NCBI RefSeq assembly: GCF_004104075.1
Contig: NZ_QOVK01000010.1
Coordinates: 1-64,000 of the forward strand
Source of the DNA: Leeuwenhoekiella polynyae
GTDB taxonomy: Bacteria > Bacteroidota > Bacteroidia > Flavobacteriales > Flavobacteriaceae
DNA: 64,000 nt
Direction: 5' to 3'
A model generated the notes under the pieces. The model had not been told where the DNA came from, did not search any database, and worked only from the letters and a program-made list of their open reading frames with translations. Shown here piece by piece: positions 1 to 64,000 of this stretch (positions are counted from its first letter, which is position 1; every line of letters starts with the position of its first letter). The translations under genes and the position numbers were made by a program.

Positions 1-280
1 CACCTATTCTAGAACCGAGGGAAGGGCATTCGTTTAACCCTTCGGGTATGAATACGCATACTCTTTATCCTTTTATCTATCGTCTATCATCTCAAGTCTG
101 ATAGAACGCCAGTACCGGTATATCAGGAGGTTATCGTAGGGCAGAGCGTAAAGGAATAGTCCTGTGGACTATTCTAGCGAATGAGCCAGCTTGTCGCGTT
201 GGGATGATTTCAATCAGTAACTATGCAGCACAGGGAGCAATAAATTTAGAGAAGCTCCTGTAAGCCTTGATCTTCCTGCC
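1..280 (-). repeat. Module D of the structured repeat family, left copy 1
   Basis: This stretch recurs at 548-827 with a constant offset of 547 bases, no gaps seen, and only a handful of mismatches. Strand is given so that the family reads in the same direction as the copies at 8.0-9.3 kb. It contains a perfect hairpin, GAATAGTCC (154-162) and GGACTATTC (166-174) around a 3-base loop. Segments resembling 'cttcgggtatgaatacg' and 'gaacgccagta.cgg' return as reverse complements at about 8410-8480. No open reading frame looks real here. It lies downstream of the 3' end of the GH43-like gene. Confidence 0.85.
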
Positions 281-547
281 TGCCGGGAGGTAGGTTGGTT
301 CTTTGGCATCAAGGCAAAAGAACAGGAAGATGAATAGCAGTTAGATCTTCTAATGAGGTGTTGTTTGATCTCCTAACGGAGATTTGAGTAAGACTTACTT
401 CTAATCATGTTCTGTTCATTTTCTTTGCTTCTCCAAAGAAAACGAACCAAAAGAAAAGAGCCCCTCGCTTAGGAATTTTTCGCCTTAGGGCGAAAACCGG
501 CTTGTCAGCTCCGCGTCGCTATCGCTCCTGTCCTTCGGAGCTTCCCA
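281..547 (-). repeat. Hairpin block A-B-C plus spacer of the repeat family, left copy
   Basis: Read on the minus strand, this block holds three successive hairpins in the same order as the right-hand copies. Hairpin A pairs AGCTCCG (507-513) with CGGAGCT (536-542). Hairpin B pairs TTTTCGCC (477-484) with GGCGAAAA (489-496). Hairpin C pairs 414-426 with 435-447, with a G-U-type pair that is only allowed on the minus-strand RNA. After C comes a spacer similar to 8645-8740. A further hairpin, GGTTCTTTG with CAAAAGAAC, lies at about 298-322. No coding potential was recognised. Confidence 0.75.
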
Positions 548-827
548 CACCTATTCTAGAACCGAGGGAAGGGCATTCGTTTAACCCTTCGGGTATGAAT
601 ACGCATACTCTTTATCCTTTTATCTATCGTCTATCATCTCAAGTCTGATAGAACGCCAGTACCGGCATATCAGGAGGTTATCGTAGGGCAGAGCGTAAAG
701 GAATAGTCCTGTGGACTATTCTAGCGAATGAGCCAGCTTGTCGCGTTGGGATGATTTCAATCAGTAACTATGCAGCGTAGTGAGCAATAAATTTAGAGAA
801 GCTCATGTAAGCCTTGGTCTTCCTGCC
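548..827 (-). repeat. Module D of the structured repeat family, left copy 2
   Basis: This is the second near-identical copy of 1-280. Differences I can see are single changes near 666, 775-779, 805 and 817. The near-identity implies recent duplication or gene conversion. It carries the same perfect hairpin (GAATAGTCC/GGACTATTC), at about 701-721. On the minus strand it is followed directly by hairpin A at 542-507, the same module order as on the right. Confidence 0.85.
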
Positions 828-943
828 CGGTTGACCAGACGGGTTGCTTTCCAGCTGTATCAACTCGATCAAAGACAAGCCTTGATGAATCAATGAAAAA
901 ATGAACAAAGGCTGTATCTCGCCTGCGTTCGATAACAAAAACA
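828..943 (-). repeat. Partial spacer module S and 3' flank of the GH43-like gene
   Basis: Read on the minus strand, roughly 905-838 matches the spacer found at about 8740-8805 and 8210-8275: shared segments include 'gttcatttttt', 'tgtctttga.cgagttgat' and 'ggctggaaa'-like sequence. It joins the left array to the end of the GH43-like gene at 944. Nothing else was recognised. Confidence 0.55.
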
Positions 944-2545
944 TTATTCCTGAACTAAGCTGATCTCATCCAAGATTGCATAAGCACCTGCGGCAGCCTG
1001 CGCTTCGATACCCACTTTTACCTTTCCATTTTTAATGGGAATATTCGTGATACTGATGCGCGTCCACTCTGGAGTTTCTAAAGTAAGATCAGCGGTTTTT
1101 GAATTGCCGCCACTGGTTGCAAAAAGGGTTAGCTTCGTAAAGCCCGCTGTATTCCTGATTTTGGCGCTTAGGGTGTAATTCCCGTCCGGGAGCTCAACGT
1201 AAGGTGATGCCGTGATTTCCTGAGAGACCATGCGTTCAAACGGTACGGTGTCACTTAGATACAGACTTTTTTCGCCTACAACCTGTTTGCGATCTTCATG
1301 GGTATTGAAGTAATTCAGTACCGGCGAATCAGGATCTGTGGTAGAAATTGCATTTCCCTTTATGATCTCTGTGTTCCAACCCAGGAGCTGTTCCTGTACC
1401 GGTTTGTTGTTGCTGGGAATATACCGGCGGTCGGCTTCAAAACTGCCGTTTTTGACAAAATTATTGGTTTTAGCCACGCTCCAGGTTCCGGTTTCTTCGT
1501 CCAGGTTCCACGCGCTTAACGAGTTGAAATACGGAATCTCGCCCTCAAAAGAAAGCGGTACCCATTGGTTGTAACCCAGGCCGTTACCGGCAAACTCCGC
1601 CCAGCGGTCTCCACAAAACAATACCGTCTCTTGTTCGCTCCCCGGGATGGTATAGAAAAAACCGGTTTGGGAAACATGTGCGTAATCCTGCTCGCTGCCG
1701 GGCATGAGCTGCATTTCGTTGATGGGTTTATACGGTCCGTAGATATCGTCAGCTACCAGGTAATAGGCAAACGAACCGTCCCAGCCGTAAATATTGGACG
1801 CAGCCATGTAGTACTTCCCGTTGTATTTAAACATACAATTCCCCTCGCGGCTGGCCCCTCTAAAGATCTCTTTTACATCCAGCAAATCAACATTTCCATC
1901 GCGTACGCCAATTTCGGAAAGGTAGATCTTGTTACGTCCCTGCCCGTAGGAATATACCAAATAAGATTTTCCTGTATCGGGATCGGTAAATACCGTTTGA
2001 TCTCCGGTATTGGGGGTGCCAATTCGGTCTGTCATATCTATATGCCGATGCGCTTTAAAATCGCCCAGGGGTGAATCTGCCAGGGCAATCAGCACGTTCT
2101 TTCCGTGCTGAATGAACAAGGCGTATTGCTCCAGTTCTGAGACATACGCGACGCCCATACGCCCCAGCCAGGTAGGTTGCTTATCGTAGTTTACTGCTTC
2201 TTTGGTGAGTACATGTTTTTCAAATTTCCAATTAACCAGATCTGTAGACGTATAACAGGTGACCCCTTCAAAGTGATTGCGCTCATAGGTCACTGACGGA
2301 TCGTTGCGGTAGGCTTCGGCTTCCTTATAGTGCACCCCATACCAGTAATAGTGTAGCTTTCCGCTCTGCGGATCTTCAAACTGAAAGATTCCACCTCCCT
2401 GAGAATAGATGGGTTCTCCCGTAACGGTGTTCCAAAAAGAATCGTTTGTAATGGTATTCTGAGCGTAAGCTGAGTCTATCGTGCTTGAAAAGAAGATAAC
2501 CCAGTAACTCAAAATAACAGAGCAGATGTATAGCGGCTTTTTCAT
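944..2545 (-). CDS. Secreted GH43-like glycosidase with C-terminal carbohydrate-binding-like domain
   Basis: A 533-residue secreted protein. I chose the Met at 2545 because it begins a normal signal peptide (KKPLYICSV, hydrophobic core, AYAQ cleavage region); an in-frame ATG 39 bases upstream adds an unlikely extension. The N-terminal two thirds look like the five-bladed GH43 fold: 'GGGIFQF', 'YYWYGV', 'YTSTDLVNW' and 'DQTVFTDPDTGKSYLVYS' are typical blade segments, closest in style to the exo-galactanase-like subfamilies. From about residue 375, 'NFVKNGSFEAD' opens a jelly-roll domain of the CBM4/9/22 kind. The usual blade-1 catalytic base Asp is not evident where 'YSQGGGIF' stands. Substrate unknown. 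A possible -7 box (TAAGTTTG) lies at 2591-2584 on this strand. Confidence 0.75.
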   Translation of the reverse strand: MKKPLYICSVILSYWVIFFSSTIDSAYAQNTITNDSFWNTVTGEPIYSQGGGIFQFEDPQSGKLHYYWYGVHYKEAEAYRNDPSVTYERNHFEGVTCYTSTDLVNWKFEKHVLTKEAVNYDKQPTWLGRMGVAYVSELEQYALFIQHGKNVLIALADSPLGDFKAHRHIDMTDRIGTPNTGDQTVFTDPDTGKSYLVYSYGQGRNKIYLSEIGVRDGNVDLLDVKEIFRGASREGNCMFKYNGKYYMAASNIYGWDGSFAYYLVADDIYGPYKPINEMQLMPGSEQDYAHVSQTGFFYTIPGSEQETVLFCGDRWAEFAGNGLGYNQWVPLSFEGEIPYFNSLSAWNLDEETGTWSVAKTNNFVKNGSFEADRRYIPSNNKPVQEQLLGWNTEIIKGNAISTTDPDSPVLNYFNTHEDRKQVVGEKSLYLSDTVPFERMVSQEITASPYVELPDGNYTLSAKIRNTAGFTKLTLFATSGGNSKTADLTLETPEWTRISITNIPIKNGKVKVGIEAQAAAGAYAILDEISLVQE

Positions 2546-2612
2546 AAGATGTATTGATAGCACAAAATAGGAGATTAGCGCCACAAACTTATCCTGCTCT
2601 GCCCTGCTTTAG

Positions 2613-3446
2613 CTACTCTTTATCAAGCGTCAGGTCTTGCAGCTCTGCCCACTCGGTCCACGAACCGTCATACACGCGTTTACTTGATCTACCGGCACGT
2701 ACTGCAGCCAGCATTACGATACACGCAGTCAACCCCGAACCACAACTGAATACCAGATTCTCTGCATCATCGGTGGGTTTAAAAAGCTCCTGAAGCGCTT
2801 CTTTGCTTTTGAATTTTCCATCAGTCAAAACCCGTTCGTAGGGGATGTTGACCGAATTAGGAATACTCCCGCTTTGGAGCTGCTTACGCGGTTCAGGGGC
2901 GGTTCCGTTAAACCGACCTGCAGAACGGCCATCGACAAGCGTAAAGGTTTTGTTTAAGGTATTTGCAAGCACCGCTTCGTAGGTCGCCAGCAGCTCTGGA
3001 TTGAACCGGACTTTAAAATTACCTGACTTAAGAGGTGATGGCCGACGCTCTTCCACTTCAAAACCCTGAGCCTTCCATTCGGGTAAACCGCCATCAAGCA
3101 CCGCGATCTTTTGGTGTCCCATACTCTGAAAAAGCCACCACACCCGCGGACTCGAATACACGCCCAGATTATCAAAAACTACCAGTATGGAATCGGTATC
3201 AATGCCCAGCTTTCGCACTTCTTCTTCAAAAGCCGCAGGGGCAGGGAGCGTATTGGGAAAAACACTCGAAGCTTCTGAAAACACATGCTTCAGGTCAAAA
3301 TACCGTGCGTTTGGAATGGTTACCGTTGAACTGGCCGGTGTTTTACCGGTTGCGGTTTGTGCGAGACTGGCGTCTAAAATGATTAGCTTTTCATTCCCTA
3401 AATGTGTGTGAAGCCAGGCTGCGGAAACGATCTCTTTTACCTCCAT
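2613..3446 (-). CDS. sseA: 3-mercaptopyruvate/thiosulfate sulfurtransferase, two rhodanese domains
   Basis: A 277-residue cytoplasmic rhodanese-family enzyme that moves sulfane sulfur from 3-mercaptopyruvate or thiosulfate to thiol acceptors or cyanide. It has the usual tandem arrangement: an inactive N-terminal rhodanese domain (about 1-130, 'VVFDNLGVYSSPRVWWLF', 'VLDGGLPEW') and a catalytic C-terminal one (about 160-275). The active-site Cys235 sits in CGSGLTA, close to the CGSGVTA loop of mercaptopyruvate sulfurtransferases and unlike the charged CRKGVT loop of thiosulfate rhodaneses. Length is normal. It lies 13 bases downstream of the start of the lipoprotein gene's stop, probably cotranscribed with it. 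The sseA name rests on family resemblance. Confidence 0.88.
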   Translation of the reverse strand: MEVKEIVSAAWLHTHLGNEKLIILDASLAQTATGKTPASSTVTIPNARYFDLKHVFSEASSVFPNTLPAPAAFEEEVRKLGIDTDSILVVFDNLGVYSSPRVWWLFQSMGHQKIAVLDGGLPEWKAQGFEVEERRPSPLKSGNFKVRFNPELLATYEAVLANTLNKTFTLVDGRSAGRFNGTAPEPRKQLQSGSIPNSVNIPYERVLTDGKFKSKEALQELFKPTDDAENLVFSCGSGLTACIVMLAAVRAGRSSKRVYDGSWTEWAELQDLTLDKE

Positions 3447-3458
3447 TTTAAACCAATC

Positions 3459-3926
3459 TTATTTTGTTTTGCTGAAGCTTAAAAAATTGCCCCGGGGTAA
3501 ATACAACAGCTTCAGGCTATCTTCAGTGAGGTTATCAATCGCATACGTCATGGTATCTTCACCCTGTTTTAAAATCAGGTACTGGGTATCGGGATTAGAC
3601 GGTTGGTCATCAGGCAACTGATCTGCAATGGTTACAGCGTAAGTACTTGTAGCGCTTTCTATGCCTTCGTAGCCCATAATTAGTTGATCACCTTTCACTT
3701 CCAAATAGGACTTGGGATCTTCGGTGCTGTACCAGGTGCCTTGCATCAGTGCTCGTTTTTGGTCTGCAGCAGACTCCAAAACGGGTTCGTTTTGCTGGCT
3801 TAGGCTATCGGGTTCAGAAGTTGATGCGGATTCCGTTTCTTCGGCAGACATTACATCAGCCTTTTTCTCGGTGGAAGGTTTACAGGAAATAATCAAAACC
3901 GCAAATACAATCAGGTAACGTGTCAT
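3459..3926 (-). CDS. Small lipoprotein of unknown function
   Basis: A 155-residue predicted lipoprotein. The N terminus 'MTRYLIVFAVLIISC' is a compact type II signal with the lipid-modified Cys at residue 15. A Ser/Glu-rich linker (about 20-50) follows, then a small, probably beta-rich domain with 'QGTWYSTEDPKSYLEV' that resembles lipocalin-like or heat-shock-HslJ-like small lipoprotein folds in general style only. No catalytic motif is visible. It lies 13 bases upstream of the sulfurtransferase gene on the same strand. I do not recognise the family. Confidence 0.7.
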   Translation of the reverse strand: MTRYLIVFAVLIISCKPSTEKKADVMSAEETESASTSEPDSLSQQNEPVLESAADQKRALMQGTWYSTEDPKSYLEVKGDQLIMGYEGIESATSTYAVTIADQLPDDQPSNPDTQYLILKQGEDTMTYAIDNLTEDSLKLLYLPRGNFLSFSKTK

Positions 3927-3994
3927 AATTTGGTATCAATATTTGAGCGAAGCTAGTTTATAAAGCTAAACAGGAAAGAAACTTTAAAATTTAA

Positions 3995-4396
3995 TTAGGA
4001 TAAAAAATAGAAGACCGCCATCAAAATTAGAATCCAAAAAACTACTCCAAAGAAGCGGATCATTTGTGCCTGTTTTCGCTTTAAATCAAAACCGTGCTCT
4101 CTAAACCTTTCGAGCTCTGACTCCGAAAAATGATCATGCCGCCAACGTGGTCTGGATGTAAAGAAAGGAATTACAAAAAACAGAAACTGTTCATCAAAGC
4201 TTAGCGATTTGTTTTTTCGATTTTCAGAATTGACTAAAACCTGCCTGTAACTGTTCTCCAATTTACGAAGGTCTGCAGCATCCAGATTTCTCGAATCCAA
4301 TTCGTTTTGAGCTGCTCTTCTTTCTCCCAGTGAAGTTGTAGTCTTAATGATCTGTAAGAGTTCCCTGTTTTTATACGAGCTATACCCTTTACGCAT
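3995..4396 (-). CDS. Hypothetical membrane protein, one C-terminal helix
   Basis: A 133-residue protein of unknown family. The first 100 residues are charged and largely helical ('LGERRAAQNELDSR', 'LRKLENSYRQVL'), and the C-terminal 20 residues ('FFGVVFWILILMAVFYFLS') form one membrane helix, giving a tail-anchored layout. It overlaps the next upstream gene by 8 bases, so the two are probably translated from one mRNA. No motif suggests an activity. Confidence 0.6.
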   Translation of the reverse strand: MRKGYSSYKNRELLQIIKTTTSLGERRAAQNELDSRNLDAADLRKLENSYRQVLVNSENRKNKSLSFDEQFLFFVIPFFTSRPRWRHDHFSESELERFREHGFDLKRKQAQMIRFFGVVFWILILMAVFYFLS

Positions 4397-4685
4397 CCTT
4401 TCTCATTTTAGCTTTTCTTTTAAATGTCCAAAAAATATGCGTCCCGATAACCCCGAGCGTTCCAAATACCCAAAAACCTAATACAATCCCCAATTGTGGC
4501 ATTCCGCAATTAATCCCATCTGGTCTGGGCGGAGGGAAAAACAGTTGTGGAAACACAAAAAAGTGAAGGGGTAGAAAGAGAATGGCAATCAATACCGAAG
4601 GAATTTTTGGTTTCGTGCGCTGATTCAAAAGATACAGCCCATATTGTAGCAGGCACACAATACCAATAAAAAATAAAATCATCAA
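4389..4685 (-). CDS. Hypothetical small membrane protein
   Basis: A 98-residue protein with three hydrophobic stretches (about 1-18, 29-50 and 62-87), so probably three membrane helices. Between helices two and three is a Pro/Cys-containing loop ('PPPRPDGINCGMPQLG'). It overlaps the tail-anchored protein gene downstream by 8 bases. The family is not recognised. Confidence 0.55.
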   Translation of the reverse strand: MMILFFIGIVCLLQYGLYLLNQRTKPKIPSVLIAILFLPLHFFVFPQLFFPPPRPDGINCGMPQLGIVLGFWVFGTLGVIGTHIFWTFKRKAKMRKDA

Positions 4686-4725
4686 ACGGTTTTTGATAGG
4701 TGTATCAAAATTTAAGCCTAATTAG

Positions 4726-5103
4726 TTAAACCCACATCTGATTAAAAGCATTTACACGACGACGTTCTTCCTGATGAAGAATACCATAAGCCAATCCCGG
4801 AACTAATAAGAGACTACATGCCCCGTATGCCAGATAGTGATTTCTTATGTTTTCCAGAACGAAAAATCCCAGATATAAGCCTCCTAAAGTTCCTGTACAA
4901 AAAATGATTGCCGCAATCACTTGTGGGGTTTTAGAGTATTGAGTTTTAAAATCATTGACGTGGATGCTTTGATTAGCATTGCAATTGGGGCATTTGCAGC
5001 TAATCTTTTCACCTTTCTGCATGGCCAGTTGTATACGGGTTTGCGCTTCGGTTTTAACCGGGATAGATTGTTTACAGAATTTGCAATTGCCGTAAATTTT
5101 CAT
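4726..5103 (-). CDS. Zinc-ribbon membrane protein of unknown function
   Basis: A 125-residue protein with an N-terminal zinc-ribbon-like module: Cys7-x2-Cys10 and, after a 25-residue spacer, Cys36-x-Cys38-x2-Cys41. Two membrane helices follow (about 60-82 and 88-107), and then a short charged tail. This layout, a metal-binding knuckle before paired helices, is common in small bacterial membrane proteins of unknown role. It may belong with the two hypothetical membrane genes downstream, about 40 bases away on the same strand. Confidence 0.6.
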   Translation of the reverse strand: MKIYGNCKFCKQSIPVKTEAQTRIQLAMQKGEKISCKCPNCNANQSIHVNDFKTQYSKTPQVIAAIIFCTGTLGGLYLGFFVLENIRNHYLAYGACSLLLVPGLAYGILHQEERRRVNAFNQMWV

Positions 5104-5235
5104 CTTGGGAACGTTTTGGAAACTGAAATATACAGAACAGGTGTCTTCTTTTAGTTCTGAATGCTGTAATTCTATAAGAATCTCTTATTCAAAATTCTAT
5201 CCTGAGGTTGCCTGTTTTTCCAAGATAAATAAATT

Positions 5236-6678
5236 CTAGTTCTGTTGCTCTTTGGTTTGCTCCAATATCCATTCAGTTACCTCCTTTAAAACCAAAGGCG
5301 AAAACGTTTGCTCGATTACTCCGTATTCACCCGGAGCGCCCGTTTCGCTTTCCTGAAATAGATGATTGAGACCGGTATATTCTTTAATGGTTACATCCTG
5401 ATTGCCTCCCTGCTCTAAAGCGGCTTTAATTGCTGAAAGATTTTCGGTGGCCGGCACCTGTAAATCTGTTGACCCGTTTACTGCAAGCACGGGACAAGTT
5501 ACCTTTTGTAAATCTGTTGCAGGGTTGTGTTTCAAGAAATACAGCATCCAGGGATTGGCAAGTTTACTTACCTGTTGATTCACGTAAGCTTCCCGATTCA
5601 TTCCTTCAGGAAATTCTTCCCTATCTTCTTCATCAATATATGCATTGATTTGATCTGCTACTGCTTCTTTCAAAGCATCCTGATTCTCAAATTGCCGAAC
5701 CAAAAAGAATAGTTCCTTATTTCTAAGTTTTGATTTTGCGATGCGTTCTTCCGATACACCAGAGGCACGGGCAATCAATTCTTCCTGCTTTAAAAGCAAT
5801 ACGTCTCCACGTATTCCTGTTCCTGCCAGCAAAACGATAAACCCCACATCTTTAGAATCTGCTGCAACCATTGGAGCAATGAGTCCGCCCTCACTGTGCC
5901 CCACCAAGCCTATTTTAGCTGAATCAATCTCTTTGCGTGTTTTTAAATACGCAATTGCCGCTGCCACATCGGTCGCAAAGTCTGCAGACGTAGCTGTAGC
6001 AAAATTTCCGGTAGACTTCGCAACACCCCGATCGTCATAGCGCAGAACCGCAATCCCATTGCGGGTAAGGTAATCTGCAATCACCAGAAACGGCTTGTGT
6101 CCCAGAATTTCTTCGTTTCGGTCCTGGGGTCCGCTTCCACTTATGAGTATCACAGCCGGGAAATTCCCGTCGCCCTCCGGTAAGGTAAGCGTTCCTCCCA
6201 GATCGATGGCTGCTGTCTCATTGTGAAAGACGACCTCTTCAGTTGCATACGGAAAAGGCGCTTGAGGCTCCTGAGGTCGCTTAAGCGGTTCTTTTTGTAA
6301 TGCTTCCCGTCCCAAGTCAAGTGGAAAGCTGTTTCCCATTTGTATAAACGTACCGCTGATGCGTTGGTCAGCCAGTACGCCTTTATAAGTTGCTCCTAAA
6401 TTTTTTAGTTCTAGTTTTAAGGTATCACTAATGAAATGCGTGGTCGTAACCGGAATCCCAAAAGCTTTCTGATCAGGACTGTCCATTGTTGCAGTGTAGG
6501 CAGAATCGGTTTCAGTAATATGAAAAATCAACGGCAACTCGATACCCTGTACTTTTAGAGCCCCATACCACTCGCCGGTGATGTTTTGAGCAGCTAGCAT
6601 ACACGAACTTATACTTATTAAGAAAACGAGTAATTTTTTCAAGGTGAGGTTTTCTGTTAGTTTTTGTGAAGTTATCAA
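5236..6678 (-). CDS. Secreted alpha/beta hydrolase (esterase or peptidase-like)
   Basis: A 480-residue exported serine hydrolase. After a signal peptide (ending near 'SSCMLAAQ') comes an N-terminal beta domain (about 30-125, 'ITGEWYGALKV', 'LPLIFHI') seen in Bacteroidota hydrolases of this class, then an alpha/beta hydrolase domain. The catalytic triad is readable: Ser262 in GHSEGG, Asp405 in NGSTDLQVP and His439 in 'GLNHLFQ'. 'ISGSGPQDRNE' is the oxyanion-loop region. The substrate cannot be told from sequence. A TTG 36 bases inside the frame, read as 'MKKLLVFLISISSC', would give a more typical signal peptide, so the true start may be 6642. Confidence 0.82.
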   Translation of the reverse strand: MITSQKLTENLTLKKLLVFLISISSCMLAAQNITGEWYGALKVQGIELPLIFHITETDSAYTATMDSPDQKAFGIPVTTTHFISDTLKLELKNLGATYKGVLADQRISGTFIQMGNSFPLDLGREALQKEPLKRPQEPQAPFPYATEEVVFHNETAAIDLGGTLTLPEGDGNFPAVILISGSGPQDRNEEILGHKPFLVIADYLTRNGIAVLRYDDRGVAKSTGNFATATSADFATDVAAAIAYLKTRKEIDSAKIGLVGHSEGGLIAPMVAADSKDVGFIVLLAGTGIRGDVLLLKQEELIARASGVSEERIAKSKLRNKELFFLVRQFENQDALKEAVADQINAYIDEEDREEFPEGMNREAYVNQQVSKLANPWMLYFLKHNPATDLQKVTCPVLAVNGSTDLQVPATENLSAIKAALEQGGNQDVTIKEYTGLNHLFQESETGAPGEYGVIEQTFSPLVLKEVTEWILEQTKEQQN

Positions 6679-6815
6679 TATTCTAATATAGAACTCAAAA
6701 ACTTTCCTTAAAAGAGTTTTATTTTACTGAAGCTGTTTTAAACATTAAAGTAAAGACTATTACAATACTAAGCTAAGCCTTGTAAGATTTCAAGCTTAAT
6801 TATACTGCAATACCG

Positions 6816-6823
6816 TATTTTTG
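6816..6823 (+). promoter_or_regulatory. Bacteroidota -7 box for the HipA-like gene
   Basis: TATTTTTG matches the Bacteroidota housekeeping -7 consensus TAnnTTTG and lies 18 bases before the ATG at 6842. No TTG with the expected 19-base spacing was found upstream, so only the -7 half is supported. Confidence 0.4.
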
Positions 6824-6841
6824 CCACACTTAACTGAAGCT

Positions 6842-7636
6842 ATGCAAACACCTCCAGAATTGCGTCACGTAAACGTCACCCGCTACATCACTCCGTTGCG
6901 GGAAGGCGGATCGTTACCGGCGGTTGCCGATGCCGATGACGGCTTTAAATATGTCGTTAAATTTAAAGGCGCCGGTCACGGTCCCAAAGCATTGATTGCC
7001 GAATTGCTGGGCTGTGAGATCGGTCGGGTTCTGGGATTTAGAGTCCCGGAAGTGGTTTTTGCCCATCTGGACGAGGCCTTTGGTCGTACCGAAGGCGATG
7101 AGGAAATTCAGGATCTACTGAAGTTTTCTCAAGGGCTGAATATTGGCTTGCACTTTTTATCGGGCGCGATCAATTTTGATCCGGTGGTGACTACAGTGGA
7201 TGTGCAACTGGCATCTGAGATTGTTTGGTTTGATGCCTTTATGACCAATATTGACCGGACCTTTCGCAATACCAATATGCTGATGTGGCATCGGGAATTG
7301 TGGCTGATTGACCACGGCGCGACCTTGTATTTTCACCATAGTTTTACCAACTGGGAGAAAAGTGCAACCACGCCTTTTGTGCTGATTAAAGATCACGTGT
7401 TGCTTCCGCAGGCATCGCAATTGGAAGAAGCTAACATAAAATTGAAAGCGGTGCTTACCGATGATATCCTACTCAACATTGTTAACCTCATTCCGGATGA
7501 ATGGCTGGACTGGGAAGGCTACGACGAAAATCCCGATGACCTGCGTCAGGTCTATTTTCAGTTTTTGAAAACACGTTTGACGCATTCTGAATTATTCACC
7601 AAAACCGCAACCGATGCACGACAAGCACTTGTATGA
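6842..7636 (+). CDS. HipA-like kinase-fold protein (HipA_2 family)
   Basis: A 264-residue protein resembling the short HipA-like family that lacks the N-terminal HipA subdomain. The ATG at 6842 is used; a TTG 21 bases upstream falls inside the -7 box. Kinase-like features are 'YVVKFKGAGHGPKALIAELLG' (Lys in strand 3 and the following helix), 'DAFMTNIDRTFRNTNML' (catalytic-loop-like D...N.DR..xNxN) and 'LWLIDHGATLYF' (metal-binding D, in place of DFG). Full HipA phosphorylates glutamyl-tRNA synthetase; whether this short form is an active kinase is unknown. It overlaps the DUF3037 gene by 23 bases, a pairing seen in many genomes. Confidence 0.8.
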   Translation: MQTPPELRHVNVTRYITPLREGGSLPAVADADDGFKYVVKFKGAGHGPKALIAELLGCEIGRVLGFRVPEVVFAHLDEAFGRTEGDEEIQDLLKFSQGLNIGLHFLSGAINFDPVVTTVDVQLASEIVWFDAFMTNIDRTFRNTNMLMWHRELWLIDHGATLYFHHSFTNWEKSATTPFVLIKDHVLLPQASQLEEANIKLKAVLTDDILLNIVNLIPDEWLDWEGYDENPDDLRQVYFQFLKTRLTHSELFTKTATDARQALV

Positions 7637-7997
7637 GTATGCGGTGATCCGCATCGTTCCTCAGGTGGAGCGCGAAGAGTTTTTTAATGTAGGCGTGGTG
7701 CTCTATTGCAAACGTCCGCGTTTTATTGGGATGCAATTTCAGCTGGATGCGCAGAAACTGACTGCCTTTTGCCCCGAACTGGATGTGGAGCAGGTTGAAA
7801 AAAACCTCAACGCCTTTAAAGCTATTTGTGCCGGTGATACACACGGCGGCCCCATAGCAAAACTGGAAGCTGCAGAACGCTTTAGATGGTTAACGGCTAC
7901 CCGAAGTTCGGTGATTCAAACTTCAAAGACTCATCCGGGGTTTAGTGCTGATTTAGAGCAAACTTTGGAACAGCTGTTTTCAGATTTGGTGCTTTAA
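7614..7997 (+). CDS. DUF3037 protein, partner of the HipA-like gene
   Basis: A 127-residue protein with the DUF3037 signature: 'YEYAVIRIVPQVEREEFFNVGVVLYC' at the start and 'IAKLEAAERFRWLTATRSSVIQTS' in the second half. No enzyme motif is known for the family. Its start codon lies 23 bases inside the HipA-like gene, in another frame, so translation is probably coupled. The short size and fixed partner make a regulatory or complex-forming role plausible, but unproved. Confidence 0.82.
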   Translation: MHDKHLYEYAVIRIVPQVEREEFFNVGVVLYCKRPRFIGMQFQLDAQKLTAFCPELDVEQVEKNLNAFKAICAGDTHGGPIAKLEAAERFRWLTATRSSVIQTSKTHPGFSADLEQTLEQLFSDLVL

Positions 7998-8338
7998 GGA
8001 ATCGTCATTGAAAAACTTCAATATTAAAAATTCATACATCAAGCGTGCTTGCTGAGCTTGGTCGAAGTACAGTCGGGATATTCATCGTACTATCTTTTTT
8101 ACATCGCCCAAAAAAGAATGAAACATCAATAGATGTTGGAATTATTCAAATCTCCGATAGGAGATCAATCAACACCTCATTAGAAGCTATAACTCCTATT
8201 CATCTTTCTGTTCATTTTTTCCATTGATACGGCAAAGCATGTCTTTGAGCGAGTTGATGCGGCTGGGAACCAAAAAAATCTAGGCTTACATGAGCTTCTC
8301 TAAATTTTTTGCTCCCTCCGCTGCATGCGCTTAACTCG
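7998..8338 (+). repeat. Right array, first spacer/D segment of the structured repeat family
   Basis: This gene-free stretch begins just after the DUF3037 gene. A widespread bacterial intergenic motif type ('GCTGAGCTTGGTCGAAGTA') lies at about 8048-8070. A hairpin of class C, TCTTTTTT / AAAAAAGA around 'acatcgccc', follows near 8092-8117. From 8146 to 8338 the sequence is repeated at 8672-8864 with a constant offset of 526 bases and few mismatches. The last part ('ggcttacatgagcttctctaaattt') is the reverse complement of the left-array module D. Confidence 0.8.
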
Positions 8339-8500
8339 GCCGCTGGCCTCAGACAGAACCGCCTGCTACGCTAAGCTCACCGCAAATTTGACGAGAACCT
8401 CCTGATAGGCCGATACTGGCGTTCTATTAGAAATTAGATAGTTAGAAGAATGAAACAATACGTATTCATACCCGAAGGGTTTAGTTTCCTTTTGGTCAGT
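8339..8500 (+). repeat. Module D of the repeat family, right copy 1
   Basis: Contains GGCC-gct-GGCC near 8338, 'aggccgatactggcgttcta' and 'attcatacccgaagggttta', all reverse-complement matches to module D at 548-827. It leads directly into hairpin A at 8504, so module order is D-A-B-C, as in the left array. Sequence identity to the left copies is partial, with blocks of good match separated by diverged parts. Confidence 0.7.
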
Positions 8501-8503
8501 ATA

Positions 8504-8646
8504 ACGACAGCATCCCGTTAAGAATTCCTGAAGCCTTGGAAGGAATTTAGGGATGCTGTTGTGGTTTTTGCGGTAGCAAAAAATACCTATCCAAAAGGCG
8601 TCGTTTCTTTTGGTTCGTTTTCTTTAGACGAGTAAAGAAAATGAAC
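8504..8646 (+). repeat. Hairpins A, B and C of the repeat family, right copy 1
   Basis: Hairpin A: outer stem 8504-8516 with 8550-8562 (13 pairs, one G-T), containing ACAGCATCCC and GGGATGCTGT; internal loop 'gttaag' (8517-8522); inner stem AATTCCT (8523-8529) with AGGAATT (8541-8547). Hairpin B: TTTTTGC (8565-8571), loop ggta, GCAAAAA (8576-8582). Hairpin C: 8613-8625 with 8634-8646, 13 pairs with one G-T. The same three hairpins recur at 9165-9306 with different stem sequences. Confidence 0.8.
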
Positions 8647-8864
8647 AAACATGATTAGAAGTAAGTCTTACTCAAATCTCTGATAGGAGATCAATCAAAA
8701 CTTCATTAGAAGCTATAACTCCTATTCATCTTTCTGTTCATTTTTTCCATCGATACGGCAAAGCATGTCTTTGAGCGAGTTGATGCGGCTGGAAACCAAA
8801 AAAATCTAGGCTTACATGAGCTTCTCTAAATTTTTTGCTCCCTCCGCTGCATGCGCTTAACTCA
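8647..8864 (+). repeat. Spacer S and truncated module D, right copy 2
   Basis: 8672-8864 repeats 8146-8338 with few mismatches. The preceding part ('gattagaagtaagtcttact') also matches the left array on the opposite strand near 375-405. After 8864 the module D sequence breaks off into unrelated sequence, so this copy is truncated or rearranged. Confidence 0.75.
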
Positions 8865-9164
8865 GCCGGCGCAGCGACCTCAATTAAAACTATTTGTATG
8901 CGAGCGAGCTGTTAACTTCTATTCATCTTCTCTTTCTTTTTTGCATCGCCCAAAAAAGAAACAAAAAACGCTAGGCTCACAAGACGGTATCGTTAAATTT
9001 ATCGTTCGCTGCACTGCATGCGCTTAACTCGGCCGCTCTGGCGGCCTCAAACAGAACCGCCTGCGACGTTACGCTCACTTCAAATTTAACGATACCTTCT
9101 TGTAGGCCGTTTCCAAAATCAGAACTAAGAATTCTATTCTTTAGCCTTCTTTTTCTTCAGTATA
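8865..9164 (+). repeat. Diverged module D with a long closing stem
   Basis: A class C hairpin, TTTCTTTTTTG with CAAAAAAGAAA around 'catcgcc', lies at about 8931-8960. It is followed by a diverged D module in which GGTATCGTTAAATTT (about 8985-9000) can pair perfectly with AAATTTAACGATACC (about 9078-9093), a 15-base closing stem. Inside it GGCCGC-tctg-GCGGCC forms a smaller hairpin. In the copy at 8281-8420 the corresponding arms are different sequences that pair imperfectly. No gene was recognised. Confidence 0.65.
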
Positions 9165-9306
9165 GCAAAAAGTCCCCGTTAAGAATTTTCGAAGCCTTGG
9201 AGAAAATTTAGGGGACTTGTTGCGGTTTTGCCCCTAAGGGCAAAAATACCTAAGAAAAAGGGTCTTTTCTTTTGTTACTTTTCTTTGGACAAACAAAGAA
9301 AAGTAA
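9165..9306 (+). repeat. Hairpins A, B and C of the repeat family, right copy 2
   Basis: Hairpin A: GCAAAAAGTCCCC (9165-9177) pairs with 9211-9223 (12 of 13), internal loop 'gttaag' (9178-9183), inner stem AATTTTC (9184-9190) with GAAAATT (9202-9208). Hairpin B: TTTTGCCC (9226-9233), loop ctaa, GGGCAAAA (9238-9245). Hairpin C: TTACTTTTCTTT (9275-9286), 8-base loop, AAAGAAAAGTAA (9295-9306), perfect. Loops and linkers match 8504-8646 while stems have changed on both sides. The rest to 9379 holds nothing I recognise. Confidence 0.8.
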
Positions 9307-9379
9307 GGAGGAGTCTATAGAAATTCTAAGATGCAAATCGTCACCAAGAAATTTTTTAAGATTAAAAGAATGACCAGAA

Positions 9380-11074
9380 TTACTTTTCAAACTCCAGCTG
9401 AAACAACGCCACCCCCTGTCTTGGGAGATCTAAGCTTAACTCCAGATTTCCGTCTGTTACGTGCATCCAAACGGGAGAAGTAAACAACTGCAGCTGCCCG
9501 GCCTGCTCTAAGGCTTTGATCTGTGCCGGAGTTGGATTTTCCGGCGAACCCATTTCTTTATAGAGCGAATACGAATTACTGAATTCCTGATCTACCCGGT
9601 ATTGATTGACCAGAACTTTTTCAGCTGGAATGTTTTTAAGAGTAATCGTGACCGGACTTGCTGCAACGTCCAGATCGTCGCGATCATGGTAATTAAAGAC
9701 CATAACCGATGCGCCATCCTCACCTACCGAAGCCAAGGCGTTTACATCGGGATTATCGCGGACACTTTCTGACCGGACTTTTTTATAATCATACTCCAGA
9801 TCTCCCGAAACGGCTACCTGCGTATCGTGCATCATCCCAAACATTCTAAACACATTGAGTACCGGTTTATCTACTCCGTTTGTCGCCATATCTCTAAAAC
9901 CGGCATACCAGGCCTGATCTTCAAATTCAAATCCCCAGGTCACAGCTCCTTTCAGGTTTACCCCATACGCCCGTGCCAAATCATACTTACGCGCAAAAGA
10001 TGCAGCGGTATAACTGCTGTACATCGTTCCGTTTCTATACGCATTTTCGGGATAATCCTCTTCCGAACATGCCGCACAGCCTTCAGGGTCAGACTCCCCA
10101 ATAATGATGGGTAAATCTTTCAGTGTAGGATAGGAAGCCACCACCTCAAAGCCTTTAGCCAGATCGTTAAGCTGCGAACCCATATTCATCTGAATATGAC
10201 CGTCAACCAACTTAGGGCTTCCTTTTGCGTGGTAGGTAATAAAATCTAGCGGAGCTCCTGTTTCTCCGGTTGCGTAGTTTTTACCTGAAATGATATGGTC
10301 TAAAAAGGTGCGTAAAAATGCTTCGGCTTTATCCCAGCCCGGCCCGGTTGTTTCGGGTCCGCCCATTTTCGCCGTAGGCAAAGCTCTTTTAACCGCATCA
10401 GCCGTATAATCGTAATGTTTGATGTATTCTTCGGTCGTGCCCCGCCAGTAGCCAATGTTGGGTTCATTCCACAATTCCCAATACCAGCTTTCTACTTCTT
10501 CCTTTCCGTAGCGCGCTACCGAATGCACTACCCACTGGTACACCAATTCTGCCCACTTGTTGTAATCGTTTGGCGGATAGGCCCATCCCGTATAAATATC
10601 ATCATAATCTGCTCCCGGTTTCCAATGATGCCGGTAAGGCTGAGGCTTTGTCGATAAGGCTTCGGGCATAAATCCTATTTGCGCCAGCGGCTTCATCCCG
10701 CGTTCGATATAGGTATCAAAAATCTTGTCGATAATCGTCCAGTCATAAATAGGATTTCCATTTTCATCTTCAGTATAGGCATTGGTTGAACCCCATTTTA
10801 AAGCAGCTTCTCCATCGCCCGTAACCAGCAAACTATGAGCACGCACATACACCGGAACTTTACTCAACTCCGAAATTTCAGTTAGTAATTTTTTACCGTC
10901 CTTCATGTACGTATAGTTGGGCTCATCATACCCCCAAAACGCCCAAATGGGTTTCAACTCGCCTAATTTGGCATTAAAATCCACCCCTATTTCTACAGGT
11001 TGAATAGTATCATACTGGGCAAATACACTTGAAAAACTACAGACGAAGAGCAGCAAGAAGGTAAAGGTTTTCAT
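9380..11074 (-). CDS. Secreted GH39-like glycosidase (beta-xylosidase-like)
   Basis: A 564-residue exported enzyme. The start at 11074 gives a clean signal peptide ('MKTFTFLLLFVCSFSSVFAQ'). The body is a (beta/alpha)8 barrel: the acid/base Glu204 is in 'WYWELWNEPN' and the nucleophile candidate Glu327 in 'IIIGESDPEG', the layout of clan GH-A family 39. 'GGPETTG' and 'FITYHAKG' are typical neighbouring strands. A C-terminal beta domain (about 430-564, 'VMVFNYHDRDDLDV') completes the usual length. Beta-xylosidase activity is the family's common one, but Bacteroidota members vary. The adjacent CE1-type esterase on the same strand fits hemicellulose side-chain and backbone trimming. Confidence 0.82.
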   Translation of the reverse strand: MKTFTFLLLFVCSFSSVFAQYDTIQPVEIGVDFNAKLGELKPIWAFWGYDEPNYTYMKDGKKLLTEISELSKVPVYVRAHSLLVTGDGEAALKWGSTNAYTEDENGNPIYDWTIIDKIFDTYIERGMKPLAQIGFMPEALSTKPQPYRHHWKPGADYDDIYTGWAYPPNDYNKWAELVYQWVVHSVARYGKEEVESWYWELWNEPNIGYWRGTTEEYIKHYDYTADAVKRALPTAKMGGPETTGPGWDKAEAFLRTFLDHIISGKNYATGETGAPLDFITYHAKGSPKLVDGHIQMNMGSQLNDLAKGFEVVASYPTLKDLPIIIGESDPEGCAACSEEDYPENAYRNGTMYSSYTAASFARKYDLARAYGVNLKGAVTWGFEFEDQAWYAGFRDMATNGVDKPVLNVFRMFGMMHDTQVAVSGDLEYDYKKVRSESVRDNPDVNALASVGEDGASVMVFNYHDRDDLDVAASPVTITLKNIPAEKVLVNQYRVDQEFSNSYSLYKEMGSPENPTPAQIKALEQAGQLQLFTSPVWMHVTDGNLELSLDLPRQGVALFQLEFEK

Positions 11075-11152
11075 AAAAGGCAGGATTAAATACATAACTA
11101 AAACTTTGATAAGTTACTTAAAATGTTTTAATTACACTTATTATGAGTTGTT

Positions 11153-11188
11153 CAAAAAATAAAAAGCCCTTTCTATGCGAAAGGGCTT
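11153..11188 (-). terminator. Intrinsic terminator after the CE1-type esterase gene
   Basis: On the minus strand AAGCCCTTTC (11188-11179) pairs with GAAAGGGCTT (11173-11164) around a 5-base loop and is followed by a T-rich tract interrupted by one A (11163-11153). It lies 25 bases after the stop of the esterase gene. Confidence 0.8.
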
Positions 11189-11213
11189 GGGTATTTCTGA
11201 GGGAATCGAATAA

Positions 11214-12407
11214 TCAATCCTGAAACAAGAGCGGTACAAATTCAGAAAGATAGACTCTCCAGTTTCTCCAAATATGCCCGCCTTCAGACTCTGTATATTC
11301 ATAGGGCATTCCTATTTTATCTAATAATTCGCGGTATTCCATATTGGCTTCGTATAGAAAATCGCTTTCCCCAATTGCGATCCAGTAGAGCTTATAGCCG
11401 TTATCTTTTTGAGCTTTTAGTGTTTCTTCAAAATCGGCATACACGCCTTTACCACTTTTATCTTCTCGCGGCATAATCGCAGCAGAAAAGAGTCCGACAT
11501 AATCAAAGGCATTCGGATAAAAACGTGAGATTTGTAAACTGTGATACCCACCCATCGAGAGTCCGGCTATAGCCCGATTTGCTTTATCTGCTTTTATGCG
11601 GTAATTGTCTTCTACAAAATCAACAATATCCATAAACTGAGCTTCGTATTTCCCGTTCATAGTTTCCGGTGTCATAAACTGAGGTGTATAATACCCATCG
11701 CTTCCGGCTCCCGGTGCAGCATCCTGCCCCACGTTTCCGTTAGGCATCACCACAAGCATAGGTTTTGCCTTTCCTTCAGCGATCAGATTATCCATAATTT
11801 GGGCGGTACGCCCCAATGAAAGCCAGGCTTCTTCATCACCGCCTGCACCGTGTAACAAATACAACACAGGATATTCATCATCAGATTGCTCATAACCCGG
11901 TGGAGTATATATAGAAAGCTTTCGGTCAAAACCCAAGTCCTGAGCATCATACCAGCGGCTGGCCACCGTACCGTGGGGTACATCCTGCACGCGGTATAAA
12001 TCGGCTTGCTCGCCCGGAACGATAAAAATATTCATCACCGAAGCCACATCGCGTATTAAAAACGGATTGGCAGGATCTGTTGTTTTAAAGCCGTCAATGA
12101 TAAAGGCGTAATTGTACAACTCAGGAGCTAAAGCTTCCGTTGTAAACGACCAGATTCCTTTTTCATCTTTTTCTAAATCGGCTTTTCCGGGACCATCGGC
12201 TTCACCCATTGGTGTTTTTACTTTTACCGATGGTAAAAAATCACCGGTAACCTGAACGCTTTCAGCACCCGGAGCCATTAACCGAAAGGTGACGGAATGA
12301 TCTTCATGGACCTGAGGCGAACTTACTTGCTGCCCGCTGAACAAGGCTTCCTGAGCCTGAATAAACGAACTGGTTAGTAAAAGCAATGCGAGTATTTTGT
12401 TTTTCAT
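11214..12407 (-). CDS. Secreted CE1-type esterase with N-terminal CBM48-like domain
   Basis: A 397-residue exported esterase of the tannase/feruloyl/acetylxylan esterase group. After the signal peptide ('MKNKILALLLLTSSFIQAQ') there is an N-terminal immunoglobulin-like CBM48 domain (about 30-130, 'VTFRLMAPGAESVQVTGDF', 'YNYAFIIDG'). The esterase-D type alpha/beta hydrolase domain follows, with Ser284 in GLSMGG and a C-terminal His in 'SEGGHIWRNWR'. This two-domain form removes ester-linked acetyl or hydroxycinnamoyl groups from xylans. It lies upstream of the GH39-like gene on the same strand, separated by its own terminator. Confidence 0.85.
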   Translation of the reverse strand: MKNKILALLLLTSSFIQAQEALFSGQQVSSPQVHEDHSVTFRLMAPGAESVQVTGDFLPSVKVKTPMGEADGPGKADLEKDEKGIWSFTTEALAPELYNYAFIIDGFKTTDPANPFLIRDVASVMNIFIVPGEQADLYRVQDVPHGTVASRWYDAQDLGFDRKLSIYTPPGYEQSDDEYPVLYLLHGAGGDEEAWLSLGRTAQIMDNLIAEGKAKPMLVVMPNGNVGQDAAPGAGSDGYYTPQFMTPETMNGKYEAQFMDIVDFVEDNYRIKADKANRAIAGLSMGGYHSLQISRFYPNAFDYVGLFSAAIMPREDKSGKGVYADFEETLKAQKDNGYKLYWIAIGESDFLYEANMEYRELLDKIGMPYEYTESEGGHIWRNWRVYLSEFVPLLFQD

Positions 12408-12499
12408 AATTGTAAAAAGAATAAAACAGCGTGTGTTTACAACGCCAGGGTTTCCGTTTAAAATTACGGAAATACATTTGAAATATTCTTTTTTTGTTC

Positions 12500-13324
12500 T
12501 TATGCGATTTTAAGAGACGTCATCGAAAGAGAACCTCCTACGGGAAGGTCATTAAACAAGGTGACTTCTTCATTTTTTTCTTGCAAAGCCACTGCGTAAA
12601 TAAGCGGTAAATAATGCTCCGGAGTAGGGATTGCCAGATCAAAAGCCATTCCCTGTGATTTAAAATCAATCAGTTTCCGGTGATCGTGGGTTAGTATTGC
12701 GGTGTTCATTTTTTCGCGCACTTCAAGTGCCCAGTCGTAGGCAAACGGCGTATTCAATTTATCCCAGGCAACACGGCGCAGGTTGTGAATCATATTACCA
12801 CTACCTACGATCAACACTCCTTTATGGCGTAGCGCAGCCAACTCTTTTGCCAGGTCATAGTGGTATTGTGCCGGCTTGGTATAATCGATACTCATCTGGA
12901 TTACGGGTACCTTGGCTTCAGGATACATATGCTTGATCACACTCCACGACCCGTGATCGAGTCCCCATTTGTCATCAAGGTGTACGTTGGCGCTTTTAAC
13001 CAGTTCTTGAGTCGCAAGGGCCAGCTCCGGACTTCCCGGTGCAGGGTATTGCACATCAAACAAAGCTTGTGGGAATCCTCCAAAATCATGTATTGTTTGT
13101 GGATGCTCCATCGCGGTTACAAAGGTCCCTCGGGTTTCCCAGTGTGCCGAAATACATAAAATTGCCTGAGGTACCGCTAACGCTCTCCCAAGTTTCTTGA
13201 ATTCATTTACAAATTCATTCTCCTCTATCGCATTCATCGGACTCCCATGCCCCAGAAACAACACCGGCATTTTTGCGGTATTGGGTAAGCTGCGGTTCCA
13301 CTTATTTAAATCTTTAAGTTGCAT
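12500..13324 (-). CDS. ygiD: YgiD-type extradiol dioxygenase (LigB superfamily)
   Basis: A 274-residue member of the LigB-type extradiol dioxygenases, like E. coli YgiD, a zinc-containing enzyme reported to cleave 4,5-DOPA in vitro. Metal-ligand histidines are visible: His26 in 'FLGHGSPM', His61 in 'ISAHWETRG' and His237 in 'PTPEHYLPL', with a further active-site His in 'GLDHGSWS'. 'GSGNMIHNLRR' is also family-typical. The natural substrate is not known for most members. A run of single-gene spacing on both sides suggests its own transcript. Confidence 0.88.
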   Translation of the reverse strand: MQLKDLNKWNRSLPNTAKMPVLFLGHGSPMNAIEENEFVNEFKKLGRALAVPQAILCISAHWETRGTFVTAMEHPQTIHDFGGFPQALFDVQYPAPGSPELALATQELVKSANVHLDDKWGLDHGSWSVIKHMYPEAKVPVIQMSIDYTKPAQYHYDLAKELAALRHKGVLIVGSGNMIHNLRRVAWDKLNTPFAYDWALEVREKMNTAILTHDHRKLIDFKSQGMAFDLAIPTPEHYLPLIYAVALQEKNEEVTLFNDLPVGGSLSMTSLKIA

Positions 13325-13453
13325 GCTTTTATATATTACCCGTGTATAGTCGTAAAAAAGCGATCATTTGTACAGGGCATCAGACTCTAATTCGCTATGT
13401 TTAAAAAAGTGCCGCTTTTTTTTGTAATTTAAAGCTCTTAAAACTGAAGTAGC

Positions 13454-13873
13454 ATGCTTAAAATTTTGAGCCTCTTGGCCTGCCTATTCTTTGCAACAAC
13501 GACAAGCGCACAACACATGCCACAAGACAAGACCTATACTTTTGATGATTGTGTAACCACTTACGATACCGAAGCGATTCAAAAGACGCAGGTAGGGCAT
13601 CAATTTTGGTTTGCTGATAAGGATTTTACAGATGGCAGGACGATCAAGATGAGTGTGGTAGACCCGGGCAAATCTACCCATGCACCGCATCAACACCCAC
13701 AAGACGAGTTCTTTTTTGTTTTAGAAGGTACCGCTGAATTTTATCTGGATGGTAAGACCGTAGAAGTTGGCCCGTATACCAGTCTGTATTGTCCTTCAAA
13801 CAGTATGCACGGCATCAGCAATGCCGGAGACACCGAGTTGAAATATCTGGTTATGCAAAAGTATGAGCAGTAA
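13454..13873 (+). CDS. Secreted cupin-domain protein
   Basis: A 139-residue periplasmic protein: signal peptide to about residue 20 ('FFATTTSAQ'), then a single cupin. Metal ligands are His79, His81 and Glu85 in 'APHQHPQDEFFFVLEG' and His119 in 'PSNSMHGISN', matching cupin motifs 1 and 2. Small exported cupins of this kind are of unknown role; isomerase, dioxygenase and binding functions all occur in the fold. Confidence 0.8.
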   Translation: MLKILSLLACLFFATTTSAQHMPQDKTYTFDDCVTTYDTEAIQKTQVGHQFWFADKDFTDGRTIKMSVVDPGKSTHAPHQHPQDEFFFVLEGTAEFYLDGKTVEVGPYTSLYCPSNSMHGISNAGDTELKYLVMQKYEQ

Positions 13874-13914
13874 CATTTCAGAAGAACTTAGTATATCCAT
13901 TTTTAATCATCAAC

Positions 13915-13951
13915 TAAAAAAGGCTGTTTGCAAAACACAAACAGCCTTTTA
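13915..13951. terminator. Bidirectional terminator between convergent genes
   Basis: AAAAGGCTGTTTG (13918-13930) pairs with CAAACAGCCTTTT (13938-13950) around a 7-base loop. The stem ends in A and T runs on both sides, so it can stop transcription of the cupin gene (+) and of the TonB receptor gene (-), which converge here. Confidence 0.88.
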
Positions 13952-13975
13952 GACAGGCTACTTTTTAAGCAGGAA

Positions 13976-16198
13976 CTAAAATCTATACGTGATCTTTCCT
14001 CTCAAGTAAAAAGGTGTTCCCGGGGTAAAATGGATTTCTTCTACCGGTGCCGGTTCATTAAAGAGTCGGCTTTCTGTAGCAAACTGGGTTTCATTCCAGT
14101 CCACGTCAAACAGGTTCTCAACGATCACGCCCAGCGTCCAGTTTTTAATCGTGTAATTCACATTAAAGTCGGTTACGAAATAACCTGCTGCCACGATGGA
14201 ATTGTCTTCATTGGCGGCACGGTCACCCAGCCAGCGGTATCCTAAAGTTCCGCTAAACCCATTCAGATTGTCAACACTTAAACCACCGGCCGAAGTAAAC
14301 TTTGGAGCCAGTGGAATGTAATCTTCTCCATCAGCTTCTTCGGTGCTTCGGGCGTAAGTATAATTGGCATCTCCGTATACGTATAACCAGTCTAACAGCT
14401 GATACCGTGCCCCTACTTCAACACCCATTCTTCGGCTCTTGCCGCTAGGTTCTACGATACCGGCATCACCCACATATACAAATTCCTGATCCAGAAAAAG
14501 CGTCCATAAAGTTGCATTTAAAGCCAGTCGATCTATGGGTTTTACAATAGTTCCCAAGTCTACACTATAGGCTGCAGGCAAAATATCTTCGCCACTGTTA
14601 GCCACCACCACACGCGTATCATTAGAATGAAAACCGATACCGGTCTTCAACGAAAGCTGCCAGTTTTGTGTAGGTGAAAAAATCGTATTGAATTTAGGAC
14701 TGAAGGCCACTTTAGACTCGCTTTTATTGTCATACGTTTCCGTAAGTTTGTTGTAGTAATCAAATTTGAAATAATCCAGACGCACTGCCGGATTGAAGGT
14801 AAACTTCCCAGTTTTAAATTCGGTATTCAGAAAAGCAAATGCGTTGAGTTCGTCTACATCTCCAAGTGCAATACGGTCTAATGTAGTCTGGCGGTTGAGC
14901 GTGTGTGACAAACTCATATCATCTACATTATCATATCTAAACCCTACACCCGCCTGATACTCTAAGCTACCTGATCCCAGTGTTACATGTCTACGCTCAT
15001 ACACACTTTGCAAGCCTGCAATAAAACGATCTTCCTGCTGTTTGATCTGATCTCCGTTTACCGGATCTTCTAAGAAAAACGTAAAGTTAGAGTACAGTTC
15101 AAAATCGTACTTAGACACAAAAGCATTGGTTTTTAAAACTGCATTATGCTCCAGATTCTTCAAGTGGTTTAAGTTGATGTTGGTACGGCTTGTTTGTCCA
15201 CCCTCTGTATCATCTATAGCACCAAACCTACCAATCAATCCCTGATCTATGGCGCGCTGTGGAATCTGTCCCGAAGCATCCCACTTGCTTTGAAAATGAG
15301 AAGCCGTCAATGTGAGTTTATCTTTATTAGGATTGGTATAGGTGTATTTACCCAAAACATTGAAGCGGTTGAAGTTTTGTGGACTGTCAAAAGGCCCATC
15401 GGTCAGGTACATTTCTGAAGCCAGATACGCCGTGTGATTTTGTTCATCAACCAAATTGAACAAGCCCGTTAAACGCGAGGTGTTAAACTGACCCGCTTCC
15501 ACCGAAATACTGCTTGCATCCAAATGCTCTTTCAATCTTAAATCTACATAACCTGCTGTATTAAAGTTTCCCTTATCTGCATAATACGCTCCTTTTCCGA
15601 AGTCAATATTCTCTATCGTTTCAGGAATCACAAAGTGTAAATCTGCATATCCCTGCCCATGCGCATGAGACACCATATTCACCGGCATCCCATCTACGCT
15701 AATCGCCACATCCGTACCGTGGTCTATATCAAAGCCGCGTAAGAAGATTTGTTCTGCTTTACCCCCACCGGCGTGTTGTCCGATGAACAACCCCGGTACT
15801 TTACGCAAGATCTCTTGTGATGATTTTACCGGATTCAGTTTAAGATCTACCGCAACCACTGTACTCAATGAATTTACCTCAGCAGTAAGCACTACCTGAT
15901 CTAATGAAGTGCTGGCTTCTTCCAGTTCTACAACTAGAGGTTCTGAAAGCAAGTCTTGATCGACTACCAAATAATAGGTTTTAAAGCCTAAACGGGAGAT
16001 CACCAGTGAATCCTGAAGCCGTGGCGCAGGAAGCACAAAAGTTCCGTTAGCATCGGTGTGGGTATGACTTCCTTTTGATAGGTTATAAATATTGACATTC
16101 TCCAGGGCATGCTTATCCCTATCTGTAATGGTTCCTGTTAAATTTTGAGCACTTACATGCAGGGTGCACAACAGCAGCACCATATAAATATATTTCAT
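13976..16198 (-). CDS. TonB-dependent outer-membrane receptor, possibly for a metal
   Basis: A 740-residue receptor. It has a signal peptide, a carboxypeptidase-regulatory-like beta domain (about 18-95, 'GTITDRDKHALENVNIYN'), a plug (about 110-220, 'ILRKVPGLFIGQHAGGGKAEQIFLRGF') and a 22-strand barrel ending in Phe ('LRGKITYRF'). The plug has an unusual His-bearing segment, 'DGMPVNMVSHAHGQGYADLHF', seen in receptors lacking a siderophore-type partner. The first upstream gene encodes a small His-rich exported protein. Together these suggest divalent-metal traffic, but no substrate is proved. Confidence 0.88.
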   Translation of the reverse strand: MKYIYMVLLLCTLHVSAQNLTGTITDRDKHALENVNIYNLSKGSHTHTDANGTFVLPAPRLQDSLVISRLGFKTYYLVVDQDLLSEPLVVELEEASTSLDQVVLTAEVNSLSTVVAVDLKLNPVKSSQEILRKVPGLFIGQHAGGGKAEQIFLRGFDIDHGTDVAISVDGMPVNMVSHAHGQGYADLHFVIPETIENIDFGKGAYYADKGNFNTAGYVDLRLKEHLDASSISVEAGQFNTSRLTGLFNLVDEQNHTAYLASEMYLTDGPFDSPQNFNRFNVLGKYTYTNPNKDKLTLTASHFQSKWDASGQIPQRAIDQGLIGRFGAIDDTEGGQTSRTNINLNHLKNLEHNAVLKTNAFVSKYDFELYSNFTFFLEDPVNGDQIKQQEDRFIAGLQSVYERRHVTLGSGSLEYQAGVGFRYDNVDDMSLSHTLNRQTTLDRIALGDVDELNAFAFLNTEFKTGKFTFNPAVRLDYFKFDYYNKLTETYDNKSESKVAFSPKFNTIFSPTQNWQLSLKTGIGFHSNDTRVVVANSGEDILPAAYSVDLGTIVKPIDRLALNATLWTLFLDQEFVYVGDAGIVEPSGKSRRMGVEVGARYQLLDWLYVYGDANYTYARSTEEADGEDYIPLAPKFTSAGGLSVDNLNGFSGTLGYRWLGDRAANEDNSIVAAGYFVTDFNVNYTIKNWTLGVIVENLFDVDWNETQFATESRLFNEPAPVEEIHFTPGTPFYLRGKITYRF

Positions 16199-16282
16199 AT
16201 TATGATTTACTAATTAAATAAATAGAATAGTATCTGCGCTTCTGTTCTCTTTTTAAAGAATGAAGCACTTAGCAACAAATAT

Positions 16283-16717
16283 TTAAATAGTAAATCGGGG
16301 AGGTGGCACGGGATTGCGCAAAGCAAATTGCCGGTGGATTTGCATTCTTAAATCATAAGAAGTTTTAGTAGTTATCTGATGCGTTACGACGCATTCTAAA
16401 AAGCGATCAACCTGAAGATGCTTATCAATTTTAAATGGCTTAGGTTGTTCTTTCTCGTTTTTGAGATCGTCTTCAAAAGGCTCCAATACCTGCTTGATGT
16501 ATTCTAACGTACGGTGATCATGACCGGCTTCGGCAAGCAATTCTTCTGCAGTTATAAAGTGGTGCTCGTGCGCTTGTGCAGTTATATGATTGAACTCGTG
16601 ATCCAGTTCGTGAGCCCATTGTAATGCCGCTTGCTGTACAGGAGCCACTATATAAATCAATGCCAAAGCAGCAGTAAAACCTGCCAGCAGAATTGATTTA
16701 ATAAAGGTGCGCTTCAT
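16283..16717 (-). CDS. Small exported histidine-rich protein
   Basis: A 144-residue protein with a Lys/Arg N terminus and one hydrophobic segment ('ILLAGFTAALALIYIVAPVQQ'), so a signal anchor or signal peptide. Residues about 35-70 are rich in His ('ELDHEFNHITAQAHEHHF', 'AGHDHRT'), a likely metal-binding region. The C-terminal half is basic and has a Cys-Val-Val-Thr-His segment. It is 84 bases upstream of the TonB receptor gene on the same strand and is probably cotranscribed with it. Confidence 0.68.
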   Translation of the reverse strand: MKRTFIKSILLAGFTAALALIYIVAPVQQAALQWAHELDHEFNHITAQAHEHHFITAEELLAEAGHDHRTLEYIKQVLEPFEDDLKNEKEQPKPFKIDKHLQVDRFLECVVTHQITTKTSYDLRMQIHRQFALRNPVPPPRFTI

Positions 16718-16737
16718 GAAGTGGTACTTGTAAGCAA

Positions 16738-16745
16738 CAAAGCTA
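16738..16745 (-). promoter_or_regulatory. -7 box for the His-rich/TonB receptor pair
   Basis: On the minus strand TAGCTTTG matches TAnnTTTG and lies 20 bases before the His-rich gene's ATG. A -33 TTG at standard spacing was not found. Confidence 0.35.
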
Positions 16746-16804
16746 AGTACCCCCTTAAAATAATTTGAAGTTTTTCAGACTAATTTTTAGATCGTTTTTA
16801 GATT

Positions 16805-17452
16805 TTAAAGACAGGTAATTTCTGAAGTAGTCTCCCGATGTTTTAAAAGGAGTTTATACGTTTCTAAATAGTCTTCAATTGCCTTACAATCTGTCTTTTG
16901 ATTTGTTATGGTATTGGGATTAACCGGATTGGCTTCATCAGATTTGATACTGTATTGCTTCCGCAGACAGTCAACCGGTTCTCCATTTAATAGGTAAAAA
17001 CGATTTTCTACTACATTATCAGTAGTTTGTGGCGCATCTGCTGTACCTCCACTAAAGCTCCAGGTTGTATTTGTAGAAAATACAAAAAACGGAACTTCAT
17101 CGCGGAGGTAATAAAGATCAGCTGCTTCAAAATGGCTGTATTCATTATGCGCGTGTCGAATCACTTTAAGTCCTGTAGTGTCTGAAAAAAATACTACAGT
17201 ACCTGATTTTTCACCGTTGCAATTGTAGGTAAACGATGTAGAATCTAAATCCTTAGTTTTTAAAAGCTGCGTAAGGCGGCTGTACTCTTTTTTTATGTCT
17301 TCTATATTCGTAAGCGTTTGCGGCGAGGATATGGGTTCAGGTGTTTCAGAACCTGCATCCTGACTTTGAGGAATAGGTGTTTTCTGGTTTTTGGGATTCT
17401 CTTTACAAGAGCTTATTAGAAGTACAGAACAAAAAAGAAGTAATACGCGCAT
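16805..17452 (-). CDS. Lipoprotein of unknown function
   Basis: A 215-residue predicted lipoprotein with lipobox 'LLISSC' (Cys16) and a Pro/Ser/Gln-rich linker up to about residue 48. The globular part has 'SFTYNCNGEKSGTVVFFSD' and 'LYYLRDEVPFFVF', suggesting a small beta-rich fold, and Cys residues near 168, 189 and the C terminus. I do not recognise the family. It lies between the VOC genes and the His-rich gene on the same strand. Confidence 0.65.
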   Translation of the reverse strand: MRVLLLFCSVLLISSCKENPKNQKTPIPQSQDAGSETPEPISSPQTLTNIEDIKKEYSRLTQLLKTKDLDSTSFTYNCNGEKSGTVVFFSDTTGLKVIRHAHNEYSHFEAADLYYLRDEVPFFVFSTNTTWSFSGGTADAPQTTDNVVENRFYLLNGEPVDCLRKQYSIKSDEANPVNPNTITNQKTDCKAIEDYLETYKLLLKHRETTSEITCL

Positions 17453-17588
17453 TGCATTAGGCTTTAAAATTTTATTAAAGCTAACTAATGAGATTGAGTT
17501 GCACCTTTGTTTTTGGATAGCTCTAACATCGTATTGGCTAAATATTAAAGAATTTCATCCAACTCGTACTCAAATTACCCGAAACGAT

Positions 17589-17951
17589 CTATTTAAAATT
17601 TCCTATATGCCACAAGATTCCGGAAGGATCGTGTACAAAAAACTCGGAACCCCAATCGTTATGTACCAGTTCTGAAACACGTACGCCTTCAAACCTTTGA
17701 GGCAAGTTCAATGATTTAAGGTGCTTCAAATGCGCTTCCAGATTTTCTACTTCCAGAAAAAGCATGGTATTGTCTACCCAATCTTTTACATAGGCATCCT
17801 GAAGGTAAAAGCTGAAATCTCCTAGTTTAAAAAGTGCCATTTTAGGTGGAAGCAAGACTTCTTCAAAACCCATTTCACGATAAAACGCGCGCGATGTTTT
17901 AAAGTCTTTAGATCCTATAAATGGCCGGATGGATTTAAGGTTGTGTTGCAT
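17589..17951 (-). CDS. Small VOC-superfamily (glyoxalase-like) protein
   Basis: A 120-residue one-module-pair VOC protein of the bleomycin-resistance/glyoxalase group. 'IRPFIGSKDFKTSRAFYREMGF' opens the first beta-alpha-beta-beta-beta module and 'FFVHDPSGILWHIGNF' closes the second. The usual His/Glu metal ligands are not complete, so a binding or metal-independent role is possible. Its ATG follows the TAA of the upstream VOC gene with no base between, so translation is almost certainly coupled. Confidence 0.78.
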   Translation of the reverse strand: MQHNLKSIRPFIGSKDFKTSRAFYREMGFEEVLLPPKMALFKLGDFSFYLQDAYVKDWVDNTMLFLEVENLEAHLKHLKSLNLPQRFEGVRVSELVHNDWGSEFFVHDPSGILWHIGNFK

Positions 17952-18647
17952 TTACAAGTTCTGTTTACTTGTTGTAGTTATAGGTTCTGCTTTTAAAATT
18001 TCATTTTTATATTCAATTCTAAATGTCGCCCTATCAACCTTTGCGATTAGGCTAAAATCTGAAGGATAAGCCGTGTCATTGGTAGGAAACCATTTTCTGG
18101 AATTTTTATCGATAAGAATAATCAATCCGTTTGCATCACCCACCGCACAAAAACGCTCAAAATTGCCGTCGTAGACTTCAAGTCCCGGCGTTTTGTTAAG
18201 TATAATAAAGCTTTGCTCAATAGCATCTGTAGGAAGCCCTATTTCCGAAATTTCAAGCAATTGTGCTTTACTAAAGCCATCTGAAGTTTGGTTATTCAGG
18301 GTATTTCGGGCAATAAACTCGACAATATTGTGATCTGCATCGTAAAAGTAGATTGCCTTTGCATTCCAGTTTTTAAACTCCTGTATAGTATTACCCTCAT
18401 AATTAAGAATATCAACCCGTTGTTTGAGCCAGATAAGCGCTTCTTTTTCTTTATTTGAAGGAATCGTGATCGCAAAATGGTATGGTGTGGCGGTCTCCCG
18501 TTCCTCAAACACCAGTATCGATTCTCCGAGCTTCACCGAAAAGCGATCGTTGGTCGCGTTAAATGCTTCAAGCCCCAGCGTTTCTTCATAAAACAGCCGC
18601 TGTAGGTTCAGATGGGGCGTATATACTTTTAATTCCTGAATCTTCAA
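17952..18647 (-). CDS. Two-module VOC-superfamily (glyoxalase/dioxygenase-like) protein
   Basis: A 231-residue VOC protein with two related halves. The first (about 1-115) starts 'IQELKVYTPHLNLQRLFYEETLGLEAF' and ends 'IYFYDADHNIVEFIAR', including a canonical D..N.VEF strand. The second (about 125-215) is more diverged. The layout resembles catechol-dioxygenase-like VOC proteins, but the full 2-His-1-Glu metal triad cannot be traced. Its stop codon abuts the start of the small VOC gene. Confidence 0.72.
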   Translation of the reverse strand: MKIQELKVYTPHLNLQRLFYEETLGLEAFNATNDRFSVKLGESILVFEERETATPYHFAITIPSNKEKEALIWLKQRVDILNYEGNTIQEFKNWNAKAIYFYDADHNIVEFIARNTLNNQTSDGFSKAQLLEISEIGLPTDAIEQSFIILNKTPGLEVYDGNFERFCAVGDANGLIILIDKNSRKWFPTNDTAYPSDFSLIAKVDRATFRIEYKNEILKAEPITTTSKQNL

Positions 18648-18668
18648 TACTAAAAACGTTTTGTAAAA

Positions 18669-19595
18669 CTACTCCTGTTTCAGTGCTTTAAGTACCCGCT
18701 CCGGATAATCCGTAATGATCGCGTCTACTTTAAGCGCTATGATTTGTTTAATATCTTCCGGTTCATTTACCGTCCATGGGATCACTTTTAAACCGTCATT
18801 ACGTATGGTAGCAACCTCATCTGGGTTTAGTAATTTAAAATACGGACTGTAGATCTCTGGGGTAAAGCTCAGGTTCTTTTTATTCTCTTCATACGTGTTT
18901 TCGCCTACCAAATACGCCAGTTCAATCTCAGGATATTTGGTATGCATCACTTCTAAAATTGCAGGATCAAAGGACTGCACATTGACTTGCTCTTGCATAT
19001 TCTTGTTTTGAATTACCTGCATCACAAGCGTTACAAAAGCTTCGGGTTGCGGTTGAAAAAGATCATACGCTTCAGGCACCGATTTAATTTCAATATTGAA
19101 TGTTACAGGCTGCAGGTTTTCTTTAGTAATAGTCGCGGCTACCGTATCAAAAACCTCGCTTAATAAAGGTTTATAGGTTTTCATCTTCTGTTGCTTCGGA
19201 AAGCGTACATTCCCCTTAGAACCGCCGTCAAATTCTTTGATTTCGGCATACCCCATCGTATACAAGTTGTATTTCTGGCTGTCTTCGTTAGCAATGCTGT
19301 CCCCTTCTGGTGTAAGCATATACAGCGGAAGCATCACCGGCTCGTGACTCACCACCACCTGTTTATCTTTGGAGATTACTACATCTAATTCTAATACATC
19401 TACGCCTTTGCGAAGTGCTCCTAAAAAGGCAGGAATCGAATTTTCGGGCAGGTTGCCGCGTTCCCCGCGATGGCCCTGAACTTGAATAGCAAGCGTATCT
19501 TGAGGTTGTGTTTGCATAGGTTTTGATTCTTCAGGTTTTGATTTGCAGCTTACAAGGCTCGCAAGGACTATACCTGCTAAAAGTAGGATTTTCAT
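18669..19595 (-). CDS. Lipoprotein glycerophosphodiester phosphodiesterase
   Basis: A 308-residue GDPD-family enzyme, hydrolysing glycerophosphodiesters to glycerol-3-phosphate and an alcohol. A lipobox ('LASLVSC', Cys17) anchors it outside the cytoplasm. Signature residues are the His/Arg of 'GHRGERGNLPENSIPAF', the acidic metal ligands in 'DVLELDVVISKD' and the second catalytic His in 'VVVSHEP'; 'NIEIKS' supplies another Glu. The C-terminal 'VIPWTVNEPEDIKQIIALKVDAIITDYPE' is the closing barrel strand region. It is on the same strand and just downstream of the phosphoesterase/SusD/SusC locus, with a terminator between. Confidence 0.9.
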   Translation of the reverse strand: MKILLLAGIVLASLVSCKSKPEESKPMQTQPQDTLAIQVQGHRGERGNLPENSIPAFLGALRKGVDVLELDVVISKDKQVVVSHEPVMLPLYMLTPEGDSIANEDSQKYNLYTMGYAEIKEFDGGSKGNVRFPKQQKMKTYKPLLSEVFDTVAATITKENLQPVTFNIEIKSVPEAYDLFQPQPEAFVTLVMQVIQNKNMQEQVNVQSFDPAILEVMHTKYPEIELAYLVGENTYEENKKNLSFTPEIYSPYFKLLNPDEVATIRNDGLKVIPWTVNEPEDIKQIIALKVDAIITDYPERVLKALKQE

Positions 19596-19629
19596 AAAGC
19601 AAAGTTACATGTTAGACGGATAATTTCTT

Positions 19630-19667
19630 AAAAAAAGGACCCACCCGAGATTATTGATGAAGGTGGG
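19630..19667 (-). terminator. Intrinsic terminator after the phosphoesterase/SusD/SusC locus
   Basis: On the minus strand CCCACC (19667-19662) pairs with GGTGGG (19645-19640) across a 16-base loop, followed after three bases by seven T (19636-19630). It lies about 30 bases after the stop of the metallophosphoesterase gene. Confidence 0.6.
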
Positions 19668-19695
19668 CAGGCCCTCGAAACAAGCATTCTTAATA

Positions 19696-21261
19696 CTATT
19701 CTAAACGGTATGTTGTTGCACCAGTATGGATTTTTCCGTATTGATCAGTAGCGCGTATTTCTACCCTATGGCTTCCTTTTTTTAATTTAGCAGGAATGTT
19801 TCCGCGCCATAAATGTGTGCTGTTGATAGGATTGCTCGATCGGCGGCCTTCCATCAAGGTCTCTGTAGTATCCCACTCATAAACACTGAGTTCGTAAGAA
19901 GGATCCTGCTCCTCCACATACTGCATCGGCTTCCACTCCCCGTTATCTACGCGATATTCCACCGTATCGGCAGCACTTCCCATAAAGAAGTTGGCATAGA
20001 TACCGGCTTTGGTATTTCGGCCTTGTGCCACTACTTTAGGTGCAAACAGCTCCACCTGAAAGTCTTCTGGTTTTCCGGCAACTTTATAGTCTACGCTATA
20101 TTGATTTCCATCAAAGTGAATGAATGCATAGCCCTTAGGCGTACCGTCCCGCATGGTAGAAACCGGGATTCCCTCTGCGTTTAATTTCCCCGAGTACCAG
20201 TCTCCCGAAGTAGTCCCTACGTTATACTCGTGATGCGGTTTCTCCCGCAACCACCCATCTTCTTTTGTAAAATAATCCTGACGCTGAATATGCGTATGTG
20301 CCGAGAGACTGAGTGTATTTTCAAACGGAGCTAAGGCTTTAAAGAGCCGCTCCCGGTCTGCATCTCTAAACGGATCACCTTCCGGTTCGCTCAAGGGAAT
20401 GTGAAAAGCCAATACGATCAATTTATCATTAGGAACCAGCTTCAAGTCATTTTCTACAAATTGGAGTTGGTCTTCTCTAAACCCGCCCCAATAGCCTTTG
20501 CCGTCTCGTGGATCAGGATACAGAATATCATCAAGCACGATCACGTGAACCGCACCATAATTGAATGCATAATTCGCCGGACCAAAATGCGCTTCGTATG
20601 TCTCATCAGATAGTTGATCACTTGCGGCATCAAAGTTCATATCGTGGTTCCCCATCAGGTTAAACCATGGAATCCCAACGCTTTTAATTGCATCGATATA
20701 CGGATTAAACAGGTCAAGATTATTCCCAACAAGGTCCCCCAGACTGAGCCCAAAAACCACATCCTGAATACCTGCTACCTCAGCCACAACGCCTTGCGCA
20801 AAAAAGTCAACCTCTTCTTGTGTATACGGCTGAGGGTCACCAAAGATCAAAGCAGTAAAGCTGTCTTGCTCCTGAGCAGGCAGCAGTGCAAAATTTACAG
20901 ATTTTGGTAATTTTCCGGTAGGAGCGATTCCTTTAAAATCAGATGTTGGAGAACCCTCAGGGCGGTAGCTGTAGTAGAATTGCGGCAGGTTGTTTTCGTC
21001 AACCGGCAATGTATACCCTGCAGGTTTGATTACAGCAAGTGCCTGCCCGTCTTTTACGCTAAGTTCGTATTTACCTTTTGCATCGGTGGTTATCACGTCT
21101 TCCCCATTAGTAACCGAAACTCCCGCAATGCCTTTCTCATTACGGTCTTTTTTACCATTGCCATTAAGATCTTCAAAGACATACCCTTTGGCTTGCTCTT
21201 GAGCAGACAATCCTGTTGCAAGTAAACCAGCTATAAGGGTGATTTTTAATGTATTCATCAT
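19696..21261 (-). CDS. Secreted calcineurin-like metallophosphoesterase
   Basis: A 521-residue exported phosphoesterase of the Bacteroidota type with extra N- and C-terminal domains. After the signal peptide is a B-repeat-like domain with 'EDLNGNGKKDRNEKGIAGVSV' (calcium-loop-like). The catalytic core spans about 135-360: 'IFGDPQPYT', 'SLGDLVGNN', 'MGNHDMNF', 'FHIPLSEP' and 'SAHTHIQR' give the conserved D, D, N/H, H and H/H metal ligands. A C-terminal beta domain (about 385-521) matches the phosphoesterase-associated C-terminal family. It follows the SusD gene by 17 bases, so it probably acts on the ligand of that SusC/SusD pair. Confidence 0.87.
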   Translation of the reverse strand: MMNTLKITLIAGLLATGLSAQEQAKGYVFEDLNGNGKKDRNEKGIAGVSVTNGEDVITTDAKGKYELSVKDGQALAVIKPAGYTLPVDENNLPQFYYSYRPEGSPTSDFKGIAPTGKLPKSVNFALLPAQEQDSFTALIFGDPQPYTQEEVDFFAQGVVAEVAGIQDVVFGLSLGDLVGNNLDLFNPYIDAIKSVGIPWFNLMGNHDMNFDAASDQLSDETYEAHFGPANYAFNYGAVHVIVLDDILYPDPRDGKGYWGGFREDQLQFVENDLKLVPNDKLIVLAFHIPLSEPEGDPFRDADRERLFKALAPFENTLSLSAHTHIQRQDYFTKEDGWLREKPHHEYNVGTTSGDWYSGKLNAEGIPVSTMRDGTPKGYAFIHFDGNQYSVDYKVAGKPEDFQVELFAPKVVAQGRNTKAGIYANFFMGSAADTVEYRVDNGEWKPMQYVEEQDPSYELSVYEWDTTETLMEGRRSSNPINSTHLWRGNIPAKLKKGSHRVEIRATDQYGKIHTGATTYRLE

Positions 21262-21278
21262 AAGATTGTATTTACGGT

Positions 21279-22715
21279 TTAGTTATTGTCCCACCATACT
21301 TTGGTGTTGATATTATCCGGGCCACCCAAGAGTTCAAGCGCTTGTTGATAGTTCTCCTGATTACTGATTTGCACATCAGAAGGGTAGAAAAAACGAGACG
21401 GCATCACCGCGTCATTTAGCATCGCTTCGGTTGTAGGCAACTCCGGTAATCCGGTGCGTCTGAATTCAAACCACTGTTGATAGTCTACAAAGTACAGCGC
21501 GTAGTATTTCTGTAATAAAATCTGCTCTAAAGTCCCGTTATAGGCTGCCGCAGGGTTTTCAAAATAGGTGTCAGTAATTTCTGCTTCCAGCTGCTCGATA
21601 GCTGCTGCTACTCCGGCTTCATAATGTTGTTGGGCATTATCTATAAAGCCGCGTTGTGCCATTTCGGCTTTGATAAATTCGATCTCGGCATAAGTCAGTA
21701 AAAAGATTTGCATTGGGTTTTCTACCTGAGCTCTATTTAGGGTACTCGCGTTGTACTCAAACTGTGACTCAGGACCTGCATACGCACTGGGTATTCCTTT
21801 ATAGCCTATAGATACATTGTCTAAATCTTGCGCCATAGTCTGGATTATAGGTCTTCTGGGGTCTTCTAATTCATTTAAATTATCTACAAAGAAGCTCGCC
21901 ATTTTTACACCAAGTGGAAAATCTTGTGGACGACCCCAAGGGGAGATATTAGGTGTTACTCCGGTTACCTGAAGAATAGCCGACTCTTCCGTGCTTTCAA
22001 AAACTGGATACGTCTGCGGATCATTGATGATATTGGTAAGTCTTTGAAGTGCATTGGTCTCGTTTCGGTTAGAAATACGCAACAACAAACGCATCTGCAA
22101 CGCGTTTGTGAATTTTTGCCATAAGGCCACATCATTAGCAAAGAGAATATCCGCTGCATATACCATATCAAAATCTTGATCATACAAAGCGTTTGCACGT
22201 TCTAAATCAGCTAAAATAGTCTCATAGATCCGTTCTTGGGTATCAAAAGCCGGGTAGAAATTCCCCTCTTCTCCATTAACCGCTTCAACCATAGGCACGG
22301 GACCAAATAGGTCGGTTAAATTTGAGTAAACCCAGGCTTTTAGCGTTAAAGCTACCGCCTCATAGTTGGGATCTTCAGCGGCTACAGCTGCCAGCTCCAT
22401 CTCCTTGATATTATTCAGCCAGCGGTAATAATTGTACCAAGAAGAGTTACTGATATTCTGACTCACATCATACCGGTGCAATCCTCCGGATACACTGGGA
22501 AACGGCAGGGTCACCTGCATCAAATCAAAAGTAATCGCGTGAGCGCGACCTACATTGTGACTTGCCAACCCATAAATAATTGGGTTGATCAAAGTACCCG
22601 GACTGATTTGCGCAATACGGTTAGGGTCTTCATTAATTTCTTCAAAATTGCCCGTACACGCGCACAATAACATCAGAACGCAAAGACCAGTAAATAGTGT
22701 TTTTAATTTTTTCAT
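21279..22715 (-). CDS. SusD-like surface lipoprotein (SusD-like_2 type)
   Basis: A 478-residue SusD homologue, the surface lid that hands ligand to its SusC partner. The lipobox is 'MLLCAC' (Cys20). The 'NEDPNR' segment just after it, the TPR-like helices ('AVALTLKAWVYSNLTDLFGPVPM') and the C-terminal 'QKYYALYFVDYQQWFEFRRTGLPEL' are hallmarks of the SusD-like_2 branch. It follows the SusC gene by 9 bases. Confidence 0.93.
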   Translation of the reverse strand: MKKLKTLFTGLCVLMLLCACTGNFEEINEDPNRIAQISPGTLINPIIYGLASHNVGRAHAITFDLMQVTLPFPSVSGGLHRYDVSQNISNSSWYNYYRWLNNIKEMELAAVAAEDPNYEAVALTLKAWVYSNLTDLFGPVPMVEAVNGEEGNFYPAFDTQERIYETILADLERANALYDQDFDMVYAADILFANDVALWQKFTNALQMRLLLRISNRNETNALQRLTNIINDPQTYPVFESTEESAILQVTGVTPNISPWGRPQDFPLGVKMASFFVDNLNELEDPRRPIIQTMAQDLDNVSIGYKGIPSAYAGPESQFEYNASTLNRAQVENPMQIFLLTYAEIEFIKAEMAQRGFIDNAQQHYEAGVAAAIEQLEAEITDTYFENPAAAYNGTLEQILLQKYYALYFVDYQQWFEFRRTGLPELPTTEAMLNDAVMPSRFFYPSDVQISNQENYQQALELLGGPDNINTKVWWDNN

Positions 22716-22724
22716 CGCAGTGAA

Positions 22725-25700
22725 TTATAAATTTACTCTTAGATTAAAACCATAGGTTGCCGGCGAAGGCATTTGTCCCATCTCGATTCCGGGAAGGATG
22801 GTGTCTCCGTTTAATGCAGCGGTCTCAGGATCATAAATCGGAAAGTCTGATACCGTAGCCAGATTACGCCCAAATACTGAAAGATTAAGTGCCGTGATCC
22901 CGCTATTGCCCAACCAGCGTTTAGGAAAGGTATATTGCAAACTCACTTCACGCAGTTTTAAAAACGAAGCATCAAACGAGTTTGACTCTACATTAGCCCT
23001 ACGGTAATACCGGTTGTACCAATCTGGCGTAATGGCCTCGGTAGTATTTGGACTATACGTGCCATCATCATTAAGCACCACACCATCACCCACAATAAAG
23101 CCTTCTTCACGCCCCATAAACGTACTGCGCAGTTTACCCTGCTGGGTAAACTTGTGATTGGATTGCGAATAGATAATTCCTCCATACTGCCCGTCTAGCA
23201 TGACATTAAGGGTTACAGGACCTAAACTAAAACTGTTATACAGACCGGCTTTCCAGTCTGGGCTGGCATCACCGATGTACTGAATCTCTTCAGGATAAGC
23301 CGGTAAACCACCGTTGTCATATACGATTTCACCTTGCGGTGAACGTACAAACCCATAGCCATAGATGGCTGTTGTGGTTCCGCCTACTTTGGCTAATAAG
23401 GTTGCATTACCTCCGGAGCCAATTTCTTGTTGCCCATCGATACCGTCTGCCAATTCCAGCACTTTGTTCCAATTGCGAGAGAACGTAAGCGTGCTACTCC
23501 ATTTAAATTTATCAGCATCAAAGATCTTTCCGGTCAGGGTAAGTTCAATCCCGCGGTTACGTACCTCGCCCGAGTTTAAAACACCAGAGCTATACCCAGT
23601 AGTAATGTCTAAAGGCACCGATATGATCTGGTTTTTAGTAAGGGTCTCATAAAGGGTAGCATCCAGAATTAAGCGGCTTTTGAGCAAACGCGCTTCAACC
23701 CCGGTCTCATAACTGGTGGTGATCTCCGGTTTAAAATTGGCATTATACAAGTTGGTAGGAACCGTTGCTGAACTTGGAAAAGCACTCTGACTGTAGTATT
23801 TACTGGTTTTATAGGGATCTGTATCATTACCTACCTCTGCAAAAGAGAACCGATACTTTAAATAATCTACCACTTTAGGCAAATTGAACATTTCAGAAAG
23901 AATCACACTGGCATTCGCTGAAGGATAAAAGAACGAATTGTTGGCGACAGGCAAGGTGCTTGACCAGTCGTTTCTACCGGTTAGGTCAAGAAATAAGGTG
24001 TTGTCTAACGAAAGTGAAATCAATTCGTATAAACTGTTTACCTTTTTATTGCGGTCGTAGGTTTGCACGATAGGATTGTTGATTCCGTTAGCGAGTTTGT
24101 ATACTCCGGGAACCACAAGACCATTTACCGAAGCATCGGTACGGCGGTATTTATAATCCATCGCATTACCTCCTATCGAAGCGTTCAACCCAATGACATC
24201 TGACAACTGGTTTTCATAGCTTAGGAGAAAATCAGTATTCACTTCCTGTTTCCAGATGCCCTGGGTTTCGTAAAAACCTTGATTATACCGGTTAATGCTG
24301 TAAGGACGTTGTTGCTCCCGATCCTGATTGTAGGTATTTAGCGAAGCCCGAAGCATCAAATCCAGATTAGGCGCAAGGTCTATATTGGTAAAGACATTCC
24401 CTACGATCTGGCTGCTCGCCAGCGGATTTGTTGCTTCATAAGCGATCAAATACGGATTGTCTATATACGAACTGAACGGCTGAATCTGCTGAATTTGATT
24501 TTGCCCTTCTTGCCAGATGGGGCGCAACCAGTCTAAGTCTACATTAGGATTTTGAAAAATCATAAAGTACGCTATAGAACCGTTATTGTAGCCTGTACTG
24601 GGCAGGTTATCGCTGCTGCGGTTGTTATAATTAACCACCGATCCTATTTTAATATGTTCTGAAACCTTATAGTTTGAATTTATAGAAGCCGTAATACGCT
24701 CGTAACCGGTATTGGGCATAATCCATTCATTTTTTGAATGCCCTACCGAAAGTCGCATCGAGCCTTTATCATTTCCACCTTGAAGCGATAGGTTATTGGT
24801 AAACGTAACTCCTGTACGCCAAAAATCTTTACGGTTATCTTCATACGCCCTCCATGGTTGACGCGTTAAAGATTGCCCTTCGATATTAGGGTCATATTGA
24901 AAGAACTCCTGACCCTCAAAACGCGGGCCCCAGGCACTACTGGTACTTCCCGTATTATTTCCATCTTCAGAACCTCCATAGGAATAATAAGGTTCCCCAT
25001 CTTCATTAAAACTTTTTCCGGTACCCTGCCCGTATTCATATTGCCAATCTGGCCAACGCTGAATCACATCAAGGTTAACGCTAGAAGTGTAGGTAAGGCC
25101 TAATCCTGTGGTCTTTTTTCCTGATTTGGTGGTGATGATCAAAGCCCCGTTTGCCGCACGGCTTCCGTATAGTGCTGTTGCACCCGGACCTTTTAATACG
25201 GTTACACTTTCGATATCGTCTAGATTGAGATCAGAAATCGCGTTACCATAATCTATAGGAGAATCTTCACCAATATAACTTGCTGAAGAACCTGAAGTGG
25301 TCATCTCATTGTTTACCGGTACGCCGTCAATCACGATAAGTGCATTGTTTCCGTTAGGATTTAAGGAGTTATTTCCGCGTAGCGTGATTTGCTGAGAATT
25401 TAAAGGTCCGGAACCTGAAGACACAATGTTTAATCCTGCTACTTTTCCTTTTAATCCGGAAGACCAGTTTAAAGGCACAGCCTGTGCAAGATTATCAGAT
25501 TGAATGGTCGCTTGGGAGAAGCCCAACCGCTTCTCTTCGCGCTTAATCCCTAAAGCTGTTACTACCACTTCATTAAGTGCATTTATATTCTCTTGTAAAA
25601 CAATGGTGATGTTAGTTCCCGGATTTGCAGCCACGGTTTGTGTTTCAAAACCTACAAAAGACACTTCTAATGTGGCATTAGCCCCTACAGAAAGGTTAAA

Positions 25701-26168
25701 AACTCCATCAAAATCGGTGGTAACTCCGTTATTGGAACCCTGCTCCATCACTGTAGCTCCGGGCAATGGCACTCCTTCCTGATCGGTTACGACTCCAGAA
25801 ACCTGTTGCTGCGCTTCACTTTTAACCACGGTAATGGTATTGTTGATTTGCGTAAAGGAAAGTCCTGTTTGTGCGGTGATTTGGTTTAACACCGCACTGA
25901 GTCGTACCTCATTTACTACCAGCGTTACCGATGCTGCATTTTTAAGAAGTGTGCTGTCAAAGACGAAGGTAAAATCGGTCTGTTCTTCAAGTGCAGCAAA
26001 AACCTCTTTAAGCGGTGCGTCTTGAAGACGTGTGGTAACAAAAACCTCTTCTGAGGATTGATGCCGTGTTGTGGCGCTTGCAGCGTTACTTATAAAAAGC
26101 AGCAAAACCGCTAAAAAGTTTAATTTTCGAAAGTAAAACTTTCTCAAAATTTGTAGTTTAGTTTTCAT
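22725..26168 (-). CDS. SusC-like TonB-dependent transporter with N-terminal STN domain
   Basis: A 1147-residue outer-membrane transporter. After a long signal peptide there is an STN domain (about 44-112, 'LKEVFAALEEQTDFTFVFD'), which in FecA-type receptors contacts the anti-sigma protein FecR. A carboxypeptidase-regulatory-like domain follows (about 118-200, 'GVVTDQEGVPLPGATVMEQG'), then the plug (about 205-350, 'LKGKVAGLNIV', 'IVIDGVPVNN', 'VLKGPGATALYGSRAANG') and the barrel. The STN domain and the fecR and sigma genes upstream fit signal-regulated expression. Ligand unknown; the phosphoesterase at the end of the operon hints at a phosphorylated substrate. Confidence 0.94.
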   Translation of the reverse strand: MKTKLQILRKFYFRKLNFLAVLLLFISNAASATTRHQSSEEVFVTTRLQDAPLKEVFAALEEQTDFTFVFDSTLLKNAASVTLVVNEVRLSAVLNQITAQTGLSFTQINNTITVVKSEAQQQVSGVVTDQEGVPLPGATVMEQGSNNGVTTDFDGVFNLSVGANATLEVSFVGFETQTVAANPGTNITIVLQENINALNEVVVTALGIKREEKRLGFSQATIQSDNLAQAVPLNWSSGLKGKVAGLNIVSSGSGPLNSQQITLRGNNSLNPNGNNALIVIDGVPVNNEMTTSGSSASYIGEDSPIDYGNAISDLNLDDIESVTVLKGPGATALYGSRAANGALIITTKSGKKTTGLGLTYTSSVNLDVIQRWPDWQYEYGQGTGKSFNEDGEPYYSYGGSEDGNNTGSTSSAWGPRFEGQEFFQYDPNIEGQSLTRQPWRAYEDNRKDFWRTGVTFTNNLSLQGGNDKGSMRLSVGHSKNEWIMPNTGYERITASINSNYKVSEHIKIGSVVNYNNRSSDNLPSTGYNNGSIAYFMIFQNPNVDLDWLRPIWQEGQNQIQQIQPFSSYIDNPYLIAYEATNPLASSQIVGNVFTNIDLAPNLDLMLRASLNTYNQDREQQRPYSINRYNQGFYETQGIWKQEVNTDFLLSYENQLSDVIGLNASIGGNAMDYKYRRTDASVNGLVVPGVYKLANGINNPIVQTYDRNKKVNSLYELISLSLDNTLFLDLTGRNDWSSTLPVANNSFFYPSANASVILSEMFNLPKVVDYLKYRFSFAEVGNDTDPYKTSKYYSQSAFPSSATVPTNLYNANFKPEITTSYETGVEARLLKSRLILDATLYETLTKNQIISVPLDITTGYSSGVLNSGEVRNRGIELTLTGKIFDADKFKWSSTLTFSRNWNKVLELADGIDGQQEIGSGGNATLLAKVGGTTTAIYGYGFVRSPQGEIVYDNGGLPAYPEEIQYIGDASPDWKAGLYNSFSLGPVTLNVMLDGQYGGIIYSQSNHKFTQQGKLRSTFMGREEGFIVGDGVVLNDDGTYSPNTTEAITPDWYNRYYRRANVESNSFDASFLKLREVSLQYTFPKRWLGNSGITALNLSVFGRNLATVSDFPIYDPETAALNGDTILPGIEMGQMPSPATYGFNLRVNL

Positions 26169-26210
26169 TTTAATAATGGCTATGATTATGGATTTGTAGT
26201 CTTATTTAAA

Positions 26211-26247
26211 TTCGGCCCATTGCTGTTACAGCAGCGATGGGTTTTTT
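26211..26247. terminator. Terminator-like hairpin at the stop codon of fecR
   Basis: CCCATTGCTG (26216-26225) pairs with CAGCGATGGG (26232-26241), one G-T pair, around a 6-base loop that contains the fecR stop codon. Six T follow on the plus strand (26242-26247), so as an intrinsic terminator it faces antisense to fecR. On the minus strand no T run follows, so there it would be a stem between fecR and susC, perhaps lowering read-through or protecting the mRNA end. Confidence 0.5.
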
Positions 26248-27179
26248 AATGGATTGTAGTGTTTTTTTCGGATAACAAAGTGTTTTTGAGTTAAGGTGTC
26301 TATTTTAAGATTATTGATAAGCGCAATACTCTGCAGTACCGTCTCTAATGGTTCTTCTTTAAATTTTCCGGTGATTCTGAGTCCTTCAATTGACGTGTCT
26401 TCAAACTCAATTTTCACATCATACCAGTTTTCTAATATGCCTGCAGTTTTTATTAAGGTTGTATTATTTAGCGCGATGATATTTTTAGTCCAAGCCATCT
26501 GATCTTCACTGTTTACCTGTGCCTGAACAGGAGCATCTAAAGCATTAAAAAGCACTTGCTGGTTTTTGGTCAAATAAACCTTTTCATCGGTTTTTGTATG
26601 ATGTACCGCTACTTTACCGCTGTTTACGCTTACGGTCACTTCATCTGCTTCATAAGAATTGATATTAAAAGTGGTGCCCAGTACCTGAGTTTGTACTGGA
26701 CCCGTAGTAATGGTAAACGGATGTAGCGTATCGCGGTGCACTTCAAAATACGCTTCCCCTTGCAGCTCTATCCGGCGGTTTTGCGTAAAATCTTCAGAGT
26801 ATATTATTTTAGAATTCGCATTTAAAATGATGCTAGAACCATCGGCAAGGGCAAGAGTGCGCTTTTCGCCCTTTCCTGTTTGTTCTGTGATTAACTGCGT
26901 TCCGAATACATAAGTACTCAACGAAGCGATACTCAAGAGCCCTATAAAAATGGCCGCATACGTTAACAGGCGTTTATAATTCAGCCCGGGTTTTGACTCT
27001 GTTTTTATTCTGGCTTCAATATCTTTTAGAATACGCAACCGGTTTTGGTCACTAGGGTTTGCCTTTAGGTCTAGTTGCTGAAGTTTGTCAACAAAGGTAT
27101 GCAGTAGGTATTGTTCTTCTTTTGTAGCAGTGCCCAGACGTTGTTTTTCAGCTAATGCCAGGAGTTCTTGTTGAGTCAA
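26226..27179 (-). CDS. FecR-family anti-sigma factor
   Basis: A 317-residue inner-membrane regulator that holds a cognate ECF sigma factor until a signal arrives from the STN domain of the transporter. Layout: cytoplasmic N-terminal helices (about 1-75, 'LALAEKQRLGTATKEEQYLL'), one membrane helix (about 72-92, 'LLTYAAIFIGLLSIASLSTYVFG'), the FecR domain (about 95-210, 'LALADGSSIILNANSKIIY', 'RIELQGEAYFEVHRD', 'FNINSYEADEVTVSVNSGKV') and a C-terminal DUF4974-type STN-like domain (about 230-300). It sits between the sigma gene and susC. Confidence 0.93.
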   Translation of the reverse strand: MTQQELLALAEKQRLGTATKEEQYLLHTFVDKLQQLDLKANPSDQNRLRILKDIEARIKTESKPGLNYKRLLTYAAIFIGLLSIASLSTYVFGTQLITEQTGKGEKRTLALADGSSIILNANSKIIYSEDFTQNRRIELQGEAYFEVHRDTLHPFTITTGPVQTQVLGTTFNINSYEADEVTVSVNSGKVAVHHTKTDEKVYLTKNQQVLFNALDAPVQAQVNSEDQMAWTKNIIALNNTTLIKTAGILENWYDVKIEFEDTSIEGLRITGKFKEEPLETVLQSIALINNLKIDTLTQKHFVIRKKHYNPLKNPSLL

Positions 27180-27279
27180 AATATCTTGCTTTTACAAGTA
27201 AGTCTCCTTTTGTCTCCTACACACGTAGTGTTAAAATCGCATTTAATAATTTGTTTAAATACGCTTTTATCTGTTTACA

Positions 27280-27858
27280 TTATTGAAACATTAAGGTAAT
27301 AATGAGCGAGAGCTCTCGAACGGGAAGGTTTGATTTTAAATGCTTTAGCGCATCGCTAATATGTTTCTCAACTGTGCGGATGGAAATATTGAGTTTTTCT
27401 GCGATTTCTGCATTAGAGACTTCTTCAAATCTGCTGAGCATAAAAACAGTTCTGCACTTGGGCGGAAGTCTATCAATCTCCCGGTGCACCAAAGTTTCAA
27501 AATCATTATAATCAAGATTCGTTTCGGCGCGTGAAGGCATTGCGATCTCATCGAGAATGTCCTGATGGTCCTGTGTGAATTTTAAATCTCGCAGGTGTGT
27601 AAACACTTTATATTTTACCGCTCTAAACAAATAACCTTCGAGGTTTATGATCGTTGTATTTTCTAGTTTTTCCCAAAGACTTACAAAAACTTCCTGCACA
27701 ATATCTTCACAAATAGTATCATCTGCATAGATCTGGTAAGCATAGCTAAAAAGACGTTTCCAGTAGCATTCAAAAACACGGTCAAAACCCCTTTTTGGGT
27801 TTTCGTGAAGCAGCTGCTGCAACTCCTGATCACTGTATTGTAAAATTTGCCTTTGCAT
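27280..27858 (-). CDS. ECF RNA polymerase sigma factor (SusC-linked type)
   Basis: A 192-residue group 4 sigma factor. I prefer the Met at 27858, which starts just before region 2; an in-frame ATG at 27915 would add a hydrophobic 19-residue extension with no match to the family. Region 2 is about 23-90 ('FDRVFECYWKRLFSYAYQIYAD', 'CEDIVQEVFVSLWEK') and region 4 about 125-180 ('LPPKCRTVFMLSRFEEVSNAEIAEKLNISIRTVEKHIS', with the helix-turn-helix). Together with fecR and the STN-bearing SusC it forms a cell-surface signalling set controlling the locus. Confidence 0.92.
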   Translation of the reverse strand: MQRQILQYSDQELQQLLHENPKRGFDRVFECYWKRLFSYAYQIYADDTICEDIVQEVFVSLWEKLENTTIINLEGYLFRAVKYKVFTHLRDLKFTQDHQDILDEIAMPSRAETNLDYNDFETLVHREIDRLPPKCRTVFMLSRFEEVSNAEIAEKLNISIRTVEKHISDALKHLKSNLPVRELSLIITLMFQ

Positions 27859-27999
27859 CTGGTATGTGCTTGTGACAAAAAAAGTAAAAAACGAGAATAC
27901 ATTATAGTCTTGCATTTTATCATTGGGTTAAGAATTGATCTTCCCCAAATGATTTACATATTCCATTATCTGCATCGTTTTTACTAATTATAAGAAGAG

Positions 28000-28833
28000 C
28001 TAGTCCAGCTCAACCTCCAGAATATTGGCTGTACCACCGTGCGCTTCATTAGAAATAAAGAGGCGTCCATCTGGACTAAAGGTTATTCCTTCAGGCTGGG
28101 CGAAATCATCACTATCGAGGTCGTATACCTTTTTTATAGCTCCAGAAACATCCAAAATCATCAATTTTGGATTTACGCCTTCAAGTATATAGATCTCTCC
28201 GGTTTGCGGATGTATCGCCAGATCTGAAGGTCTGAACGTACGTTTACTTTTCTTCTTTTTAAAATCTTTAAGCGCTTTGTCTTTCATATCAATTTTAAAG
28301 ATCAAGTCTGGTACCATCAATCTTTTATTAAGATCAAAAGCATAAATTCCTTTAATATCTTCATCGTTGGGGTCCTCATCTTTGGGAGCAGTCAGCAACC
28401 TGTTATTTTTAGCGTCAAGCGCAAGACTTTCTACATTGCTTTTATGAGACATCGAGGATTGATAGGTCCTCGTTTTTGGCGAATCACTCAGGTAATCACT
28501 TACCTCAAAGAGCAAGCCGTCGCTACGCATTACATACGCATTATTTCCATTTACGGCAACGCCTTCATAATCGCCATCATCTGCAAATTCAATGGTTTTG
28601 GTGATTTTTGATGTATTCAAATCGTAGCTATAGATCACACCATCCTCATCTTCAATAGCAGCAATTTTACCATTGTCAGTCCAAGAGATTCCCGAGATCT
28701 CTTCGAGCTCATCTGGCATCTCCCAAGTTTTTACAATTTTTACTTTATCCTTTTTCTTTTTAAGGTCTATAGTATTAGAGTTTAAAAAAATAAGGCTAAC
28801 TGCCAGTATACTTAGATATTTAATAAAATGCAT
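28000..28833 (-). CDS. SdiA-regulated-family beta-propeller protein
   Basis: A 277-residue exported protein with a signal peptide (to about residue 22) and a beta-propeller of the SdiA-regulated domain family. Repeating blade segments include 'EEISGISWTDNGKIAAIEDEDGVIYSYDL', 'DDGDYEGVAVNGNNAYVMRSDGLLFEV', 'RPSDLAIHPQTGEIYILEG' and 'QPEGITFSPDGRLFISNEAHG'. The name comes from an E. coli homologue found downstream of the quorum regulator SdiA; function is unknown. A short GAGCT/AGCTC stem overlaps its stop codon. Confidence 0.8.
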   Translation of the reverse strand: MHFIKYLSILAVSLIFLNSNTIDLKKKKDKVKIVKTWEMPDELEEISGISWTDNGKIAAIEDEDGVIYSYDLNTSKITKTIEFADDGDYEGVAVNGNNAYVMRSDGLLFEVSDYLSDSPKTRTYQSSMSHKSNVESLALDAKNNRLLTAPKDEDPNDEDIKGIYAFDLNKRLMVPDLIFKIDMKDKALKDFKKKKSKRTFRPSDLAIHPQTGEIYILEGVNPKLMILDVSGAIKKVYDLDSDDFAQPEGITFSPDGRLFISNEAHGGTANILEVELD

Positions 28834-29108
28834 GTTCTAATATTTTTAATCCTCATTCAGGCTGAAGCTCTATACCCAAATCAAGGGTTGCTGTAAAGTT
28901 CGTTACCCTATTTTTGAATTCTCTTAAAAGGGTGCAAATGTTGTTTCTTACTCCGTTTGTTATTGCCGATTATCAACTTATTGATTTTCAATAGCAAAAA
29001 TGCGTATTTCTTAAAAATAGAAAAGAAGCTGCATGCTAAAGCATTTAGGCTTAAAGTGTTTCTTAATTTTGTGATTCAAAATTTCAGTTTTAACCGTAAA
29101 CCAAAACC
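28834..29108. promoter_or_regulatory. Divergent intergenic region, with -7 box for the MFS gene
   Basis: On the plus strand TAATTTTG at 29064-29071 matches the TAnnTTTG -7 consensus and lies 37 bases before the TTG start at 29109. No -33 TTG at standard spacing was seen. For the propeller gene on the other strand I find no good box. The rest is AT-rich with no small open reading frame I would support. Confidence 0.4.
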
Positions 29109-30329
29109 TTGAAGAGTCTCGCTCAGTTTTTAAGATCAAATTTTAAGACCGTAAGTTTTGGTTGGTCGCTAACCTTTCTTTCCAGTTTTGGACAAACCTT
29201 TTTGATCTCACTTTATGTTCCTGAACTGGTAAAAACATTTGCTATTTCTGAAGGAACTTTTGGGAGCATTTATGCGCTGGGCACCGTTATTGCTTCAGTA
29301 ATACTTATTGCAGTAGGTCACACGATAGATCATAAACCGGTTAAAACGGTGGTATTACTCAATTTCACAGGTTTAATTCTTTCTTGTTTAATTTTGAGTT
29401 TTTCACCTTATCACATCAGCTTGCTTATACTTGCAATGATAGGATTACGGCTTACCGGTCAGGGTATGATGAGTCATATTAGTCAAACAGTTATGTCACG
29501 CTATTATGGCGCTAATCGTGGGAAAGCACTTAGTGTTGCTGCTCTGGGTTTCCCTATGGGAGAAGCAATTTTCCCCATTTGTATTACAACGATTATCGTT
29601 GCTTTTGGATTTGAAATTGCAGCGCAAACCAGCGCAGTATTCTTGATTCTGTGTTTGATTGTTTTTTCTTTTAGAAGTCTCAGTTATTTTGATAAAGAAT
29701 CACAAGTAGCTAAAAAACCCAGCTTTAAAACGCTTGCAAAAGATTTTGGCGGTATTATAAAAGACAGGCGTTTTGCTGTGTTGATGCCATCTACCTTTAT
29801 GTTGAGTTTTACATCTACCGCTGTGTTTTTATATCAATACACTTTTGTGGAAGAAAAAGGTTGGTCTGTATCACTTTATGCAGCATTTTTTACCGGATAT
29901 GCACTAACGCGGTTCATTATGTCTGTCATTGGCGGACTCTGGGTCGATAAGTTTACCGCAAAAAAATTGTATCGATTTTTCTTAATTCCTCAAGCCTTAG
30001 GACTTCTACCCTTTGCATTTATGGATAGTATTACAGGTGCGCTTATTTTTCTCATAATGACCGGCATAAGCACAGGCGTTGCCGGCACAGTTAAATCTGC
30101 AGTATTAGCCGAAGTTTACGGGACCGCAAAGTTGGGTGCAGTAAACAGTCTGTTTTCTATGGGTATGATTTTAAGCACAGCACTGGCACCGTTGCTTATC
30201 GGTTTTTTAATTGACCAGGGGGTTGCGTTCCCGTATCTGATGCTCACCTTATTTGGCATGCTGGTCATTGCTATTTTAAATTCACAACGTTTGGGCAACA
30301 TTCCTGCAATAAAAGAAGTTACTGCATAA
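29109..30329 (+). CDS. MFS transporter
   Basis: A 406-residue major facilitator with about 12 membrane helices. The start is TTG; the next in-frame Met lies more than 100 residues in, beyond three helices, so TTG is forced. After helix 2 the loop 'GHTIDHKPVKTVV' matches the conserved G-x3-D-x2-[RK] motif A of MFS proteins, and 'GLWVDKFTAKKLYR' is its counterpart in the second half. A central cytoplasmic loop lies near 195-225. Substrate unknown; it could export or import a small product of the adjacent loci. Confidence 0.88.
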   Translation: MKSLAQFLRSNFKTVSFGWSLTFLSSFGQTFLISLYVPELVKTFAISEGTFGSIYALGTVIASVILIAVGHTIDHKPVKTVVLLNFTGLILSCLILSFSPYHISLLILAMIGLRLTGQGMMSHISQTVMSRYYGANRGKALSVAALGFPMGEAIFPICITTIIVAFGFEIAAQTSAVFLILCLIVFSFRSLSYFDKESQVAKKPSFKTLAKDFGGIIKDRRFAVLMPSTFMLSFTSTAVFLYQYTFVEEKGWSVSLYAAFFTGYALTRFIMSVIGGLWVDKFTAKKLYRFFLIPQALGLLPFAFMDSITGALIFLIMTGISTGVAGTVKSAVLAEVYGTAKLGAVNSLFSMGMILSTALAPLLIGFLIDQGVAFPYLMLTLFGMLVIAILNSQRLGNIPAIKEVTA

Positions 30330-30501
30330 CTTATATAACGACCTCAATAATTAGGGCAAGTTTAGGTGTAAATGCGGCTCAGGTTACACCAATGCAATTT
30401 ACTTTTTAATACTTTTACAGTATCCAATTTAAAAGGTACCCGTTAAGCTTTTAGCTTCGGTATTTTTACTTGCAAACGTTATCGTATCTAGCCTACAACA
30501 T

Positions 30502-33249
30502 ATGTTCTCAAAATATTTATATAGATTCATTCTCGTTGTCCTGCTTCTTTCCGGAACATCAAATTATGCGCAAAACTTTTTTCCACCGGTAACCAATTAC
30601 AGCAGTAACACGTATAATGCGGCAAGTCAAAACTGGGGCTTAAGCACAGATGCAGACGGAATTTTATATGCAGCGAATAACGAAGGGTTATTGCGTTTTG
30701 ACGGTCAGCGATGGGAAGTTTTTACATTACCTAACCAGACCATCATACGCTCTGTTTACTGTCTGGGTGATCGTATTTATACCGGCTCTTACGAGGAGTT
30801 TGGATACTGGACAAAAACACATGTTGGCGGTTTACAATACACCTCGCTTACACACCTTATTGATACTACGTTTCAAAATGAGGAGTTCTGGCAAATTTAT
30901 TCGGTAGGAGATGCGGTTTATTTTAGATCCTTCGGAAAGCTGTACCGTTATGAAAATAACAAGATCTCTGCATTTCAGCCAGATTTTGTAATTACCGCCA
31001 TGACCTTCTTTAAAAATCAACTTTTTCTAGGCGCTAATGATGGAAGGATTTATCGTTTTCAAGCTGAAACATTTAATCCCGTTACTTTTAATACCAATAA
31101 TTCTAGCGCTATCATTGAGCTTACTTCTTTCAATGGAAAACTGCTCGCCGGAACACGCATCAATGGAATATTCAGTTTTAAAGATGAACAACTCTTTCCC
31201 TGGGGAAACCCAAACCTAACTGAATTTTTAAACACAAACGAACTCAACAAAATTGAGCCTTTTAATGAAAGTCTCCTTATTATCGGAACTATTAAAGGGG
31301 GTATTTTATATTACAATCCCAAGACACAAACCTTTAAAAATCAGTTTCGCCAAAACGGTCTGCAAAACAATACCGTATTATCACTTCATAAATCAAATAC
31401 TAAAGTCTGGCTGGGTCTAGATAATGGTATAGATGAGATTATCCCTGATGCTCCCATTCAATATTTTTTAGACAACACCGGGCAGCTGGGAGCTGTTTAT
31501 GATATTGCCTATTTTAATGATGCCTTTTATGTGGGCAGCAATACCGGAGTACACAAGATCACTGATTCGGGTCTGTTTTTTATTCCCGGTTCTCAAGGAC
31601 AAATATGGAGTTTCAGCACGATTAATGATCACTTATATGTGAATCACAACCTGGGATTGTTTGAATTGAAAAACGACCGACTCAGTCTTATTTCAGGAGC
31701 TTCCGGAAGTTTTAGTCTAACGCAAATCCCTCAATCACAGGAATACATCAACAGCACATACAACGGCTTAAGACGGTATCAAATGCAAGCTGAAAATCTA
31801 GAAAACATTCCGCTTTTTGAAGCTGGCGGTGCCCCAGTAGAGCACATTATTTTTGAGGATAAAACGCACTTTTGGGCCGCACATCCGTATAAAGGTTTTT
31901 ATGCTGCAGATCTTGATTTAGCCGAGTTGAAAATCAGCAACCAGCAGTTTTATACAACTCATGAATCGCTAGACGCTTACAAAACCACTATACATCAAAT
32001 TGAAGGTCAGACTGCTTTTTACAACGCCGGCAATTGGTATCGCTATAACCGTATAAGTAAAGATCTCGAACTTTTTAAGGATTTAAAATCCTATCGTTCT
32101 TATGCTTTACTGAGTAATCAGGAAAACTCGTATTGGTTTAAAAACCGAAATGGAAACGGTCTTGTTTACACAGATTTCAATAAGGACAGTATATTCATTT
32201 ATGAACCTGTTTTAGAAAGCAGATCTATAAAAAACTATGAACGTATTATAAAGCGTAACGACAGTATTTCTTTGATTACACTGAATGAAGGTTTTGGGAG
32301 ATTAAATCTTACTCAACTGAAACAAGCCGGCACACGAGAGCAAATGCAAGAACCCTTACTCAGTATGGTTTCTACTTCAAAGGATACATTAGACATTAAT
32401 GCTTCAATCTTTAAAATAGATTATAATGAATCTGCAACTATTGATTTTGAAGTAGCTGCACCTTCTTTACATAAACCTGAATTTTATTATACTCTTTCTA
32501 ACGGAAATAAAGACTACACTAAAGGCACACTCTCTTTTCAGAATTTACAATCCGGGAGTTATAAACTCAACATTTGGCCTCTCGTTAACGGGAAACAAGG
32601 AGAAAAGCCGCTTACGATAGAGTTTGTGATCAGCAGACCATGGTATTTATCTAATCTGATGATTGTTATCTATGTATTATTGCTTTTTGGAATCATCTTC
32701 CTTATTGCAGTAATCAATAAAAATAAACTGAATAAACACCGTAGGGAACTTGAAGAACGTCTGGTTAAGGAACAAGAACGTAAAACCCAGATCGCAGAAC
32801 GCAATAAACTACTGCAAGAGATCAATACTAAACGCAAAGAACTTGCTAATACAACCTATCTGGCCGCAAAACGTAACAGCAGTTTACTTGATATTAAAAA
32901 TGAACTGGAGGATGTAAAAGAAAAAGGCGGAAACCCTAAAAAGGTTTCCAACATTCAAAGCAAGATCAATCACATCATCGACGCAAAAGATAACTGGAAG
33001 GTTTTTGAAACGACTTTCAAAGAAATCAACGATGATTTCTTCCATCAGTTATTGGAAGATCATCCTGATTTAAGTTCAAAAGATTTAAAACTCTGTGCCT
33101 ATTTAAAAATGAATTTAAGCACCAAAGAAATTGCTCCACTGATGGCAATTTCGGTTCGTGGAGTAGAGATTCATCGGTATAGATTACGTAAAAAATTAGG
33201 TCTAAAAAGCGGTAAGAATTTATCAAAATACCTGATCAAAAATTATTAA
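30502..33249 (+). CDS. Membrane sensor-regulator: propeller, Y_Y_Y domain, LuxR-type HTH
   Basis: A 915-residue regulator with a signal peptide (to about residue 23), a large periplasmic seven-bladed-propeller-type sensor (about 30-620, 'NWGLSTDADGILYAANNEGLLRFDGQRWEVF'), a Y_Y_Y-like beta domain (about 640-705), one membrane helix (about 715-738, 'MIVIYVLLLFGIIFLIAVI'), a coiled coil (about 740-800) and a C-terminal LuxR/GerE-like helix-turn-helix (about 855-915, 'LSTKEIAPLMAISVRGVEIHRYRLRKKLGL'). It resembles hybrid two-component PUL sensors but has no kinase or receiver, so DNA binding would be controlled directly from the membrane. It stands just upstream of the SusC gene and probably controls that locus. 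Confidence 0.87.
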   Translation: MFSKYLYRFILVVLLLSGTSNYAQNFFPPVTNYSSNTYNAASQNWGLSTDADGILYAANNEGLLRFDGQRWEVFTLPNQTIIRSVYCLGDRIYTGSYEEFGYWTKTHVGGLQYTSLTHLIDTTFQNEEFWQIYSVGDAVYFRSFGKLYRYENNKISAFQPDFVITAMTFFKNQLFLGANDGRIYRFQAETFNPVTFNTNNSSAIIELTSFNGKLLAGTRINGIFSFKDEQLFPWGNPNLTEFLNTNELNKIEPFNESLLIIGTIKGGILYYNPKTQTFKNQFRQNGLQNNTVLSLHKSNTKVWLGLDNGIDEIIPDAPIQYFLDNTGQLGAVYDIAYFNDAFYVGSNTGVHKITDSGLFFIPGSQGQIWSFSTINDHLYVNHNLGLFELKNDRLSLISGASGSFSLTQIPQSQEYINSTYNGLRRYQMQAENLENIPLFEAGGAPVEHIIFEDKTHFWAAHPYKGFYAADLDLAELKISNQQFYTTHESLDAYKTTIHQIEGQTAFYNAGNWYRYNRISKDLELFKDLKSYRSYALLSNQENSYWFKNRNGNGLVYTDFNKDSIFIYEPVLESRSIKNYERIIKRNDSISLITLNEGFGRLNLTQLKQAGTREQMQEPLLSMVSTSKDTLDINASIFKIDYNESATIDFEVAAPSLHKPEFYYTLSNGNKDYTKGTLSFQNLQSGSYKLNIWPLVNGKQGEKPLTIEFVISRPWYLSNLMIVIYVLLLFGIIFLIAVINKNKLNKHRRELEERLVKEQERKTQIAERNKLLQEINTKRKELANTTYLAAKRNSSLLDIKNELEDVKEKGGNPKKVSNIQSKINHIIDAKDNWKVFETTFKEINDDFFHQLLEDHPDLSSKDLKLCAYLKMNLSTKEIAPLMAISVRGVEIHRYRLRKKLGLKSGKNLSKYLIKNY

Positions 33250-33474
33250 ATTCTCATACTTCAAAAGCTATTTTAACTAAAAAATACTTTCTCAACACTA
33301 CATCAAGGCAGTTTACGAAAACGTTATAATTACATTTTTTAAATTATAAATAACTACAAAACAACAAGTTATTATAATTTAACAATCTGATGTGTTTTTT
33401 ATGTAGCTATATTAACTTATTCCTCTGCTATATTGACCCCAAAATCATAAAAACCAATTCAAATTTTAGTGTGT
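33250..33474 (+). promoter_or_regulatory. Presumed control region of the polysaccharide utilisation locus
   Basis: 225 AT-rich bases between the sensor-regulator and the SusC gene. A regulator-dependent promoter is expected here, but I find no exact TAnnTTTG box and no clear inverted repeat; short A/T-rich tracts ('cttattcctctgctatattg') are the only feature near the start. Confidence 0.35.
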
Positions 33475-36400
33475 ATGAAACTTAAAATAACTTTTCTGTT
33501 ATTTCTGTCACTCGTTACTTTTGGAGTAACAGCACAGGATACAAAAACAGTAACGGGTACTGTTATAGATACTCGTGATGTGCCATTACCGGGAGCAGAA
33601 GTTAAAGTTGTTGACAAAGACAACTATGCTGTTACCGATTTTGACGGAAACTTTTCATTAGACGTTGTAGTAGGAGATCAAGTACGTGTAACGTATTTAG
33701 GTTTTGAAGCTCAAACATTTTCTATAACTAATGACGCTACATATAATATAGTGTTGCAAGATCAGTCGAGCGAACTTGATGAAGTGGTTGTTGTAGGGTA
33801 TGGTAATCAGAAAAAATCTGATATTACCGGAGCGATCGTTTCTGTTGATAGTGAAGAGATTACTAAGCAACCTGCTACTTCTGCTTTGACTTCTGTTCAG
33901 GGTAAAGTTGCCGGTGTTAATATTATCGCAAACGATGCACCCGGTTCTACACCTACAGTTTTAATGCGTGGTCTGGGTACTGCAGAAGGAGGTAGATCTC
34001 CTCTTTATATCGTAGATGGCCAACCATTGACTGATATTACCAGCATCAACCCTAACGACATTGAATCAATCGATTTCTTAAAGGGAGCTTCCTATGCCAA
34101 CATTTATGGTATTCGTGCTGCAAACGGTGTTATTCTGATCACTACTAAACGTGGTAAGCAAGGTAAAACCGTATTTTCTTTTGAGTCGTATTATGGAGCT
34201 AAAACCATCTTAAACCCACTTAAGATGGCAAATGCACAGCAGTATACGCAATATTTTAATGAGGAAAGTGCTGCAAATGGAGGCTTTTTACTTCAACAAA
34301 ATCAACGTTATAATACGGACTGGTATGATGAATTACTACAAACGGGTACCATTAACAACAATAGTTTTTCGGTTTCAGGAGCAGGAGAAAACATAGACTA
34401 TTTCTTGAGCTACAACCTGTACCAAGAGAAAGGTATTTTAGAAGGTCAGCAGTACAACCGTGGTACTATTCGTAGTAACAACACCTATCACTTATTTAAT
34501 GACCGTTTGCGTTTTGTACAAAATTTAAACGTTGCTTATACTAATGAAACTCCTAAACCTTTTGGAGCTTTTAGTACAGCCTATCGCCAGTCTCCGTTGG
34601 TTCCTGTGCGCTATGACAATGGCCTTTTTGGACAATCTTTTGTAAACCAATCTACCGGAGTTGTAGGGTTTACTACACAGCCTGGCGAAACTTTAGGAAG
34701 ATTGAATTCACATGGAAATCCAGTTGCCCAAGTGTATTATGAAGACGAGCAAATCAACACTACCAGCCTTCAAGGACAAATCGCTGCAGAGTTTGATATT
34801 ACAGACGATTTAATGTTAACCACCCGTTTTGGAGCAACAAAATTTTACTCTACTAAGAAAACTTACAATGATATTAGAGGTCAGTGGTTAAATGCAAATC
34901 CTAATCGTACAGAGGCTCAATTTGAAGCAGGGAGAATCCCTGACGAAGATGGTGTTTCTACAGAATTTGCCAATAATTCATATACCATTAGACGCTTAGA
35001 ATCATATCGTTGGAATATTGAAAGTTTCTTAACATATAATAAATCCTTTGATGAGCACAACCTGAGTGCTACTTTAGGTATTAGCCGTGAAAACTATCAA
35101 GGAGGTGAGTTTACCGAGGCTCAGGCTTATGATATAAGACCAGAGCGCAACCTGCGTAACTTCAACTTGAGAACCAGTCAGTTATTTAATGATAACGTAG
35201 ACGGTGATACGTATCAAAGCACCAATCTACAGTCCTACTTTGGTCGCGTAGAATACAATTATGATCAACGTTACTATGTTAGAGCAGTAATAAGACGTGA
35301 TGGAACCAGTGATTTTGCCACCGGTGACAACAACTTCTTTGGATATTTCCCAGCGGTAAGTTTAGGTTGGACGATGACTAACGAAGCCTTTATGGAAGAT
35401 AACGGCGTGTTAGACAACCTGAAATTCTTTGCTGGTTGGGGTAAATTGGGTAACCAGGCAATTCCTTTTAACGTACAGTCTATTGATGCAGGAGCAGGAA
35501 GCCGCAATACCAATTATGTTTTTGGTCCTTTACAGAGTTTAACTGTAGGAGCAGCCTTAGGTACTCCTGCAATACCACTTTCTTGGGAGGTCACTGAGGA
35601 ATTTGAAGCTGGTTTTGACTTTGCGTTATTCAACCGTAAACTGTCTGGTACTATTGACTACTACAACCGTTTGAATACTAATGCAATCTTAAGCGTACGC
35701 CCTCTATTAAATTCTGAGTACAGTAATAACTTCTTTGATGAAGCTGCTGAAATCTCTAACTCTGGTTTTGAATTTCTATTAAACTGGAGAGATCAAATAG
35801 GATCAGACTTTAGCTATAATATTGGCCTAAACCTTTCAACAAATAAAAACCGCGTTCAAAATGTAAAACCAGCTTATGACGGTGCCATAGGTGGTAGCTT
35901 GGGTAACGGCCGTATTACCAAACGTCTTGCAGAAGGTCAACCAATTTTTGCGTGGTGGATGTACGAAGCAGATGGCGTATGGCAAACTCAAGATGAAATT
36001 GAAAGCAATCCTTCTTTAGTAAGCGCTGCTCCCGGACACTTGCGTTACAAAGATCAAAATGGAGATGGTGTGATTGATGATCGTGATAAGAAATACTTTG
36101 GCTCTTATATTCCTACCTATAACTACGGGATCAATCTAGGTGCAAACTACAAAAACTTTGACTTGAGTGTTACTGGTTTTGGTGTTGGTGGCAATAAGGT
36201 TTACAACGGCCTATACAACACCCGTTTAGGTGGTGAGAATATTTCACAAGAAATCTTCAACAAAAGATGGACAGGACCAGGTTCTACCAATGTGAATCCA
36301 GGAGCTGATCGAGATGTTGAAGCCTCTTCGTATTACTTAGAAGATGGTTCTTATTTTAGAATCAACAACATTACTGTAGGATACACCTTGCCTGAAATAT

Positions 36401-36600
36401 CTTCTTTTATAAACAGTGCACGGGTCTATGTAACGCTACAAAACCCATTTATGTTCACAAAATACTCTGGTTTCACTCCAGAATTGAATCAAGGAGACAG
36501 GCGTGATAATGATGGAGACCCTACAAATACAACAGGTATCGAGCTTTCACCATATCCTAATACGCGTTCGTTCATTGTTGGAGCAAACTTCAAATTATAA
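33475..36600 (+). CDS. SusC-like TonB-dependent transporter of the glucan locus
   Basis: A 1041-residue outer-membrane oligosaccharide transporter. I use the ATG at 33475 ('MKLKITFLLFLSLVTFGVTAQ'); a GTG two codons upstream is possible. No STN domain is present, unlike the other SusC. It has the carboxypeptidase-regulatory-like domain (about 25-100, 'GTVIDTRDVPLPGAEVKV'), the plug with 'VVVGYGNQKKSDITGAI', 'LYIVDGQPL' and 'IDFLKGASYANIYGIRAANGVI', and the barrel. The SusD gene follows after 11 bases. TonB-driven uptake of oligosaccharides released at the cell surface is the expected role. Confidence 0.95.
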   Translation: MKLKITFLLFLSLVTFGVTAQDTKTVTGTVIDTRDVPLPGAEVKVVDKDNYAVTDFDGNFSLDVVVGDQVRVTYLGFEAQTFSITNDATYNIVLQDQSSELDEVVVVGYGNQKKSDITGAIVSVDSEEITKQPATSALTSVQGKVAGVNIIANDAPGSTPTVLMRGLGTAEGGRSPLYIVDGQPLTDITSINPNDIESIDFLKGASYANIYGIRAANGVILITTKRGKQGKTVFSFESYYGAKTILNPLKMANAQQYTQYFNEESAANGGFLLQQNQRYNTDWYDELLQTGTINNNSFSVSGAGENIDYFLSYNLYQEKGILEGQQYNRGTIRSNNTYHLFNDRLRFVQNLNVAYTNETPKPFGAFSTAYRQSPLVPVRYDNGLFGQSFVNQSTGVVGFTTQPGETLGRLNSHGNPVAQVYYEDEQINTTSLQGQIAAEFDITDDLMLTTRFGATKFYSTKKTYNDIRGQWLNANPNRTEAQFEAGRIPDEDGVSTEFANNSYTIRRLESYRWNIESFLTYNKSFDEHNLSATLGISRENYQGGEFTEAQAYDIRPERNLRNFNLRTSQLFNDNVDGDTYQSTNLQSYFGRVEYNYDQRYYVRAVIRRDGTSDFATGDNNFFGYFPAVSLGWTMTNEAFMEDNGVLDNLKFFAGWGKLGNQAIPFNVQSIDAGAGSRNTNYVFGPLQSLTVGAALGTPAIPLSWEVTEEFEAGFDFALFNRKLSGTIDYYNRLNTNAILSVRPLLNSEYSNNFFDEAAEISNSGFEFLLNWRDQIGSDFSYNIGLNLSTNKNRVQNVKPAYDGAIGGSLGNGRITKRLAEGQPIFAWWMYEADGVWQTQDEIESNPSLVSAAPGHLRYKDQNGDGVIDDRDKKYFGSYIPTYNYGINLGANYKNFDLSVTGFGVGGNKVYNGLYNTRLGGENISQEIFNKRWTGPGSTNVNPGADRDVEASSYYLEDGSYFRINNITVGYTLPEISSFINSARVYVTLQNPFMFTKYSGFTPELNQGDRRDNDGDPTNTTGIELSPYPNTRSFIVGANFKL

Positions 36601-36611
36601 AAACAAAGACT

Positions 36612-38036
36612 ATGAAATTTATATATAAAACACTCTTATTAAGCCTGTTTACCGGGCTTGTCTTTAGCAGTTGTGATGATTTTGTTGAAGAAGTAGATAT
36701 TGTAGATCCTGTTGCCGAAGAAGGCGAAGATTATCAACCCGTTGATTTTGTAAATGGTGTTTATGGGATGCATACTGAGTTTTCTTATGCATTCTCTTAC
36801 CTAGGAATCACCGATATGATCTCTGATAATTCAGATAAGGGAAGTTCGCCTACAGATAGCGGTACAGACAAGCGTGCTTTAGATGAATTAAACTTCACCT
36901 CATCTTCTATTTCAGTAACTGCTATGTGGACGATTTGGTACAAAACCATCGGTAGAGCTTCACAAACAATAGAAATAGCAAATACTTTTGAAGGTCAAAC
37001 AGCAGTACCTAGCGCTCGCGTTATTGGTGAAGCAAAATTTTTAAGAGCCCTTAACTATTTCTGGTTGGTTCGTTCTTTTGGAGCAATCCCTATTCAAGAA
37101 ATCAACCTAGTAGAACGCGCTCCTGTTGAAGAGGTTTATGATTATATCGAGCAAGACTTAGTAGACGCGATTGATGCGCTTCCTCTTAAAAGTGATTATA
37201 CTAACACAGAGCTAGGTCGTGCAACTAAGGGTGCTGCTCAGGGTTTATTAGCCAAAGTTTACTTATATCAAAAAAAATGGCAAGAAGCCGCTGATATAGC
37301 AAATACAGTGATCACTTCTAATCAGTATAGCTTAGATCCTAATTATGCTAATGTATGGAGAGTAACCGGTGAAAATGGTCCGGGTTCTTTATTTGAAATT
37401 CAAGCACGTGGAGAAATTCCTCAGCATGGTGTGCAACAGTACTCTCAAGTACAAGGAGCTCGTGGTGGTGATAACGGTTGGGGCTGGGGCTTCAATACAC
37501 CTTCTCAAAACTTAGAAGATGCGTTTAACGCAGCAGGTGACAACATTCGCCGTGATGCTACCATTATTTTTGCAGGTGAAACCTTGTTTGATGGTCGGAT
37601 AGTTGACGCCGGTGTAGAAAATCCACGTTATAGCGAAAAGGCCTATTCTTCTGCAAATGCAGGACAAAGTGATGGCGATAAGAACATTAGAGTGTTGCGT
37701 TATGCGGAAGTACTCCTTATTCGTGCTGAAGCTTTAAACGAACTTGGACAAACCAGTGCTGCTTTAGCACCTCTCAATTTAGTTAGATCTCGTGTTGAGT
37801 TACCAGCAGTAACTTCTACAGATCAAGGAACCGTACGTCAGGCTATCTGGACGGAACGTCGTCTGGAATTAGCTATGGAGCACGACCGCTGGTTTGATCT
37901 TGTGCGTACCGGTCAGGCTGAATCTGCAATGGCGGCAGATGGTAAAACATTTATTGTTGGTAAACACGAATTATTCCCGATCCCTAACAATCAGTTGGTT
38001 CAAACTCCTGAAATGGGACAGAACCCGGGATACTAA
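36612..38036 (+). CDS. SusD/RagB-family surface glycan-binding lipoprotein
   Basis: A 474-residue SusD homologue with lipobox 'LVFSSC' (Cys21). 'VIGEAKFLRALNYFWLVRSFGAIPIQ' is the characteristic RagB/SusD TPR segment, and the C terminus has 'VLRYAEVLLIRAEALNELGQ', 'LNLVRSRVELPAV' and 'WTERRLELAMEHDRWFDLVRTG', the most conserved parts of the family. It caps the SusC barrel and binds the locus's glycan. Confidence 0.95.
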   Translation: MKFIYKTLLLSLFTGLVFSSCDDFVEEVDIVDPVAEEGEDYQPVDFVNGVYGMHTEFSYAFSYLGITDMISDNSDKGSSPTDSGTDKRALDELNFTSSSISVTAMWTIWYKTIGRASQTIEIANTFEGQTAVPSARVIGEAKFLRALNYFWLVRSFGAIPIQEINLVERAPVEEVYDYIEQDLVDAIDALPLKSDYTNTELGRATKGAAQGLLAKVYLYQKKWQEAADIANTVITSNQYSLDPNYANVWRVTGENGPGSLFEIQARGEIPQHGVQQYSQVQGARGGDNGWGWGFNTPSQNLEDAFNAAGDNIRRDATIIFAGETLFDGRIVDAGVENPRYSEKAYSSANAGQSDGDKNIRVLRYAEVLLIRAEALNELGQTSAALAPLNLVRSRVELPAVTSTDQGTVRQAIWTERRLELAMEHDRWFDLVRTGQAESAMAADGKTFIVGKHELFPIPNNQLVQTPEMGQNPGY

Positions 38037-38077
38037 TTCAATAAATTTTAATCTCGATCATCGAATAAAAAGTAATT

Positions 38078-39451
38078 ATGCGATATATTTTAATTGGGTT
38101 GATCCTACTATCCCTGCCAGGATGTAAGGGTCGTGATTCTGAAGCAGAAAAACGGGAAGTGCAAGACACTTCCCAGATTTCTCCTTCTAATGATGAAGAG
38201 AGTCTCCTAGACTCGGTACAAAAACAAACCATTAATTATTTCTGGGATGGAGCCAATACAAATTCCGGGCTCGCTCCAGAGCGTATTCATCTGGATGACA
38301 TTTATCCTTCTAACGATAAGAATGTAGTAACTATTGGCGGCACCGGTTTTGGTCTTATGGCAATTCTCGCCGGAGCAGAACGTGGTTTCATTCCTAAAGA
38401 TTCAGCATTTGCCCGCTTTCAGAAAATGGTTGATTTCTTAGATAATGCAGACCGTTTTCATGGTGCCTGGCCACACTGGCTAGACGGGACAACCGGTAAG
38501 GTGAAACCTTTCAGTAAATATGATGATGGTGGCGATCTGGTAGAAACTGCTTTTCTGGTTCAGGGATTACTTAGCGTTGCTGAATACTACAAAGGCGGCA
38601 GTGACGAAGAGAAAGCGCTTGCTGCTCAAATTCAAAGAATGTGGGAAGAAGTTGAATGGGACTGGTATACACAAGGTAAAGACGTGCTCTATTGGCACTG
38701 GTCACCTAATGTAGGCTGGAAGATGAACTTCCCCGTAGGAGGTTATAACGAGGCGCTTATTATGTATGTACTTGCAGCGGCATCTCCTACACACCCTATC
38801 ACAAAGGCTGTTTATGAAAAAGGCTGGGCTATTGATGGTAAGATCGCTCAGGATACAACTATGTATGGTATGCGTACTGTTCTCAACCACTTTGAACACG
38901 ATGATGCTCCTGTAGGTCCACTTTTCTGGGCGCATTATTCTTATTTAGGATTAAACCCAAAAGGGCTTTCTGATCAATATGGAGATTATTGGAAACTCAA
39001 TGTAAACCACGCGAAGATTCAATATGAATATGCTGTTGAAAATCCAAAAGGTTTTAAAGGCTATGGGCCCGACCTTTGGGGAATGACTTCGAGCTATTCT
39101 ATGAAAGGCTATGCCGGGCATCGTCCAGGTAATGACCTTGGGGTCATATCACCCACTGCTGCTTTATCATCTATGCCTTACACCCCTAAAGAAAGTCAGG
39201 CTTTTTTACACCATATGTATACCGATTTAGATTCTCTTGTTGGAAAATATGGTCCGTATGATGCGTTTAGCTTACAAGAGGATTGGTATTTACCGCGCTA
39301 TTTAGCGATTGATCAAGGTCCTATCCCGGTGATGATTGAAAACTACCGAAGCGGCTTGCTTTGGGATCTGTTTATGAAAAATGAAGAAGTACTCAACGGA
39401 CTTAGAAAACTAGGTTTTGAGAGTCCGTATCTAAAAAACGAAGAGGATTAA
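38078..39451 (+). CDS. Glycoamylase-domain (GH144-like) lipoprotein, first copy
   Basis: A 457-residue lipoprotein (lipobox 'LLSLPGC', Cys16) made of one (alpha/alpha)6-type Glycoamylase domain. Family-typical segments are 'TINYFWDGANTNSGLAPER', 'GGTGFGLMAILAG', 'FHGAWPHWLDGTTGKV', 'GGDLVETAFLVQGL', 'LYWHWSP' and 'GPIPVMIENYRSGLLW'. GH144 members characterised from Bacteroidota act on beta-1,2-glucans, either endo or releasing sophorose; not every Glycoamylase-domain protein has been tested. It is 41 bases after SusD and 1.4 kb upstream of a GH3 gene, consistent with surface cleavage of a beta-glucan. Confidence 0.87.
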   Translation: MRYILIGLILLSLPGCKGRDSEAEKREVQDTSQISPSNDEESLLDSVQKQTINYFWDGANTNSGLAPERIHLDDIYPSNDKNVVTIGGTGFGLMAILAGAERGFIPKDSAFARFQKMVDFLDNADRFHGAWPHWLDGTTGKVKPFSKYDDGGDLVETAFLVQGLLSVAEYYKGGSDEEKALAAQIQRMWEEVEWDWYTQGKDVLYWHWSPNVGWKMNFPVGGYNEALIMYVLAAASPTHPITKAVYEKGWAIDGKIAQDTTMYGMRTVLNHFEHDDAPVGPLFWAHYSYLGLNPKGLSDQYGDYWKLNVNHAKIQYEYAVENPKGFKGYGPDLWGMTSSYSMKGYAGHRPGNDLGVISPTAALSSMPYTPKESQAFLHHMYTDLDSLVGKYGPYDAFSLQEDWYLPRYLAIDQGPIPVMIENYRSGLLWDLFMKNEEVLNGLRKLGFESPYLKNEED

Positions 39452-40844
39452 AAATTTAATTTACATAGTATTTGTATTGAGCCTATTAGGGTGTTCTAGC
39501 GACAGCAGCGATGCTGTCGCCGACATCCCTGATGAAACTCCTGACGAGGGAAATGGTGGTGAGAACCCCACTACAGAACCTGACTTGACTGATGAAGAAC
39601 TTTTAGATCTTACGCAGGAGGAAACATTCACGTATTTCTGGGATTATGCCAATGCCGAATCGGGTGCAGCTAAAGAACGCTACATTCCTGCAAATCCTAC
39701 CCAGGACCAGCACGTTGTTGCTTCGGGCGGCACCGGCTTTGGACTAATGGGAATTCTGGTGGGGATTGAAAGACAGTTTATTTCAAGAACTGAAGGTTTT
39801 AACCGACTTTCAAAAATCATCAATTTTCTGGAAGGAGCAGATCGTTTTCACGGTGCCTGGCCGCATTGGATCAATGGTACAACAGGAAAGGTGATTCCCT
39901 TTAGCTCATTAGATGATGGTGCAGATTTAGTAGAGACTTCTTTTGTTGCTCAGGGATTAATAACTGTTGGGGAATATTTCAAAAATGGTTCTGCCGAAGA
40001 ACAGGCTCTGGCTCAAAAGGCCTTTGAATTGATACATGGTATTGAGTGGAATTGGTTTACGCAAGGCGAAAACGTGCTGTACTGGCACTGGAGTCCGGAT
40101 AATGAGTTTGCCATAAATCTTAGATTACAAGGGTATAATGAGACCTTAATTACCTATGTTATGGCAGCTGCTTCCAAAGATTTTTCCATTGCGCCTGAAG
40201 TCTACAATCAGGGTTGGGCACAAAATGGCGGTATCAAATCTTCGGCAGTGGCTTACGGTTATCCGCTTGAAGTGAAACACGCCGGAGCAGAGCAAACCGG
40301 AGGTCCGCTTTTTTGGGCGCATTATTCCTATTTAGGTCTAAATCCTTTTGGTTTATCAGATGCTAATGTAAATTATGAGACAGCTACAACAAACCATGCT
40401 TTGAGCAATTATGCATATTGTGTGCAAAATCCGTTAGGATGGCGCGATTACGGGCAGAATCTATGGGGACTCACAGCAAGTTACACAATCAATGCTGACG
40501 GAAGTTTAGGTTATAATGCACATGGTCCAGGTGATGACACCGGTGTGATTTCGCCAACTGCCGCGCTGAGTTCCTTTCCGTATACGCCTGAAAAATCCAT
40601 GGCTGCTTTGCGCAGATTTTATGAACTGAAGAATATTTTACTAGGTCCTGCCGGATTTTACGATGCATTCAGTCCGATTCAAAATTATGAAGTGGCCGAA
40701 GCCTATCTAGCCATTGATCAGGGGCCAATTTTGGTTATGATCGAAAATCACCGAAGCGGGCTACTCTGGAAGTTGTTTATGCAAAACGAACGTGTACAGG
40801 CCAGTCTTGACAAACTAAATTTCACCTATACCGTACCTCAATAA
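39447..40844 (+). CDS. Glycoamylase-domain (GH144-like) lipoprotein, second copy; ATT start proposed
   Basis: A paralogue of the preceding gene with the same motifs ('ETFTYFWDYANAESGAAKER', 'FHGAWPHWINGTTGKV', 'GADLVETSFVAQGL', 'LYWHWSP', 'GPILVMIENHRSGLLW'). The first conventional start is TTG at 39477, which leaves only five residues before the lipobox Cys (MSLLGC) and no signal peptide. Ten codons upstream in the same frame, ATT at 39447 gives MKNLIYIVFVLSLLGC, a complete lipoprotein signal; an in-frame stop lies 15 bases further up. The ATT overlaps the previous gene's TAA. Either a rare ATT start, a mutated ATG or a sequence error explains this. Confidence 0.82.
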   Translation: MKNLIYIVFVLSLLGCSSDSSDAVADIPDETPDEGNGGENPTTEPDLTDEELLDLTQEETFTYFWDYANAESGAAKERYIPANPTQDQHVVASGGTGFGLMGILVGIERQFISRTEGFNRLSKIINFLEGADRFHGAWPHWINGTTGKVIPFSSLDDGADLVETSFVAQGLITVGEYFKNGSAEEQALAQKAFELIHGIEWNWFTQGENVLYWHWSPDNEFAINLRLQGYNETLITYVMAAASKDFSIAPEVYNQGWAQNGGIKSSAVAYGYPLEVKHAGAEQTGGPLFWAHYSYLGLNPFGLSDANVNYETATTNHALSNYAYCVQNPLGWRDYGQNLWGLTASYTINADGSLGYNAHGPGDDTGVISPTAALSSFPYTPEKSMAALRRFYELKNILLGPAGFYDAFSPIQNYEVAEAYLAIDQGPILVMIENHRSGLLWKLFMQNERVQASLDKLNFTYTVPQ

Positions 40845-40850
40845 AATTCA

Positions 40851-41630
40851 ATGAAAAACCAACTTGCATTTATCATCGCGTTGCTGGGTTCAGCTGTTAT
40901 GCTGGCACAGGACAGCTTTGAACGTGCCGTCTATCACAGCGATGGTGATAGTTTACAGTATCGAATTCAATATCCGTTAAACTACGACAAGGCCAAGCAA
41001 TATCCACTGGTTTTGTTTCTACACGGCGCCGGGGAGCGTGGTTCTGACAATGAAACACAACTTACTCATGGAGCACAAGTGTTTACTAATACAGGCAACC
41101 GCAATGCATTTCCCGCAATTGTGATTTTTCCGCAGTGTCCTAAAGACTCTTACTGGGCAAATGTAGATGTTGATCGAAGCACATACCCCATTGGTATCAC
41201 TTTTCATCCGGATAAAAAGCCCACACCCCATTTAAAAATGGCTGCGGAATTAGTCAATAGTTTTATTGAAGACGGAAAAGTAGATACTTCACGCGTTTAC
41301 ATTGCAGGATTATCTATGGGGGGAATGGGAACCTATGAAATCGTACAACGTAACCCCGGAACTTTTGCCGCAGCCATTGCGATTTGCGGTGCCGGAAGTA
41401 CAGATTCTGTAAAAGATTACGCATTAAAAACTCCGTTTTGGGTAATTCACGGCGCTGATGACAATGTAGTAAAACCTACCTACAGTCTACAAATGGCAGA
41501 AGCTATGCTAGATGCAGGAGCAAAACCTCGCGTGTCTGTTTATGAGCACGCCAATCACAACAGTTGGGATACTGCCTTTGCAGAACCTGATTTCTTACAA
41601 TGGCTCTTTAGTCATACAAAAGCAAACTAA
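40851..41630 (+). CDS. Secreted alpha/beta hydrolase, esterase-like, in the glucan locus
   Basis: A 259-residue exported hydrolase of the phospholipase/carboxylesterase-like group often found in polysaccharide loci. Signal peptide to about residue 20 ('SAVMLAQ'). Oxyanion loop 'FLHGAGERGSDN', nucleophile Ser155 in GLSMGG, acid at Asp203 or Asp204 in 'IHGADDNVV', and His236 in 'EHANHNSW'. It may remove ester substituents from the glycan. It is 6 bases after the second GH144-like gene. Confidence 0.82.
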   Translation: MKNQLAFIIALLGSAVMLAQDSFERAVYHSDGDSLQYRIQYPLNYDKAKQYPLVLFLHGAGERGSDNETQLTHGAQVFTNTGNRNAFPAIVIFPQCPKDSYWANVDVDRSTYPIGITFHPDKKPTPHLKMAAELVNSFIEDGKVDTSRVYIAGLSMGGMGTYEIVQRNPGTFAAAIAICGAGSTDSVKDYALKTPFWVIHGADDNVVKPTYSLQMAEAMLDAGAKPRVSVYEHANHNSWDTAFAEPDFLQWLFSHTKAN

Positions 41631-41649
41631 AAAAAAGCAACCTTATACT

Positions 41650-43926
41650 ATGAAAAATATACTCAACAGACTCGTTCTACTTGCAACTATACTATGCATC
41701 AGCAGTACGTTTGCTCAAAATAGAGCGCCTATTCCTGAAGTAGAAACCCTACTCAAAAAAATGACCCTTGAAGAAAAAATAGGTCAGCTTAATTTATTGA
41801 CTCCGGGTGGTGGTGTTGCTACCGGTTCTGTGGTGAGTAAAAATGTAGAAGAAAAAATTAAAGCCGGGAATGTTGGTGGTTTATTCGGTGTTACGGGCCC
41901 TGATAAAATCAGACAGGCGCAAGAGATCGCGGTTAAAAAAACCCGCTTGGGAATTCCGCTTTTAATAGGATCTGATATCATTCACGGGTACAAAACTACT
42001 TTCCCGATTCCGTTAGGATTATCGAGCAGTTGGGATATGGAATTGATTGAGAAAACCGCGCAGATTGCAGCTAAAGAAGCTACTGCAGACGGTATAAACT
42101 GGAACTTTTCTCCAATGGTAGATATCGCCCGTGATCCACGCTGGGGACGTATTTCTGAAGGAGCCGGTGAAGACCCGTATTTAGGATCTGCAATCGCAAA
42201 AGCGATGGTAACCGGTTATCAGCAAAACGATCTTACCGAAGAAAACACCATGATTGCTACCGTAAAACATTTTGCACTATATGGTGCTGCGGAAGGCGGC
42301 CGCGATTACAACACGACCGATATGAGCCGTACTAAAATGTTCAACGAATATTTACCGCCGTACAAAGCAGCAATTGATGCCGGTGCCGAGAGTGTGATGA
42401 GTTCGTTTAATGACGTAGATGGTGTTCCTGCGAGTGGTAATAAATGGTTATTGACTAGTCTATTGCGTGACCGTTGGGGATTTGATGGCTTTGTCGTTTC
42501 AGATTATACTTCTGTTAATGAGATGATCGCGCACGGAATGGGTGATTTACAAGCCGTTTCTGCACTTGCTATCAATGCCGGTTTGGATATGGATATGGTG
42601 GGTGAAGGCTTTTTAACCACGTTAAACAAATCGGTTGATGAAGGCAAAGTAACCGAAGAAACCATTACAAACGCTTGCCGCCGTATTTTGGAGGCTAAAT
42701 ACAAACTGGGGTTATTTGAAAATCCTTACAAATATTCAGATAGCAAAAGACCAAAACGCGATATTCTAACCGTTGCAAATAAAGAAGTTGCTCGTGAAGC
42801 AGCTCGTAAATCATTTGTGTTGCTGAAGAATGAAAAAAACATCCTTCCGTTAGCAAAAAATGCAAAGATCGCTTTGGTGGGTCCTTTGGCGAATAATAAA
42901 AATAATATGTTAGGAACCTGGGCTCCTACCGGAGATCCTCAGCTTTCAATTCCTATTTTAGAAGGATTGAAAAACGTTGCGCCAGATGCACAAATCACAT
43001 ACGCAAAAGGGGCCAATATTTCTAACGATACCGCATACGCGAAAAAAATAAACGTTTTTGGACCGCGTATTGAAATCTCTGAAGAAACTCCGGATGCTTT
43101 ATTAGAAAATGCTTTAAACACTACAAAAAATGCAGATGTTATAGTTGCTGTAGTTGGTGAAGCTACAGAGATGAGTGGAGAATCTTCAAGCCGCACTAAT
43201 ATTTCTATTCCAGATAGCCAGAAATTAATGATAAAAAAGTTGGTTGAAACCGGTAAGCCGGTCGTTCTTGTTTTAATGAGCGGTCGGCCACTGGTGATTA
43301 CAGATGAGCTTCAGCTTCCTATAAGTATTTTACAAGTTTGGCATCCGGGTATTGAAGCCGGTAACGCCGTTGCAGATGTTCTTTTTGGCGATTACAATCC
43401 ATCAGGGAAATTAACCGCCAGCTGGCCACAGAACGTTGGGCAAATTCCGGTTTACCACAGTATGAAAACAACTGGTCGCCCGGCTCCTTCCACAGCATTT
43501 CAAAAATTTAAATCACAATATTTAGATGCGCCTAATGCGCCTGCTTTAGCATTTGGATACGGCCTGAGCTACACCACTTTTGAATATAAAAACTTAAAAT
43601 TGAATGCTACTCAAATCGAGCAAGGCGATGACCTTACCGCAACTGTAGAGGTCACCAATACCGGAGATTATGATGGTGAAGAAGTGGTGCAATTATACCT
43701 ACACGATGTAGTACGCAGTCTTGCACCTCCTATGCGCACCCTTAAAGGTTTTCATAAAGTATTTATAAAGAAAGGAGAGACTAAAACAGTTACCCTAACT
43801 TTAAAAGCCGACGATTTAAAATTCTATAACGCATCGCTTGATTTCATAGCAGAGCCGGGAGAATTTGAAGTTTTCGTAGGTGGAAACAGCAATGCTTCCT
43901 TAAAAGAAACTTTTGTATTAAACTAA
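41650..43926 (+). CDS. bglX: Periplasmic GH3 beta-glucosidase
   Basis: A 758-residue GH3 enzyme. The ATG at 41650 gives a standard signal peptide ('LLATILCISSTFAQ'). The N-terminal barrel carries 'DPRWGRISEGAGEDPYLGS', 'VKHFALYGAAEGGRDYN' and the nucleophile Asp285 in 'GFVVSDYTSV'. The second domain (about 375-600) has 'GEATEMSGESSSRTNI', where the acid/base Glu is expected, and 'LQVWHPGIEAGNAVADVLFGDYNPSGKL'. A fibronectin-III-like domain closes the protein ('FGYGLSYTTFEY'). Length and domains match BglX. In beta-1,2-glucan loci a GH3 enzyme hydrolyses the released sophoro-oligosaccharides to glucose. Confidence 0.93.
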   Translation: MKNILNRLVLLATILCISSTFAQNRAPIPEVETLLKKMTLEEKIGQLNLLTPGGGVATGSVVSKNVEEKIKAGNVGGLFGVTGPDKIRQAQEIAVKKTRLGIPLLIGSDIIHGYKTTFPIPLGLSSSWDMELIEKTAQIAAKEATADGINWNFSPMVDIARDPRWGRISEGAGEDPYLGSAIAKAMVTGYQQNDLTEENTMIATVKHFALYGAAEGGRDYNTTDMSRTKMFNEYLPPYKAAIDAGAESVMSSFNDVDGVPASGNKWLLTSLLRDRWGFDGFVVSDYTSVNEMIAHGMGDLQAVSALAINAGLDMDMVGEGFLTTLNKSVDEGKVTEETITNACRRILEAKYKLGLFENPYKYSDSKRPKRDILTVANKEVAREAARKSFVLLKNEKNILPLAKNAKIALVGPLANNKNNMLGTWAPTGDPQLSIPILEGLKNVAPDAQITYAKGANISNDTAYAKKINVFGPRIEISEETPDALLENALNTTKNADVIVAVVGEATEMSGESSSRTNISIPDSQKLMIKKLVETGKPVVLVLMSGRPLVITDELQLPISILQVWHPGIEAGNAVADVLFGDYNPSGKLTASWPQNVGQIPVYHSMKTTGRPAPSTAFQKFKSQYLDAPNAPALAFGYGLSYTTFEYKNLKLNATQIEQGDDLTATVEVTNTGDYDGEEVVQLYLHDVVRSLAPPMRTLKGFHKVFIKKGETKTVTLTLKADDLKFYNASLDFIAEPGEFEVFVGGNSNASLKETFVLN

Positions 43927-43939
43927 ACTATTAGCCGGG

Positions 43940-44845
43940 ATGAAACGCCAGATCAGTATTCTTTTTTTATTTGTATTTATTAGCCTTTCGACACAGGCAC
44001 AAGAAAAATACGTAGGACAAATCTATGCCGATCTGGTTAAATCTACACATACGTATACAGATACACTCAAACTTGATTTTTACACGGCAAAAGAGAATAA
44101 AACAGATGAGACCAGACCGCTAGTAATTCTCGTTCATGGTGGTGGTTTTAGTGGCGGAAAACGCGACAACCCTATGGAAGTTCAATTTGCTCAGGCAATG
44201 GCTACAAAAGGTTATGCCGTGGTGTCTATGAGTTACAAGCTTACGCGTAAAGGCAAGCCAACCGGTTTTGGTTGTGCATGCCCTGCTTCAGAAAAGATAG
44301 ATACGTTTAAACAAACAACAGCAGATATTCTTAACGCAATAGCTTATTTGAAGTCTAATCCTGAGTTCAATTTTGATACTGAAAAAATTATTCTTGCAGG
44401 TAGTAGTGCTGGTGCAGAAGGTATTTTAAATACCGCTTATATGACCCATCATCCAGATTTTAAAAATCTAGGAGAATATCCTAAAATTGCGGCTGTAGTT
44501 TCACTAGCCGGTGCAGTTGTAGACGCGCGCTACATTACAAAAGACAATGCAGTACCCGGGTTTTTCATTCACGGTGATGCAGATAACTTAGTGCCTTATG
44601 GTAGCCAGCCACATCATTTTTGTGCTTTTAACACCCCAGGATTTCTTCCGCTTGACGGCGATGCATTTATCGCTGCAAAGCTTAAAAATCTCAATGCTTC
44701 TTATACCCTATTAACAGCACCTCAAGGCAATCACGATTGGGCAAATCTTGGGTATGCCTATGTTCATGAAATTGCTTCTTTCTTAAACGCGGTAATCAAT
44801 CAAAATGAATTGATTCAGCGTGAAGAGCAGGTTGAAAAAAAATGA
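43940..44845 (+). CDS. Secreted alpha/beta hydrolase (HGGG-type esterase)
   Basis: A 301-residue exported esterase-like protein. The signal peptide ends near 'SLSTQAQ'. 'LVHGGGFSGGKRD' is the HGGG oxyanion motif of hormone-sensitive-lipase-like and BD-FAE-type esterases, Ser156 is in 'AGSSAGAEG', an Asp is in 'FFIHGDADNLVPYG' and a His in 'PQGNHDWANLG'. The 'GFGCACPAS' segment adds two close cysteines. It lies 13 bases after the GH3 gene and 4 before the sulfatase gene, so it belongs to the same operon; de-esterification of the glycan is the likely role. Confidence 0.82.
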   Translation: MKRQISILFLFVFISLSTQAQEKYVGQIYADLVKSTHTYTDTLKLDFYTAKENKTDETRPLVILVHGGGFSGGKRDNPMEVQFAQAMATKGYAVVSMSYKLTRKGKPTGFGCACPASEKIDTFKQTTADILNAIAYLKSNPEFNFDTEKIILAGSSAGAEGILNTAYMTHHPDFKNLGEYPKIAAVVSLAGAVVDARYITKDNAVPGFFIHGDADNLVPYGSQPHHFCAFNTPGFLPLDGDAFIAAKLKNLNASYTLLTAPQGNHDWANLGYAYVHEIASFLNAVINQNELIQREEQVEKK

Positions 44846-44849
44846 TATT

Positions 44850-46496
44850 ATGAAAAAGCTTCTTTTGGTATTTTTTACTGTTTCAGTATTAATAGCTTGT
44901 AAAACCGAAACCAAAGAAGAAGAATCTACTTCTGAAACTGAACAGCAACGTCCCAATATTGTATTTATCATGTCTGATGATCACGCATTTCAGGCCATCA
45001 GTGCATATGGGCATCCGATAAGCCAGTTGGCGCCTACTCCCCACATCGACCGCATTGCCAGCAACGGGATACGAATGGACCGGGCTTATGTAACCAACTC
45101 CATTTGCGGACCGAGCCGAGCGGTAATTCTTACTGGTAAACACAGTCATATTAATGGGTTTCGTCAAAACGGCGATCGTTTTAATGGCGATCAACCTACG
45201 CTTCCTAAAAAATTAAAAAAACTTGGATATACAACGGCTATTTTAGGGAAATGGCACTTACATGGATATCCACAAGGTTTTGATTACTGGAATATTATAA
45301 AAGATCAGGGAAATTACTACAATCCAGACTTCATTAAAGCCGGTGACACTTCTAGAATAGAAGGTTATGCCACAGATATTATCACCAAAGACGCAATAAA
45401 CTGGCTAGAAAAACAGCGAGACACGACCAAGCCTTTTTTCATGATGGTGCATCACAAAGCTCCACACCGCAACTGGATGCCGGCATTGCGGCACACAAAC
45501 AAGTACGACTCTATTAATTTTTCGTTACCGGAAAGCTATTTTACAGATCACGATGGTTCGAAAGCTTCAAAAGAGCAATTACAGACTATTTATAAAGATA
45601 TGTATGAAGGTCATGATTTAAAAATGACTAAAGGTTTAGGTAGCCCGGAACTGGCTCACAATCCATGGACTACAGATTTTGAACGTATGACTCCTGAGCA
45701 ACGTACGGCGTGGGATAAAGCCTATCAACCTAAAAATGATGCTTTTCATAAGGCCAATCTACACGGCAGAGCCCTTGATGAATGGAAAGGCCAGCGCTAC
45801 CTGCGCGATTATATGGCAACCATTGCAGCAGTTGATGAAGGCGTAGGAAATATTCTAGATTATCTCGAAGCTCACAATCTGAATGAAAATACGATTGTGG
45901 TTTACACTTCAGATCAGGGATTTTATCTGGGCGAAAAAGGATTTTTTGATAAGCGTTTTATGTATGAAGAATCTTATCGCACACCGCTTCTGATTCAATA
46001 TCCCAAAGCCATAAAAGCCGGAAGCCACAGCGATGCTTTGGTTCAAAATCTTGATTTTGCACAAACCTTTTTAGATTATGCACAAGGTGATTCTTTAGCT
46101 ACCGATATGCAGGGACAAAGCCTGCGACCGGTATTTGAGCAACAAATTTCTGATGACAATTTCAGAGAGGTATTATACTATCACTATTATGATTTTCCTG
46201 CATTTCATATGGTAAAAAAACACTATGGAATCAGTACCAAAAGGTATAAGCTGATGCATTTTTATGACGATATTGACGAGTGGGAGTTTTACGATTTGGA
46301 GAGCGACCCTAAGGAATTGGCAAATAAAATTGATGATCCTGCCTATAAAGATATTATTGAAAGTTTACATAAAAAACTAGATTCTGTACAGGAAGCTTAT
46401 GGCGTTAATGCCAAAGAATTTGAACAAGCATCCCCTGAGCGTGTTGCTCGTGAATATAAGAATTTTGAACGTTTGCGTGGCACGCCTATACAGTAG
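44850..46496 (+). CDS. Lipoprotein sulfatase (type I, formylglycine-dependent)
   Basis: A 548-residue S1-family sulfatase anchored by a lipobox ('VSVLIAC', Cys17). The start at 44850 is 4 bases after the esterase stop. 'RPNIVFIMSDDHAFQAI' gives the metal-binding Asp pair (43, 44), and Cys86 in 'CGPSRAVILTGKHSH' is the C-x-P-S-R site that a formylglycine-generating enzyme would oxidise. 'LGKWHLHG', 'HHKAPHRNW' and 'TSDQGFYLGEKGFFDKRFMYEES' are the other active-site parts. Its presence suggests a sulfated target or companion glycan. The modifying enzyme is not in this window. Confidence 0.92.
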   Translation: MKKLLLVFFTVSVLIACKTETKEEESTSETEQQRPNIVFIMSDDHAFQAISAYGHPISQLAPTPHIDRIASNGIRMDRAYVTNSICGPSRAVILTGKHSHINGFRQNGDRFNGDQPTLPKKLKKLGYTTAILGKWHLHGYPQGFDYWNIIKDQGNYYNPDFIKAGDTSRIEGYATDIITKDAINWLEKQRDTTKPFFMMVHHKAPHRNWMPALRHTNKYDSINFSLPESYFTDHDGSKASKEQLQTIYKDMYEGHDLKMTKGLGSPELAHNPWTTDFERMTPEQRTAWDKAYQPKNDAFHKANLHGRALDEWKGQRYLRDYMATIAAVDEGVGNILDYLEAHNLNENTIVVYTSDQGFYLGEKGFFDKRFMYEESYRTPLLIQYPKAIKAGSHSDALVQNLDFAQTFLDYAQGDSLATDMQGQSLRPVFEQQISDDNFREVLYYHYYDFPAFHMVKKHYGISTKRYKLMHFYDDIDEWEFYDLESDPKELANKIDDPAYKDIIESLHKKLDSVQEAYGVNAKEFEQASPERVAREYKNFERLRGTPIQ

Positions 46497-46579
46497 TATT
46501 TAATATTCTCATAACTTGTACTTCTTCTCTGTTTAATGAGGACATTTGTTTTAATTTCGCTATAAATTCAATTTAAAAT

Positions 46580-47419
46580 ATGAAATCATTTTTCTCTTTA
46601 TTAAGTCTGTTTTTTTGCCTGAATTTACTCAACGCACAAGAAGTGGGTTTAATGACCTACAACATCAGAATGGCTACCGAATCTGACGGTGCTGACGCGT
46701 GGAGTAAGCGCAAAGAATTTTTAGCCGATCAGGTTTTATTTTATGCTCCAGATGTAATGGGAGTACAAGAGGCTTTACCTGAACAAATGGATTATTTAAC
46801 TAATAATCTTACCGGTTATAAACACGTGGGTGTGGGTAGAGAAGGAAAAAACAAAGGGGAATTCTCTGCGATTTTTTACAATGCTTCAACAGTAAAAGAA
46901 TTAGATCAAGATACATTCTGGTTATCTGAAACACCAGAAAAAATATCAACCGGATGGGATGCTGCATTACCGCGTATTTGCACTTATGCTCTTTTTAAGG
47001 ATAAAAAATCTGGTGAAAAGTTTTATGTTTTCAACACGCATTTTGACCACGTAGGTATTGAAGCGCGTAAAAATGCAGCTGCGCTTATTCTTAAAAAAAT
47101 AAACGAACTCAACACTAAAAACTATCCGGCATTTGTAATGGGAGACTTAAATCTAGAACCAGACAGTACTCCTATCGCTGTTTTAAAAACCGAATTAGAT
47201 GATACTTTTGAACTTGCCCCTAACGGATCTTTTGGTCCAACGGGTACTTTTAATGGCTTCAAATTCAATGAACCGGTTACCAAAAGAATAGATTATATTT
47301 TTCAGAAAAAAACAAATTCTTCTAAAGTCCTTAAGCACGCAACGCTGAGCGATTCTAAAGATTTACATTACGCTTCAGACCATTTACCGGTTTACGCTTT
47401 GATAGACTTGAAGCCTTAA
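46580..47419 (+). CDS. Secreted endonuclease/exonuclease/phosphatase-family protein
   Basis: A 279-residue exported EEP-fold hydrolase with a signal peptide (to 'LLNAQ'). Active-site segments are 'LMTYNIRMAT', 'GVQEALPEQ', 'NTHFDHVG', 'VMGDLNLEPDS', 'RIDYIF' and 'SDHLPVYA', a complete metal and catalytic set. Bacteroidota members of this branch occur in polysaccharide loci and may act on phosphodiesters or phosphate esters; nucleic acid is not the only candidate substrate. It is 83 bases after the sulfatase gene. Confidence 0.85.
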   Translation: MKSFFSLLSLFFCLNLLNAQEVGLMTYNIRMATESDGADAWSKRKEFLADQVLFYAPDVMGVQEALPEQMDYLTNNLTGYKHVGVGREGKNKGEFSAIFYNASTVKELDQDTFWLSETPEKISTGWDAALPRICTYALFKDKKSGEKFYVFNTHFDHVGIEARKNAAALILKKINELNTKNYPAFVMGDLNLEPDSTPIAVLKTELDDTFELAPNGSFGPTGTFNGFKFNEPVTKRIDYIFQKKTNSSKVLKHATLSDSKDLHYASDHLPVYALIDLKP

Positions 47420-47457
47420 ATTTTTGAATTATATAATCAAAATCAAAAAACTAATGC

Positions 47458-47465
47458 TATTTTTG
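47458..47465 (+). promoter_or_regulatory. -7 box upstream of a candidate small RNA
   Basis: TATTTTTG matches TAnnTTTG. It lies 39 bases after the stop of the EEP gene and about 110 bases before an intrinsic terminator on the same strand, with no open reading frame between. No -33 TTG at standard spacing. Confidence 0.3.
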
Positions 47466-47470
47466 TCTAA

Positions 47471-47600
47471 TCATTAAGAAATAACCGCAGCCTTCAGCTG
47501 TATCTTTATAAAGAAGTTGTGTTGTTTCCGAAGTGATTCGGAAACTGGTTTTGTAGTGAAACCTTTGAGAAGCTTTACCTTTACTGGTGAGGCTTTTTTG
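47471..47600 (+). ncRNA. Candidate small RNA, or a long structured 3' end of the EEP mRNA
   Basis: About 130 bases between a -7 box and a terminator, without coding sequence. It contains a perfect 9-base stem, GTTTCCGAA / TTCGGAAAC around 'gtga' (about 47524-47545), and ends in the GCTTTACC/GGTGAGGC terminator. AGCCT near the 5' end (about 47489) could pair with AGGCT of the terminator's 3' arm, which would compete with it. I could not match it to 6S, SRP or RNase P RNA by eye. The EEP gene's long 3' untranslated region is the alternative. Confidence 0.3.
47572..47599 (+). terminator. Intrinsic terminator
   Basis: GCTTTACC (47572-47579) pairs with GGTGAGGC (47586-47593) including two G-U pairs, loop 'tttact', followed by six T. 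It serves the EEP gene or a small RNA. Confidence 0.7.
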
Positions 47601-47627
47601 TTTTTAGAGGATATTAAAAAATAACTT

Positions 47628-48239
47628 TTATGATTTAATGATCTCTGCATTAAACATAAAACTATCTAACCACCGCTCAAAACGCGTATCAAATTTTTCT
47701 GCAAAAATGAGATACTGGCATTTACCTATACTTTCTGGAGTGCGGGTAACTTCGGCTAGATTACTGTCTCTAAAAATGAATCCTGCATCTTCTATAATAC
47801 ACATTTGCAGTTTATTCAGGTTGATTCCGTTTAAGTAAAAAATTTTATTCAGTCGTTTTGGAGTCGCAATAACGATATCTGTACCGTTATAAATCTCATC
47901 CCGCTGATCGTCTATATTCTTTTCATCATAAGCACAATAAACACGCAGATCAGTCCCTTGTGTATACCCGTGAAATTCAGATTCAAGATCTAAAGCTGCT
48001 TGCTTGTCTTTTACAAAAATAAGTACGCGCGGCGCATCTTCAAAAGCCTTCCCTTTTAATTTCTGAATCGTGCTGATAACAATTGTAGTGGTCTTACCAA
48101 AACCTTCTGGAGCGATTGCAAACATGCTTATGCCCCCTTTTATTTTTGATAAGATCTTTTTCTGAAAAGGTAGTGGAGCTGTAAAACCTTTGCGCTGTAC
48201 AGCATCTTTTAAAGGCTCTATTAATTTTTTAAACGACAT
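47628..48239 (-). CDS. Single-RecA-domain DEAD-box-like protein
   Basis: A 203-residue protein equal to the first RecA-like half of a DEAD-box helicase only. It has a Q-motif-like start ('KGFTAPLPFQKKIL'), a Walker A ('APEGFGKTT') and motif Ib ('IVIATPKRL'), but motif II reads 'IIEDAGFIF' in place of DEAD, and SAT and the whole second RecA domain (motifs IV-VI) are missing. It could bind but probably not unwind RNA. The coding frame ends naturally at about 200 residues, with no helicase remnant downstream, so it looks like a stable short family, not a fresh truncation. Confidence 0.78.
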   Translation of the reverse strand: MSFKKLIEPLKDAVQRKGFTAPLPFQKKILSKIKGGISMFAIAPEGFGKTTTIVISTIQKLKGKAFEDAPRVLIFVKDKQAALDLESEFHGYTQGTDLRVYCAYDEKNIDDQRDEIYNGTDIVIATPKRLNKIFYLNGINLNKLQMCIIEDAGFIFRDSNLAEVTRTPESIGKCQYLIFAEKFDTRFERWLDSFMFNAEIIKS

Positions 48240-48262
48240 AGCTTGTAATTCCTGAATGAGTG

Positions 48263-48270
48263 CAAATATA
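48263..48270 (-). promoter_or_regulatory. -7 box for the helicase-like gene
   Basis: On the minus strand TATATTTG matches TAnnTTTG and lies 23 bases before the ATG at 48239. No -33 TTG at standard spacing was found. Confidence 0.4.
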
Positions 48271-48403
48271 GTCGAAATAAAAAGGGTGCTTACCCATTAG
48301 CAAGTTTATAAATTATATGCCTCATTTTTAAATTATCGTGATCAATAGATTCTGTAACAATTCTGTAACTTACCGATGATTTTTAAATTTCAATGACACC
48401 TTT

Positions 48404-50776
48404 ATGAACAGATCTTTACACCTAATGCTCATCGCTTTTTTTGTACTGAGTAACTGTGCCCTCTTTGCCCAGACCAGCTCATTATCTGTAGAAAAAATAA
48501 TGCAAGACCCCAAGTGGATGGGAACTTTTCCGGAGCGCATTAACTGGGGCTCACAGAGTAAAACTATTTATTTTGATTATAATCCTGACAAAAATCCTTC
48601 AGACAGTTTGTATAAACTAAGTGTAAACAATCTGGAAAACATTGAAAAGGTAAGTCTTGCTGAACGCAAAAACATGACCAGCCCTTATGGCACCTGGAAT
48701 GCAGATCACACTAAAAAATTATATACTGAAGACGGAGCGCTTTATGTGTACGATCTAAAAAAAGATCGGTCACAACAACTCATTGATCTAGGGGGACCTT
48801 TAGGGAATCCTACCTTTTTAGCTAATGAAAATCAAATCGCTTTTGAATTTGAAAACAACGCTTATGTCTTTGATACTGAAGACGGAAATATTGAAAAACT
48901 AACCCAAATCAAAGAAGAAAAAGCACCGGAGGAACGCGAGAAAAAAAGCTCTGAAAAAGACAAATGGTTGCAAGATGAAAACCTTAGTCTTTTACAAATA
49001 GTACGCGAGCGTGAAAAACAAGATTCTCTTTCTAAAGCATATCGGGAGATGACTGCAGATCCTGAACCCTATACGTTTTATGCAGGAGATTGGTCTGTAA
49101 GTGGTTTACAAGTTGCTCCAAAAGCAGATTTTGTAACGCTGATGCTGATGAAACGTGATCGCGGTGAAAGCACCAATGTACCTAACTATGTTGACGCCAG
49201 TGGATATACGGAAGATCTGCGGGCGCGTAGTAAAGTAGGTGATGACAAAACCGAAGTGACTCTCGCGGTTTACAACATCAAAAAAGACACGGCATATTAT
49301 ATAGATACCTCAAAGCTACCGGGGATTAAAGATTTACCCGATTATACAAAAGATTACCCGGATAAAGAATGGAAAGAAAAAGAGCGTGAGGTTATTGTTT
49401 CTCAGGCCACCTTCTCAGATGATGGCAGTAAAGCCTTTGTAAACATCAGATCTAAAGACAACAAGGATCGCTGGATTGCCCTATTAAATCTGGAAGACGG
49501 AAGTCTTAAAACCTTAGACCGTCAACGGGACGAGGCCTGGATTGCCGGCCCGGGAATTGGTTGGTCTTTTGGTGGGGGAACACTTGGCTGGTTACCCGAT
49601 AATAAGCATATTTACTTTCAGTCTGAGGCAAGTGGTTACTCCCATTTATATGTTTTAGATGTAAACAACGGAACAAAAAAAGCTTTAACTGAAGGTGAGT
49701 ATGAAGTCTTTAATCCGTTTTTGTCTAAGGATAAAAAATCCTGGTTTTTAACGACCTCAGAAGTTGATCACGGCGAACGTCATTTTTACAAAATGCCGCT
49801 TATGGGGGGCAAAATGCAAAAACTTACCAACCTACCCGGAAACAACGAAGTAAGTCTTTCACCTGACGAGAAATATATGGCGATTCGTAATTCTTTCAGC
49901 AATGAGCCCTGGGAATTGTATTTTAAGAAAACTGGTTCAAAAAGTGACGCGCAGCAACTTACTTCAGGGCAATCTGAAGCTTTTAAAGCCTATGACTGGC
50001 GTGTGCCACAAAACATAACTTTTAAAGCAGATGATGGGGCTATGGTTCCGGCGCGATTGTATGTACCAGAAGCTTCGGTAAAAAATAATGCCGCTGTGGT
50101 TTTTGTTCACGGTGCCGGTTATTTGCAAAATGCGCATAAGTGGTGGTCAACCTATTTTAGAGAATATATGTTCAACAACATGTTGACTGATCTGGGTTAC
50201 ACAGTAATTGATATTGATTACCGGGCAAGCTCAGGTTATGGTAGAGATTGGAGAACCGGTATTTACCGCCATATGGGCGGAAAAGATCTTTCTGATCAGG
50301 TTGACGGAGTAGAATATTTAATCGAAAACTATGATATTGATCCGGAAAAAATAGGCATTTATGGAGGAAGCTATGGCGGTTTTATCACACTCATGGCATT
50401 ATTTAATGAACCGGAAACTTTTAAGGCAGGAGCTGCTTTACGCTCGGTGACAGACTGGGCACATTACAACCACGGATATACAGCTAACATTCTTAACGAA
50501 CCGTCTCAGGATCCTATCGCTTACAAACGCTCTTCGCCTATTTATTTCGCCGAAGGTTTAAAAGGAGATTTATTAATTGAGCACGGTATGGTAGACACCA
50601 ATGTACATTTTCAAGATGTAGTGCGGCTTACACAACGCTTAATTGAGCTGGGTAAAGACAATTGGGAACTTGCAGTCTATCCGGTAGAAAGCCACGGCTT
50701 TGTAGAGCCGAGCAGCTGGACTGATGAATACAAACGTATTCTAAAATTGTTTAATGAAAGTCTGCTGAATAAGTAA
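48404..50776 (+). CDS. S9 family prolyl oligopeptidase / dipeptidyl-peptidase IV-like
   Basis: A 790-residue exported serine peptidase. After the signal peptide ('FVLSNCALFAQ') comes a propeller domain (about 50-530) with WD-like blades ('LYTEDGALYVYDLKKD', 'WLPDNKHIYFQSEASGYSHLYVLDV'), then the alpha/beta hydrolase domain with Ser in 'IYGGSYGGFITLM', Asp in 'IEHGMVDTNVHFQD' and His in 'YPVESHGFVEP'. It would release dipeptides or short peptides in the periplasm. A highly charged stretch (about 165-200, 'EEKAPEEREKKSSEKDKW') interrupts the propeller. Confidence 0.9.
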   Translation: MNRSLHLMLIAFFVLSNCALFAQTSSLSVEKIMQDPKWMGTFPERINWGSQSKTIYFDYNPDKNPSDSLYKLSVNNLENIEKVSLAERKNMTSPYGTWNADHTKKLYTEDGALYVYDLKKDRSQQLIDLGGPLGNPTFLANENQIAFEFENNAYVFDTEDGNIEKLTQIKEEKAPEEREKKSSEKDKWLQDENLSLLQIVREREKQDSLSKAYREMTADPEPYTFYAGDWSVSGLQVAPKADFVTLMLMKRDRGESTNVPNYVDASGYTEDLRARSKVGDDKTEVTLAVYNIKKDTAYYIDTSKLPGIKDLPDYTKDYPDKEWKEKEREVIVSQATFSDDGSKAFVNIRSKDNKDRWIALLNLEDGSLKTLDRQRDEAWIAGPGIGWSFGGGTLGWLPDNKHIYFQSEASGYSHLYVLDVNNGTKKALTEGEYEVFNPFLSKDKKSWFLTTSEVDHGERHFYKMPLMGGKMQKLTNLPGNNEVSLSPDEKYMAIRNSFSNEPWELYFKKTGSKSDAQQLTSGQSEAFKAYDWRVPQNITFKADDGAMVPARLYVPEASVKNNAAVVFVHGAGYLQNAHKWWSTYFREYMFNNMLTDLGYTVIDIDYRASSGYGRDWRTGIYRHMGGKDLSDQVDGVEYLIENYDIDPEKIGIYGGSYGGFITLMALFNEPETFKAGAALRSVTDWAHYNHGYTANILNEPSQDPIAYKRSSPIYFAEGLKGDLLIEHGMVDTNVHFQDVVRLTQRLIELGKDNWELAVYPVESHGFVEPSSWTDEYKRILKLFNESLLNK

Positions 50777-50798
50777 TTCAGCTTTTAATAAGATAATC

Positions 50799-50827
50799 AA
50801 AACCCGATGGTAAAGCTATCGGGTTTT
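50799..50827. terminator. Bidirectional terminator between convergent genes
   Basis: AAAACCCGAT (50799-50808) pairs with ATCGGGTTTT (50818-50827) around a 9-base loop. It serves the S9 peptidase gene (+) and the DUF1206 gene (-). The right arm contains the last codons and part of the stop codon of the DUF1206 gene (50816-50818). Confidence 0.85.
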
Positions 50828-51613
50828 ATTTTGTGCCATATCTATGCGCCGATAGCGCACTTCGATAAAAACATAAAAGGAATAGATAATAAAACCTATG
50901 GCAATCATTCCTAAAATAAAACTACCAAATGCATATTGCATAAAAGAGAATGCAGCTTCTTTATTAGCGCTGGAAATATCCTGATTGGTATACGCTGTAT
51001 CCATAAGCAATAATGCTGCAATTCCAACTGTAACCCCTCTTACAGCATACCCAATTCTACCACAAGCTACGACCCATTTTTGATATGCAACCGGAATTTT
51101 ATCGTATTCTATCGTCTTTTTAAATATTCCGGAAATTGATATGTAAAATTCATTTAGTGTAGCTCCAAGCATTCCTAATCCCACACCTACTACAGCAATC
51201 TGAGCAAGTCTCGTATGCAATAAATCTTGGAATTTAGAATTGGTTATCCAGTCTATTCCATCAGAAAAAAACGCAACTTGTATAGCTTTGAAAGCTAAAA
51301 AGCCATAAACGAGACCGCCAAAACAAAAACCAATGCGCTGCCCAATACCGATTATACTTGTGCCATAACCTTCATTATCTTCAAAAGTCTCATAAACCCT
51401 CCAATATAAATACCCTAAAAGACCAGTTGCCCAAAGAATAAGAATCGCTTTACCGTACTCTTGCTTCGCCAGAACATTCATCAACGTAAAACTTCCGGCT
51501 TTAAAGCCACCCAGACCAAAGGCTTCCATAGCTGTCACAATGCCAATTGCCAGAAAAAGTATGGCCTTAGCAAACAGTCCCGAACGGGCGTATATATTTC
51601 GTTTTGAGCTCAA
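50816..51613 (-). CDS. DUF1206 membrane protein
   Basis: A 265-residue inner-membrane protein with six helices arranged as three related pairs, the layout of DUF1206. Each pair begins with an Arg-Gly/Ser-x-Gly/Phe segment ('YARSGLFAKAILFLAIGI', 'GIGQRIGFCFGGLVYGFLAFKA', 'CGRIGYAVRGVTVGIAALLLM'). Function is unknown. Its stop codon lies in the terminator stem shared with the S9 peptidase gene. Confidence 0.85.
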   Translation of the reverse strand: MSSKRNIYARSGLFAKAILFLAIGIVTAMEAFGLGGFKAGSFTLMNVLAKQEYGKAILILWATGLLGYLYWRVYETFEDNEGYGTSIIGIGQRIGFCFGGLVYGFLAFKAIQVAFFSDGIDWITNSKFQDLLHTRLAQIAVVGVGLGMLGATLNEFYISISGIFKKTIEYDKIPVAYQKWVVACGRIGYAVRGVTVGIAALLLMDTAYTNQDISSANKEAAFSFMQYAFGSFILGMIAIGFIIYSFYVFIEVRYRRIDMAQNKTR

Positions 51614-51691
51614 GTTGGTGAGGAAGATTAAAACTGATTGGGTTTAAAAGTACTAAAGACTAACTGAGCTTAGTGCTAAAAAGCTGTTATT

Positions 51692-51800
51692 TAATTAGGT
51701 GAAATACCTCGCGGCAAGCCCACAATGCATTCGTTAAAAACAAATTTTCTATTTCTAAGCTAGCTTCAGGGTATTAAACCCTTTGGTCTAGCCAATAAAT
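51692..51800 (-). repeat. Structured 3' flank of the PAP2 gene
   Basis: A nested inverted repeat: GCTAG (51759-51763) with CTAGC (51788-51792) outside, and AGGGT (51768-51772) with ACCCT (51778-51782) inside, loop 'attaa'. 'gaaatacctcgcggcaagccc' just left looks like a further repeated intergenic element type. No T run follows, so a simple terminator is unlikely. Confidence 0.4.
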
Positions 51801-52676
51801 TTAGAATTGAAAAACTACACCTAGCTGGTTTCCGCCAAAAGTAAGATTCCATTCAAAATCTGATCTTGCAGCAGCCATACCTGTATCTTCATTGTACTTC
51901 TTATCGTATTTTTTATCCAGATATCTATCAATAGCTTCAACGATAAAAGCACTCATTGCCCAACTTAAAGCAACATCACTAGCCCAGTGTGCTTCTTCGT
52001 AAATTCTACTAAGGCCGGGGATCAATCCAACAGCGATGATACCACCTTTCACCCATTTGTTATCAAATTGTTTAGAAATGGTATATGCGGTTGTAAACGT
52101 CAAAACCGCGTGCCCCGAAGGAAATGAGCGATAGGCTGCAGAGCCTCCGTTTGGCTTAAAATGATGATTGCCAAAACCTGCTCCGGGACGCGCACGACCT
52201 ACTAGTGTTTTACTCACTTGTTGTATAAAACCTGCAGCTGTAGCGGCAGAGATCATCAAAACTCCGGTGCGACGTAATTTTTCATTTTTAGTGATTAGAC
52301 CGGTAAGATAAATCGCCCCTGTAATTCCATAATTATTTTGAGGAGCGCCCGCATAACGCCCATAATCCAGTAAAATATCTGGTACATCATCTTTATGACT
52401 CAAAAAGTTATGACGTATTTCATCATCTAATAAAAAGAGTCCGGTGGTTCCCGCAGCAACACCTCCCAATCTTAAAAAATCGTTGCCTTGCCAGTGCAGA
52501 GGTCTGGAGTATGCATACCCCACACCTCCAAAAACATTCCCCATGTCATAGGTAAAATAGTTCCAGATATTTTTCTCCGAAGGGGCTTCTGGTTTCTCAA
52601 ACAAGTCATCTTGCGCGTTTGCAGTAAAGACACTTAAAATGCTTATAAAGCAAATTGAAAAGATAATTCTAAGCAT
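51801..52676 (-). CDS. PAP2-superfamily phosphatase, exported
   Basis: A 291-residue protein; I use the Met at 52676, which begins a clean signal peptide ('MLRIIFSICFISILSVFTANAQ'). The three PAP2 motifs are intact: 'KTLVGRARP', 'RSFPSGHAVLT' and 'LSRIYEEAHWASD', with the catalytic His in the last two. Such enzymes dephosphorylate lipid phosphates or sugar phosphates outside the cytoplasmic membrane. The C terminus ends in a beta-strand with final Phe ('GGNQLGVVFQF'), as seen in outer-membrane-associated proteins. Confidence 0.88.
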   Translation of the reverse strand: MLRIIFSICFISILSVFTANAQDDLFEKPEAPSEKNIWNYFTYDMGNVFGGVGYAYSRPLHWQGNDFLRLGGVAAGTTGLFLLDDEIRHNFLSHKDDVPDILLDYGRYAGAPQNNYGITGAIYLTGLITKNEKLRRTGVLMISAATAAGFIQQVSKTLVGRARPGAGFGNHHFKPNGGSAAYRSFPSGHAVLTFTTAYTISKQFDNKWVKGGIIAVGLIPGLSRIYEEAHWASDVALSWAMSAFIVEAIDRYLDKKYDKKYNEDTGMAAARSDFEWNLTFGGNQLGVVFQF

Positions 52677-52788
52677 AGGAATGCATTGATGTATTAAAAT
52701 AAACTGAACTTTTATCAAAAAATAGTTAAGCTTAAAGTCGGTAGAAATAAGATAGTATTACAAAAGTGCATTACACAAAATATAAAAA

Positions 52789-53790
52789 TCAACTTTGTAG
52801 GATTTCTTCAATAGCAACTCGTTCTTCCTCAGAAAATTCAAGATTATTTAATGCATCAATATTATCTTGTAATTGAGATACCCGGCTTACTCCAACAAGC
52901 ACAGAGGTCACCCTTTTATCTTTAAGAAGCCAGGCGATTGCCATTTGAGCCAAACTTTGCTCACGCTCTTCAGCCAAAGCATTAAGCTTCTCAACTTTAT
53001 TTAAAATTTCAGGTGTAATTCGATCTTCAGACAAATAAATAGAATTCGCAGCACGAGAATTTTCAGGAATCCCTTTAAGATATTTATTAGTCAGTAAACC
53101 TTGCTGTAAAGGTGAAAAAACCACACTACCCATACCGTTATCTTCCAGTGCATTAAGCAAACCACCTTCTACCCAACGATCAAACATATTATAACGAGGC
53201 TGATGTACAAGAAATGGAGTTCCCAAATCTTTTAAAATCGCAGCAGATTCACGAGTACGTTGCGCATCATAATTAGAAATACCCACGTATAAAGCTTTAC
53301 CTGAACGCACCAAATGATCTAATGCTCCCATAGTTTCTTCAAGAGGAGTTTCGGGGTCTGGACGGTGATGATAAAAAACATCTACATAATCCAATCCCAT
53401 GCGTTTAAGTGACTGATCACAGCTTGCAATTAGATATTTTCTAGAGCCAAAATTGCCATAAGGCCCCGGCCACATATCATAACCTGCTTTTGAAGAAATA
53501 AAAAGTTCATCTCGGTACGGCTTAAAATCCTCTTTAAAAATTCGTCCAAAGTTAGTTTCTGCTGAACCATAAGGAGGCCCATAATTATTAGCAAGGTCAT
53601 AATGGGTTATACCGCTGTCGAAGGCTGTTCTTAATATAGATCTTCCGTTAGTTAAATCTGCTGCATCCCCAAAGTTGTGCCATAAACCCAAAGCAATCAT
53701 GGGTAGTTTTACACCACTATTTCCACAACGCCGATATTGCATCCTATCATAGCGATTAGGATCAGCTACATATTTTTCTTGAATATTCAT
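52789..53790 (-). CDS. Aldo/keto reductase, YghZ/L-glyceraldehyde 3-phosphate reductase-like
   Basis: A 333-residue cytoplasmic NADPH-dependent reductase. The AKR tetrad is visible as Asp and Tyr in 'HYDLANNYGPPYGSAE', Lys in 'FISSKAGYDM' and His in 'VDVFYHHRPDPETPL'. The N terminus ('MQYRRCGNSGVKLPMIALGLW') and 'GPYGNFGSRKYL' are typical of the YghZ/Kv-beta-like group, which reduces methylglyoxal and L-glyceraldehyde 3-phosphate. Length is normal. Confidence 0.9.
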   Translation of the reverse strand: MNIQEKYVADPNRYDRMQYRRCGNSGVKLPMIALGLWHNFGDAADLTNGRSILRTAFDSGITHYDLANNYGPPYGSAETNFGRIFKEDFKPYRDELFISSKAGYDMWPGPYGNFGSRKYLIASCDQSLKRMGLDYVDVFYHHRPDPETPLEETMGALDHLVRSGKALYVGISNYDAQRTRESAAILKDLGTPFLVHQPRYNMFDRWVEGGLLNALEDNGMGSVVFSPLQQGLLTNKYLKGIPENSRAANSIYLSEDRITPEILNKVEKLNALAEEREQSLAQMAIAWLLKDKRVTSVLVGVSRVSQLQDNIDALNNLEFSEEERVAIEEILQS

Positions 53791-54050
53791 AACCTATAAT
53801 TAGTAATCTCTAAATATACTATTAATGTAGTGGTTCTTAATTCTTCACTTAGAAATTATGAAACTAAAACATTATTCAATTAGCTCAGCTCAATGCCAAT
53901 TCCTTATTAAAAATTGTTAAAATATATGTCTAAAGCATTATGATTCAACATATTTAAATCTATTATCCAAATTAAGTCTAAATAATCTTTGTGAATTTAA
54001 AGCTCGCATGTACATTTGCAAAAAATATCTATTTTAATTTAATCTAAATA
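53791..54050 (+). promoter_or_regulatory. Promoter and possible iron operator of the siderophore operon
   Basis: A textbook Bacteroidota promoter: TTG (53989-53991), a 19-base spacer and TACATTTG (54011-54018). Two 15-base elements, TTAAGTCTAAATAAT (53972-53986) and TTTAATCTAAATAAT (54038-54052), share 13 of 15 bases. The first abuts the -33 box and the second overlaps the ATG, an arrangement that would let a repressor block transcription. Iron control is inferred from the genes, not proved. Confidence 0.65.
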
Positions 54051-56480
54051 ATGATGCGTACCCTAGTTAGCGTGTTAGTTGTACTTAGCTTTTCATTAAG
54101 CCTATCAGCTCAAAATATAAAAGTGACCGGTTCTGTAACAGACGTTTATAACCAACCATTATCTGGAGCCACTATAGAACTTTCTCAGACCACTTTAGGA
54201 ACTACTACAGATAACTCTGGTAATTTCACATTGAGTAATATCCCTGCCGGAAGCCATAAACTAATTATTTCTTACGTTGGTTTTATAAACAAAACTGTTG
54301 ATATAACAGCATCAAAAAACACAACTCAAAACCTTGGCAATTTCAAACTTCAGCAAAATCAGGAGCAATTAGAAATTGTAAGTATAAATGGTAAAAGACA
54401 CAATAAGTTTACCAGAGAAAAAAGCATAAGTGTTTCTAAAATGCCACTTGCTGACATAGAAAATCCACAGGTTTACAATACAATTACTTCTAGTTTACTT
54501 GAAGAACAAATTGTCACGAATTTTGACGATGCTCTAAAAAATGCTCCGGGAATTGATAAGCTTTGGGAATCTACCGGTAGAGGAAGCGACGGAGCCGGCT
54601 ATTTTGCTTTACGCGGTTTTGCTGTACAGCCTACTCTGGTTAACGGACTCCCAGCGCTTACTAACGGCAGTCCTGACCCGGCAAACATGGAAAGTATTGA
54701 AGTCATTAAAGGCCCTTCTGGAACGCTGTATGGAAGCAGTTTGGTTTCTTACGGAGGTTTAATTAATATCACTACAAAAAAACCGTATTATGGTTTTGGC
54801 GGCTCTGTATCTTACACTTCAGGAAGCTACGGTTTAAATCGTGTTACTGCAGATGTAAATACCATGCTAAGTTCTGAAAAGAATATTGCATTGCGTGTAA
54901 ACACTGCATATCACACGCAAAATAGCTACCAGGACGCAGGTTTTAGAAAATCTTTTTTCTTTGCCCCTTCTCTAGCCTATGAAGTAAATGACCGTCTTTC
55001 ATTTAATATAAACACCGAGTTCTATACTGGGAAAAGCACTAACCAAATGATGCTGTTTCTAGATCGTGGTGCGCAACTACGCGTTAATAATATTGATGAA
55101 CTGGGTTATGACATCAACCGTTCCTATACAAGTAATGATCTTTATATAGAAACCCCTACTTATAGTTTTCAAGGGCAAATGAATTATAAGCTAAGTGACC
55201 ACTGGACTTCACAAACTGCATACTCTCGCTCTAATTCAAAATCTGATGGGTATTACTCGTATTTATATGAAGGGACACAATTTACTACACTAGATGAAGG
55301 TATTCTTTTAGCGCGCTACATCAGCAAACAAAACTCTGAAACTATTGCAACAGACATACAACAGAATTTTATAGGTGATTTTAGAATAGGTTCGCTTAGA
55401 AACCGAATGGTTGTAGGTCTTGATTATTTACGCACAAATGTGATTAACAACAGCTCGCCTTATATCACAAATGGAAATATCTATATTGGTAATAACCTGC
55501 AAGAGTTTAATGAGGAGGTTTTAGGAGTCACAGATCCTGCTAACTATACTGACGATTCAGGAGTTTTAACTCAGGCTGGCACAGATGCATTACTCGCAAA
55601 CAGCACCATCAATCCATCAAAAACCGAACAGGAAATATTTAGCGCTTACGCTTCAGATGTAATCAATGTGTTGCCAGAACTTTCTGCAATGGCAAGCTTA
55701 CGTATAGACCACTTTAGTAACGAAGACCATACACAGACTGCACTTTCGCCTAAATTCGGTTTGGTGTATCAGCCTATATTGAATAAGGTTTCGGTATTTG
55801 CCAATTATATGAATGGCTTTAGCAATGTTGCGCCAGTTGATGAATTAACTGATGGGGTAATTAGCAACAGAGCTCTTGATCCTGAGCATGCCGATCAATT
55901 TGAAGCAGGTACAAAATTCAATCTTCTAAAAGGTAGACTTAGCGCGACCTTGAGTTATTATGACATTAAGGTTAAAGACCGTGCTTTACGTATAGATGTA
56001 GATGCTAACAATTATTTCTACACACAAGACGGGACTCAGGAGAGCAAAGGTTTTGAAGCGAGTTTTGTAGCCAACCCTGTAGATGGTTTTAACATTGTTG
56101 CCGGTTATAGCTATAATGATAGTGAGCTTACAGAAGGTGATGCAGACTTTGTAGGCTTACGCCCAGAAAGCGCAGGACCTCAAAACTTAGCTAACTTATG
56201 GGCAAGCTATCAATTAACTTCAGGAAAATTTGAAGGCTTTGGTGTTGGTTTTGGAGGTAATTATGCCAGTGAGAATAAAATTTTTAACCGTAATCTGGGC
56301 GGAGCATTTACCCTTCCGGAATACACTATTGTTAACGCTTCTGTTTTTTATGGCACGCCAAATTTCCGCATCAGCTTAAAGCTTGACAACATCTCAAACA
56401 AAGAGTATTTTAAAGGCTGGTCAACCATCAGCCCACAAAATAAACGCTCTTTATTAGCCAACTTCACCTATAACTTCTAA
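54051..56480 (+). CDS. TonB-dependent siderophore receptor
   Basis: An 809-residue receptor: signal peptide, carboxypeptidase-regulatory-like domain (about 23-95, 'GSVTDVYNQPLSGATIELSQ'), plug (about 140-245, 'ALKNAPGIDKLWESTGRGSDGAGYFALRGF', 'ESIEVIKGPSGTLYGSSLVSYGGLINITTKKP') and a barrel ending in Phe ('KRSLLANFTYNF'). 'VNGLPALTNGSPDPANME' and the plug style match ferrichrome/hydroxamate siderophore receptors. It heads a five-gene operon ending in a PepSY reductase, and starts with two Met codons. Confidence 0.92.
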   Translation: MMRTLVSVLVVLSFSLSLSAQNIKVTGSVTDVYNQPLSGATIELSQTTLGTTTDNSGNFTLSNIPAGSHKLIISYVGFINKTVDITASKNTTQNLGNFKLQQNQEQLEIVSINGKRHNKFTREKSISVSKMPLADIENPQVYNTITSSLLEEQIVTNFDDALKNAPGIDKLWESTGRGSDGAGYFALRGFAVQPTLVNGLPALTNGSPDPANMESIEVIKGPSGTLYGSSLVSYGGLINITTKKPYYGFGGSVSYTSGSYGLNRVTADVNTMLSSEKNIALRVNTAYHTQNSYQDAGFRKSFFFAPSLAYEVNDRLSFNINTEFYTGKSTNQMMLFLDRGAQLRVNNIDELGYDINRSYTSNDLYIETPTYSFQGQMNYKLSDHWTSQTAYSRSNSKSDGYYSYLYEGTQFTTLDEGILLARYISKQNSETIATDIQQNFIGDFRIGSLRNRMVVGLDYLRTNVINNSSPYITNGNIYIGNNLQEFNEEVLGVTDPANYTDDSGVLTQAGTDALLANSTINPSKTEQEIFSAYASDVINVLPELSAMASLRIDHFSNEDHTQTALSPKFGLVYQPILNKVSVFANYMNGFSNVAPVDELTDGVISNRALDPEHADQFEAGTKFNLLKGRLSATLSYYDIKVKDRALRIDVDANNYFYTQDGTQESKGFEASFVANPVDGFNIVAGYSYNDSELTEGDADFVGLRPESAGPQNLANLWASYQLTSGKFEGFGVGFGGNYASENKIFNRNLGGAFTLPEYTIVNASVFYGTPNFRISLKLDNISNKEYFKGWSTISPQNKRSLLANFTYNF

Positions 56481-56490
56481 AAATATCATT

Positions 56491-57210
56491 ATGAAAAACA
56501 TAAAATATCTAAGCCTATTCTTATTTCTATTTGTATCGAAGTCTACATTCGCTCATTATTTATGGATAGAAACGAACCCGACCGGAGCACAAAATCAAAA
56601 ACAAGAAGTCAAGGTTTATTTTGGCGAATATGCCTACGGAGTTGTTGAAGAAGTAGCAGGTGAAGCTTTTGCTGGTGTTGCTGACTTTACGCTTTGGTTA
56701 GTCACTCCTTCTGGAGAAAAGACCGCTTTAAAGACAAGTGCTCACAAGGATTATTATTCAGCTGAATTCACACCAAAAGAACAAGGAGGCTACCTCGTTT
56801 TTCTTGAAAATCGAAACATTGACGTGTTAGATTATACGGAATATGATTTTGGAATCTTTAAACCCGAATATCAGGCTTTTCAACAAATTCTTGTAGATAC
56901 TGAGGCTCCCGTTGAAGTGGAAAAGTATTCTGAAGGTCTACTAATCAAAGAAACTTCTAATACCGCTGAAACTGTACAGCTCCAGGTATTTTATAAAGGT
57001 GCGCCTTTAGCAGAAGGAGAAGCAACACTTTCTATGAAAGATTTATGGACTAAAAAACTGACTACAGATAAAGATGGTTATTTGAGTTTCAATAAGCCTT
57101 TTGACACTAAATACATTCTTGAAATAACACATAATGAAGAAGTGCCTGGTAAATTTAAGGATACTGATTATGAGTTTATCTGGCATTGTGCAACCTTTTG
57201 TAACCTATGA
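56491..57210 (+). CDS. Exported DUF4198-like protein
   Basis: A 239-residue exported protein resembling the DUF4198 family, which occurs with metal and siderophore uptake. After the signal peptide the chain begins 'AHYLWIETNP' (a conserved start in the family with N-terminal Ala-His after cleavage), has an Ig-like region ('GGYLVFLENR') and ends with 'FIWHCATFCNL', where His and two Cys may bind metal. It is 10 bases after the receptor gene and overlaps the next gene by 4 (ATGA). Confidence 0.75.
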   Translation: MKNIKYLSLFLFLFVSKSTFAHYLWIETNPTGAQNQKQEVKVYFGEYAYGVVEEVAGEAFAGVADFTLWLVTPSGEKTALKTSAHKDYYSAEFTPKEQGGYLVFLENRNIDVLDYTEYDFGIFKPEYQAFQQILVDTEAPVEVEKYSEGLLIKETSNTAETVQLQVFYKGAPLAEGEATLSMKDLWTKKLTTDKDGYLSFNKPFDTKYILEITHNEEVPGKFKDTDYEFIWHCATFCNL

Positions 57211-57488
57211 TTTTATTAGCTATTATTCTTTTATTTGTTGGTTTTTATGCGCTGTATTCTGCATCAGATAAAATGCAGAGCAAAAAGAAAAAACTCATAG
57301 ATAATGGGTTATTTAAACACAGTAATCAACTTGTCAAAATCTGCGGGCTTGTCCTGCTGATTTTGGCATTTTCAGTATTTGTTATTGCGCTAGGTTGGGC
57401 GGCAGGTATATTTTCAGGTCTGGTTTGCCTGATGACTTCAGGCAGCCTTCTGGTTTTATTAACTCCATTAAATCTTTTAAAGAGATAA
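57207..57488 (+). CDS. Small membrane protein, DUF3325-like
   Basis: A 93-residue protein with three hydrophobic segments (about 1-18, 45-65 and 68-88) and a basic loop between the first two. Size, topology and place in a receptor-PepSY operon fit DUF3325, which in Proteobacteria lies between a siderophore receptor and a PepSY reductase. Start overlaps the previous stop (ATGA). Confidence 0.65.
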   Translation: MILLAIILLFVGFYALYSASDKMQSKKKKLIDNGLFKHSNQLVKICGLVLLILAFSVFVIALGWAAGIFSGLVCLMTSGSLLVLLTPLNLLKR

Positions 57489-57491
57489 TTT

Positions 57492-57794
57492 ATGCCCGCA
57501 AATTCTAAATACCTAACACAATCCAGATGGCAGCGCTTTGGTAAAATTACAGCGGGTATTCTGGGCGGGTACTTTGTTGCACAGACTTTACACCTTGCTG
57601 TGGCAGCTTACACCAGTCACATTGTAGTTCTAATCACCTCAACATTTAGCCTTTTTATCATTTGGGCTGCTTTGTTAATCTGCGCTTTTTTAGCAAAAAA
57701 CGCATGGAAAGTTTGGGGTATTTATATAGGTATCTGTATTCTTCTTTCAGTTTTGATTTATTTAGCTCCTCCTCTTCATCCCTTACCGGCATAA
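57492..57794 (+). CDS. Small membrane protein, DUF3649-like
   Basis: A 100-residue protein with three membrane helices (about 18-38, 43-65 and 72-92). The start 'SRWQRFGKITAGILGGYFVAQTL' and 'TSTFSLFIIWAALLICAFLAKNAWKVWG' resemble DUF3649, the other small partner in siderophore-receptor/PepSY operons. It begins 3 bases after the upstream gene and ends 3 before the next. Confidence 0.65.
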   Translation: MPANSKYLTQSRWQRFGKITAGILGGYFVAQTLHLAVAAYTSHIVVLITSTFSLFIIWAALLICAFLAKNAWKVWGIYIGICILLSVLIYLAPPLHPLPA

Positions 57795-57797
57795 ATT

Positions 57798-59357
57798 ATG
57801 GGAAAACGTATTTATAATATTCTGTTTAATCTACATACCGTAAGTGGCATCGTTATTAGTGTCGCTCTTTATGTGATATTTTTCACAGGTTCGTTTTCTT
57901 TTTTTAGAGATGATATTGTTGCCTGGGAACGCAGTGAAGAAGCCGTTAAAGAAGATCATCTGCCTCCCAATATCAATGAGATTTTAGAACACATTGATGA
58001 CTCTTACGGTTTAGACGGACGAGATATCAACCTAAAGACTTATTACGCAGAACGTGCCGTTGCTGTTAATCTAACGCCTTCAAAAGAAAGCTTGGTTTCA
58101 GATAAAGCAAAACAAGGAGCTTTCTTTTATTTAGACCCTGTGAATTTTGAAGAGCAGTCATACATTGAGTCGTATTCTTTAGGAGAATTTTTATATCGGC
58201 TTCATTTCTTTGCTCAGATTTATTATCCTGTAGGTTATTATCTTTCCGGTTTTGTTGCGTTCTTTTTTCTATTTGCCATCATCACCGGAGTTCTGATTCA
58301 TTGGAAAAAGATAGTACCCAATTTTTATACCTTTCGTCCTTGGGCAAAGCTCAAAACTATCTGGACAGATACGCATACAGCTCTTGGAATTTTAGGTTTA
58401 CCTTTTCAATTTATTCTTGCAGTTACCGGTGCTTTTTTTATGCTAAAAGCCCTTTTAATTGCGCCTAGCGTTATGGCGCTTTATGACGGAAATCAAGATC
58501 AATTGTATGAAGATTTAGAATTCAATAAAGCTGCTTATGCGTTTTCAAACCAAAAACTGAACGCGCTTCCTGAGATTGAAACTTATGCCACACAAACCTT
58601 AGCCAAATGGAATCATTTTAATCTGAATGAAATCTCCATAAGCAATTATGGGGATACCAATATGCAGGTAACCTTAAATGGATTTTTAGATTATACCGAA
58701 AAATTCAATGCTCCCGGAAGCATAACTTTTAAACCGGCAACAGGTAAAACCACGATTTTAAAAGATCCCTACAAATCTGCTTCTTATTTAGATAGTGTTA
58801 AGAATGTGATGTTTAGATTGCATTTTGGTGATTATGGCGGTTATTTTTTACGCATCGTTTCGTTTATTCTGGGTATCCTCTCGTGTATCGTAATTATTTC
58901 GGGAGTACTCATTTGGCTTGTTGCTCGGGATCGCAAAAACCTTTCCGAGAAAAAACGCCTTTTTTACAATAGAGTAGCGCGCATTTATATGGCGATTTGT
59001 CTCAGTATGTATCCGGTTACAGCACTCACGTTTATTGCAGTAAAAGTTATTCAACCTGCGGGACAGTCCTTTTTATACTGGGTATATTTCGGCTCGTGGT
59101 TAATTTTAAGCATTTTCTTAATCTTTAAGAAAGACCTCAAATTTATGAGTAATTTCTGTTTGCTAAGCGGTAGTATACTCGGCTTTTTAATTCCCTTAGC
59201 AAACGGTATTTTTAGCGATTCCTGGTTTTGGGAACAATTTGCAATGGGTCACCTACAGATTGCTTTTATAGACATCTTTTGGCTGGTTCTTGCCTTGCTG
59301 AGCCTTTTTGCATTCACAAAATCAAAATCCCCGGCTAAAAAAATTAAAGGTAATTAA
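57798..59357 (+). CDS. PepSY-domain membrane protein, probable ferric-siderophore reductase
   Basis: A 519-residue inner-membrane protein of the PepSY-TM family, with an N-terminal helix ('TVSGIVISVALYVIFFTGSFSFF'), a PepSY periplasmic domain, a second helix near 150 ('LSGFVAFFFLFAIITGVLIHWKKI'), another pair around 195-225 and 350-380, and four more helices to the C terminus. 'NLHTVSGI', 'IHWKK', 'DTHTALG' and 'LHFGDYGG' place His residues as expected for heme ligands. Related proteins reduce ferric siderophores so that iron is released. It overlaps the convergent lipoprotein gene by 14 bases. Confidence 0.82.
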   Translation: MGKRIYNILFNLHTVSGIVISVALYVIFFTGSFSFFRDDIVAWERSEEAVKEDHLPPNINEILEHIDDSYGLDGRDINLKTYYAERAVAVNLTPSKESLVSDKAKQGAFFYLDPVNFEEQSYIESYSLGEFLYRLHFFAQIYYPVGYYLSGFVAFFFLFAIITGVLIHWKKIVPNFYTFRPWAKLKTIWTDTHTALGILGLPFQFILAVTGAFFMLKALLIAPSVMALYDGNQDQLYEDLEFNKAAYAFSNQKLNALPEIETYATQTLAKWNHFNLNEISISNYGDTNMQVTLNGFLDYTEKFNAPGSITFKPATGKTTILKDPYKSASYLDSVKNVMFRLHFGDYGGYFLRIVSFILGILSCIVIISGVLIWLVARDRKNLSEKKRLFYNRVARIYMAICLSMYPVTALTFIAVKVIQPAGQSFLYWVYFGSWLILSIFLIFKKDLKFMSNFCLLSGSILGFLIPLANGIFSDSWFWEQFAMGHLQIAFIDIFWLVLALLSLFAFTKSKSPAKKIKGN

Positions 59358-60186
59358 AACCAAAAGTTCCGCTGGTTACTTGAATTGTTGAAGCTCCCTG
59401 AGCCGTAAAAGAAAAAGAACCTCCTACAGAACCGCTTGTAAAATTGTGAGAAGTGATGGTAAGCATTCCCGTCACGATAGTAGTCGGAAAACCACTAAAA
59501 TAATCTACCTGATAGTCACTATCGCCAAAACCGGTAAGCTCATACGTACCCGGGTCAATATTCTTAGGAAAACGTAAACGAATATTTGCAGTATTGTTAG
59601 CACCTGTACCTGTTATAAATTGAGAACCCGCAGAAGCACTTACAGTTGGTGACGAAAAAGGGTTCCCATTAATTCTACAGAAGAAAGAAGTTGCAACCAC
59701 ATCATCTTCAACTATTGGAACTTCTGCAGTAAAAAAAGGCACCTCATAAAATACTCCTTTTGTAAAATAAACTTCTGTAGTGTCTATAGCGCTCCCCGCT
59801 CTAAAGCTAAATGTACCGGTATACGAACTGTCTTCAACACGCTCTACAATTATCTGACCTTCACCCTCAAAGGCTGTATTAAAAATCTTTCCAGCAGAGT
59901 TGATATAAATAGCAGTGGCCGCAGCATTGGGCTCCAGATCAAAAACACCTTCACCATAAACTGGCAAGTTGAATTGCACAGACTCTTCACCAAGAGTCCC
60001 AGATAATTTAACGGTACTTACTGAGTTTCCTAAAGGAGAACCTTGCAACAACTCTACACGCTGCACATTTGATCTAAATAATACCGTATCTCTTATACCT
60101 TGTAAAGCCGGGGAGTTAAAGGTAATATCATCAGAACACGAAAGCACTGTTAGTAGGCATAGTAGAACTAAAATGTACTTTCTCAT
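59344..60186 (-). CDS. Lipoprotein with DUF6252-like domain
   Basis: A 280-residue lipoprotein (lipobox 'LLTVLSC', Cys17). The second half begins 'FFCRINGNPFSSPTVSA', the opening of the DUF6252-type fold, and ends in a Gly/Thr/Ser-rich beta segment ('SGSVGGSFSFTAQG'). The first half has a similar rhythm ('VKLSGTLGEESVQFNLPV') and may be a diverged copy. Function unknown. Its 3' end overlaps the PepSY gene by 14 bases in the opposite direction. A -7 box (TAAATTTG) lies at 60216-60209 on this strand. Confidence 0.72.
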   Translation of the reverse strand: MRKYILVLLCLLTVLSCSDDITFNSPALQGIRDTVLFRSNVQRVELLQGSPLGNSVSTVKLSGTLGEESVQFNLPVYGEGVFDLEPNAAATAIYINSAGKIFNTAFEGEGQIIVERVEDSSYTGTFSFRAGSAIDTTEVYFTKGVFYEVPFFTAEVPIVEDDVVATSFFCRINGNPFSSPTVSASAGSQFITGTGANNTANIRLRFPKNIDPGTYELTGFGDSDYQVDYFSGFPTTIVTGMLTITSHNFTSGSVGGSFSFTAQGASTIQVTSGTFGFNYL

Positions 60187-60239
60187 AACTTTACTTCAAT
60201 TAAGAACTCAAATTTATAATTTTATAGACTAAAAACATC

Positions 60240-60268
60240 TTGACAGCCAGAAAATTGTAGTATATTTG
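60240..60268 (+). promoter_or_regulatory. Promoter of rpsP-rimM
   Basis: TTG (60240-60242, extended TTGACA), an 18-base spacer and TATATTTG (60261-60268) match the Bacteroidota promoter well. It gives a leader of roughly 87 bases before rpsP. Confidence 0.7.
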
Positions 60269-60275
60269 CGCCCTC

Positions 60276-60362
60276 ATTTAGAGAAGCTATCTGCAACGCA
60301 ATGTTATCAGATAGTAATTTATAAATTATAACCGGGGTCGGGTACCCCAAAAATTAATTTTT
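60276..60362 (+). promoter_or_regulatory. Structured 5' leader of rpsP
   Basis: Two stems lie between the promoter and the rpsP start: CTATCTG (60287-60293) with CAGATAG (60308-60314), loop of 14 bases, and GGGGT (60334-60338) with ACCCC (60344-60348), loop 'cgggt', 14 bases before the ATG. Such a layout is typical of autogenous ribosomal-protein leaders, in which the protein binds its own mRNA. Leader motifs for bS16 have been proposed in Flavobacteria, as I recall; I cannot test the match here. Confidence 0.5.
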
Positions 60363-60893
60363 ATGCCAGTAAAAATCAGATTGCAAAGACACGGTAAAAA
60401 AGGAAAACCTTTTTACTGGGTAGTAGCCGCAGACACGCGTGCTAAACGTGATGGTAAATACTTAGAAAAACTAGGTATCTACAATCCAAACACAAACCCT
60501 GCGACTATTGAATTAGACGTGGATTCTTCAGTAAAATGGTTGCAAAACGGGGCCCAGCCTACCGAAACTGCAAAACGTTTACTTTCTTACAAAGGAGCTT
60601 TACTTAAAAATCATCTTGCTGGTGGTGTACGTAAAGGTGCTTTAACAGAAGAGCAAGCAGAAGAGAAATTCAATGCTTGGGTTGAAGAAAAAGCTTCTCA
60701 AGTTGAAGCTAAAAAAGATGGCCTTACTAAGGCTCAGGAAGACGCTCGTAAAGAGGCTTTAGCTGCTGAAAAAGCGGTTAATGATGCGCGTATCGCTGCT
60801 GCACAACCTGAAGAAGAAGCTGCTCCTGAAGCAGAAGCTGCAACAGAAGAAGCTCCTGCTGCTGAAGAAAACAACGAAGAAGAAGCTAAATAA
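60363..60893 (+). CDS. rpsP: 30S ribosomal protein bS16
   Basis: A 176-residue bS16. Residues 1-80 are the conserved ribosomal domain ('MPVKIRLQRHGKKGKPFYWVVAADTRAKRDGKYLEKLGIYNPN'). The remaining 95 residues form a charged helical part followed by a Glu/Ala-rich tail ('EEEAAPEAEAATEEAPA'), an extension common in Bacteroidota and absent from E. coli. rimM follows 11 bases later, the usual pairing. Confidence 0.97.
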   Translation: MPVKIRLQRHGKKGKPFYWVVAADTRAKRDGKYLEKLGIYNPNTNPATIELDVDSSVKWLQNGAQPTETAKRLLSYKGALLKNHLAGGVRKGALTEEQAEEKFNAWVEEKASQVEAKKDGLTKAQEDARKEALAAEKAVNDARIAAAQPEEEAAPEAEAATEEAPAAEENNEEEAK

Positions 60894-60904
60894 ATCTACT
60901 CACG

Positions 60905-61429
60905 ATGCGCAAAGAAGAATGTTTCTATCTGGGCAAAATCGTGCGAAAATTTAGCTTTAAGGGTGAGTTACTAGCAAAGCTAGACACAGACGAACCTGAA
61001 ATGTATGAAGAACTGGAATCAGTATTTGTCGATTTTAACGGCAATCTGGTTCCTTTTTTTATACGTGCAAGCCAGTTGCACAAGTCTACTTTACTTCGCA
61101 TAGATTTTGAAGATGTAAATACCGAAGAAGATGCAGATGACCTCATCAATGCAGAATTGTATTTACCGCTGTCTATGCTTCCGCAATTAGAGGGTAATCA
61201 GTTTTATTACCACGAGATCATAGGGTTTAAAGTAAATGACATTTACTTTGGAGAAGTAGGCACGATCACCGGCGTTAATGACAACACGGCTCAAGCTCTT
61301 TTTGAAATTGATCATAACGGAAAAGAAGTTCTTATCCCTGTAAATGACGATTTTATTAAGAAGGTTGACCGGACTACAAAAACCATAACGCTTGATACCC
61401 CAGAGGGTTTGATTGCTATTTATTTGTAA
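60905..61429 (+). CDS. rimM: Ribosome maturation factor RimM
   Basis: A 174-residue RimM that binds uS19 and helps 30S head assembly. The N-terminal RimM domain (about 1-90) begins 'ECFYLGKIVRKFSFKGELLAKL', matching the G-x-I-x3-x-G-x-[KR]G-E signature; the C-terminal PRC-barrel (about 98-174) has 'FYYHEIIGFKVND', 'IPVNDDFIKKVD' and 'LDTPEGL'. It is 11 bases after rpsP, the usual gene order. Confidence 0.96.
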   Translation: MRKEECFYLGKIVRKFSFKGELLAKLDTDEPEMYEELESVFVDFNGNLVPFFIRASQLHKSTLLRIDFEDVNTEEDADDLINAELYLPLSMLPQLEGNQFYYHEIIGFKVNDIYFGEVGTITGVNDNTAQALFEIDHNGKEVLIPVNDDFIKKVDRTTKTITLDTPEGLIAIYL

Positions 61430-61470
61430 CGTTTTACCTTTCTGAGTACTTATAGTTAAAGTACTACCTT

Positions 61471-61740
61471 ATGAACGGCAGTTTAGATCAATTTAAGGCT
61501 ACACTGCAAAGACGCCGTGAGCGCCAGGAAAAACATAGCGGACACCGTAAGGATGTTTCAGGTTACAAGATTGCCAAATCCGGTTTTGAATTTGACTCTA
61601 AGAAATTAAAGCCTGCCGAACTTGAAAAATACAGGCAGACCTTAAAACTGCGGAAGCAAAACCGAATTTTAAAACAGTGGGTGATTTTTATTGCCATCTG
61701 TATCCTCATAACGCTTATCGTTTTAATTTATAATCTATAA
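61471..61740 (+). CDS. Small basic membrane protein of unknown function
   Basis: An 89-residue protein: a very basic N-terminal part ('TLQRRRERQEKHSGHRKD'), a helical middle ('LKPAELEKYRQTLKLRKQNRILKQ') and one C-terminal membrane helix ('WVIFIAICILITLIVLIYNL'). It lies 41 bases after rimM on the same strand, probably cotranscribed. The family is not recognised. Confidence 0.65.
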   Translation: MNGSLDQFKATLQRRRERQEKHSGHRKDVSGYKIAKSGFEFDSKKLKPAELEKYRQTLKLRKQNRILKQWVIFIAICILITLIVLIYNL

Positions 61741-61756
61741 ATTCGGATTTTGAATG

Positions 61757-61850
61757 ATGCGTGAGGGATCGTAGTGTAAAACCCATAGGCAAGCGATAGC
61801 ATGCCAAGGACTTGAAGCGGATAGCCCGACCCGACAGGGTCACGCCAAAA
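61757..61850 (+). repeat. Structured intergenic element
   Basis: A GC-richer block between two AT-rich flanks, with GGCA (61788-61791)/TGCC (61802-61805) and GACCC (61828-61832)/GGGTC (61837-61841) hairpins, and the segment 'agcggatagcccgac' typical of a common Flavobacteriaceae intergenic repeat (recognised by general familiarity). No open reading frame is credible. It should be compared with the Rfam Flavo-1 model. Confidence 0.5.
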
Positions 61851-61885
61851 ACATTAAACACCCTCTTATTTTAAAGTTTTTATTT

Positions 61886-62614
61886 GTGTCAAAACCCTTT
61901 CAATTCAAACAATTTAAGATAGAGCAAGATCGCTGTGCAATGCAAATAGGTACAGACGGTGTATTACTGGGTGCCTGGACACGTATTGATCAGAAACCCG
62001 ATTCTATTCTAGATATAGGTACTGGCACAGGAGTTATTGCGCTGATGCTTGCACAACGCTGCAACGCTGAACTTGTTGACGCTTTAGAACTTGATGAGGA
62101 TGCGTATGAGCAGGCCGTAGAAAATTTTGAGCAATCGCCCTGGGGTGACCGCCTGTTTTGCTATCACGCACATTTGTATGAGTTTGCCACAGAAATAGAA
62201 GACACATACCACCTAATCGTATGTAATCCACCCTTTTTTGAAGGCTCTGTTACCTTACAAGAAGAGCAAACTAACTCAAAAGCTCGAGTGAATGCCCGTT
62301 TTGAAGAATCGATGCCTTTTGACTTACTTGTTGCTTCGGTAAACCAACTTTTAAATCCTGAAGGAATTTTTTCAGTAATTATTCCGCGAATGCGTGAAGA
62401 AGAATTTATAAAAATTGCTGCTCAAGCTAATTTATATCCCAGCCACATCACACACGTAAAAGGTAATCCTGAAGTTGTATCAAAGCGTTCTTTAATAGAA
62501 TTCTCCCGCAAGCAAAATTCAATCAATAAAGACGAACTCATAATTGAAACAACAAGGCATCAGTACACCCAAGAATACATTGATCTTGTTGAAGATTTTT
62601 ATATAAAAATGTAA
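61886..62614 (+). CDS. trmN6: tRNA1(Val) adenine-37 N6-methyltransferase, TrmN6/YfiC-like
   Basis: A 242-residue SAM-dependent methyltransferase that starts with GTG. The first residues ('PFQFKQFKIEQDRCAMQIGTDGVLLGAW') are the family opening; 'ILDIGTGTGVIALMLAQR' is the SAM loop, 'ALELDEDAYEQA' motif II, and 'LIVCNPPFF' motif IV (NPPF), which holds the target adenine. In E. coli the enzyme methylates A37 of tRNA1(Val). Length matches. Confidence 0.9.
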   Translation: MSKPFQFKQFKIEQDRCAMQIGTDGVLLGAWTRIDQKPDSILDIGTGTGVIALMLAQRCNAELVDALELDEDAYEQAVENFEQSPWGDRLFCYHAHLYEFATEIEDTYHLIVCNPPFFEGSVTLQEEQTNSKARVNARFEESMPFDLLVASVNQLLNPEGIFSVIIPRMREEEFIKIAAQANLYPSHITHVKGNPEVVSKRSLIEFSRKQNSINKDELIIETTRHQYTQEYIDLVEDFYIKM

Positions 62615-62757
62615 TCTGTTTTTAATTTCTTATTGAAAAATCAAAAGAATTGTTTCTGTTGCATTAGCAAAATGCTAAATTTAGATAGTTACGAGATACA
62701 TTCATTAACGCATTAGTAATCGTAACGCGAAATGTTATCATTTTCAATAAGTACCTT

Positions 62758-63936
62758 ATGAAACCTGATCTTTTTGAAGCTCCAGATTATTACAACTTAG
62801 ACGATCTTTTAACTGAAGAACACAAACTCGTGCGCACTGCTGCCCGGGATTGGGTAAAGCGTGACGTCTCTCCCATTATTGAAGAAGCCGCTCAAAAAGC
62901 AGAATTTCCTAAAAAAATCATTAAAGGGCTTGCTGAAATTGGAGCCTTTGGCCCCTATATCCCTGAAGAATATGGCGGTGCCGGTTTAGATCAAATCAGT
63001 TATGGGTTGATTATGCAGGAGATTGAGCGCGGGGATAGCGGCGTGCGTTCTACAGCTTCAGTACAGTCTTCTCTGGTGATGTATCCTATTTACAAATTTG
63101 GTTCTGAGGCACAACGCAAAAAGTTTTTACCGAAACTAGCCAGTGGAGAGTTCATTGGATGTTTTGGTCTTACCGAGCCCGATCACGGTTCTAATCCCGG
63201 CGGGATGGTTACCAATTTTAAAAACAAAGGCGATCATTACTTACTTAACGGGGCAAAAATGTGGATTTCTAATGCACCCTTCGCAGATGTCGCTGTGGTA
63301 TGGGCAAAAGATGAAAGCGGTCGCATACACGGTTTACTAGTAGAACGGGGGATGGAAGGTTTTTCTACCCCCACAACCCATAACAAATGGTCATTAAGAG
63401 CTAGTGCCACTGGCGAGCTCATCTTTGACAATGTAAAAATTCCGAAAGAAAATCTGCTTCCTAATAAATCTGGGCTAGGCGCTCCGTTAATGTGCTTAGA
63501 TTCGGCTCGTTTTGGGATTGCCTGGGGTGCTATAGGCGCAGCGATGGACTGTTATGACACGGCTTTACGCTATGCAAAAGAAAGGCATCAGTTTGGAAAA
63601 CCCATCGGAGCATTTCAACTTCAGCAAAAAAAGCTTGCAGAGATGATCACCGAAATTACCAAAGCGCAACTTCTTGCTTGGCGTTTGGGATCGCTAAGAA
63701 ATGAAGACAAAGCAACCTCCTCACAAATATCTATGGCTAAGCGAAATAACGTTGAAATGGCATTAAAAATAGCTCGGGAATCTCGTCAAATTCTGGGAGG
63801 AATGGGCATCACCGGTGAGTACAGTATTATGCGCCATATGATGAATTTAGAGAGCGTTGTCACTTACGAAGGAACGCATGATATTCATTTACTCATAACT
63901 GGTATGGATATCACCGGATTAAATGCATTTAAATAA
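62758..63936 (+). CDS. gcdH: Acyl-CoA dehydrogenase, glutaryl-CoA dehydrogenase type
   Basis: A 392-residue flavoenzyme. 'RSTASVQSSLVMYPIYKFGSEAQRKKFLP', 'GCFGLTEPDHGSNPGGM' and 'RYAKERHQFGKPIGAFQLQQKKLAEM' are closest to glutaryl-CoA dehydrogenases, which oxidise and decarboxylate glutaryl-CoA to crotonyl-CoA in lysine and tryptophan breakdown. The catalytic base is Glu371 in 'TYEGTHDIHLLI'. Length is normal. The neighbours give no further support; a plain acyl-CoA dehydrogenase is the alternative. Confidence 0.87.
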   Translation: MKPDLFEAPDYYNLDDLLTEEHKLVRTAARDWVKRDVSPIIEEAAQKAEFPKKIIKGLAEIGAFGPYIPEEYGGAGLDQISYGLIMQEIERGDSGVRSTASVQSSLVMYPIYKFGSEAQRKKFLPKLASGEFIGCFGLTEPDHGSNPGGMVTNFKNKGDHYLLNGAKMWISNAPFADVAVVWAKDESGRIHGLLVERGMEGFSTPTTHNKWSLRASATGELIFDNVKIPKENLLPNKSGLGAPLMCLDSARFGIAWGAIGAAMDCYDTALRYAKERHQFGKPIGAFQLQQKKLAEMITEITKAQLLAWRLGSLRNEDKATSSQISMAKRNNVEMALKIARESRQILGGMGITGEYSIMRHMMNLESVVTYEGTHDIHLLITGMDITGLNAFK

Positions 63937-64000
63937 TAGTCTTAATAGCGAATATCAGGGTTAAAATAGCATATAGTCAAATTGAATTTTCTAATTTTGC

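Follow-up and report, generated by a model that had tools for sequence, protein, structure and literature searches.

FX, a dispersed structured element of the Bacteroidota with a putative triple-helix pseudoknot tail

Background

In the telomerase RNA pseudoknot of Kluyveromyces lactis and human, the U-rich loop 1 lies in the major groove of stem 2, and its run of U·A-U is broken by a single C·G-C. Intergenic repeats of the BOX/ERIC type are dispersed and folded, some of them lie in operon gaps, and they can carry internal insertions. REPs are tagged palindromes of 20–40 bp (PMC3733652), and tracrRNAs of Cas12e and Cas12k are described as forming three triples with the crRNA repeat (PMC11246509).

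Here, we investigated a repeated intergenic block at positions 8504–9306 of a 64,000-nucleotide stretch of Leeuwenhoekiella polynyae DNA (contig NZ_QOVK01000010.1, positions 1 to 64,000), referred to below as the window. A preliminary description had seen in this block two copies of a three-hairpin unit (hairpins A, B, and C) with conserved loops and covarying stems. The block consists of two copies of a ~165-nt element, named FX here, that is found in many Bacteroidota and appears not to have been described before.

Results

Layout of the FX copies in the window

Two full elements, each comprising an outer stem P1, hairpins A and B, and a pseudoknot tail, lie on the forward strand at 8486–8650 (copy 1) and 9147–9311 (copy 2); they score 170.6 and 170.2 bits against model R1, and both are among the 56 rows of that model. 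A third copy on the reverse strand (410–569) scores 80.4 bits, is not a row of R1, and matches the tail descriptor given below; it had been likened to the other two through hairpin B, which it indeed shares together with the tail, but it is a relative from a second subfamily with a different hairpin A.

Inside P1, a short stem P1b, hairpin A (P2), and hairpin B (P3) meet in a three-way junction, and an H-type pseudoknot made of stems S1 and S2 follows directly on the 3′ side of P1. In copy 1, P1 (8488–8495/8591–8598) is part of the minimum free energy fold and stands outside the covariation counts; its letters differ in copy 2 (9149–9157/9252–9260). P1b has 4 bp (8499–8502/8583–8586 in copy 1; helix 1 of the covariation test). 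Hairpin A, which spans 8504–8562 in copy 1 (helices 2 and 3), is built from an outer stem (8504–8516/8550–8562; copy 2, 9165–9177/9211–9223), a GUUAA internal loop, an inner stem (8522–8529/8541–8548; copy 2, 9183–9190/9202–9209), and a GAAGCCUUGGA loop, and is followed by hairpin B (helix 4) at 8565–8571/8576–8582 and, in copy 2, at 9226–9233/9238–9245. S1 joins a strand of the linker to the loop of hairpin C: in copy 1, CGTC at 8599–8602 pairs with GACG at 8627–8630 (helix 5), and in copy 2, GTC at 9262–9264 pairs with GAC at 9288–9290. Copy 1 has the pyrimidine linker L1 (TTTCTTTT, 8604–8611), which matches in parallel the purine arm at 8634–8641 of S2, that is, of hairpin C (helix 6). S2 has 14 pairs including one G·T in copy 1 (8613–8626/8633–8646) and 13 perfect pairs in copy 2 (9275–9287/9294–9306), all of these features being on the forward strand.

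All stems quoted for hairpins A, B, and C in the preliminary description recur in the window at both copies, with the pair counts of hairpin C raised from the 13 and 12 given there. The three hairpins are thus real, but the whole unit is larger and adds P1, P1b, the pseudoknot, and the match between linker and purine arm. Compared with dinucleotide shuffles, the fold energies of copies 1 and 2 correspond to z-scores of −6.58 and −6.32, and none of 200 shuffles was as good in either case. The minimum free energy structure of copy 1 recovers P1 and hairpins A, B, and C, and the single-sequence fold of copy 2 places the inner stem of hairpin A off register.

A weak relative in reverse orientation (8926–9120, reverse strand; R1 19.7 bits, E 0.021) is an inverted repeat forming a long stem-loop with an FX-like U-tract/hairpin tail. 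It sits tail to tail with copy 1 and its U-tract matches a purine arm; S1 was unsupported by eye. A second structured repeat, present at 8112–8342, 8638–8868, and 8926–9120, is arranged tail to tail with FX, giving units of ~530–660 bp and arrays.

Covariation of the fold

Covariation, G·T and A·C cells, and triplex matches were all counted on alignment A1, which holds 56 non-redundant FX copies. From 142 full-length candidates, 67 were less than 90% identical to one another; 12 of these were dropped (nine that carry insertions or in which the 3′ arm of hairpin C is replaced, and three that belong or are close to the second subfamily), and copy 1 of the window brought the total to 56. Pairing is possible in 93.9% of 2810 cells. 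Both partners vary in 39 of the 51 pairs, and the 529 cells with a double change count sequences rather than evolutionary events. The covariation score of 0.500 compares with 0.161 ± 0.006 in shuffles, none of 500 reaching it, and with 0.089–0.147 when partners were slid along the alignment; the shuffled control ignores kinship, and the slid control retains it. P1b pairs in 99.6% of its cells, and three of its four pairs change on both sides; the pseudoknot stem S1 pairs in 91.1%, with both-sided changes in all four pairs. Because the MAFFT alignment displaces P1 by one base, this stem is absent from the counts and its covariation was judged by eye. The stems do not vary independently, and the earlier interpretation of covarying stems with conserved loops as a sign of selection on structure holds: FX has a conserved fold, and this fold is under selection.

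A linker that matches the purine arm

Read in parallel, L1 (typically UUUCUUUU) and the purine arm of S2 (AAAGAAAA) agree as U·A or C·G at 421 of 425 core positions over the 56 copies. Linkers re-paired with the arms of other copies gave a mean of 380 and a maximum of 392 matches in 2000 shuffles, and the antiparallel comparison gave 331. The C and G positions of linker and arm are in agreement in 54 of the 56 copies. As 39 of the 56 belong to one linker/arm class, the evidence for a triplex rests on the copies that depart from it. Where the arm G has moved (AAAAGAAA, two copies), the linker C has moved too (UUUUCUUU), and where it is lost (six copies), linker and arm are both all U/A; these eight departures agree in the moved or lost C/G, and two others (L096 and L149) disagree. 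L1 thus changes together with the S2 purine arm, as would be expected of a pyrimidine-motif major-groove triple helix. Triplex DNA, too, can arise from pyrimidine mirror repeats, which counts against our main explanation of FX as an RNA.

A descriptor of the tail without fixed letters (at least 4 pairs in S1, 5 in the triplex, and 8 in S2, with S1 and triplex together at least 11) matched the three FX copies and nothing else in the 64-kb window, and had no match in 544 kb of samples from two carriers or in 3-base-chunk shuffles of the samples and the window. It also matched 11 of 19 class-level loci, which had been found with model R1, a model without S1 or triplex pairs but with the consensus letters of those columns; one of two matches at locus L378 lies outside the element and is possibly due to chance.

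Strand and nature of the folded molecule

On the forward strand of FX, the 56 copies hold 129 G·T cells versus 27 A·C cells. As G·T on one strand is A·C on the other, this excess identifies the plus strand as the folded one. Energy alone cannot choose the strand, because copy 2 folds about as well on its reverse strand, compared with the shuffles of that strand (z −6.42), as expected of hairpins. The preliminary description had spoken of RNA or single-stranded DNA (ssDNA); such a structure is supported, and the G·T excess, in combination with the pseudoknot and the match between linker and purine arm, favours RNA over ssDNA, so that the folded plus strand likely acts as RNA.

Distribution and related families

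FX is a dispersed element. In a DNA search that scored up to 13 candidates in each genome, it was found in 18 of 60 genomes, its own included, and at least 118 stretches in named genomes, chiefly of Flavobacteriia, matched a pattern for the P2 core. Among the matches listed are Kordia, Leeuwenhoekiella, Arenibacter, Maribacter, Winogradskyella, Dokdonia, Salinimicrobium, Mesonia, Lutibacter, Gillisia, and others, as well as a few Saprospiraceae and Lentimicrobiaceae bins and one bin labelled Hyphomicrobiales. The FX contig of the latter (L262, bin SP168) is probably a mis-binned flavobacterial contig. Model R1 counted at least 16 copies in genome G000, at least 26 in each of G010 and G011, at least 2 in G001, and at least 37 in Kordia algicida (G062), and none among the best 150 of thousands of candidates scored in G007, G008, and G009. 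In a class-wide draw with 7 candidates scored per genome, at least 21 of 395 genomes, the own genome included, matched R1 at an E value of 1e-4, 7 of them below 1e-10.

The Rfam search suggested in the preliminary description was carried out with Rfam 15; at the gathering cut-off, it gave no match to the element in the whole window, in 8000–9400, or in 12 related loci. An S16-Flavobacteria ribosomal protein leader (RF03138) lies at 60325–60358 of the window. No FX match was obtained in IMG/VR with exact patterns or in plasmids and phages with blastn, and no published description was found in the open-access literature, a weak negative given that scope.

Several class-level loci carry another 5′ domain, in which P1 encloses GTGCGAAC...GTGCGACA, before an FX-type tail. 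This family, FX-III, is dispersed in five of seven genomes of its own genus and has compensating changes in P1, P2, S1, and the linker (18 rows, read by eye). An insert of ~50 nt was seen by eye at several places of FX-I, and a similar one interrupts the S2 3′ arm of both FX-I and FX-III; the loci concerned are L331, L333, L319, and L330 of K. algicida, L075, L077, L029, and L198, and L410 and L414.

Gene context

Among 190 copies with two readable neighbours after removal of duplicates (47 more lie at an edge), 60 occupy convergent, 26 divergent, and 104 codirectional gaps. Over all genera, the codirectional copies are sense in 59 cases and antisense in 45 (p 0.20), and this lack of a clear sense bias counts against our main explanation. 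At eight loci of Winogradskyella and Ichthyenterobacterium, FX occupies operon gaps and is sense to the upstream gene (8/8) and to the downstream gene where readable (5/5); three bio-type loci look orthologous, so that at most six of the eight are independent. Proteins scanned at six of these loci identify the neighbours as PaaA/PaaB (L258), PaaD/enoyl-CoA hydratase (L190), enoyl-CoA hydratase/3-hydroxyacyl-CoA dehydrogenase (L156), thiolase (L162), 2-oxoacid dehydrogenase acyltransferase (L160), and AAA_26/class-III aminotransferase (L212), the last of which we take to be bioD/bioA; by eye, L182 and L222 are the same place as L212. On contig L199, paa-like genes are accompanied by four strong copies in sense orientation and one weak antisense match. 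A sigma-70-type scan of 8000–9400 returned two promoter-like sites and one terminator-like site compared with 2.3 and 1.5 in shuffles; since such sites are no commoner than in shuffles, the scan identifies no promoter or terminator of this type at the block, which also counts against our main explanation.

Mobility

In Kordia, FX lies inside units, commonly of 293 bp, with the terminal inverted repeats (TIRs) ACGTSAGTTCGAYRT. We collected 48 TIR pairs (47 from Kordia and one from Dokdonia, two sites appearing twice, with alternative ends). The FX tag is present in 35 of these pairs, and the other 13 are units with the same TIRs without it. With 63 length/offset settings tried, perfect target duplications at the tips were found for 6-mers in 15 of the 48 pairs versus 2.1 expected from mismatched flanks, and for 7-mers in 10 versus 0.28. 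The Kordia duplications are AT-rich and 6–7 bp long; the TIR pair in the Dokdonia bin flanks an FX copy and has no perfect duplication. In K. algicida, size classes of 293–414 bp result from insertions of ~48–50 nt and ~23 nt within FX. Kordia FX is thus the body of a miniature inverted-repeat transposable element (MITE). Two further K. algicida units (L332:1349–1538, 190 bp, and L335:1038–1273, 236 bp) have the same TIRs around another palindromic body and no FX.

An interrupted ISL3 transposase gene of K. algicida (L316:1223–2979) adjoins an exact TIR of the FX-MITE, its other end being weak, and we infer that Kordia FX is moved in trans by an ISL3-type DDE transposase. ISL3 (PF01610) matches occurred in 4 of 21 genomes searched, and no TIRs were found at the window copies, where the best candidates agree at both in 9 or 10 of 16 letters, like many other Leeuwenhoekiella copies. 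In the one comparable case of a Leeuwenhoekiella orthologous site without FX, 76 unrelated bases stand in its place. These three observations count against our main explanation. An FX-rich Leeuwenhoekiella genome (G006) has short fragments of the ISL3 transposase C-terminus at eight scattered places, possibly MITE ends.

Two other routes of spread were considered and rejected. A tyrosine recombinase ORF has an FX copy at its 5′ end (L106), but relatives of this recombinase occur in 13 of 13 genomes, carriers and non-carriers alike; and the DNA between clustered copies at five loci consists of ordinary genes and a duplicated lipoprotein-like gene rather than integron-like cassettes. At L073:6165–8891, the lipoprotein-like gene is doubled between FX copies, as if through recombination between repeats.

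The genomes were also scanned for the nucleases that use TnpB or IscB guide RNAs: a TnpB/Cas12f-type domain (PF07282) was above the cut-off in none of 23 genomes, with positive controls matching, and PF14239 matched neither the genomes nor the positive controls.

Discussion

The most likely function of FX is that of an RNA acting in transcripts and carried by non-autonomous transposons. We lean, with some reserve, towards a miniature mobile element whose structured plus-strand RNA core would work inside the transcripts that contain it. A putative binding site for a partner common among Bacteroidota would be formed by the invariant junction together with the GAAGCCUUGGA loop and the GUUAA internal loop, as the invariance of these loops suggests, and the triple-helix tail may act as a rigid end that withstands unwinding or 3′–5′ decay. 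In gene gaps, such a tail could make an insertion tolerable, or even useful as an intercistronic processing or stability element.

Selection might instead act on folded ssDNA, with a RAYT-like HUH/Y1 transposase recognising the top strand in its folded form, in the manner of REPINs and IS200/IS605. A RAYT-like gene lies ~0.8 kb from one copy (L104), with another ORF in between, and RAYT homologues or fragments occur in 9 of 18 genomes with FX compared with 8 of 42 without (Fisher p 0.027, uncorrected for kinship), which also means that half of the FX genomes lack RAYT; Y1 (PF01797) was found in three of six carriers searched. FX clusters share one orientation in L. blandensis, and 31 of 37 copies in K. 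algicida lie on one replication strand (binomial, from a reading of a noisy GC-skew map), but no replication-strand rule emerged from the likewise noisy map of L. blandensis. With TIRs and target duplications in Kordia that bear the signature of a DDE enzyme, and a tolerance of G·T that suits RNA better, we consider an ssDNA element unlikely. Least probable of all is a mere passenger, a MITE whose palindromes seem conserved because the copies are young: the Kordia MITE structure with its target duplications and the nested insertions in many copies would fit, whereas 529 double-sided changes over many genera, invariant loops, and a covarying pseudoknot need long selection, and the tail is also seen behind a second kind of 5′ domain.

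Copies in Winogradskyella and Ichthyenterobacterium that are sense and 5′ of the next cistron, and the four strong sense copies among the paa-like genes of L199 (beside the weak antisense match), are what a riboswitch or attenuator controlling the next gene, for instance in phenylacetate or biotin operons, would produce. Yet the gaps used differ between species, other genera have FX beside unrelated genes, and convergent gaps outnumber divergent ones (60 to 26), so that such a cis-regulatory role appears improbable, more so than an ssDNA element. Beyond the preferred reading of FX as a transcript-borne RNA, a bolder possibility, less likely than not, is a superfamily of bacterial non-coding RNAs with swappable 5′ domains and a common telomerase-like triple-helix pseudoknot tail, spread as or with transposons and recruited between cistrons in operons such as paa and bio.

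If FX acts as an RNA, the Bacteroidota harbour a widespread structured RNA unmatched in Rfam 15, with a bacterial triple-helix pseudoknot backed by covariation. FX would then provide a natural test of what triple-helix tails do outside telomerase, and of the reason for a transposon to keep an RNA fold under selection.

Each of the known systems shares part of this picture. Kordia FX resembles ISL3-type MITEs in its TIRs, its AT-rich target duplications of 6–7 bp, and its common length of 293 bp, but its body is a deeply conserved fold and the mover was found only as the interrupted K. algicida gene. REPs and REPINs with their RAYTs are likewise intergenic and palindromic and at times form tail-to-tail pairs and arrays; FX, at ~165 nt with P1, a junction, and a pseudoknot, differs from the 20–40 bp GTAG/CGTC-tagged palindrome of REPs, and its link to RAYT is weak. 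BOX/ERIC-type repeats share dispersal, folding, operon gaps, and insertions with FX and are set apart, by description, in sequence, host, and the pseudoknot tail. The tracrRNAs of Cas12e and Cas12k also are RNA scaffolds with a triple helix, where the three triples are reported to involve the crRNA repeat. FX differs from telomerase RNA in being bacterial, without telomerase or template, and in a triplex predicted from covariation alone, yet the two tails are alike in being H-type pseudoknots in which a U-rich loop 1 runs along stem 2 with one C·G-C interruption.
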